DNA from: Acidimicrobiia bacterium
GTDB lineage: Bacteria > Actinomycetota > Acidimicrobiia > Spongiisociales > SHLN01
Assembly (NCBI GenBank): GCA_013002865.1
Contig: JABDLU010000048.1
Coordinates: 1 to 33,587, forward strand
Direction of reading: 5' to 3'
Length of the DNA: 33,587 nt
Position 1 is the first letter of the stretch, and every line of letters begins with the position of its first letter. This document shows positions 1-33,587 of this stretch, piece by piece. The notes under the pieces were generated by a model. That model saw only the letters and a list, made by a program, of their open reading frames with translations, made no database searches and had not been told where the DNA came from. Made by a program: the position numbers and the translations under genes.

Positions 1-2
1 TC

Positions 3-3000
3 CTAGGACAGACCGGCTCAGGCGATGACCGCACCGTGCAGTACGAGTACACCCTCAACACCACCCTGCATATTGTGAGCCTCCCCAAGGTGGTGAACCT
101 GGCATCGGGGTGGCGCAACCAAAACAACCCGGCCGCCAAGCCCGATCAGTTGGCCCGCACCGAGATCCTCTACGACAACAACACCTACTTCTGGAACCCA
201 CCCACCAAGGGTGACCCCACCGACACCCGGGTGTATTACGACGACCTGACCGGTCCGATCGGCACCTACACCTACCATCGCAGCCTCACCAGCTACGACA
301 CCTACGGGCGCGTGACCTCGTTCACCGACGCCGAAAGCAACACCACCAACTTCGACTTCGACACCTTCGGCCATGTCGACTGGGTCCGCAACCCGTTGTT
401 GCACGAAACCGACTACGTGACCGACCCCAAGCTTGGCGTTGTGATCCAGATCACCGATGTCAACGACGAAGTCACCAAGGCTGACTACGACGGATTCGGT
501 CGGCTGCTTGGTGTTGAGCGGCCTACCGACCCATCCGGTACCGATGGGGTTCAGTACACCTATACCTATCCGGACCGCGGTTCGCAGGGTGCGGCTGATG
601 ACACGATGGTGCTCACCACCCGCACCCTCCTCGAACCAGGCGTGTTCGTCACCTCGGCCACCCACTACGACGGGCTCGGGCGGGTGGTGCAAACCGACGC
701 CCCCCGCCCCCAGAACGCCACCCAAGCAGTAGTCGGGTTGGTGGACTTCGACCCCGACGGTCGTCCGTTCCGTTCCGGGGTGCCGTTCACGATGTCCAAC
801 GCACCCGGAGCCGCCTACATCGCCGGGGACGTGTGGACGTCGTGGGGCGTGGTCCACGACGAGACCACCTACGCCGGGAACACCACCACCGTCACCCGCA
901 AACAAGGCGCCACCACCGTGTGGTCCTCCCAATCGGTATCCGATGGGTGGGAGACCACCTCCACCGACGCCGAAGGCCACACCACCACCTACGTGAACGA
1001 CGCCTTCGGGCAACTCGTTCAGGTCGACGAAGACAAGGACACCGAGACCTACACCACCACGTATGCGTATGACTTGTCCGGCAACCTGACCACGGTCACC
1101 GACGACGCCAACAACGTCACGTCGATGACCTATGACCGGCTCGGTCAGAAACGCACCATGGACGATCCGGACTCCGGTGACTGGACCTACGTCTACGACG
1201 GCGTCGGGAACATCACCAGCCAACAGGACGGCGAAGGTGATTGGCTGTACTTCGAGTACGACGACCTCAATCGGGTGCTGAAACGCCGGTCAGATAGCGC
1301 GAGTGGGCCCGTGTTGGCCGAATACGCCTACGACGCACCGTTCGTTGGTGCCCTCGACTGGTCCAAGGCCAATGTCACCGGCGGAGAAGTCCGCATCGAC
1401 CACCTCAGCTACGACGACGCCGGGCGGGTCCTGGCCCGCACGCTCACCATGCCGGGCTCGCAGGTGTTCCGGGAGGAGTTCACGTATAACAACGCCGGCA
1501 ATATGGTGACCCGCGCCTATCCGGATGGAGCTACCGGGAACACCGATGAGGTTGTCACCTACGACTATGACGCCGTGTCGGGTCTTCCTGAAACGCTGAC
1601 TGGTGATGCCAGTTTCAGTGACGACGACTACGTGACCTCGACGACGTTTAACCCGTTCGGGCAGATCACCGCCCAACAAGCCGGCACCGGCGACGGCCTG
1701 TACTGGGATCCGGCCTACGACGTCCACACCCGCGTCGAACGATCCCTGGTGCGTCAGGGCACCAGTGGGGGTGCGATCAGTCAGGACTACAACTACGACC
1801 GCGACGACAACGGCCTGATCACCCGCATCTGGGACGACACCGTCGTCAACGATCAGTTCCAATGCTTCACCTACGACGACCTCGGGCGCCTCACGACCGG
1901 ATTCACCGGTGACTGGCTATGCCGCTGGTATCGGTCGAATGGTCCTGATCCGTACTACTTCTCCTATCAGTACGACTCGATTGGGAATCTGACCAAGAAG
2001 GGTGGGGTCACCCTCACCTACAGCGGTGTTGAGGCGGGGCCGCATGCGGTCACCAAGTACGGCACCGATGACTTCGCCTACGACGACAACGGCAACATGA
2101 CCAGCCGCGACATCGCCGGTGGCACCCAGACGCTGGCCTGGGATGACGATCACCAGCTCGATTCGGTTGCGGACACGTCGGGGACTACAAGTTTCCTCTA
2201 TGACGCCGATGGGAACCGGGTGAAACGAACCACCGGGTCAGAGTCGACCGTACACGTGGGCGGGGTGTATGAGTACACCACTGCTGGTGCCAACACCACC
2301 GAAACCAGCTACTACACGGTCGCTGGTCGCACCGTGGCAGTCCGCAACGGCAGCGACCTGCACTACCTAGCCCAGGACCACCTCGGCTCCACCTCCCTCA
2401 CCCGAGACGGAAGCTCGGGGTCGGTTGCGGTGCACCGGTACAAGCCGTTCGGGGACCCACGAGGCACCTCGGCGCCCACGGAGACCGATCACACCTACAC
2501 CGGGCAAATCGCTGATGGGTCGACAGATCTGATGTTCTACAACGCCCGCTACTACGACCCCACCACCGCACGATTCATCTCGCCCGACACCATCATCCCC
2601 GACCCAACAAACCCTCAAGACCTCAACCGATACTCCTACGTCCGCAACAGCCCGACCAACCTGGTTGACCCAACGGGGCATTGTCCCGAGTTCATGAAGA
2701 ACAGCGATGGCGGCTGTTGGGGGGCTGGGGTTGCCCGCGCGGCGGTGACATTTGTAGACCGGACTGCCGACGGCGTTGCCTTTGTCGCTGGGACGGCTAC
2801 GGCATTCGGCTGCGGCCCATGCGCGCCGGTGGCTGCTGCGGCAGTCACGACGGGCCGCGTCACAGATGCCTTGATCTTCGGTGATGAATGTTTCGTTCAA
2901 CGCGATGGTGGTTGTGGCGAGGCTGTCTTCTACATGGCGGTCAACGCCGGAATCCAGGGACTCAATGACGCTGGCAGGATCACTGACGGAGCGGCAGCAG

Positions 3001-3224
3001 CGGGGATTGGCTACACAAGCCTTCTGGTTCCAGTCCTTGGTACGGAGGCTGAGACAACGGCTGAGCCAGCTCAACCCAAGAGAGTGGGCAAGGGGTCTGA
3101 CAGGTTTGAGAAGGGGTCAGGCACGTCCTATTGGGATCACAGCGACGAGTTTCTCTCGCTGCTTCCCTCGTCGAGCCGTCCCAAGTCATCGACCGGTCAT
3201 CTACTAGGGTTGTCGATCGAATGA
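3..3224 (+). CDS. RHS/YD-repeat polymorphic-toxin-like protein, 5' truncated by window edge
   Basis: The frame is open to the left edge; the GTG at 36 in the ORF track is only the first start-like codon, so the true N-terminus lies outside. More than 850 residues are YD/RHS repeats (recurring YDxxGR/YDxxGN blocks), which in this family build a hollow beta-cage shell. They end in the conserved RHS core close (RYSYVRNSPTNLVDPTGH, about residue 865-885 of the visible part). RHS proteins carry a variable C-terminal effector after this motif. Here it is about 170 residues, with an Ala/Gly-rich Cys-containing hydrophobic segment (about 890-1000), then a charged Ser-rich tail. I do not recognise a toxin fold, and the short tail may mean truncation. 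A small membrane protein follows at 3268. RHS identity is certain; effector activity is inference. Confidence 0.93.
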   Translation, partial: LGQTGSGDDRTVQYEYTLNTTLHIVSLPKVVNLASGWRNQNNPAAKPDQLARTEILYDNNTYFWNPPTKGDPTDTRVYYDDLTGPIGTYTYHRSLTSYDTYGRVTSFTDAESNTTNFDFDTFGHVDWVRNPLLHETDYVTDPKLGVVIQITDVNDEVTKADYDGFGRLLGVERPTDPSGTDGVQYTYTYPDRGSQGAADDTMVLTTRTLLEPGVFVTSATHYDGLGRVVQTDAPRPQNATQAVVGLVDFDPDGRPFRSGVPFTMSNAPGAAYIAGDVWTSWGVVHDETTYAGNTTTVTRKQGATTVWSSQSVSDGWETTSTDAEGHTTTYVNDAFGQLVQVDEDKDTETYTTTYAYDLSGNLTTVTDDANNVTSMTYDRLGQKRTMDDPDSGDWTYVYDGVGNITSQQDGEGDWLYFEYDDLNRVLKRRSDSASGPVLAEYAYDAPFVGALDWSKANVTGGEVRIDHLSYDDAGRVLARTLTMPGSQVFREEFTYNNAGNMVTRAYPDGATGNTDEVVTYDYDAVSGLPETLTGDASFSDDDYVTSTTFNPFGQITAQQAGTGDGLYWDPAYDVHTRVERSLVRQGTSGGAISQDYNYDRDDNGLITRIWDDTVVNDQFQCFTYDDLGRLTTGFTGDWLCRWYRSNGPDPYYFSYQYDSIGNLTKKGGVTLTYSGVEAGPHAVTKYGTDDFAYDDNGNMTSRDIAGGTQTLAWDDDHQLDSVADTSGTTSFLYDADGNRVKRTTGSESTVHVGGVYEYTTAGANTTETSYYTVAGRTVAVRNGSDLHYLAQDHLGSTSLTRDGSSGSVAVHRYKPFGDPRGTSAPTETDHTYTGQIADGSTDLMFYNARYYDPTTARFISPDTIIPDPTNPQDLNRYSYVRNSPTNLVDPTGHCPEFMKNSDGGCWGAGVARAAVTFVDRTADGVAFVAGTATAFGCGPCAPVAAAAVTTGRVTDALIFGDECFVQRDGGCGEAVFYMAVNAGIQGLNDAGRITDGAAAAGIGYTSLLVPVLGTEAETTAEPAQPKRVGKGSDRFEKGSGTSYWDHSDEFLSLLPSSSRPKSSTGHLLGLSIE

Positions 3225-3267
3225 GCGAGTATCCCAGCCACTGGCCTCACTGGACGAGGTGGTGGCT

Positions 3268-3456
3268 ATGAACTGGCTCGCCCTTGGGCTCGGCCTTGCG
3301 TTCTTGTTGGTCGGGCTCGCCTTCCGAAGACCGATGAAGAGGGGCGTGACTCACAGCGCGATGCCTAACCCACGCTTCAGCGTCATCCTCTACGGGGGTA
3401 TTGGTTTGGTGCTAATCGTGTGGGCGATCATTAGTTGGCTGGTTGACTTGGCCTAG
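3268..3456 (+). CDS. Small two-TM membrane protein after the RHS gene, possible immunity protein
   Basis: A 62-residue protein with two hydrophobic helices (about residues 2-18 and 38-58) joined by a short basic loop (FRRPMKRG). The ATG at 3268 is preferred over the GTGs at 3259/3262 because GAGG at 3256-3259 then sits 8 nt upstream. It starts 43 bp after the RHS stop, on the same strand. Immunity genes of polymorphic toxins normally occupy this position, and membrane immunity proteins fit membrane-acting or periplasmic toxins. No family is recognised, so the immunity role rests on position only; it may be an unrelated small membrane protein. Confidence 0.55.
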   Translation: MNWLALGLGLAFLLVGLAFRRPMKRGVTHSAMPNPRFSVILYGGIGLVLIVWAIISWLVDLA

Positions 3457-3740
3457 CTCGTGCGGCGAGGAACAGCGACCAGAGCGGAGTGCACCGGTGG
3501 GACCTGTCAGGACTCACCGTCATTCTGGACCGGGCTGCGGTTGCGTGAGATCACCACCGGGGTGTGGCACCAGAGTTCGTGGCAGGGCGCCTGCAAATGG
3601 GGGCTGCAGAATTGTGAGAGATGGTCCCGCGGGGGCTCCATTGATGGACGTTGCAGCAAATACCGATGGTCGTGGCCGAACTCCTCTAGTTCGCCGATCG
3701 TAGGCCGAGGGTCGCGACTCGTCGTCGGACCGCTGGCGGA
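3457..3740. other. Gap with no supported gene
   Basis: No convincing CDS is visible. The overlapping ORFs here (3443-3703, 3460-3885, 3520-3903) have mismatched composition, no ribosome binding site and no recognisable domain. The stretch could be decayed remnants of displaced RHS C-terminal/immunity modules, common downstream of RHS genes, but I cannot identify any fragment. The first intergenic element of the repeat family described at 3741 follows it. Confidence 0.5.
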
Positions 3741-3824
3741 GCACGCCGATCACCAGATCGGGCGCACAAATGAGCATTTCCACGAGTACTCGGTATCGGC
3801 ACTTCGGAGTGCGGGCTCTCCGAG
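3741..3824 (+). repeat. Intergenic element 1 of a cassette-boundary-like family
   Basis: The left part, ACGCCGATCACCAGATCG, is almost identical to the left part of the element at 8305 (ACGCCGATCACTAGATCG). The right part contains GCACTTCGGAGTGC (3799-3812), a perfect 5-bp stem with a TCGG loop, and TCGGAG (3804-3809) is repeated inverted as CTCCGA (3818-3823). The GGCAC..CGGAGTG arm recurs in elements at 4421 and 8305. Function is unknown. Confidence 0.45.
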
Positions 3825-3847
3825 CGTTGGTGGGCAGTTGTCCTTCG

Positions 3848-4249
3848 CTACGGGGCGAGCGAGCAATGGCTCTCGGACCACTTGAGGAGCTCCCCGAGCC
3901 CATCCACGAGGCGACTGCCTACGGCAGCGATTTCTCCCTCCCGTTGTTGGCCCGTGCGTCGAACGGACTCCATGTGCTTGGACAGGTCCTCCCAGCCTGC
4001 AAGGGTTTCCTCCGCTGAGCGACGTATTTCGCGGGGAGCGATATCCGCCATCTCCTCAAACGCCTCCGAGTACAGGATGTCGAGTCCCGCACCTCTACCA
4101 TCGGGTGTCAAGGGACTCCCGGACGGAAGATCAGCCAGGATCTCACACAGCCGGTCCTCATCGACGCTGTCGCCGCTGCTACAAGCTCCCGTGGCCACCG
4201 CGAGAGCAAGGGCAAGCATCAATACGTACGGCGGTCTGCCTTTGGTCAC
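3848..4249 (-). CDS. Predicted lipoprotein, function unknown
   Basis: The protein is 133 residues. An N-terminal basic stretch (MTKGRPP) and hydrophobic core lead to ATGAC, a slightly non-standard lipobox, followed by Ser/Gly/Asp, so it is probably exported and lipid-anchored at Cys23. The mature part is acidic and helical, with a second and third Cys. GTG 4249 is preferred to the TTG at 4273 because it places the basic residues directly before the hydrophobic core and leaves GGA 6-7 nt upstream. It is a lone gene, opposite in direction to its neighbours, with a family repeat element on each side. No family is recognised. Confidence 0.6.
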   Translation of the reverse strand: MTKGRPPYVLMLALALAVATGACSSGDSVDEDRLCEILADLPSGSPLTPDGRGAGLDILYSEAFEEMADIAPREIRRSAEETLAGWEDLSKHMESVRRTGQQREGEIAAVGSRLVDGLGELLKWSESHCSLAP

Positions 4250-4420
4250 AATTCCAGAATTCGCGAGTTCCAAGGGTCAACATACAGCACCCCATTCGTT
4301 CCATGGCCATGGGGAAGCAGCCGTTTGCCTGGACCGGCCCATGGCAGTCCGATTGGCGAGCTGTTCACGGCCATCGGGGCGGAGGTGGTGGCCAGCCTCA
4401 AAACGCCCAGAACGCCCCAA

Positions 4421-4483
4421 TCTCGCGCGATAACGCTCCGATCGAAAAGTGCTCGGGACCGGCACGTCGGAGTGCGGGGGTTC
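4421..4483 (+). repeat. Intergenic element 2 (GCGATAACG core, attC-like fold)
   Basis: It contains GCGATAACG (4427-4435), then CTCCGA (4436-4441) that pairs with TCGGAG (4467-4472), an inner GTGC/GCAC pair, and GGTT after the arm that can pair with the AAC of the core. This gives an imperfect long hairpin with unpaired bases, the general shape of an integron attC site. The outer boxes do not match the attC consensus RYYYAAC/GTTRRRY well, so attC identity is only a hypothesis. Confidence 0.45.
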
Positions 4484-4502
4484 CATCTCAAGTATTTCGT
4501 AT

Positions 4503-4508
4503 TACACT
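4503..4508 (+). promoter_or_regulatory. Candidate -10 (TACACT) for the toxin-antitoxin operon
   Basis: TACACT lies 8 nt before GTG 4517, the spacing expected for a near-leaderless transcript. No good -35 is visible. This supports the GTG start over the longer ORF from 4325. Confidence 0.35.
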
Positions 4509-4516
4509 ATTGTGAT

Positions 4517-4780
4517 GTGGATATCCACCACACCGCCCGCAGGCACGGTATCGACGACGAGACCATCCTTCACGCCATCAATCATGCCCTCACCGTCATC
4601 GACCTCGAACCCGACGCTGACCCGCCCAAGGTGCTCGCCATCGGACCCGACCACGCCGGCAACTTGCTTGAGATCGTTTGGCTCGAACTCGCCGAAGGCG
4701 CTGAACTCGTCATCCATGCGATGCCACTGCGCCAAGTGTTCTACGACCTACTTGGACCACCCAGGGAGGACACCCTATGA
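4517..4780 (+). CDS. Putative type II toxin of a toxin-antitoxin pair
   Basis: The protein is 87 residues when begun at GTG 4517 (MDIHHTARRHGI). I recall this opening from a common actinobacterial family of small proteins encoded beside ribbon-helix-helix proteins. Visible features are a HARRHG-like N-terminal helix, a second helix (ETILHAINHALTVID), then strands with IGPDHAGNLLEIVWLEL and a closing IHAMPLRQVFYDLL, a compact alpha/beta layout reminiscent of the RelE/BrnT superfamily. The stop overlaps the next ATG by 4 bp (ATGA), so the two are co-translated. The ORF-track start at 4325 would read through the intergenic element and is rejected. Toxin activity is inferred from context and family memory. 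Confidence 0.65.
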   Translation: MDIHHTARRHGIDDETILHAINHALTVIDLEPDADPPKVLAIGPDHAGNLLEIVWLELAEGAELVIHAMPLRQVFYDLLGPPREDTL

Positions 4781-5058
4781 CTGAACCAACTACCCGTCGT
4801 ACCCCGAGCGGTCGCCCCCTCACCGACGAGGATCTTGATCGCATCGCCACTGAGGTGGAGGAGAAGGACTATGACGTTGAGGCGCTCAAGTCACGCCGTC
4901 GTGGTCGACCCCCGATGGGGTCAGGACCTGCTGATGTTGTGCCGGTGAGGATCGACCCGGAACTGCGGGCCGCCATCGAAGCACGAGCCGTGGCAAACCA
5001 CACCACCACAAGCGAGATCATCCGCGAAGCTCTCCGCCGATTCCTCGACGTTGCCTGA
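4777..5058 (+). CDS. Ribbon-helix-helix (CopG-like) antitoxin
   Basis: The protein is 93 residues. The C-terminal half has the RHH pattern: a strand VVPVRIDPELRAAIEARA followed by helix-turn-helix TTTSEIIREALRRFL. The N-terminal half (RPLTDEDLDRIATEVEEKDYDVEAL) resembles the charged toxin-binding tail seen in antitoxins, joined by an Arg-rich GRPP linker. It overlaps the upstream toxin gene by ATGA. Toxin-first order is less common than antitoxin-first but is known for several families. It probably neutralises the upstream protein and represses the operon; the latter is inferred from the RHH fold. Confidence 0.8.
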   Translation: MTEPTTRRTPSGRPLTDEDLDRIATEVEEKDYDVEALKSRRRGRPPMGSGPADVVPVRIDPELRAAIEARAVANHTTTSEIIREALRRFLDVA

Positions 5059-5070
5059 CGACGAGGACTG

Positions 5071-5164
5071 CCCGAGAACACCCAGTTCTCGCGCGATAAC
5101 GAGCACATCACTCAACCGAGCAGAGCGGCACTTCGGCGAGCGAGTGGAGTCCTGATGGTTGGAC
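5071..5164 (+). repeat. Intergenic element 3 with perfect hairpin and GCGATAAC core
   Basis: It starts with CGAGAAC ACCCA GTTCTCG (5073-5091), a perfect 7-bp stem with a 5-nt loop, which runs into TCTCGCGCGATAACG, a string shared with the element at 4421. The arm GGCACTTCGGCG follows, CACTC and GAGTG pair across it, and it ends in GTTGGAC, which fits the attC box GTTRRRY. There is no T-run, so it is not a standard terminator, although it lies between two convergent gene ends. Confidence 0.45.
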
Positions 5165-5255
5165 ACGAGATGCCGAGAAGACTCCCAGTCGGCTCTACAG
5201 CGCACGCTGACAGCGACGTCATCGAGTTGGGGCTTCACCGACCGAGATAGCGTGC

Positions 5256-5606
5256 TCATCTCCCAAGTTCGTAACTCACGACCGCATCGAAAGTCTCGCC
5301 GTTTCGGCCGTCGACCACCGTACGTTCACCGAGGGGCTTTGCCAACGTCACGAGGAACCCGTCGGCGCAGTCGTCTCCGCTGTCGTTCTCTACCGAGGGC
5401 GTGACGATGACCTCGGTGGCGGTCTCTTCGACGGTGACGACTATGTCGGCGTTGCACGATCCGATCCCGATATTGAGGAGCAATCCGTCGGGTGAGACGT
5501 AGATCTCGTCGTCAATGAAGGCAGGGTCCGAGTAGCAGCCGCCCAGCGCCAACACCACTAGGCCCGCTACGACGATCCGGATGGTCGACCCCCTAACCGC
5601 CCTCAT
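5256..5606 (-). CDS. Predicted small lipoprotein
   Basis: The protein is 116 residues. A signal sequence (MRAVRGSTIRIVVAGLVVLALGGC) ends in a good lipobox, LGGC, so the protein is probably lipid-anchored outside the membrane. The mature part is strand-rich and acidic, with two further Cys residues that could form a disulphide. The ATG at 5606 overlaps the stop of the upstream gene (ATGA), so the ORF-track start at 5801 is rejected. It is translationally coupled to the three-TM protein at 5603-5929 and probably works with it. No family is recognised. Confidence 0.65.
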   Translation of the reverse strand: MRAVRGSTIRIVVAGLVVLALGGCYSDPAFIDDEIYVSPDGLLLNIGIGSCNADIVVTVEETATEVIVTPSVENDSGDDCADGFLVTLAKPLGERTVVDGRNGETFDAVVSYELGR

Positions 5607-5929
5607 GCAACCCACGCGTTCGGATCGAGTGTGATCACGAGACCGGCGGCCATCAGCACAACACTCGAAAACACATAGGCGGCGAATCGTCGAGCCAACC
5701 CATCTGGGGCACGGAACAGGCGCGCTCCCGCGATTGCTGCGGTAATCGTGGCACCAGCAGCGACGATCGAGAGAACGGCAACCCGCGTCGGGTGCTGCCA
5801 CTCGGGGCCACCGCTCACCGCCCTAGGTTCCGGTGCGCCGAGCACCCAGAGATAGGCCCAGATCACGAGACCCAGCACTGCGGCGTTCAGCACTCCAATC
5901 GACAAGATCATCGGCCGCACCCACCTCAC
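5603..5929 (-). CDS. Three-TM membrane protein, function unknown
   Basis: The protein is 108 residues with three hydrophobic segments at about residues 7-30, 48-68 and 84-103. The loop between the first two is Pro/Gly rich (GAPEPRAVSGGPEW). It is the first gene of a two-gene unit whose ATGA overlap links it to the downstream lipoprotein, so the two may form one envelope complex. No conserved family or catalytic motif is seen. Confidence 0.55.
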   Translation of the reverse strand: MRWVRPMILSIGVLNAAVLGLVIWAYLWVLGAPEPRAVSGGPEWQHPTRVAVLSIVAAGATITAAIAGARLFRAPDGLARRFAAYVFSSVVLMAAGLVITLDPNAWVA

Positions 5930-6010
5930 ATATCACCCCCACCTGGGTTCCTCGCTGCATCATATGGCCAACCGCACATGAGCAGGGGCCAGGCCAACGC
6001 GCGGGACGCC

Positions 6011-6090
6011 TCCACGCCGATCAAGCGATCTAGAGCGATAACGCCCACCTCTCGGAGTGTCCGGTCTCCTCACATCTGCGTGCGTTACGC
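6011..6090 (+). repeat. Intergenic element 4 (GCGATAACG core)
   Basis: It begins CACGCCGATCAAGCGATC, like elements 1 and 7, continues with GAGCGATAACGCCC (core 6035-6043) and TCGGAGTG, and ends in GTTACGC (6084-6090). The ends can pair: GCG(A)TAAC with GTTACGC, leaving one bulged A, then GC with GC. It separates two divergently transcribed blocks. Confidence 0.45.
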
Positions 6091-6122
6091 CGAATGGTGC
6101 GGCTGTCGCTCCTATTCTGAGG

Positions 6123-6148
6123 CGTGCGCACGAGTGCGTCGGACGCAC
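6123..6148. promoter_or_regulatory. Two adjacent palindromes upstream of the 6168 gene
   Basis: CGTGCGCACG (6123-6132) is a perfect 10-bp palindrome and GTGCGTCGGACGCAC (6134-6148) has perfect 7-bp arms around one base. They are one base apart and end 19 bp before the start codon at 6168, a suitable place for an operator. No regulator is identified. Confidence 0.35.
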
Positions 6149-6167
6149 GCAAGCCTTGTAGGGGATC

Positions 6168-6515
6168 TTGGTCGACCAGGAAACGAGCGAGGTGATCGGC
6201 CGCTGTCTCTCGGCAGCGTTGACCGATGCGATCTTCCCAGAGTGGGAATTCGCCGCTCTGATGGGAGCTTCTCGCGACGACCTCAGGACCGTCGTTGAGG
6301 CTTGGCCCGAAGCGGTGGATCAACCGACAGACGATCAGCGGTCTCTAGTGAACAACGTGCTCAACAATCTCCTCGGCTACCCACACGGGCTCGATGGTCA
6401 GGGCTTCGTGGATCGGGTCAGCGCCACTGAGGAACAGGTCGCCAAGGCACTCGCAGCCTGGCGCGACGACACCGGCCTCGCCCGACCTTCTGACTACTTC
6501 GACAACCTGACGTGA
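6168..6515 (+). CDS. Hypothetical protein of 115 residues
   Basis: The start is TTG 6168, chosen because GGGGA lies 3-7 nt upstream and the next in-frame start would remove conserved-looking sequence. The protein is acidic and mostly helical with no signal or membrane segment, so it is cytosolic. A distinctive middle stretch, VNNVLNNLLGYPHG, precedes a Trp-containing C-terminal helix. This pattern seems familiar from uncharacterised bacterial proteins, but I cannot attach a named family. It forms a one-gene block between elements 4 and 5. A stand-alone immunity-type or antitoxin role is conceivable from context but unsupported. Confidence 0.55.
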   Translation: MVDQETSEVIGRCLSAALTDAIFPEWEFAALMGASRDDLRTVVEAWPEAVDQPTDDQRSLVNNVLNNLLGYPHGLDGQGFVDRVSATEEQVAKALAAWRDDTGLARPSDYFDNLT

Positions 6516-6517
6516 GC

Positions 6518-6598
6518 CACGCCAGATCACCAATTCTGGGACGAGAACGCTCCCATTCCCGAATAGCGCCGATCGGCACCGATGCGCTCGTTTAGACC
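6518..6598 (+). repeat. Intergenic element 5 (diverged member)
   Basis: It contains CGCCAGATCACCA, similar to the left part of elements 1 and 7, then CGAGAACGCTC in place of GCGATAACGCTC, then GGCAC, and ends in CGTTTAGAC. AACG at the left and CGTT at the right can pair. This is the most diverged copy after element 6, so membership is tentative. Confidence 0.3.
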
Positions 6599-6645
6599 TT
6601 CCCAATATTGCGTGTCGTAGGCCTGATAGGACATGTCGGCACTCG

Positions 6646-6651
6646 TAGGAT
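6646..6651 (+). promoter_or_regulatory. Candidate -10 (TAGGAT) for the LLM oxidoreductase gene
   Basis: TAGGAT is followed by exactly 6 nt and then ATG 6658, the same spacing as at 8252 and 17563. The overlapping AGGA (6647-6650) could instead be a ribosome binding site, so leadered and leaderless readings are both possible. Confidence 0.3.
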
Positions 6652-6657
6652 GAGGTG

Positions 6658-7569
6658 ATGTCTGTTGGTTTTGGCGCGACGATCGTTCAACTCGTGCCCT
6701 ATGCGGCGCTCCGTGACGATTTTCTCTTTGCTGAGGCGATTGGCCTGGACAACGGCTGGGTGATCGATCAGTTCTGGATCGATGGTGCGCCCGAGGTCCC
6801 GTTGCTCGAGGCGTGGGCGACTTTGGCCGCTTTGGCTGCGGACACCGAGCGGATTCGAATTGGGTCGATGGTCACAAATGTGGCCAACCGCAATCCCGGG
6901 ATCCTTGCCAAGTCAATCCTGACTGTCGACCAGGTGTCGGACGGAAGGGTTGACGTTGCAGTAGGTGGCGGCCACTACCCGGTCGAGCATGAGGCGCTGG
7001 GACTCGACTTCCTCGACCCGCAAGGTCGAGGTGACAGGCTGCGCGAGGCCGTGACCATCCTTGATGAAGCACTGCGTGGCAGTACGGTCTCTCACGAAGG
7101 TCAACACTTCACCCTGAGAGAGGCGACCTTCCGCCCCGGTCCGACTCAGTCTCCTCGCCCACCGATTTGGGTGGCCGCCCAAGCATCAAGATCTCTCCGT
7201 GTCGCAGCGCAACATGCCGACGGGGTTGTATCCCTGGGCGAGTACGAGAAAGGGATCGAGGACTCCCTTCGAGCGTTCCGAGCGAGGATGGAGAAGCTCG
7301 ACGAGATCTGCGTCGAGGAAGGTCGCGACCCTTCCACGTTGCGGCGCTGCTACTTCGCCGGCTGGGCCAACGAACCGATCTTCGCTTCGGTCGACGCCAC
7401 CGCGGATCTGATAGGGAGCTACGTAGATGCAGGTGCGACCGACTTCACCTTCTACCTCCACAACCCTGAAGAACCCCTTCTCGACGACCTACTCGCCTCA
7501 GATCGAATGGCAACACGAGACCAGCTCGCCGAAACCGCCCAAGAAGTCTTCCCCCACTTCAGGGGCTAG
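6658..7569 (+). CDS. LLM-class flavin/F420-dependent oxidoreductase
   Basis: The protein is 303 residues, normal for the bacterial luciferase-like (LLM) superfamily, a single TIM barrel. Seen are the early barrel strand and helix (FAEAIGLDNGWVIDQFW), the segment RIRIGSMVTNVANRNPGILAKSILTVDQVSDGRVDVAVGGG typical of the family, and PRPPIWVAAQASRSLRVAAQHADGV near residue 165-190. Members use FMN or, commonly in actinobacteria, F420; the cofactor cannot be settled here, though F420 is likely from lineage. The substrate is unknown. The start ATG 6658 follows GTG 6655. It is a one-gene block between repeat elements 5 and 6, surrounded by accessory genes. Confidence 0.88.
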   Translation: MSVGFGATIVQLVPYAALRDDFLFAEAIGLDNGWVIDQFWIDGAPEVPLLEAWATLAALAADTERIRIGSMVTNVANRNPGILAKSILTVDQVSDGRVDVAVGGGHYPVEHEALGLDFLDPQGRGDRLREAVTILDEALRGSTVSHEGQHFTLREATFRPGPTQSPRPPIWVAAQASRSLRVAAQHADGVVSLGEYEKGIEDSLRAFRARMEKLDEICVEEGRDPSTLRRCYFAGWANEPIFASVDATADLIGSYVDAGATDFTFYLHNPEEPLLDDLLASDRMATRDQLAETAQEVFPHFRG

Positions 7570-7611
7570 ACCTGCTTGAGGCTGTTCGTCAAAGAGCCTG
7601 TGCCAACCCGG

Positions 7612-7696
7612 TATCAACTGATCCCGAGCGATAACACGCGCGACGAGAAACCACGCGTACTGGCACGTCCAGGATCGGGTCGGTCAGTGGTTGAGC
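7612..7696 (+). repeat. Intergenic element 6 (GCGATAAC core)
   Basis: It contains GAGCGATAACACGCG (core 7628-7635), a possible hairpin ACGCG/CGCGT, GGCACGTCC, and a terminal GTTGAGC (7690-7696) that fits the attC box GTTRRRY but lies inside the 3' end of the MazF-like gene. The overlap with coding sequence weakens a recombination-site reading. Confidence 0.35.
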
Positions 7697-8022
7697 AGGG
7701 TCTTGATGACGGCGCTGACCTGGTTGCTGACGTTTGATCCCACGGAGCCCAGGGGATGGACGAGCCGGTTGCGGTTGATCGACCGGATCAGCTCGCATTG
7801 GATGTAGCTGGTGGTGTCGAGACCGGTGTCCGCGCTGGGCTCGACTTCGATATGCAGGGAAAGGCCGCGCCGGGCCGTGGTGAGTGGGACGACGATCACG
7901 AACGGAAACCCTGGGCCGAACGTGTCGGGGGGACCAAGAATCAGTGCTGGGCGGTGCGCGGCCGGCTCACCGGAAGAGGGATTGCCGAAGTCGACTAGCC
8001 AGAGGTCATCAACCGATGCCAT
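7684..8022 (-). CDS. MazF/PemK-family endoribonuclease toxin
   Basis: The protein is 112 residues. It has the MazF/PemK layout: an opening strand (LWLVDFG), the conserved RPALILGP strand after a Gly/Ser/Glu turn, a strand with VIVVPLTTARRG (family VxPiTs-like position), and a C-terminal part with IQCELIRSINRNRL, matching the DqirtvdkerL segment of MazF. The family cleaves single-stranded RNA at short sequences. ATG 8022 (MASVDDLW) is chosen because it overlaps the antitoxin gene by 14 nt and places the first strand at the N-terminus; the ORF-track start at 8094 lies inside the antitoxin. Confidence 0.85.
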   Translation of the reverse strand: MASVDDLWLVDFGNPSSGEPAAHRPALILGPPDTFGPGFPFVIVVPLTTARRGLSLHIEVEPSADTGLDTTSYIQCELIRSINRNRLVHPLGSVGSNVSNQVSAVIKTLLNH

Positions 8023-8245
8023 CGGACACCGACGTGTCATCGGCTGCGGTGAGATAGGCCTCCCATGCCTGAGGGTCGTCTCGAAGTTCGGCAAGCTCGG
8101 CGGCCACCTGATGGCCGAAGCGTTGCCGTCGGAGCGCTTCGGCAGCGTCGCGTACCGTTTCGATGAGCGATGCGCCGGTTGTTTGGCTCAGGGCGAGGAG
8201 GCGGGCGTGGGTGTCGGTGTCGACGCGGATTGTTGTTGTTCCCAT
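8009..8245 (-). CDS. Antitoxin of the MazF-like module (ribbon-helix-helix type)
   Basis: The protein is 78 residues. The N-terminal MGTTTIRVDTDTHARLLALSQTTGASLIETVRDAAEAL gives the strand-helix-helix pattern of VapB/MazE-type RHH antitoxins, and the acidic tail (ELAELRDDPQAWEAYL) is the likely toxin-binding segment. It is upstream of and overlaps the MazF-like gene, the usual antitoxin-first order. The start ATG 8245 lies 6 nt after a clear -10, so the message is probably leaderless. A palindrome across the -35 fits autorepression. Confidence 0.85.
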   Translation of the reverse strand: MGTTTIRVDTDTHARLLALSQTTGASLIETVRDAAEALRRQRFGHQVAAELAELRDDPQAWEAYLTAADDTSVSDGIG

Positions 8246-8251
8246 ATCAGC

Positions 8252-8281
8252 AGTATACAGAATGTAGACGTTTTGTCTACA
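8252..8281 (-). promoter_or_regulatory. Leaderless promoter with overlapping palindromic operator for the MazF-like module
   Basis: On the minus strand, TAGACA (complement of 8274-8279) is followed by 16 bp and TATACT (complement of 8252-8257), then 6 nt to the ATG. The perfect inverted repeat TGTAGAC-GTTTT-GTCTACA spans 8263-8281 and covers the -35. This is the expected arrangement for an RHH antitoxin that represses its own operon. Confidence 0.6.
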
Positions 8282-8304
8282 GCCTTCGTTGCTCCCCCCT
8301 GCAT

Positions 8305-8390
8305 GGACGCCGATCACTAGATCGCGTACATGAACACCCTCCACAGCGCCGGGAGCCAGCGACCTAGGCCCGGCACAAGGCGGAGTGTCG
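8305..8390 (+). repeat. Intergenic element 7, closing the cassette-like region
   Basis: The left part ACGCCGATCACTAGATCG matches element 1 at all but one base, and the right part has GGCACAAGGCGGAGTG, the same GGCAC..CGGAGTG arm. It lacks a clear GCGATAACG core. It lies between the accessory block and the housekeeping gua operon. Confidence 0.45.
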
Positions 8391-8497
8391 ACCACGTCAG
8401 TGGACACCACAAATAGCTGTCCTCACATGCCCCAAACTTTTCGCGGCCTGCTCCCGGCGCGGACGTCGCACCAGTTGCCGCTAGTACCCTCCCGGCC

Positions 8498-9658
8498 ATG
8501 GCAGATATCGAAATTGGCATCGGAAAATCAGGTCGTCAGGCGTACGGGTTCGACGACATCGCAATAGTTCCATCCCGGCGGACCCGGGACCCTGAGGACG
8601 TCGACCTGAGCTGGGAGATCGACGCCTACCGGTTCGACTTGCCGCTCATGGCATCGGCGATGGACTCGGCTGTCAGCCCAGAAACCGCTCTCGAAATCGG
8701 GCGCCTCGGCGGTCTGGCCGTGCTCAACCTGGAGGGGTTGTGGACCCGGTATGAAGACCCAACGCCGCAACTGGAGGAGATCGCATCACTTCCGGCCGAG
8801 AAGGCCACCCGGCGTATGCAGGAGATCTACCAGGAACCGATGAAACCGGACCTCATCGGCACCCGGATATCAGAATTGCGCAGCGCCGGCATCACCACCG
8901 CGGCCAGTCTCACCCCGCAGCGGGTCGAGGAATTCGCACCGCTGACGGTCGAGGCGGGTCTGCACATTCTCGTCATCCAAGGGACGGTGGTATCGGCCGA
9001 GCATGTCTCGAGCCGCTCGGCGCCCCTCAACCTGAAAGAGTTCATCCGGGGGTTCGAGCTGCCGGTGATCGTCGGAGGGGTGGCGTCGTATTCGACGACG
9101 CTTCACCTGATGCGCACCGGGGCCGTCGGTGTGCTGGTCGGAGTTGGCCCGGGGGCAGCCTGCACCACCCGGGGTGTGCTGGGGATCGGTGTGCCGCAGG
9201 CCACCGCTATCGCAGACGCCGCCGGCGCCCGCATGGCCTACCTGGACGAGAGCGGCCGCTATGTGCAGGTCATCGCCGATGGCGGAATGCGCCGCGGGGG
9301 AGACATCGCCAAGGCGATCGCCTGCGGCGCCGATGCGGTCATGATCGGCTCGCCGCTTGCCTCCGCGCAGGAATCGCCCGGGCGCGGCGTCCATTGGGGC
9401 ATGGCCACCTTTCATCCAACGCTTCCCCGTGGAGCACGGGTCGAGGTCGGCAACCTTGGGACTCTCGAAGAAATCCTCGTTGGTCCGGCCTACGAGAACG
9501 ACGGCCGGCGCAACCTGTTCGGGGGCCTGCGGGTCTCGATGGCCACCACGGGTTACGAGACCATCAAGGACTTCCAAAAAGCCGAAGTGATGATCGCCCC
9601 GGCCCTCCAGACCGAGGGCAAGGCACTCCAGAAGGCCCAGCAGATCGGCATGGCCTGA
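8498..9658 (+). CDS. guaB3: GuaB3-family IMP dehydrogenase-like protein
   Basis: The protein is 386 residues, a single IMPDH/GMP reductase TIM barrel with no CBS pair, the size of the GuaB3 family. Visible are the N-terminal [21 protein letters not shown], the flap-start [12 protein letters not shown], the active-site loop [20 protein letters not shown] with the catalytic Cys at residue 222, and [31 protein letters not shown] for the phosphate site. IMPDH enzymes oxidise IMP to XMP with NAD; GuaB3 members are purine-nucleotide enzymes whose exact reaction varies. Its stop overlaps the guaA start (TGATG), so the two are one operon. The start ATG 8498 is supported by the family N-terminus; TAGTAC at 8482 may be its -10. 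Confidence 0.9.
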
Positions 9659-11208
9659 TGTCGGGCGAGTTGGAGGACTTCGACAAGGTTCTCGTTTTCG
9701 ACTTTGGAGCCCAGTACGCCCAGCTCATTGCCCGGCGCGTCCGGGAAGCGCACGTGTTCTCTCAGATCGTGCCGCGTGACACCACGGCTGCTGAAGCAGC
9801 CGGGCACGAGCCCACCGCCATCATCCTGTCGGGCGGCCCGGCATCGGTGTACGCCGAAGATGCCTACGACGTGGATTCGGCCATCTTCGAGCTCGGCGTG
9901 CCCGTCCTCGGCATCTGCTACGGCCACCAGTTGCTCGCTCACGGGATGGGCGGGGTGGTCGACCGCCGGGAATCCGGCGAGTACGGCAAGGCGGACCTGA
10001 CGGCTGAGATCGAGGGCTCGGTGTTGTTCAGCGAGCTCCCCGAGGAGCAGCCCGTATGGATGAGCCACGGCGATTCCGTGGTCAAAGCCCCGCCCGGATT
10101 CCAGACCACCGCCTGGACCGACGGATCTCCGGTCGCCGCCATGGAGGACCCCTCCCGGCACCTGTACGGGGTCCAATTCCATCCTGAAGTGGCTCACACG
10201 CCGCGCGGCCAGGAGCTGCTCAAGCGGTTCCTCTACGACGCGGCCGGAGCCCGCCCGACCTGGACGCACGTGTCGATCATCGAACGCGCCGTCGAGTCCA
10301 TCCGGGAGCAGGTCGGGGATCGCAAGGTCATATGTGGCCTGTCGGGCGGGGTTGATTCGGCAGTCGCGGCCGCACTGGTCCACAAAGCGGTCGGTGATCA
10401 GCTGACCTGTGTCTTCATCGACCATGGCTTGCTTCGGTACGGGGAGGCTGAGCAGGTCGTCGAAACCTTCGACCGGTCGTTTCACATGAACCTGATCCAC
10501 GTTGAGGCAGGCGAGCGGTTCGTCGGCGCGCTGCGGGGGGTCACCGATCCTGAGCGCAAGCGCAAGATCATCGGCGAGACCTTTATTCGTGTGTTCGAGG
10601 AGGTGGCCGCCGACCTGAAGGACGTCGATCTCCTCGTCCAGGGAACCTTGTATCCCGACATCATCGAGTCGGGCACCAAGGACGCCGCCAAGATCAAGAG
10701 CCACCACAACGTGGGTGGCCTGCCCGATGACATGCAGTTCGAGTTGGTAGAGCCGCTTCGGGATCTCTTCAAGGACGAAGTCAGAGCCGTGGGCGAAGAG
10801 CTGGGCCTGCCCGACGAGATCGTGTGGCGTCAGCCATTTCCCGGACCGGGTCTAGCGATCCGCATCATCGGGGAGGTCACCGAGGAGCGCCTCGAGATTC
10901 TGCGAGCCGCCGACCACATCATCACCGAAGAGGTGCGGCGGGCCGGGTTGTATAGGGATCTCTGGCAGTCCTTCGGCGTGCTGGCGGCGATCCGCACCGT
11001 CGGCGTGCAGGGAGACGAGCGAACCTACGCCCACCCCTTGATCCTGCGGGCGGTCACATCCGATGACGCCATGACGGCCGACTGGGCCCGACTGCCCTTC
11101 GACGTTCTGGAACGGATCTCGTCGCGAGTCATCAACGAGGTCGACGGGATCAACCGCGTGACCTACGACATCTCCTCCAAGCCCCCCGCCACGATTGAGT
11201 GGGAATAG
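9658..11208 (+). CDS. guaA: GMP synthase (glutamine-hydrolysing)
   Basis: The protein is 516 residues, the normal GuaA length. The N-terminal class I glutamine amidotransferase has GICYGHQL with nucleophile Cys87 and the YGVQFHPEV His/Glu pair. The ATP-pyrophosphatase domain has the P-loop [12 protein letters not shown], and the C-terminal dimerisation domain ends in the typical [26 protein letters not shown] (last residues IEWE). It converts XMP to GMP using glutamine and ATP in the cytosol. ATG 9658 shares one base with the guaB3 stop; the ORF-track start at 9394 lies inside guaB3 and is rejected. The direct pairing with GuaB3 links IMP oxidation to GMP synthesis. Confidence 0.97.
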
Positions 11209-11225
11209 GGGAAACCCTTCGGGGT

Positions 11226-11378
11226 GGTCGCCGGTCGCCGGTCACCGGGAACCCTTCGGATTCCTTGGGAGTTGCTCCGCAACTCCATAACTGGGTTCGA
11301 CCTCTGACTTGCAACTTGCAACTTGAAACCGGCAACTGCTGATCGCCGATTGCTGATTGCTGATTGCTGATTGCTGGC
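11226..11378. repeat. Heptanucleotide tandem repeats downstream of guaA (three families)
   Basis: Three runs with a 7-bp period follow each other: GGTCGCC, GGTCGCC, GGTCACC (11226-11246); ACTTGCA, ACTTGCA, ACTTGAA (11307-11327); and TGCTGAT, CGCCGAT, then TGCTGAT three times and TGCTGGC (11337-11378). A perfect hairpin GGAGTTGC-TCC-GCAACTCC lies between the first two (11268-11286). Runs of this kind resemble the short tandemly repeated repetitive (STRR) heptamers known from filamentous cyanobacteria. Confidence 0.85.
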
Positions 11379-11481
11379 CAATTACACGGCGTGGAGGCGG
11401 CGTCGCGCCTTTGACCTCTTGGTCCTCAAGAAGCCGTCGGCGGGTGTCGAAACGTATCTAGTCCCCTCGATTGGTGTATGC

Positions 11482-13668
11482 GTGGACTGGAACCAGGACG
11501 ACGAATTGCAGGCGATCTTCCGCACCGAAATGGAAGAACGCGCCCCGCATCTGGTTGCCGGTGCCCAGGCGATGATCGACGGCACCCTTTCTGCCGAGAT
11601 CACCGAGCAATGCGTCCGTGAAGCCCACACCATCAAGGGGACGGCCAAAGTCATGGGCTACGACCTCATTGGAGACGCCGGCGGCCGCCTCGAAACCGAT
11701 TGGCGTGCCATCGCCGACCACACGCTGGAGCCAAGCGCCGAGTTGGGGCGCCGATTTCTTGCCCTCAGCAGCCACCTCCTTCCCGCCGTGGACGGCGATC
11801 CCCAACAAGGCACTCCGGAGCTGTCCGACGCGCTCCGAGCGGTGATCCACGGCGAAGAGGTACCCCCGATCCCCGAACCGGCGAGCGCACCCGCTCCACC
11901 CGAGGCCATCAGCATGGCCCCGGAACTGCCTGGGCCCGAACCCGAACCGGTCGAAGCCGACGGCCCGTCGCTCATCGTGATCGACGGCTCGGGCGGGGAG
12001 CGGCCGTCGGTGAACCCCAACGTCGGCAACCTGGGCGGTTTGCTCGCCTCGTCTGAGAACTTCTCCGCAGGCGAAACCACCGGGGTAGACACCGCCAAGC
12101 TCTACCGCCTGATCAATCGAGTAGCCGAGTTGCGCCTGGACGCCGAGGCCCTGGCAGGCACCATCGAAGCGCTGCGCATGGCCGCCACGGCCAGCCCCAG
12201 CGAGGTCGCCGCCCTGGCGTCCCGGTGGGAGACCGCCGTTGCCGACATCGGCGAGGCCGTCACGGAGATCCAGAACCAGGCCGTCACCCTGGTCGCCGTC
12301 CCGCTGTCCACGGTCACCTCGACCGTGCCGGGGCTGGTGCGATTCCTGGCCCGTAAGACCGGGCGGGAGGTGCGGCTCGAGATCATCGACGACGACATCG
12401 AAGTTGACCTGCAGATCCTGGAGAACCTGGGAAACGCCTTCCGCAACCTCGTCGTCAACTCAATCGAACATGGCATCGAGAATCCCGAAGAGCGGGTCGC
12501 CGCCGGCAAGTCCGCCACCGGGACCCTCCGCATCAGCGCAGAGGTGGAGGATGGCCGGCTCAGCCTGTCCGTCAGTGACGATGGGCGGGGAATGAACTGG
12601 GAGCTCCTCAAGCAGACGGCTATCGAAAACCGCCTGGTTGATCAAGCCGGCGAGATTACCGAGGAGCAGCTGCGGCGGTTGCTGTTCGAGACCGGCATCA
12701 GCACGTCCCCGACCCACAGCGAGCTCAGTGGCAGCGGCCAGGGGTTCAACGCCGTGGCGAGGCTCGTCCGCGAGATGCGTGGCACGGTGCGGCTGCAAAC
12801 TGAGCCCGGCGCCGGAACCACGGTCACCATCACCGTCCCGGCCTTCCAGAGTCTGCAGCGGGCGCTCATCGTGGAAGCCGCCGGACGCCGCTGGGGCCTG
12901 GCCGAGCCTGCGGTGCTGGACCGGTTCGCACTGATTGATGCCGATCGGGTCACCGTGGCCGGCAGCCAGGAGGTGGTGTGGGGCGACGGCATGCTGCCGA
13001 TCGGCTCGTTTGCCAACGCTGCTGGTCTGCCAGATACCGAAGCCCACCGCGATGTCGTGGTTGTTTCCACCCAAACCGGCCCGGCAGCACTGGCCGTCAC
13101 CTCCATCGTTGGGGTGCGCGAGGTAGCCACCAAGAGCCTCGGCCCGCTCGTTTCCGGAACAGACCTCATCACCGGCGCCGCCTTGCTCGGAGGCGGCGAG
13201 CTTGCCCTGATGCTCGATGCCAATGCGCTCGGTGAGTCGAGCCGGAAGTCACGGGGTGGGGTTTCTCCGGATGAGCTTGCCCGCGTGCTGGTGGTCGACG
13301 ACTCGCCCGGAGTCCGCCAGATCGTGGCTGGTGCTCTCGCGGCGGGAGGCTTCGACACCGTCGTGGCCGGCTCCGCCGAGGAGGCGCTCGAGGTGGTCTC
13401 TGGTGGCGGCGTCGACGCCATCGTGGTCGACTATTCCATGCCGGGGTCAGACGGCATCTCGGTGGTGGAGCGGGTACGGGCCCGGTCCACCACCCTGCCG
13501 ATCGTGATGATGTCGGCGGTGGCCGAGCGCGCCGACCAGGACCGGGCGAAGGCGGCCGGCGTGGACGCCTATTTCGACAAGTCAGACTTCCGTGAAGGGG
13601 CGCTCGTATCAACCCTTCACTCGCTGCTCGAACGCGCCGATAGAGGACGAGAGGCTCACGCACAATGA
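11482..13668 (+). CDS. CheA-like hybrid histidine kinase with C-terminal receiver
   Basis: The protein is 728 residues from GTG 11482. In order: an Hpt domain with phospho-accepting His49 in AHTIKGTA (about 5-110); a Pro-rich linker (120-195); a dimerisation helix pair (205-260); an HATPase with N-box NSIEHGIENPEER (N326) and SDDGRGMN (D366), the CheA form; a CheW-like domain (about 460-590); and a REC domain (601-722) with VVDDSP and phospho-Asp650 in VDYSMPG. This is the order of CheA-REC fusions in Frz/Pil-type or Alternative Cellular Function pathways. The start is uncertain: the ORF-track start at 11371 lies in the heptad tract and no ribosome binding site precedes either. It overlaps the next response regulator by ATGA. 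Confidence 0.88.
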   Translation: MDWNQDDELQAIFRTEMEERAPHLVAGAQAMIDGTLSAEITEQCVREAHTIKGTAKVMGYDLIGDAGGRLETDWRAIADHTLEPSAELGRRFLALSSHLLPAVDGDPQQGTPELSDALRAVIHGEEVPPIPEPASAPAPPEAISMAPELPGPEPEPVEADGPSLIVIDGSGGERPSVNPNVGNLGGLLASSENFSAGETTGVDTAKLYRLINRVAELRLDAEALAGTIEALRMAATASPSEVAALASRWETAVADIGEAVTEIQNQAVTLVAVPLSTVTSTVPGLVRFLARKTGREVRLEIIDDDIEVDLQILENLGNAFRNLVVNSIEHGIENPEERVAAGKSATGTLRISAEVEDGRLSLSVSDDGRGMNWELLKQTAIENRLVDQAGEITEEQLRRLLFETGISTSPTHSELSGSGQGFNAVARLVREMRGTVRLQTEPGAGTTVTITVPAFQSLQRALIVEAAGRRWGLAEPAVLDRFALIDADRVTVAGSQEVVWGDGMLPIGSFANAAGLPDTEAHRDVVVVSTQTGPAALAVTSIVGVREVATKSLGPLVSGTDLITGAALLGGGELALMLDANALGESSRKSRGGVSPDELARVLVVDDSPGVRQIVAGALAAGGFDTVVAGSAEEALEVVSGGGVDAIVVDYSMPGSDGISVVERVRARSTTLPIVMMSAVAERADQDRAKAAGVDAYFDKSDFREGALVSTLHSLLERADRGREAHAQ

Positions 13669-14666
13669 AAGTACTAATCGCCGACGACAGTCCGGTCCTG
13701 GTGACCGCCCTCCGCAAGCTCCTCGAGCAAAGCGGATACGAGGTCGTGGCGGCAATGGACGGCCTGGAAGCAGTGCAACGCTTCTATCAGGAGAACCCCG
13801 ACCTCGTCCTGCTGGACATTCAGATGCCCAAGCTGCACGGCTATGTGGTGTGCCGCCTCCTCAAAGAGGATCCGGCCAGCCGCCATATCCCCGTGCTCAT
13901 CCTGACCGGTCGCGACTCGGCCGAGGACCGCTACTGGGGCAATCGGTCCGGCGCCGATGGCTACCTCACCAAAGAATCCATGGGCGAAGAGCTGCTCGAT
14001 GCCATCCAGTCGGCGCTGGCCAGCCGGGCCCTGTCGGACATGGGCCGCGTCGAGCCACTCCCACAATCACTGGATGAGAGTGATGTGCTGAGCCGGGTAT
14101 GTGAGGTGCTCGATCGCAAGCTGTTCGAAGCAACCATCGTCAATGACATCGTCGGCGTGGGCGTCCGGGCGATGGACCTCGAGGCCACCGTCGCAGAGGC
14201 CCTGAACATCATTCGGCGGATCCTCGACTTCGAGGCCGGGGGTGTTGTGCTCCCCAACGAGCGCCGCCTGCTGGTCCGGTTCGAAAAGCAGATCTCCCCT
14301 GGGGACTACGACGAGTTCCGGTCGCTGAGCGCGCTGCGCTGCCGCCAGTTCACCACCGCCGACGTGACCGTCGAGGACCTGAGCGTGTCGTTCGTGCACG
14401 GTTTCGGCAAAGACCAGGAACTCGAGGACGTCGCCATCGAAGACTCCGGCTGGCCCTCGTTCGCCGTTGCGCCGCTCTGGTCGCGCGGTGAGGTAGTCGG
14501 CGTGCTCGTACTGGGCTCGCAGCGAGAGGACGTGTTCGGTGACTCGATCGACCGCACATTGCGCACTATCGAGCCCCACGTGGCTTCCGTGGTCGACTCC
14601 GCCCGTCACTACCAGAAGCTCCTCGAACAAGAAGCCAGAAGCTCATTGTCGTCACTCTTCGAGTGA
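13665..14666 (+). CDS. Response regulator, REC-GAF architecture
   Basis: The protein is 333 residues. The REC domain (1-120) has acidic pocket Asp7/Asp8, phospho-Asp51 (LVLLDIQMPK), switch Thr81 and Lys103 (YLTKES). The C-terminal part (about 130-320) looks like a GAF domain: a long entry helix (LFEATIVNDIVGVGVRAMDLEATVAEALNII), VVLPNERRLLVRFEK, and FAVAPLWSRGEVVGVLVLGSQ, the typical closing strand. No DNA-binding, GGDEF or phosphatase domain follows, so output is probably by protein contact or ligand sensing. The ATGA overlap with the CheA-like kinase marks it as its direct partner. Confidence 0.85.
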   Translation: MKVLIADDSPVLVTALRKLLEQSGYEVVAAMDGLEAVQRFYQENPDLVLLDIQMPKLHGYVVCRLLKEDPASRHIPVLILTGRDSAEDRYWGNRSGADGYLTKESMGEELLDAIQSALASRALSDMGRVEPLPQSLDESDVLSRVCEVLDRKLFEATIVNDIVGVGVRAMDLEATVAEALNIIRRILDFEAGGVVLPNERRLLVRFEKQISPGDYDEFRSLSALRCRQFTTADVTVEDLSVSFVHGFGKDQELEDVAIEDSGWPSFAVAPLWSRGEVVGVLVLGSQREDVFGDSIDRTLRTIEPHVASVVDSARHYQKLLEQEARSSLSSLFE

Positions 14667-14710
14667 CCGCAGCTTCGCTGCGTAGTCGATGGTCGTTGGT
14701 CACTAATTGA
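14667..14710. repeat. Short hairpin and heptad run after the response regulator
   Basis: GCAGC-TTC-GCTGC (14669-14681) is a small perfect hairpin without a T-run. It is followed by TCGATGG, TCGTTGG, TCACTAA (14686-14706), the same heptad family as the perfect run at 17443. Confidence 0.6.
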
Positions 14711-15194
14711 GTCGACTGTCAACCGTCAACTGTCGACTGCCAGAACCCGTTTCACGTTCTTCGTGGAATCGAGAGCGGCACGAACTGCCCCTGACCCTAC
14801 CCCCGCGCCGTGGTTGGCTTCCAGGACGGATCATTCGCTCTTGGCCGTTGACCGTCGACGGTTGACCGTTGACTGTTTCACTCATCGGGTCGACGGTCGA
14901 CCGTCAACTGTCGACTGCCAGAACCCGTTTCACGTTCTTCGTGAGGTCAGGAGCGGCACGAACCGCATCCCAGGCCCGACGTCTGCGCCGTGGTTGGCTT
15001 CCAGGACGCATTGTTCGCTCTTGGCCGTTGACCGTCGACGGTCAACTGTCGACTGACTGCCAGAACCCGTTTCACGGGGTTTGTGAGATCGGAGCGGCGC
15101 GAACTGTCCTCACACCCGATGCCTGTGCGGTGGTTGGCTTCCAGGACGCATCGTTCGCTCTTGGCCGTTGACCGTCGACGGTTGACCGTCGACT
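14711..15194. repeat. Three copies of a ~108-bp unit flanked by inverted heptad tracts
   Basis: Bodies at 14739-14846, 14917-15026 and 15059-15166 each begin GCCAGAACCCGTTTCACG and end TTCGCTCTTGGCC, with a strongly shared GTGGTTGGCTTCCAGGACG in between (GCGGTTGG in copy 3). Each body is preceded by heptads of the GTCAACT/GTCGACT type and followed by heptads of the opposite sense, GTTGACC/GTCGACG. The left and right tracts can therefore base-pair and present each body as a loop. ORFs crossing the region on either strand only read the repeat and carry no recognisable domain. The 586-bp gap holds no other gene. Confidence 0.85.
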
Positions 15195-15239
15195 GATTCG
15201 CCGAATCACACTCTTGGGATTCTCGTCGGGGGAGGCTCG

Positions 15240-15245
15240 TATACT
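15240..15245 (+). promoter_or_regulatory. -10 element (TATACT) of pcrA, leaderless start
   Basis: TATACT is followed by 7 nt and GTG 15253. No good -35 lies 16-18 bp upstream. It supports GTG 15253 over the ORF-track start at 15214, which lies upstream of this hexamer. Confidence 0.5.
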
Positions 15246-15252
15246 CGCCTGC

Positions 15253-17442
15253 GTGGAATCTGATCTCTTTGTCGACCTCAATCCGGCCCAGCGCGAAGCG
15301 GTAGCGGCGACCGAAGGGCCGGTGCTGGTGGTGGCAGGCGCCGGCTCCGGTAAGACGCGGGTGCTCACCTATCGCATCGCGCACCTGCTGCAGGACCTGG
15401 AGATCTCGCCCTATCAGATCCTCGCCATCACCTTCACCAACAAGGCCGCCGCCGAGATGAAGGAGCGGGTCGGCCAGCTGGTCGGCCCCGTGGTCAACTC
15501 GATGTGGGTGTCGACGTTCCACTCGGCCTGTGTCCGGATCCTCCGCCGGGAGGCCAATCGGTTCGGGTATAAGTCGTCGTTCTCGATCTACGACGCAGCC
15601 GATTCGCTTCGGCTGATCACCTACTGCCTGCGCGACCTCGACCTCGACACCAAGCGATTCCCGCCCCGCAACATCCGGGCGGCCATCAGCAACGCCAAGA
15701 ATGAGCTTGTCGATCACGAGACGTTCGCATCGCAGGGATCGGGGTATTTCCACGAGCAGGTGTCCGAGGTCTACCGGCTTTATCAACAGCGCCTGGTCGA
15801 GGCGTCCGCCATGGACTTCGACGACCTGCTCAAGGTGACCGTTGAGCTACTCGGGGCCTTCCCTGAGGTCCTGTCCTATTACCAGGACCGCTTCCGGTAC
15901 ATCCTGATCGACGAGTACCAGGACACCAATCACGCCCAGTACATGATGGTGAAGATGCTGGCCGAGAAGCACGGCAACCTGTGTGTGGTGGGAGATTCCG
16001 ACCAGAGCATCTATGCGTTCCGCGGGGCCAATATACGCAACATCATCGAATTCGAGCGGGACTATCCCGACGCCCGTATCATTCTGCTGGAGCAGAACTA
16101 CCGGTCGACGCAGAACATCCTCGATGCTGCCAACTCGGTCATCGCCAACAACCCGGCCCGCCAGCCGAAGCGACTCTGGACCGATGCCGGCGGCGGAGAG
16201 AAGATCCGCCGGTACGAGGCCCAGGACGAGCGTGATGAGGCCGCCTACGTCGCCGAAAAGGTGGGGGAACTCGAACAGGAAGGCCTGGCGGCCCGTGACA
16301 TGGCCGTGTTCTACCGGACCAACGCCCAGAGCCGCGTGCTGGAGGAAGTGTTCGTTCGCTACGGCATCCCGTACCAGGTGGTGGGCGGCACCAAGTTCTA
16401 CGACCGTCGGGAGGTCAAGGACGGGTTCGGCTACCTGCAGGTGCTGGTCAACCCCGACGACCAGGTCGCGCTCAAGCGCATCATCAACTCACCGAAGCGC
16501 GGGATCGGCGATACGTCGGTCGGGCACATCGACCGGTTCAGCCAGGCCGAGGGGATCACCTTCTACGACGCGCTTCTCAGGATCAACGACATCCCGGGGG
16601 TGTCTAAGCGGGCTGCCAGGTCGGTGACCGAGTTCCTCGGGCTGATCGACTATTTGCGGGAGAAGGCGGAGGCCGGGCCCCGGGCGGCGGTCGACGCGAT
16701 GCTCATCGACAGCGGGCTCGTCCAGGCCTTCGAGGCGGAGCGAACGGTCGAGGCGCTCGGCCGGGTGGAGAACCTCAAAGAGCTGCTCACCATCGCCGAG
16801 GAGTTCGAAGAGTCCGGGCCGGGCCGCGAAGACGCCGAGGGTGTGCCGTGGGTTGAGCTCGATGGCATGAGCCGGCTACAACTGTTCCTGGAAACGGTCA
16901 GCCTCGTGAACGAAACCGATGAGTTGGCCGACGATGCCCACACCGGTGCCGTCACGCTGATGACCCTGCACAACGCCAAGGGCCTCGAGTTCCCGGTGAT
17001 CTTCATGGTCGGTCTCGAAGACGGCGTGTTCCCGCACATGCGATCCCTCGGCGAGCCCGCCGAGATGGAGGAGGAACGCCGGCTGTTCTATGTCGGGGTG
17101 ACGCGTGCCGAACAGCGGTTGTTTCTCATCAACGCCGTTCAGCGGGCGCTATGGGGGGCTCCCAACTTCAACGGCCCGAGCCGATTCCTGCGGGAGGTCC
17201 CCGAGCATCTCCTCGAGGAGGAGTCCCGGGTGCGGCGCGACAAGCGAGAGTCATACCCGGCCCGCCCCGACCCGATCTCCGGCGTGTCAACGGGTGAGCA
17301 GGTCATCCATGACCACTGGGGGAGGGGGATCATCGTCTCGATCGACGGTGCCGGGGACAAAGCCGAGGCTGTCGTCGAGTTCGACGGTGAGGGCAAGAAA
17401 ACCCTGCTGCTCGCATGGGCCCCGCTCCGGAAGGTCGAGTAG
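15253..17442 (+). CDS. pcrA: UvrD/PcrA-family ATP-dependent 3'-5' DNA helicase
   Basis: The protein is 729 residues, the usual PcrA/UvrD length. SF1A motifs are in order: Q-motif region LNPAQREAV, Walker A AGAGSGKTRV (Lys34), motif Ia ITFTNKAAAEMKERV, DEYQDTN (motif II), VVGDSDQSIYAFRGA (III), LEQNYRST (IV), TLHNAKGLEFPVIFMVGLEDGVFP (V) and RRLFYVGVTRAEQRLFL (VI). The C-terminal IHDHWGRGIIVSIDG...LRKVE matches the Tudor-like RNA-polymerase-binding end of PcrA. It acts in nucleotide-excision repair and conflict resolution. The start GTG 15253 gives the expected N-terminus. The gene is alone; a perfect heptad array begins at its stop codon. Confidence 0.95.
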   Translation: MESDLFVDLNPAQREAVAATEGPVLVVAGAGSGKTRVLTYRIAHLLQDLEISPYQILAITFTNKAAAEMKERVGQLVGPVVNSMWVSTFHSACVRILRREANRFGYKSSFSIYDAADSLRLITYCLRDLDLDTKRFPPRNIRAAISNAKNELVDHETFASQGSGYFHEQVSEVYRLYQQRLVEASAMDFDDLLKVTVELLGAFPEVLSYYQDRFRYILIDEYQDTNHAQYMMVKMLAEKHGNLCVVGDSDQSIYAFRGANIRNIIEFERDYPDARIILLEQNYRSTQNILDAANSVIANNPARQPKRLWTDAGGGEKIRRYEAQDERDEAAYVAEKVGELEQEGLAARDMAVFYRTNAQSRVLEEVFVRYGIPYQVVGGTKFYDRREVKDGFGYLQVLVNPDDQVALKRIINSPKRGIGDTSVGHIDRFSQAEGITFYDALLRINDIPGVSKRAARSVTEFLGLIDYLREKAEAGPRAAVDAMLIDSGLVQAFEAERTVEALGRVENLKELLTIAEEFEESGPGREDAEGVPWVELDGMSRLQLFLETVSLVNETDELADDAHTGAVTLMTLHNAKGLEFPVIFMVGLEDGVFPHMRSLGEPAEMEEERRLFYVGVTRAEQRLFLINAVQRALWGAPNFNGPSRFLREVPEHLLEEESRVRRDKRESYPARPDPISGVSTGEQVIHDHWGRGIIVSIDGAGDKAEAVVEFDGEGKKTLLLAWAPLRKVE

Positions 17443-17491
17443 TCGTTGGTCGTTGGTCGTTGGTCGTTGGTCGTTGGTCGTTGGTCGTTGG
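17443..17491. repeat. Seven perfect TCGTTGG heptads
   Basis: Seven uninterrupted, identical copies of TCGTTGG begin at the base after the pcrA stop codon, with a degenerate eighth (GCGTCGG). The identity of all copies suggests recent expansion. The same heptad occurs near 14693, and the unit resembles the TTGGTCA STRR heptamer of cyanobacteria in rotated form. Confidence 0.95.
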
Positions 17492-17562
17492 GCGTCGGCT
17501 AGGTGTGCTGAGACCCCGGGCATTGTGACCTTCAGCCCTGCCGACGATGCCCGTGGGATCGC

Positions 17563-17595
17563 GATAGTCACGAAGTGGGTTCAACCGATGTTGAA
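17563..17595 (+). promoter_or_regulatory. Candidate -10 and ArsR operator at the start of arsR
   Basis: GATAGT (17563-17568) lies 6 nt before GTG 17575. The perfect inverted repeat TTCAAC-CGAT-GTTGAA (17580-17595) is the kind of TTCAA..TTGAA site bound by ArsR/SmtB repressors and here falls in the first codons of the reading frame. Confidence 0.5.
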
Positions 17596-17880
17596 ACAAC
17601 AACTCTTGAATTGAGAGCAGCCGCGTTCCGTGCATTGAGCGACCCGATCCGGCTGTCGATCCTCGACCAGCTGAACCGGGGCCGACGCTGCGTCTGTGAT
17701 CTTCAAGAAGTCCTGGACGTCGCTCCGAACCTGTTGTCCTATCACTTGAGGATCCTGCGCGAGGCAGGTCTGGTTGTTTCGTTCCGTCGCGGACGGTGGG
17801 TCGACTACCAGATCGCGGATGGTGCCGCCGAGGCCGTGAGGGCAGCTCTGCCCTCGCCGCTGATCGAGGTGGTGTCGTGA
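17575..17880 (+). CDS. arsR: ArsR-family arsenite-responsive repressor
   Basis: The protein is 101 residues from GTG 17575. It has the ArsR winged helix: ALSDPIRLSILDQL, then RRCVCDLQEVLDVAPNLLSYHLRILREAGLV (recognition helix) and the wing FRRGRWVDYQI. The CVC pair in helix 3 is the classical As(III)/Sb(III) site of E. coli-type ArsR (ELCVCDL). On metalloid binding it should release the operon. TTG 17611 (MRAAAFRAL) is an alternative start that would place the palindrome upstream of the gene rather than inside it. It overlaps acr3 by GTGA, so the two form one operon. Confidence 0.92.
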   Translation: MGSTDVETTTLELRAAAFRALSDPIRLSILDQLNRGRRCVCDLQEVLDVAPNLLSYHLRILREAGLVVSFRRGRWVDYQIADGAAEAVRAALPSPLIEVVS

Positions 17881-18983
17881 CCGCCGGCATCGACGTCGAG
17901 GCGCCCGTCCTGGAACGGCTTTCGCTTCTTGACCGTTTTCTGCCGGTGTGGATCGGAGTCGCCATGGTGATCGGCCTGCTTCTCGGTCGTCTCATCCCCG
18001 ACCTGAACGACTGGCTTGACACGGTCAAGATCGGCACCGTGTCGCTCCCCATCGCCATCGGCCTTCTGGCAATGATGTACCCGGTGCTCGCCAAGGTCCG
18101 CTACTCGAAGGTCGGTGAGATCGCCGCCGATCGGAAGCTCATGGTCACCTCGCTGGTGCTCAACTGGATCATCGGACCGGCGCTGATGTTCGCCCTCGCC
18201 TGGATCCTGCTTCCCGACTTGCCCGAGTACCGCACCGGACTAATTGTCATCGGCCTCGCCCGCTGCATCGCCATGGTCCTGATCTGGAACGACCTTGCGT
18301 GCGGCGACCGTGAAGCTGCCGCCGTTCTCGTCGCTATCAACTCCGTGTTCCAGATCGTCGCCTACTCGATCCTTGGCTACTTCTACCTGCAACTGCTCCC
18401 CGAATGGCTCGGACTCGACACAGCCACGCTCGACGTCACGATGTGGGAGATCGCCAAGATCGTGCTCGTCTTTCTGGGCATCCCCCTTGCCGGCGGTTAT
18501 CTCACCCGGCGGTGGGGCGAACAGGCCCGTGGCGTCGAGTGGTACGAGACACGCTTCCTGCCGCGCCTTGGCCCGTGGGCCCTCTACGGTCTCCTATTCA
18601 CGATCGTCATCCTGTTCGCCCTCCAAGGTGAAACGATCACCGACCGTCCCCTCGACGTTGCCCGCATCGCGATCCCACTCCTCATCTACTTCTCCCTCAT
18701 GTGGGGCGTCTCGTTCGCCCTCGGACTGTGGCTCCGGCTCTCCTACGAGAAGAACACCACCGTCGCATTCACCGCCGCCTCAAACAACTTCGAACTCGCC
18801 ATCGCTGTGGCCATTGGCGTCTTCGGGGTCACCTCCGGCGAAGCCCTTGCCGGCGTCGTCGGTCCCCTCATCGAAGTTCCGGTCCTCGTCGGCCTCGTCT
18901 ACGTCGCTCTGTGGGCCCGCACGCGCTTCTACCGCAATGGCCGTAGACCTCTCAAGAGTTCCTCGGTCGGATCATTGGAGTAG
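17877..18983 (+). CDS. acr3: ACR3-family arsenite efflux permease
   Basis: The protein is 368 residues with about ten TM helices, normal for ACR3 (also annotated arsB). Diagnostic stretches are MMYPVLAKVRY in TM2-3, LARCIAMVLIWNDLACGD around TM4 with the conserved Cys needed for transport, and AASNNFELAIAVAIGVFG in TM9. It exports As(OH)3/arsenite across the inner membrane using the proton motive force. GTG 17877 overlaps the arsR stop (GTGA); the ORF-track start at 17796 lies inside arsR. No arsenate reductase (ArsC) is adjacent, so arsenate reduction must be encoded elsewhere or the unit serves arsenite only. Confidence 0.95.
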   Translation: MTAGIDVEAPVLERLSLLDRFLPVWIGVAMVIGLLLGRLIPDLNDWLDTVKIGTVSLPIAIGLLAMMYPVLAKVRYSKVGEIAADRKLMVTSLVLNWIIGPALMFALAWILLPDLPEYRTGLIVIGLARCIAMVLIWNDLACGDREAAAVLVAINSVFQIVAYSILGYFYLQLLPEWLGLDTATLDVTMWEIAKIVLVFLGIPLAGGYLTRRWGEQARGVEWYETRFLPRLGPWALYGLLFTIVILFALQGETITDRPLDVARIAIPLLIYFSLMWGVSFALGLWLRLSYEKNTTVAFTAASNNFELAIAVAIGVFGVTSGEALAGVVGPLIEVPVLVGLVYVALWARTRFYRNGRRPLKSSSVGSLE

Positions 18984-19069
18984 CGACGCGATCGTCGCCG
19001 TGGCCAGGCGAGCGGGCGCCGTCACCGCAGCCATGCGTTCACGGGCCGGCGGGTTCGCGCAGGCTTCGC

Positions 19070-20722
<1,653 letters not shown>

Positions 20723-20752
20723 GACCGGGACGGTACAGCGCCGGTGCGACGA

Positions 20753-20771
20753 GTGACTATTTCGGTGACTA
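20753..20771 (+). promoter_or_regulatory. Direct repeat upstream of the sigma-factor operon
   Basis: GTGACTA occurs twice with a 12-bp period (20753-20759, 20765-20771), 55 bp before the ATG at 20826. It could be part of an activator site or an ECF-type promoter; no standard -35/-10 pair is clear. Confidence 0.25.
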
Positions 20772-20825
20772 CCCGTCGAATCTGCCGTGATCGCAGCGTC
20801 TTACGGGTGAGGAAAGGAAAACCAC

Positions 20826-21365
20826 ATGAAACGAGCACTCATCGTCGCCCTGACCGTCGCCCTATTCGGCACCCTGTTTGCCGGGATGGCGGCCGCCCAA
20901 TCATCCGTCGACCTCAAACCTGCCCAGTCCGACATCCGGCCTGATGCAGGTGAGGACTCGGCCGACATCGGCCACATCCTGAGGCGATGCCGGCACCTGT
21001 TTGGGGAGGATGAACTGACGGACAGCCTCGAGGAGCGGTGTCTCGAGCTGTGGAAACGGTGGTGCAGCGCACACCCGGACGCCCGCTACTGCCGCCGGCC
21101 CGACGTGCGGCCGCACGATTGCCGGGTGACCGACCGCGTCATCGACCGGCGATGCCATCCAGATCGGCCGACTGATCGACCGGTTGATCGTCCCGCCGTG
21201 CGGCCCGCCGACGTCCCGGCCGATCGCCCGGTGGTGCGACCCTCCGATGCTCCGTCCGATCGCCCGACCGACAAGCGCCCGACCGACCAGCGCCCGACCG
21301 ACCAGCGCCCGACCGACAGAACGAGAAATGACGTACACCTGCGCCTTCGCAGCGCCGATCTCTAG
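20826..21365 (+). CDS. Secreted Arg/Asp/Pro repeat protein
   Basis: The protein is 179 residues. A clear Sec signal peptide (MKRALIVALTVALFGTLFAGMAAAQ) is followed by a Cys-containing helical domain (about 50-100, six Cys) and a low-complexity tail built from DRPxxRPxD and RPTDQ units (about 110-170). AGGAAAGG upstream of ATG 20826 is a strong ribosome binding site. It ends 22 bp before the sigma gene, so it is probably the first gene of that operon and may be secreted cargo or a signal for the sigma/anti-sigma pair. I recognise no family. The repeat tail is encoded by 15-bp direct repeats. Confidence 0.75.
   Translation: MKRALIVALTVALFGTLFAGMAAAQSSVDLKPAQSDIRPDAGEDSADIGHILRRCRHLFGEDELTDSLEERCLELWKRWCSAHPDARYCRRPDVRPHDCRVTDRVIDRRCHPDRPTDRPVDRPAVRPADVPADRPVVRPSDAPSDRPTDKRPTDQRPTDQRPTDRTRNDVHLRLRSADL
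21274..21318 (+). repeat. 15-bp coding direct repeat (RPTDQ units)
   Basis: The string GCCCGACCGACCAGC is repeated in tandem, giving RPTDK/RPTDQ/RPTDQ/RPTD. Slippage at this site would change the length of the secreted tail. Confidence 0.6.
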
Positions 21366-21387
21366 AGGTATTCGCCAACCACGAGGA

Positions 21388-21951
21388 ATGACCATTACGC
21401 GTGGTGCCGACAACGCCGAGTTGCGCGCACTCCCGGAGGGAGTGCGCCGGCTCGCGCCCGACGCGTTCCGCACCCTGTATGACGAGCTCGCCGACGGCCT
21501 CAATTCGTTTGCCATCTCCCTCTTACGCGACCGTGCCGCGGCCGAGGACGCCGTGCAGCAGGCGTTCCTCGAGTTCGTCCAGGCGGCACCGGGGCTCCGC
21601 GGCGACTTCGCGGCCATGCGTGCGTGGCTGTTTCGCAGTGTGCGGTTCCGGTGTCTCGACGAGATCCGCCGCCGGCAGCGGCGGCGTGAAACGCTACACG
21701 CCGAGCTGCCGGACGACCTCCTCTCCACGGTTCCTTCCCCGGGGGGTGGGGGCGACCTCGCGGCCGCCATGTCCGAGTTGACCGAGCAGCAGCGCGCCGT
21801 GCTGTTTCTCCGTCACGTCGCGGGCATGAGCGGCCACGAGGTCGCGGTCGTGCTCGACACCAACCGCGCCGCTGTGTTCGCAACGGCGGCTCGGGCCGAA
21901 CGACGCCTCCGTGCCCTGCTGGGCGGGGCAGAGAGCAGGAGTACCGCCTGA
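21388..21951 (+). CDS. Sigma-70 family (ECF-like) RNA polymerase sigma factor
   Basis: The protein is 187 residues from ATG 21388. Region 2 is visible as APDAFRTLYDELADGLNSFAISLLRDRAAAEDAVQQAFLEFVQAAP followed by AWLFRSVRFRCLDEIRRRQRR, and region 4 as LTEQQRAVLFLRHVAGMSGHEVAVVLDTNRAAVFATAARAERRLRALL with a helix-turn-helix. There is no region 1 or 3, as in ECF sigma factors. The ATG at about 21328 is an alternative start but would overlap the preceding gene. Its stop overlaps the next ATG (TGATG), placing it in one operon with a membrane-anchored partner that probably controls it. Confidence 0.88.
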   Translation: MTITRGADNAELRALPEGVRRLAPDAFRTLYDELADGLNSFAISLLRDRAAAEDAVQQAFLEFVQAAPGLRGDFAAMRAWLFRSVRFRCLDEIRRRQRRRETLHAELPDDLLSTVPSPGGGGDLAAAMSELTEQQRAVLFLRHVAGMSGHEVAVVLDTNRAAVFATAARAERRLRALLGGAESRSTA

Positions 21952-22904
21952 TGGATATCAAGAAGACGCTTCGGGAGGCTCTGTGGCACCCGGTCGAGGA
22001 GGAGACCCGCTCCAGCCAGCTCGCTGCCATCGAGGCAGCCGTCGATGCACAGCGGGCCCGCCCGACCCCGGTGGCCAGGCGACGGCGCCGGTTCACCACG
22101 GTGGCGGTTACGGCCGCTCTGCTGGCGGTTCCGGCCGGAGTTGCATTCGCAGCAGAAGGGTCGCTTCCGGGTGAGGCGCTCTACCCGGTGAAGAAGCTCA
22201 CCGAAGCAATCCGATCGGTGGTCGACGCCGATATCGCCGCCGAGCACCGGGTTGCCGAGCTGGAAACACTGCTGGCGAGCGACGCTCCGGCCGGCGAGGT
22301 CGCCATTCAGGCCGATCGTGCTGAAGCGGAGGTTGCCCGGCTCGGCGCCGATCATCCGCTCGCCGACCGGCTGGAAGCCCTGGCGGTCGATCGGCCAGAC
22401 CGGCCGAGCGACGCCGATCCACCGCCGATCCGGTCGGACGATCCGGCCACCACGACCACCGTCGTGGACCCGACCACTACGACCAACGACCGGCCGTCGA
22501 CGACGGTCGCTGACGACCCGGTGTCGACGACATCAACAACCGTGCCGACGACGACCACGGCGCCGGCCACCACCACGACCGTGCTCGACCGGGAGACCGT
22601 CCGGGTGATCGGGCGGGTGATGGCCGGTCCCACCTGCCCGACCGAGCGCCACCCGCCCGATCCCGATTGTGCCGACCGCCCGGTCGACGGGGCAGTCTTG
22701 ATCGTCACCGATCTCGACGGCGCGGAACAATCCCGGGTCACGTCGGATGCCGACGGCAGGTTCGGGCTCCGTCTCGAGAGTGGTGCCTACCGGCTCGTGC
22801 CCCAGCCCCACGACGGGCTGCTGGGCACAGCTCCGCCCCAGGAGTTCACTGTCGAATCAGACCCGGTTGAGCTGCAGGTCGCCTACGACACCGGTATCCG
22901 CTAG
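21951..22904 (+). CDS. Membrane-anchored DUF5667-like protein, putative anti-sigma partner
   Basis: The protein is 317 residues. A short cytoplasmic N-terminus (about 1-48) is followed by one TM helix (FTTVAVTAALLAVPAGVAFAA), then LPGEALYPVKKLTEAIRS, the signature of the DUF5667 region found beside actinobacterial sigma factors. A Thr/Pro/Asp linker (about 140-215) leads to a C-terminal beta-sandwich-like domain (GPTCPTERHPPDPDCADRPV, SDADGRFGLRLESGAYRLVPQP) resembling carboxypeptidase-regulatory/prealbumin-like folds. The topology suggests the outer domain senses and the inner segment holds the sigma factor. There is no zinc HHCC motif, so a ZAS-type anti-sigma is excluded and direct sigma binding is unproven. 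Confidence 0.75.
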   Translation: MDIKKTLREALWHPVEEETRSSQLAAIEAAVDAQRARPTPVARRRRRFTTVAVTAALLAVPAGVAFAAEGSLPGEALYPVKKLTEAIRSVVDADIAAEHRVAELETLLASDAPAGEVAIQADRAEAEVARLGADHPLADRLEALAVDRPDRPSDADPPPIRSDDPATTTTVVDPTTTTNDRPSTTVADDPVSTTSTTVPTTTTAPATTTTVLDRETVRVIGRVMAGPTCPTERHPPDPDCADRPVDGAVLIVTDLDGAEQSRVTSDADGRFGLRLESGAYRLVPQPHDGLLGTAPPQEFTVESDPVELQVAYDTGIR

Positions 22905-22906
22905 CG

Positions 22907-24595
22907 CTAGTGCCAGGTGGCCGAGCCGGCGGTCGGCATGATGTGCACCCAGGTGCGGCCGGGATCCATGGCGATCTCCCGGCCGTCTTCTCGCATGAAA
23001 CGGAAGAACTGGCCGGTGGTGTCCCGGACCCATTCAACCGGCCAGGCCTGGCCGTTGCGGAAGACGACGGCGTCACCCCGTCCGGTGACGATGTAGTCGG
23101 GGACCGGCTGGTTGGCAGAGTCGCGTCTGCCGGTGTCGATCTGCTCGACGTAGGCAACCACCACCGAATCGGCGGTGATCGGTGCTCCGTCGGCATCAAG
23201 CGATCGGCTGCCCGATTGTGATCGTACGTAGTGCCCGTCCTGGTAGCTCCACGCCAGGGTGTTTGCCCCGGTCATCGCCACGTCGAGGGCCGTGGCCGGC
23301 ACCCCACCGGAGGGAATCCAGGAGTCGAACGGCAGCACGGGAGCGACCGAGCCCGTCCACCCGTCGTCGGGCAACCGGCTGAAGTCGTACATGAGGTCGT
23401 ACACCCGGCGCCGGTTCGGATCGCGGTAGTAGCCGGGGATCCGTCCGTTTCCCTCGTCGACGGCGACCTGGGAGAGCGTCTGGCGAACCGAGGCCTGGCC
23501 CCCACTATGGAGCACGCGGGCGTCGAACGGCTCAATGAGCTTCGGGTCGACCTCGCGAACGCTGCGGAGCGGGCCGGCGATCCGGGGGAGCTCTGATTGA
23601 TAGAGCACGATCCACCGACCGATTCCCCCCTCGACGATGACTTCCATCACGAAATCGGCTTCGGCGATGCCGGCCTGCGGGCGGGCGCGGGAGGAATTGG
23701 AGATCTTGGCGATGACTACCCGGTTGGCCGGGTTGGCGCCGATCTTCCCGGTGAGCGACGAGACCGGAGCAGTGCCGCCGACATGGTTCTGGATGTTGCC
23801 GGCCACCGCCTGCCAATCGGAACGACCAAACTGGAAACTGCGGCGAGAGGCTTTGCCCGTCCACAGATGGTCATGCAGATGAACCGTGGTCGTGAACGGC
23901 CGGAACACTCCCGGTGTGTCCGTGCCATCCCCGTTCCAGTCTCCGACCACGAACTGGTCGCCGCGGGCTCCGAAGTACAAGGAGCCGGCCGAGTCGGCGA
24001 CCAGGTGCTCTGTTGGGTCGGTGGCATAGAAAACTGACAGCGAACTGATTCGCTGCAGGAAGATGCCATCGATGCCGTTGCCGTCTGGGTCGCCGGCATG
24101 CGGGATATCAGCATGGGTGCCGAACCAGAACACCTGGTCGGCAATACTGGTGGCGTTGGTACCGGCCAGGAACACCTGGCCGAAACGGCTCAGTCCAAGG
24201 GTGTCGATGCCGTCGCCGTCCCAGTCGCCGGCAAAGATGGTGCGATCACCGGGCAAACCGAAGAAGAAGCGCAATTCGGGCTCATCGATGGTCTCGCCGA
24301 ACGCAGGAATCCGGTTGGTCAGATGGGCCGACCCATCCGACGGGCGGTAGACGCCGGGCGTGTCGATCCCGTCGCCGTCCCAATCACCAAGGAGCGGAAT
24401 GTCGCCTTCCGCGCCGAGATCGAAGCGGTAGTCGACGTGGCCGGGCTGTTGGACGTGCCACCGGCCGGACGGCTCAACCAGGACGACGTGATCGGGATCG
24501 TCTCCAGCCGCCTGCGCCGGGTCGGCCCATGCTGAGCTGAGCGCGAGCAGGCCGAAGCCCACAGCCCATATCACCACCGCCCGTTTTCCGCCCAC
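22907..24595 (-). CDS. Secreted FG-GAP/VCBS-like repeat protein with DUF3048 domains
   Basis: The protein is 562 residues from GTG 24595, which has AGGAG 5 nt upstream; the ORF-track start at 25003 would run through the divergent promoter region and is rejected. A signal peptide (about 1-30) is followed by four to five repeats of GDWDGDGIDTPGVYRP type (about 50-240), Ca-binding-like Asp/Gly loops of a beta-propeller. From about 265 it matches DUF3048: PANRVVIAKISNSSRARPQAGIAEADFVMEVIVEGGIGRW, RIAGPLRSVREVDP, then the DUF3048 C-terminal domain to the end. DUF3048 (YerB-like) proteins are secreted or lipoproteins of unknown function. Only 2 bp separate its stop from the convergent gene. Confidence 0.85.
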   Translation of the reverse strand: MGGKRAVVIWAVGFGLLALSSAWADPAQAAGDDPDHVVLVEPSGRWHVQQPGHVDYRFDLGAEGDIPLLGDWDGDGIDTPGVYRPSDGSAHLTNRIPAFGETIDEPELRFFFGLPGDRTIFAGDWDGDGIDTLGLSRFGQVFLAGTNATSIADQVFWFGTHADIPHAGDPDGNGIDGIFLQRISSLSVFYATDPTEHLVADSAGSLYFGARGDQFVVGDWNGDGTDTPGVFRPFTTTVHLHDHLWTGKASRRSFQFGRSDWQAVAGNIQNHVGGTAPVSSLTGKIGANPANRVVIAKISNSSRARPQAGIAEADFVMEVIVEGGIGRWIVLYQSELPRIAGPLRSVREVDPKLIEPFDARVLHSGGQASVRQTLSQVAVDEGNGRIPGYYRDPNRRRVYDLMYDFSRLPDDGWTGSVAPVLPFDSWIPSGGVPATALDVAMTGANTLAWSYQDGHYVRSQSGSRSLDADGAPITADSVVVAYVEQIDTGRRDSANQPVPDYIVTGRGDAVVFRNGQAWPVEWVRDTTGQFFRFMREDGREIAMDPGRTWVHIMPTAGSATWH

Positions 24596-24718
24596 TTCCG
24601 CTCCTGCCCAGCCCGTGACCCTATCAACGTGCCACGGGTGCCAACAACTCGCAAATCGAATGCTCAAGCAAACGTGGTCCGGGGTCGATTGGTATCCATA
24701 TGAACCCTGAGAACCTCC

Positions 24719-25747
24719 ATGTCTGATCTCAGCGGCAACCTCGCCGCGTTTGGCCTGTCCGGTGTCTTCGACCTGCTCGGCGGCGCCGGCAAGTCGGGGG
24801 AACTGCGGCTCAACGTCGATGGCGTAACCGGCCGCATCATCCTCACCGACGGGGCTATCGCCTACGCCACCCACGGCACCGACGCTCCCGGTGAGCTGCG
24901 CGGGCTGCACGAGGCCTACTCGTCGGCGCCAGACCGGGACTACGCCGGACCCGTCACCTTCGAAGCAGCCATCGACGAGCGCATCGTCGAGGTGTGCCAC
25001 CACCTGATGCAGCGTCCGGATGGCACATTCGAATTCAGTGCGGCCGATGGCAGTGATGACCGGCCGTACGCTGTGCCGGTGGCCGACGTGCTGCGTCGCG
25101 TCGAGGAGCGCTCCGCCGAGTGGGAAGCACTGCGCAGCGTGATCCCGACCGACGACACCGTCTTCCGGCTGGCCCGACGGCTCCCCGGTGAGGAGACCGT
25201 CACGACGATCGATGCTCTCACGTGGCGTCTCCTGGCACTGGTCGGCGACGGAGGCTCGGTTGCCTTTCTCGCCGATGAGCTCGGCCTATCCGAGTACCGA
25301 TCGGCCCGTCTGCTGGCCGACCTGTTCCAGTCGGGCCTGCTGGAGCGTTCCGACGGAGAGTCATCGTCGCCGTTTGTGGCCGCTCCCCGGGAGCGTTTGA
25401 TGCCCAGAGAGATGGCGCTGGCCGAGAGCGACGTAGATCACGCCTCCGACGGATACCACATGGCCGCGACCGTCGAGGAGGCCGCACCGGCCGAGCCGGC
25501 TTCGCCTCCCGTCGACGAAGCGGCGGCACCGCAGCCGGCCGACGAGCCGACCGACGAGCTGTTCGATGAGCTCCTGCTGGAGGATTCGTTCATCGACGAG
25601 CCCGAGATGGACGACGCACCGATCACCGAAGAGGTCCCGCAGCTCGCTCCGCCGACACCTCCGGTTTCGTTCTCGAAGTCGGATCTGTCGCCCGACGAGC
25701 GGGATGAGCTCATCCGGAATATCGGCCGGGGAATCTTCCCCAGCTGA
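24719..25747 (+). CDS. DUF4388 (PATAN-like) protein
   Basis: The protein is 342 residues. The N-terminal ~110 residues match DUF4388/PATAN: LSGNLAAFGLSGVFDLLGGAGKSGELRL, GRIILTDGAIAYATHG, and a second DGTFEFS segment. The middle (about 155-215) looks like a winged helix (LLALVGDGGSVAFLADELGLSEYRSARLLADLFQSGLL). The tail is acidic and Pro/Ala rich. PATAN domains occur in two-component and motility/CheA-type pathways of bacteria, so a link to the CheA-like kinase at 11482 is possible but only by analogy. It is a lone gene, divergent from the DUF3048 gene. The start ATG 24719 has no clear Shine-Dalgarno. Confidence 0.8.
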   Translation: MSDLSGNLAAFGLSGVFDLLGGAGKSGELRLNVDGVTGRIILTDGAIAYATHGTDAPGELRGLHEAYSSAPDRDYAGPVTFEAAIDERIVEVCHHLMQRPDGTFEFSAADGSDDRPYAVPVADVLRRVEERSAEWEALRSVIPTDDTVFRLARRLPGEETVTTIDALTWRLLALVGDGGSVAFLADELGLSEYRSARLLADLFQSGLLERSDGESSSPFVAAPRERLMPREMALAESDVDHASDGYHMAATVEEAAPAEPASPPVDEAAAPQPADEPTDELFDELLLEDSFIDEPEMDDAPITEEVPQLAPPTPPVSFSKSDLSPDERDELIRNIGRGIFPS

Positions 25748-25773
25748 GCCCGTCCTAGCACCCTGCAACCACC

Positions 25774-25779
25774 TATAGT
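25774..25779 (+). promoter_or_regulatory. Candidate -10 (TATAGT) for the Thr-rich surface protein gene
   Basis: TATAGT lies inside CCAC-CTATA-GTGG, a small inverted repeat, 29 nt before TTG 25809. No good -35 is seen. Confidence 0.3.
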
Positions 25780-25808
25780 GGTGCCGCACTCACACGGGGT
25801 ACAGGGCG

Positions 25809-26711
25809 TTGCGGGATTTCGACTCTCAATACAGTCATGCCGACCGGGTCAATCGACTGGCTCGCGTCGGTGTTGCCGCGTTGCTCCTATTGAGCACCGC
25901 CTTCGTCCTGATCGCCTTCGGACAGGGGCCCCGCTCCACCGAGGAAGCCACGCCGACGACGCCGCCCACCGCCCCGACCGAGGTCCTTGCTGCGAGTGTT
26001 ACCTCGACGACCTCGCTGCGGCTGCCTCCGGCAATCGCCGGCAACAAGCAACCCGTTCCGGCCGCCACCACCACCACGACGGCCGGCACGGTCGCCACCG
26101 CACCCGGATCCACGACGTCTACCACCCGCCCGTCTACGACCACGACGGCCCAGCCGACCACTACGACTCCGGCTCCCACCACCACGACTACCCGTCCGGC
26201 TCCGACCACCACGACGACCCGGCCGCCCACGACAACGACTACGAAGCCACCGCCAACCACCACGACCACCACGACGCCGCCTCCCACGACCACGACGACG
26301 ACGACAACGCTGCCGCCGACGACGACCACGACCGTCCTGCCGACGACGACCACCACCACCGTCCCGCCGACTACTACGACGACGACCGTCCCCACTGATG
26401 TCTGGTTCCCGATACTGGGGGCTACGGCGTTTTGCGATGATGAGACGGCCGTCATCCGCTGGTCGGTAGCCGACCCCGACACCGATTGGTCGGACGGCTG
26501 GCAGCTGGTGATCGACGCCGACAACCGGGGCGTTTACGAGCCGGGAACGATCGTGACCAGCAGCGGCGGCGCTGCGCTCGCCTTCGAGGCGGTCGAAGCA
26601 GGGACGCACACACTCCGGGTCGACATCCACTTCGAGCGACTCTTGATCGGCAACCGGGATCGTGGTTACGGGACGTGGAGTGTCACGACCACGGCCGAGG
26701 ATTGCTCCTAG
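25809..26711 (+). CDS. Thr/Pro-rich single-TM surface protein
   Basis: The protein is 300 residues. A short cytoplasmic N-terminus precedes one TM helix (RVGVAALLLLSTAFVLIAFG, about 19-40), a 125-residue linker that is mostly Thr and Pro (about 75-195), and a compact C-terminal domain (about 196-300) with DETAVIRWSVADPDTDWSDGWQLVID and a beta-rich end with two Cys. This fits a wall-spanning stalk holding an outer domain, possibly O-mannosylated as in other actinobacteria (inference). The start is taken as TTG 25809, with GGG upstream; no in-frame ATG precedes the TM helix. Its TAG shares CTAG with the stop of the opposite gene. No family is recognised for the outer domain. Confidence 0.75.
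   Translation: MRDFDSQYSHADRVNRLARVGVAALLLLSTAFVLIAFGQGPRSTEEATPTTPPTAPTEVLAASVTSTTSLRLPPAIAGNKQPVPAATTTTTAGTVATAPGSTTSTTRPSTTTTAQPTTTTPAPTTTTTRPAPTTTTTRPPTTTTTKPPPTTTTTTTPPPTTTTTTTTLPPTTTTTVLPTTTTTTVPPTTTTTTVPTDVWFPILGATAFCDDETAVIRWSVADPDTDWSDGWQLVIDADNRGVYEPGTIVTSSGGAALAFEAVEAGTHTLRVDIHFERLLIGNRDRGYGTWSVTTTAEDCS
26072..26394 (+). repeat. Low-complexity coding tract of ACC/ACG/CCG codons
   Basis: About 320 bp composed almost wholly of Thr and Pro codons (accacgacg-like strings) encode the extracellular linker. A related shorter tract lies at 22446-22590 in the DUF5667-like gene. Such tracts are prone to length change. Confidence 0.7.
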
Positions 26712-27115
26712 CGGGTCCGGCCAAACAGCCCGCGCAGCGCCCAGTATCCAACCGTCGCGACCACCCCGACGATGGCGGCTTCGCGAGGCCCGATCAGCAC
26801 GCGGGATCCTTCGCTGAGCGTGATCGATGGGGCGATGGCGATTCCAAGGTAGGAATTCCGAGCTTCGATTGAGCCTGCCGCAGCGACAACGGCCCCGCCC
26901 TGGGTGAGGCTGGCGTCGCCGGCCACCCCGAGGAGATTCGCCCCACCCTGATGAATCACCGCATCGCCGCCGGTCAACATCACCTGGGCGCCGCCCTGGG
27001 TGACACTCGTCGTGGAACGGGACATCACCACCGTGGCGCCGGCTTGCTGGATGGTCACGGCCTCCCCGGTCACGACCGGAAAGAACCCGCGGTGGGCCGT
27101 GGTGGGCTGGGGCAT
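26708..27115 (-). CDS. Small beta-solenoid-like protein with C-terminal TM anchor
   Basis: The protein is 135 residues. ATG 27115 is preceded by AGGAGAGG, a strong ribosome binding site. From about residue 18 to 85 it consists of turns of 15-16 residues with a recurring V/L-T/H-QGGA...GD pattern (SVTQGGAQVMLTGGD, AVIHQGGANLLGVAGD, ASLTQGGAVVAAAGS), as expected for a right-handed beta-solenoid, similar in idea to bactofilins but not their motif. A C-terminal TM helix (AAIVGVVATVGYWALRGLF) with an Arg end would anchor it as a tail-anchored protein facing the cytoplasm. No family is recognised. Polymerisation into a membrane scaffold is a hypothesis. Confidence 0.7.
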   Translation of the reverse strand: MPQPTTAHRGFFPVVTGEAVTIQQAGATVVMSRSTTSVTQGGAQVMLTGGDAVIHQGGANLLGVAGDASLTQGGAVVAAAGSIEARNSYLGIAIAPSITLSEGSRVLIGPREAAIVGVVATVGYWALRGLFGRTR

Positions 27116-27199
27116 GGTTCCTCTCCTTCGTCCCGGCCGACGCTAGTGCCGCGCCCCGGATCAAAGCAGTCGATGCCCGGCAGCTAATGTCGCCGGGCA

Positions 27200-27967
27200 A
27201 TGAACAGACTGGCCGAACGCTCGCTTGTCGTCACGGGCGCCACCGGAATCGCCGCGGCGGGGGCGGACCGGTTTGCCCGGGAGGGGGGCACCGTTTTCGT
27301 GATCTCGCTGCGGCGCCAGGATTGCGAGATGCTGGTGAGTTCGCTGCCCGGCGCGGGGCACGGGTTCGCAACGGCCGACCTCGCCGATGAGCCGGCCACC
27401 GAAGCAGCGTTCGCGGCTGCTACAGAGCACCTCGACGGGCTCGACGGGCTGTTCGCCGTTGCCGGTGGCAGTGGCCGGGCTGATGGTGACGGACCCGCCG
27501 CGGCGATTCCGTTGGCGGGATGGGAAGCCACCCTCGACCGCAACCTGACAACGTCCTTCCTGGCGATGCGGGAAGCCCTCCGGCGGATGGGCCCCGGCGG
27601 ATCCGTCGTCGTGGTCTCCAGTGTCCTGGCCGATCACCCGTCGGCGAGGTTCAGCACGCACGCTTACGCCGCCGCCAAGGGCGCGCAGCTTGCGCTGGTG
27701 CGGGCGGCCGCCGCCCACTACGCCACCGCCGGCATCCGAATCAACGCCCTGCAGCCCGGGCTGGTGCGGACGCCCATGTCCGAGCGTGCCCAGGCCGACT
27801 CGGAGACCATGCGCTACATCGCTCGCAAGCAACCGCTGACCGGGGGGATCGTCGAAGCCGCCGATGTGGCGGCCGCCGCCGCTTTCCTTTTGTCCGACGA
27901 CGCCTGGACCATCACCGGCCAGGCCCTGGCGGTCGACGGCGGCTGGTCGGTCACGGAGGCCGAGTGA
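27200..27967 (+). CDS. SDR-family NAD(P)-dependent oxidoreductase
   Basis: The protein is 255 residues, a classical SDR length. Seen are the cofactor-binding turn TGATGIAAAGAD (about 12-23), VAGGSG in place of the usual NNAG, the catalytic Ser in VVVSS, the YAAAK Tyr/Lys pair, and the C-terminal INALQPGLVRTPMSER and TGQALAVDGGWS. It oxidises or reduces a sugar, sugar acid or similar alcohol. It overlaps the aldolase gene by GTGA, which implies one pathway, for example oxidation to a sugar acid or handling of a 2-keto-3-deoxy product. The substrate cannot be assigned. Confidence 0.9.
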   Translation: MNRLAERSLVVTGATGIAAAGADRFAREGGTVFVISLRRQDCEMLVSSLPGAGHGFATADLADEPATEAAFAAATEHLDGLDGLFAVAGGSGRADGDGPAAAIPLAGWEATLDRNLTTSFLAMREALRRMGPGGSVVVVSSVLADHPSARFSTHAYAAAKGAQLALVRAAAAHYATAGIRINALQPGLVRTPMSERAQADSETMRYIARKQPLTGGIVEAADVAAAAAFLLSDDAWTITGQALAVDGGWSVTEAE

Positions 27968-28575
27968 CCGCCCGCATTGAACTGCCCCGGGCCATTCTCG
28001 ACAGCCGCGTGATTGTGATTGCGCGGCGTCTCGCACCCGATCGCCTGGAGCGGGTTGCAGAGGTGCTCACCCGGAACCGAATCGGCGTCATCGAGGTGAC
28101 GATGGATGCCGACGATGCACCTGATCTCATCGCCGGATTGGGGGGGTCCGGACTCCTGGTGGGGGCCGGAACGGTCCGATCGATGGCCGACGCAGAACGG
28201 GCCGTGGCGGCGGGGGCCTCGTTCCTTGTGCTGCCCCACACCGATGCGTCGATCGTGGGGTGGGCCGTCTGGCGCCAGGTGCCAGTCGTGCCCGGAGCGC
28301 TGACGCCCACCGAGGTGGTCGCCGCCTGGGACCTGGGCGTGTCGGCGGTCAAGCTCTTCCCCGCCCACATCCCCGGCCCGGCCGGGATCCGGGCGCTGCG
28401 GGGGCCGTTCCCCGACATCCCGCTGATTCCGACCGGCGGGGTGACGGGTGACAATGCAGCGGACTTCCTGGCGGCCGGCGCCGTCGCCGTTGGCATAGGC
28501 TCCTGGCTGACCGGGGCGACCGAGCCGCTGGAAGAGCGAGCCGCACGGCTCGCTTCGCTGGCTACGAGTCGGTGA
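27964..28575 (+). CDS. KDPG/KHG-type class I aldolase
   Basis: The protein is 203 residues from GTG 27964, slightly short of typical Eda (about 210). It has RVIVIARRLAPDRLERVAEVLTRNRIGVIEVTMDA with the catalytic Glu44, LLVGAGTVRSMADAERAVAAGASFLVLPHTD, the loop VPVVPGALTPTEVVAAWDLG, Schiff-base Lys130 in AVKLFPAH, and the phosphate-site end IPTGGVTGDNAADFLAAGAVAVGIGSWL. It splits a 2-keto-3-deoxy sugar acid (or its 6-phosphate) to pyruvate and an aldehyde. The ORF-track start at 27520 lies in the SDR gene. Its 3' end overlaps the opposite ROK kinase gene by 14 bp. The lower-pathway role with the SDR is inferred. Confidence 0.88.
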   Translation: MTARIELPRAILDSRVIVIARRLAPDRLERVAEVLTRNRIGVIEVTMDADDAPDLIAGLGGSGLLVGAGTVRSMADAERAVAAGASFLVLPHTDASIVGWAVWRQVPVVPGALTPTEVVAAWDLGVSAVKLFPAHIPGPAGIRALRGPFPDIPLIPTGGVTGDNAADFLAAGAVAVGIGSWLTGATEPLEERAARLASLATSR

Positions 28576-29530
28576 TCTCGCCGCGGCGAAGCTGCGCGCT
28601 CTTGAAATCCCCGGCCAGAAAGCGGCGGTCCTTCGTCGGCGACTCGATGGCGGCCAGGGCCGCCCCAATCGCCCCCGCCCCGGTGCCGAGCTCAGCGGCG
28701 ACGATCTCGACCTGATCGGGCGGCACCAGCGTGACCCGATCCTGCACGGCCCGGCGGATCAAGCCCAGAAGAGCATCTCCGGCGGTGGCGACCCCGCCGC
28801 CGATCACTATTCGCTCGGCCCCCACGGTCGTCACGATGTTGGCCAGCCCGATCCCAAAATACGTGGCTGCATCGGCCAGGGCGGCCCGGCATGCCGCATC
28901 GCCTTCGTCGGCGCCGGCCAGGACTTCCTCGATGGTGGCGCGCCCCGCCGCGGCGGCAATCGCCGACGCCCTGGTCAGCGCTTCCATGCACCCGGCGTTA
29001 CCGCATCCGCACACGGGGCCGTCCGGTTGCACCGTCTGGTGGCCTAGTTCGCCGGCAATCCCGAAGGCGCCGAAATGCAGCTCGCCGTTGATGAACAAGC
29101 CTCCGCCCACCCCGGTGCCGAGGGTGATGCAGGCAACGGTTGTGCAACCCCGGCCGGCGCCGAGGGTGGCCTCGGCCAGGGTGAATGCCCGGGCATCGTT
29201 GATGAGCGTCGCCGGCACCTTCAAACCGTCGGCGAGTTTGGCCCGCAGCGGGAATCCTTCCCAGGCGCCGGGAAGGTTCGTGAAGAAGGTCACAACACCG
29301 GTGTCGAAGTCGAAGAGACCCGGGACACCCGCCCCCAATCCGTCTAGAGGACCAACCTCATCGGTGAGGTCCCGGCCAAGCCGCACCATCCGTTCGACGA
29401 CCGCAGCCGGGCCCTCCGAGGCCCGGGTGGGGGTCGAGGCCGTGTGGACTACGACCGGTGGATGGGCCGACTCGATGACGGCCGCTTTGATCTTGGTGCC
29501 ACCCAGGTCGAGGCCGAGATAGCGCTTCAC
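28562..29530 (-). CDS. ROK-family sugar kinase
   Basis: The protein is 322 residues. Seen are the ATP-phosphate loop YLGLDLGGTKIKAAVIE, GLGAGVPGLFD, the NDARAFTLAE sugar-site segment, ITLGTGVGGGLFINGELHFG, GELGHQTV with the zinc-ligand His, CGCGNAGCMEAL for the other zinc Cys residues, and IVIGGGVATAGD. The HTH part of ROK repressors is absent, so it is a kinase. ROK kinases phosphorylate glucose, fructose, GlcNAc or ManNAc and related sugars; the specific one is not readable. GTG 29530 overlaps the stop of the GntR gene (GTGA), so regulator and kinase are one transcript. Confidence 0.9.
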   Translation of the reverse strand: MKRYLGLDLGGTKIKAAVIESAHPPVVVHTASTPTRASEGPAAVVERMVRLGRDLTDEVGPLDGLGAGVPGLFDFDTGVVTFFTNLPGAWEGFPLRAKLADGLKVPATLINDARAFTLAEATLGAGRGCTTVACITLGTGVGGGLFINGELHFGAFGIAGELGHQTVQPDGPVCGCGNAGCMEALTRASAIAAAAGRATIEEVLAGADEGDAACRAALADAATYFGIGLANIVTTVGAERIVIGGGVATAGDALLGLIRRAVQDRVTLVPPDQVEIVAAELGTGAGAIGAALAAIESPTKDRRFLAGDFKSAQLRRGEITDS

Positions 29531-30252
29531 GTCCTGTCCTCGGTCTCGCCCCGGTAGAGGACGGCTTCGAACTCGTAGCGCTCGGCGGCGTAGCGAGTCT
29601 CCGTGTGCTCGAGGGGCATGTCGTTCTGATCGCTAATCACACGCCGCTCGGCCAGGACGACCCCGGAACTGCCGAGCTCGAGAAGCCGTTTCTCCTTGGC
29701 CGTTGCCCGCCGGGCGCTCACCGTTGCATGCGCCTTCATCGGCAGGTGCCCGAGGCGCTCAAAGACCGCGTGGAGGGACTCGGTGGCCATGTCGGCTTCG
29801 AGGATTCCGGCGCAGCGGGGCGTCACCACCGCTCGCTCCAGCGCCATCGGCGTGGTGCCGCCGAGCCGGAGGCGTTCCAGCAGGACCGGCCGCTCACCGG
29901 GCTCGAGGCGCAGCGCCGCCCGATCGCCAGGGGAGGGATCGATCTGGCGGAACTCGAGAACCCGGGAGGAGGCCGGTAGGCCGCGCGCTCGCATGCCTTC
30001 GGTGAAGGAGAGGGGTGAGCCCAGCAGCCGCGCCACTCGCCGGGGCGCCACGAATGTGCCGTGACCGCGCACCCGATACACGAGCCCGTCGGCGACGAGC
30101 ACGCCGACGGCCTGGCGGGCGGTCATCCGGGACACGTCGAACTGTTCACATAGCTCGGCCTCCGATGGGAGGCGGGCGTTCGCCTCACTCCCGGCAACCA
30201 CCTCGCGCAGGGCACGGGCGATCACCTCGTAGCGGGGCCGGGTCTGCGTCAT
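29527..30252 (-). CDS. GntR-family (HutC/UTRA) transcriptional repressor
   Basis: The protein is 241 residues. The N-terminal winged helix (about 7-72: LPSEAELCEQFDVSRMTARQAVGVLVADGLVYRVRGHGTFVA) is typical GntR. The C-terminal UTRA domain (about 90-235) has RALGLP-like TEGMRARGLPASSRVLEF, PMALERAVVTPRCAGIL and MPLEHTETRYAAERYEFEAVL. The UTRA domain of this group (NagR/DasR, HutC, PhnF) binds phosphorylated sugars or small acids and releases DNA. Two matching palindromes lie in the divergent promoter region. It is cotranscribed with the ROK kinase, suggesting that the kinase product is its effector (inference). Confidence 0.92.
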   Translation of the reverse strand: MTQTRPRYEVIARALREVVAGSEANARLPSEAELCEQFDVSRMTARQAVGVLVADGLVYRVRGHGTFVAPRRVARLLGSPLSFTEGMRARGLPASSRVLEFRQIDPSPGDRAALRLEPGERPVLLERLRLGGTTPMALERAVVTPRCAGILEADMATESLHAVFERLGHLPMKAHATVSARRATAKEKRLLELGSSGVVLAERRVISDQNDMPLEHTETRYAAERYEFEAVLYRGETEDRT

Positions 30253-30276
30253 ACGGTGAATGTACTACCTGCCGGC

Positions 30277-30315
30277 TTGACCTGTCTATACAACCCCCGA
30301 TAGCATGTCTAGACA
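30277..30315 (+). promoter_or_regulatory. Promoter of the SIS gene with twin GntR operators
   Basis: TTGACC (30277-30282), 18 bp, TAGCAT (30301-30306). The palindromes TGTCTATACA (30283-30292) and TGTCTAGACA (30306-30315) are centred 23 bp apart; one occupies the spacer and the other begins at the last base of the -10. The GTCTAGAC core equals that of the dre sites of NagR/DasR regulators, so binding here should block both divergent genes. Confidence 0.65.
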
Positions 30316-30330
30316 ACTACGGAGGTTGCG

Positions 30331-31137
30331 GTGGGCCGCTGGTTGGCCGAAGCGCGAGTGTTGCTTGACCGGCTCGAGGAAACTCAGATGGAGGCGATCG
30401 ACGCCGCGGCGCAAATCTGTGCAGACGCGATCGGCGCCGGTGGGCTGGTGCATCTGTTCGGAGCGGGGCACTCGCGGATACCCACCGAGGAGATGTTCCC
30501 CCGGTACGGCTCCTACCCGGGATTCCACCCGATGGTCGAGCTTTCGATGACGTTTCACACCCAGATCGTCGGGTCGAATGGGCAGCGGCAGGCGATGTTC
30601 ATCGAGCGTGCTGCCGGCCTTGCCGAGGTGATTCTCTCCAACTACCACTTCGGGACCCATGATGCGCTGATCGTCTTCAGCGTGAGTGGGCGAAGTGCCG
30701 TCCCTATCGAGATGGCGATCGGTGCCCGCCGACGCGGGCTCCCGGTGGTGGCGGTGACCTCCCGGGACGAGTCGCTGGCCGCCGTCTCGCTACATCAGAC
30801 CGGGACCCGGCTGCTCGACCATGCGGACGTCGTGATCGACCTGGGAACGCCACCCGGGGACGCACTCGTCGGACTCGACGGGCTCGATGAGAAGGTCGGG
30901 CCCGGCTCCACCTTCCTCTACGTCGCGGTCGCCAACGAGATCAAAGTGCAGACGGCCGCCCGGCTGGTCGAGCGAAACGCCATGCCGGCGGTCATTACCA
31001 GCGCCTCCCAGGTGGGAGAGGAGCGGTCCCGCGATCTGTTCGACGCCGCCTATGCCGATCACGCCACTCGCCTGGCTGCGGTCATCGACCCGCGTCGAGG
31101 CGCCGGCCGCCCCGGCACGCCCGACGAGAAGGGCTGA
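30331..31137 (+). CDS. SIS-domain sugar isomerase-like protein (UPF0309 type)
   Basis: The protein is 268 residues from GTG 30331, with GGAGG 5 nt upstream. A SIS fold covers most of it: LVHLFGAGHSRIPTEEMFPRYGSYPGF, then ALIVFSVSGRSAVPIEMAIGARRRGLPVVAVTSRD (the phospho-sugar-binding Ser loop and next strand), and GPGSTFLYVAVANEIKVQTAARL near the end. The HS/EEMFPRYG part matches the UPF0309 subgroup of SIS proteins found in sugar-uptake clusters. SIS domains bind sugar phosphates for isomerisation or amino-group transfer. It is divergent from the GntR gene and in line with the ROK repressor and sugar-binding protein. The reaction is unknown. Confidence 0.88.
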   Translation: MGRWLAEARVLLDRLEETQMEAIDAAAQICADAIGAGGLVHLFGAGHSRIPTEEMFPRYGSYPGFHPMVELSMTFHTQIVGSNGQRQAMFIERAAGLAEVILSNYHFGTHDALIVFSVSGRSAVPIEMAIGARRRGLPVVAVTSRDESLAAVSLHQTGTRLLDHADVVIDLGTPPGDALVGLDGLDEKVGPGSTFLYVAVANEIKVQTAARLVERNAMPAVITSASQVGEERSRDLFDAAYADHATRLAAVIDPRRGAGRPGTPDEKG

Positions 31138-31160
31138 CGGTGGGTCCGGCTCCCAGCCCC

Positions 31161-31199
31161 ACTTTTGTACTTGACACACGCAAAAGTCTCTGGTTGGAT
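31161..31199 (+). promoter_or_regulatory. TTGACA promoter and inverted-repeat operator of the ROK repressor
   Basis: TTGACA (31171-31176), 17 bp, TTGGAT (31194-31199). ACTTTTG (31161-31167) and CAAAAGT (31181-31187) are perfect 7-bp arms 13 bp apart and enclose the -35. This resembles sites bound by ROK repressors, so autoregulation is likely. The promoter lies in the 83-bp gap after the SIS gene. Confidence 0.6.
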
Positions 31200-31220
31200 G
31201 CGCAAATTGAGGAGGTGAGT

Positions 31221-32414
31221 TTGGGCCGCTCGCATGTCAGCACCGCCGGTGGGAGTGCCGGCGACCTTCTTCGTCTGATCCGATCCGGGGTCGCCACCAC
31301 CCGAGCCGAGCTGGCCTCAACCACCGGTCTCGCTCGCTCCACCGTGTCCCAGCGCATCGATAGCCTGTCGGCGCACAACCTTATCCGAGAGATCGGGGGG
31401 GCCCGATCGACCGGCGGCCGGCCGCCGGCCGTTCTCGGCTTGAACGAGGATGCCGGAGTCGTGCTTGCCGCCGACCTCGGGGCAACCCATTCCCGCATTG
31501 CCGTCGCCGATCTGGGCGGCGAGGTCCTGGCAGAGACGGCGGCCGATATCGAGATCGCGGCCGGGCCGGAACGGGTGCTCGCCTGGGTGGACGAGACCTT
31601 TGACGCCCTACTGATTCAGGTGTCGACGGGCCCCGACGATGTTCTCGGGATCGGGATCGGCCTGCCCGGTCCGGTCGAGTTTGCCGAAGGGCGGCCGGTG
31701 AGCCCACCGATCATGCCGGGCTGGGACGGATACGACGTTCGCGGGCACTTCTTCGGACGGTTCGGAGTGCCAGTCCTGGTAGACAACGACGTGAACATCA
31801 TGGCGCTGGGCGAACACTGGCTGATGCCTGATCCCGTCGACGACCTGCTGTTCATCAAAGTGGGGACCGGGATCGGCTCGGGCCTCATCCTGGGTGGACG
31901 GCTACACCGCGGCGCTCAGGGTGCGGCCGGTGATATCGGTCATGTTCCGGTCGCAGGCTCTGAGGCGGTGTGCCGATGCGGCAACGTCGGATGTGTGGAA
32001 GCCTCGGCCGGCGGGGGAGCCCTCGCCCGTGAACTCGCCGCACTGGGCAAAGAAACTCGCAACAGCCGGGACGTGATGCGTCTCGCCCGGGCGGGTGACA
32101 ATGATGCGATCCGGGCGGTCCGGCGGGCCGGCCGGCTGCTGGGGCGGATCATCGCCGCCTCGGTGAATCTGTTGAACCCGGCCGTCATCTTGATCGGCGG
32201 CGACGTTGCTGATTCAGGAGACCAGCTGCTGGCCGGCGTGCGGGAGGTCGTCTACCAGCGCTCAACCGCGCTTGCCACTAACGAGCTCATCATCCGCTCC
32301 GCCTCAGCCGGCGACCGGGCGGGAGTTATTGGTGCCGCCGCCATGGTCATCGAGCATGTGCTTGAACCCGCCACGCTCGATGCCACCCTGCTCGCCGGGG
32401 TGGGGACCTCGTGA
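31221..32414 (+). CDS. ROK-family transcriptional repressor
   Basis: The protein is 397 residues from TTG 31221, chosen because GAGGAGG (31209-31215) is 5 nt upstream; the track start at 31140 lies upstream of the promoter. A winged HTH (about 12-60: [41 protein letters not shown]) with GGRPP leads to a ROK domain: [55 protein letters not shown] and [11 protein letters not shown] for zinc. Members (XylR, NagC, Mlc) sense free or phosphorylated sugars. The position, between the SIS gene and the sugar-binding protein, suggests control of the transporter and of itself. Confidence 0.93.
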
Positions 32415-32443
32415 AGTTCATACCGCCAGTACCAGTCACCCAC

Positions 32444-32494
32444 CCTGCCGTCCGGCAGGAAGGGGAGGAGTCGAATCCGGCGGAAGCCGGTTCG
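32444..32494 (+). promoter_or_regulatory. Two hairpins in the leader of the sugar-binding protein
   Basis: CCTGCCG-TC-CGGCAGG (32444-32459) is a perfect 7-bp inverted repeat; CGAAT-CCGGC-GGAA-GCCGG-TTCG (32472-32494) is a 9-bp stem with one bulged T and a GGAA tetraloop, ending 6 nt before the AGGAGG ribosome binding site. They may stabilise the abundant binding-protein message or hold back readthrough; no riboswitch class is recognised. Confidence 0.45.
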
Positions 32495-32511
32495 AGAAAC
32501 AGGAGGAACCT

Positions 32512-33555
32512 ATGAGATGGAGGAAGGTAGCTGCGGTCTTCGCAGCACTCGCGCTCGTCGCCGCAGCTTGCGGTGGTGACGACTCGAGCGACACGACGGC
32601 TGCAGGCGGGAGTGGCGATGACACGTTCACTCTCGGTGTATCGAACACCCTGGTCGGAAACGCCTGGCGAGAGCAGATGATCTGTGCGATCAAGGCCGAA
32701 GCGCTTGCGCGCGGCAATGTCGATGAGGTGGTTCTTCAGAACCGCAACACCGACGTCGCCGGCCAGATTGCCGACATCCAGACCCTGATTTCGCAGGGGG
32801 TCGATGCGATTCTGATCAATCCGGCGGATCGCTCGGCGCTGGACGACGTGATCGAGGAAGCCGCTTCGCAAGGAATCCCGGTCATCGCCATCGACGCGCC
32901 GGTCACTGCGCCGAGCGCCTATTTCGTGTCGAACAACCAGGTCGAGTACGGCGAGGTCGGTGCCCGCTGGCTCTTTGAAGAGCTGGGCGGTGAAGGCAAG
33001 GTTGCCTACATGCGCGGCCTCGACGGACATCCGGCCGATACCGATCGTGACACGGGGTTCCAGGCTGCCCTCGCGGACTATCCCGGCATCGAGATCGTCT
33101 ACGAGAACTGGACCGGGTGGGATCCCAGCGTCGGCGCCCAGCAGGCGCTCGAGATCCTGACGACTCAGGAAATCGATGGCATCTGGACGTCGGGCATCGA
33201 CTACACCGTCGTGGAGCAGTTCGACGTCGCCGGTGTCCCCTACGTGCCGGTGGTCGGTGCGGACAACAACGAGTTCGTCAATCAGCTGATCAGCATTGAC
33301 GGGCTCAGCGGCGCCGCCGTTAGCAATCCGCCATCGGTGGGTGGCGTTGGTGCAGCCGTCGCGCTCGACATCCTCGAGGGCAAGACGGTGTCCCAGGAGA
33401 CGCTGCTGACCCCGGCGGTGCTGAGCGACCAGAGTGAGCTCGAGGCCGTGTATGTGCCCGACCTCACCGCCGGCTGGTCTTCTTACATGGAGATCGCGCC
33501 GTATGTCAGCTACACCACCGACATGGTCGTGGACTGCAAGGGTCCCGGCGAATAG
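32512..33555 (+). CDS. Sugar ABC transporter substrate-binding lipoprotein (type 1 periplasmic fold)
   Basis: The protein is 347 residues from ATG 32512 with AGGAGG 5 nt upstream; the track start at 32206 lies inside the ROK gene. The signal [26 protein letters not shown] has lipobox VAAAC and an acidic/Ser linker, so it is a lipoprotein. The mature part is a RbsB/XylF-type fold: [107 protein letters not shown]. Such proteins bind pentoses, hexoses or related polyols. ATPase and permease genes presumably follow outside the window. It lies 97 bp after the ROK repressor. Confidence 0.92.
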
Positions 33556-33587
33556 AAAGCGGAAGTTGGGTGCCGGGCTCGTTTGAG

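Follow-up and report, generated by a model that had tools for sequence, protein, structure and literature searches.

Tracts of four contiguous 7-bp sites are dispersed across the genome of the Acidimicrobiia bacterium studied here, and we interpret them, with a probability of roughly 0.4, as sites read on DNA by a putative sequence-specific protein, possibly with a boundary or nucleoid-organising role. Five of these tracts lie in a triplicated region at 14711-15194 of the window (the whole stretch of DNA that was analysed, 33,587 nucleotides). The consensus of the tracts in the source MAG (G000) is G[GTCRACB]4-GCCAGAA. The tract, and not the body of sequence between tracts, is the thing at work, and the triplication is a local duplication of a genome-wide DNA tag.

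Architecture of the triplicated region

The region is located between a gene for a response regulator with a GAF domain (13665-14666, forward strand) and a PcrA/UvrD helicase gene (15253-17442, forward strand; the start is at about 15253). A 6-bp stem-loop (CGCAGC-TTC-GCTGCG, 14668-14682, forward strand) immediately follows the stop codon of the response regulator gene, and the outer edge of the first tract is found 44 nt past this stop. Left tract 1 (14711-14737, forward strand) consists of the four heptads GTCGACT GTCAACC GTCAACT GTCGAC(T) followed by GCCAGAA; it is followed by body 1 (14738-14846, forward strand, 109 nt) and by the four heptads of right tract 1 (14847-14873, reverse strand; GTTGACC GTCGACG GTTGACC GTTGAC). 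Left tract 2 (14889-14915, forward strand; GTCGACG GTCGACC GTCAACT GTCGAC) precedes body 2 (14916-15026, forward strand, 111 nt). A hybrid tract without an assigned strand (15027-15053) is common to bodies 2 and 3. Body 3 (15054-15166, forward strand) is 113 nt long, with an extra GACT (a 4-bp duplication), and ends at right tract 3 (15167-15193, reverse strand; GTTGACC GTCGACG GTTGACC GTCGAC).

The three homologous bodies between heptad tracts, as given in the preliminary description, are real: their pairwise identity is 81-86%, and all five tracts are made of exactly four contiguous 7-bp words (GTCRAC plus one base). Triple-heptad matches are found 10 times in the window and in none of 300 runs of an order-3 Markov simulation. 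In the hybrid tract, heptads 1 and 2 (GTTGACC GTCGACG) are of the right type and heptads 3 and 4 (GTCAACT GTCGACT) of the left type, so that the count is again four. This tract reads as a recombination junction, such as would arise if tracts of opposite orientation recombined at common GTYRAC words: the bracketed unit would have been duplicated locally, and a crossover of a right with a left tract at such words would have left a four-heptad hybrid.

The preliminary description is also upheld in setting the region apart from CRISPR and from known transposon ends. A CRISPR array was rejected: it would have unique spacers between direct repeats of 21-40 nt, whereas here the bodies are mutually homologous and the tracts inverted. 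The core site of integron attC is GTTRRRY; attC core sites were dropped, as GTTGACC does not fit this pattern. The window also contains the gene of a 1062-residue RHS-repeat protein (36-3224).

Distribution of bodies and tracts

Sequence searches of its own genome, 40 relatives and plasmids found no further copy of the body. When the whole region is used as a query against its own genome, 57 places are matched, and all except the locus itself match the heptads alone. The pattern (GTYRACN)3 occurs 139 times per strand in this genome versus 4 times for a reversed control. About 70 GTCRAC tracts are dispersed across the MAG (2.92 Mb, 224 contigs). Of the 395 genomes searched in the class, only G000 (50 forward, 24 reverse) and its sister species and congener G002 (18 and 25) carry exact GTCRAC quartets in any number; four other genomes (G034, G276, G315 and G344) have 4-6 matches each. 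In a named genome collection, the only match to the tract followed by GCCAGA is MetaBAT.bin.17.

The position next to pcrA is kept in G002, where the orthologous gap contains a four-heptad pair that flanks another, different body. GTCRAC quartets are present in G002 at the orthologous gaps of pcrA and C58, and other heptads at those of C23, C73, C136 and C218. The heptads do stand to the left and right of each body, as first described, but they are not specific to it, since the tracts form a dispersed family. The possibility of a unique body that arose by a single local duplication, with no paired tracts elsewhere, holds for the body only; the tracts are found again across the genome, around loops that vary.

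The most common number of units is four. Four heptads are found in 54 of the 70 tracts collected in G000 by a detector which requires about four units. An independent count that accepted arrays of three gave four units in 42 of 54 tracts in G000 (three units in only 2) and in 40 of 48 in G002. Some long homogeneous arrays, with 11 near-identical GTCAACG units, are also present in G000.

Position and orientation of the tracts

The tracts are placed at gene edges. The outer edge of the tract is closer to the gene than the inner edge in 44 of 58 cases, and the distance to genes that end towards the tract is mostly 0-45 nt; distances on the 5' side are rough, as gene starts are heuristic. Stems of at least 6 bp within 40 nt of the tract are found on the outside in 27 of 63 cases and on the inside in 10, versus 4 of 63 in shuffled sequence. 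By gap type, 19 tracts of G000 are in convergent gaps, 6 in divergent gaps, and 17 and 16 in codirectional gaps in the two orientations; the last two counts show no preference of the tracts for either orientation relative to transcription. The tract thus ignores the direction of transcription, which argues that it acts at the DNA level.

Most GTCRAC tracts of G000 are solitary. Among neighbouring tracts at most 250 nt apart, 10 pairs face each other, 1 faces away (in this window), 2 point in the same direction and 2 more include the hybrid tract. The inward-facing pairs have an extended inverted repeat, GCCAGAA/TTCTGGC, and the loops between paired tracts, 12 to 113 nt long, have no sequence relation to one another.

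Pairs of this kind could be the ends of small non-autonomous mobile elements (MITE- or REP-like), in which a transposase would recognise the inverted four-heptad ends with GCCAGAA and move the intervening DNA. We consider this origin unlikely. The inward-facing pairs with their inverted repeat, the variable loops, the dispersal and the nearby stem-loops are in its favour, but most tracts are solitary, the loops are unrelated, there is no tail of decaying copies (see below), and viral contigs contain no match to the tract with GCCAGA. MITE or transposon ends would call for related bodies at several loci, target-site duplications and precise empty sites; the bodies are unrelated between loci, and contigs are broken where empty sites would be compared. 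REPs are imperfect palindromes linked to Y1 (RAYT) transposases. As in REP/REPIN and BIME, the tracts are dispersed intergenic repeats that form inverted pairs at gene ends; unlike REP/REPIN, they have no Y1 (RAYT) transposase in any of 14 genomes searched (controls positive in 5; assembly about 90% complete). No reverse transcriptase was found in heptad-rich genomes either, and both a REP/RAYT and a reverse-transcriptase origin were rejected on the absence of these enzymes from the searched genomes.

Pairing of left and right tracts

Pairing between left and right tracts, also proposed in the preliminary description, exists in the sequence (82-85% over 33 nt), but the invariant core by itself accounts for it. 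Covariation of left and right tracts was examined in 12 pairs, three of them from this locus, and none was found: the arms match at 27 of 84 variable positions, versus 36.8 in shuffled pairs. The bodies fold no better than shuffled sequence (z from -1.05 to 0.01). Together with the random orientation (17 against 16), these results speak against the suggestion of a structured RNA or paired stem. A conserved RNA stem is unlikely, given that the arms do not covary and that orientation is indifferent to transcription.

In particular, left and right tracts might pair in the transcript as a stem-loop or terminator that ends or stabilises mRNAs. Paired tracts do form a long stem when folded (-70 to -81 kcal/mol) and tracts often follow stop codons; most tracts, however, are unpaired, the arms lack covariation, orientation is random and the bodies are not unusually folded. 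An Rfam search gave no match, and a U-tract terminator was looked for with none found. We rate this explanation as very improbable.

Heptad arrays of other sequences

Degenerate tandem arrays in unselected DNA show a period of 7 (or 14) and essentially no other among periods 4-15, bar a few of triplet type. There are 53 tandem heptad arrays per 430 kb in G000, and such arrays are seen too in G002, G003 and G014; the array density of G002 is inflated, as its contigs were partly picked for carrying tracts. No heptad arrays are found in 80 kb each of G009, G023 and G027. About 60 different heptads are present, with a repertoire that differs by species. The modal unit count is four across most heptad families (19 of 20 arrays for GTTGCAA). 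In frames set by the consensus alone, position 1 has the lowest variation within arrays, or nearly the lowest, and in three of four genomes position 4 has the highest; in G000, position 4 is second to position 7. A G-Y-Y-N-M-Y-N skeleton is common to the heptads, more than in permuted controls, although the families may descend from one another. The word YCAGAR is found downstream of arrays of several families (23 seen versus about 4 expected). Inward and outward orientations are similar in the other families (G000, G014), which are thus not clearly inward, and inward orientation is claimed for GTCRAC only.

These features could reflect a DNA tagging code that is general to these Acidimicrobiia, with four contiguous G-Y-Y-n-M-Y-n heptads in a fixed frame (positions 4 and 7 free), a YCAGAR anchor and a place at gene edges; from one sister species to the other, the family-specific bases would be replaced at matching positions, as though a rapidly evolving putative reader were coevolving with its sites. 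We regard this extension as doubtful. For the main reading of the tracts as protein sites, the coexistence of many heptad sequences with the same period and modal count is a point against, as it is not obvious how one reader would bind them all.

Within the window, about eight GGTCGTT heptads start at the PcrA stop codon (17439-17498), and the gap before a CheA-like gene is filled by three heptad arrays, GTCGCCG, AACTTGC and GATTGCT (11223-11378). Another repeat, about 80 nt long (AGGAGCACAGGAACGCGCTCTCACCCCCCTCCTTGCCTCCCCCACCTTCGGCGGGGGAGGTA...), is also dispersed in intergenic DNA and is found near heptad arrays in several contigs (L002, L011, L052 and L053). Contig ends often coincide with heptad arrays or lie close to them (L130, L133, L139 and L193 in G002; C71 and C208 in G000), which suggests that the arrays break short-read assembly and are hence undercounted.

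Sequence constraint within the tracts

Pairwise identity among 74 tracts of G000 is 0.967 for the GTC.AC core, 0.518 for the R position and 0.386 for the spacer; the tracts were found at up to 3 mismatches, which favours the core. The patterns of R and spacer are distinct in 60 of the 74 tracts. Identical adjacent units are somewhat above random draws, at 42 versus 26.7 expected in G000 and 39 versus 34.3 in G002. No bulge of decayed copies is seen in the mismatch spectrum, where counts at 4-7 mismatches are near those of control patterns. With the core kept, R and spacer nearly free and the units near-random draws from the motif, the GTCRAC tracts look like putative binding sites and not like products of slippage. 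The earlier suggestion that a protein-binding array is possible was right.

A mutational process with a 7-nt step (polymerase slippage, or template switching, governed by a fixed ruler) might instead build the arrays in intergenic DNA, and ectopic gene conversion might spread and homogenise a few of them, with no function involved. We rate this as possible though somewhat unlikely. Its support comes from the almost exclusive period of 7 or 14 in four genomes, the roughly 60 heptads, the long homogeneous arrays and the occurrence of different heptads in corresponding gaps of G002; in addition, work cited in PMC4692102 has tentatively tied the excess of heptamers in bacteria to polymerase geometry. 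The arrays of 11 near-identical GTCAACG units look like fresh slippage and count against the binding-site reading. Slippage, however, predicts identical neighbours and decaying copies, whereas the GTCRAC quartets have near-random neighbours, a kept core and no decay tail; nor are the sharp count of four and the common flanking anchor expected from it.

Comparison with known heptad repeats

A literature search on the literal words GTCAAC and GTTGAC found no report; the closest published case is that of Xanthomonas. The heptameric intergenic repeats of Xanthomonas (GGGAATC) and Nostoc (GGGGA(C/T)T) have a modal count of four units and 70-75 convergent inverted pairs per genome, lie near the neighbouring ORF and are few between divergent genes; relatives have altered sequences at the same genes, and the G-rich units led to G-quadruplexes being offered as the reason for four (PMC4692102). 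The GTCRAC tracts are a variant of these repeats, minus the G-quadruplex property: they too are intergenic, dispersed 7-bp tandem units, mostly four, with inverted pairs at gene edges, but GTCRACB has no run of three G in the unit and cannot form a quadruplex. They differ also in that many heptad families here follow one grammar and that core and variable positions are clearly separate. The TAACTGA direct repeats of Beggiatoaceae are likewise dispersed intergenic heptamer tandems (2-6 units), but they have a single sequence, lie just upstream of start codons, where a translational role was proposed, and are almost all direct (one inverted case versus 169 direct sets; PMC4679880).

In parS of pSM19035, the ribbon-helix-helix protein omega/ParB binds unspaced 7-bp repeats, direct or inverted, of which at least four contiguous ones are needed for activity; this plasmid centromere has 7-10 WATCACW repeats in promoters and a known protein (PMC9499535). 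The GTCRAC tracts also present at least four contiguous unspaced 7-bp sites, and by this analogy they are best read as a putative array of protein sites. Since the putative reader was not found, omega/ParB serves as a functional analogue only and we do not claim the tracts as a member of that system. Ribbon-helix-helix (RHH_1) hits are present in heptad-rich and heptad-free genomes alike, and their gene content was rejected as a marker of heptad genomes because it does not discriminate. A small gene for a CopG-family ribbon-helix-helix protein is present in the same window (4777-5058).

Proposed role of the tracts

A reader of the GTCRAC tracts would bind with one subunit or dimer per heptad. 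With four units, heptads 1 and 4 would be 21 bp apart, about two helical turns, and would thus present the same face of the DNA. Lying for the most part 0-45 nt beyond gene ends, in many cases directly past a stem-loop, and pointing into the intergenic gap singly or as inward-facing pairs, the tracts may act as boundary or nucleoid-organising sites. Four-unit, inverted heptads at gene edges are already known in Xanthomonas, where they are tied to G-quadruplexes. As the same layout is found in another phylum with a word unable to form a quadruplex, a different cause must lie behind the count of four and the 7-bp period. Because positions that are read stand clearly apart from those that are not, the hypothetical reader can be tested directly.
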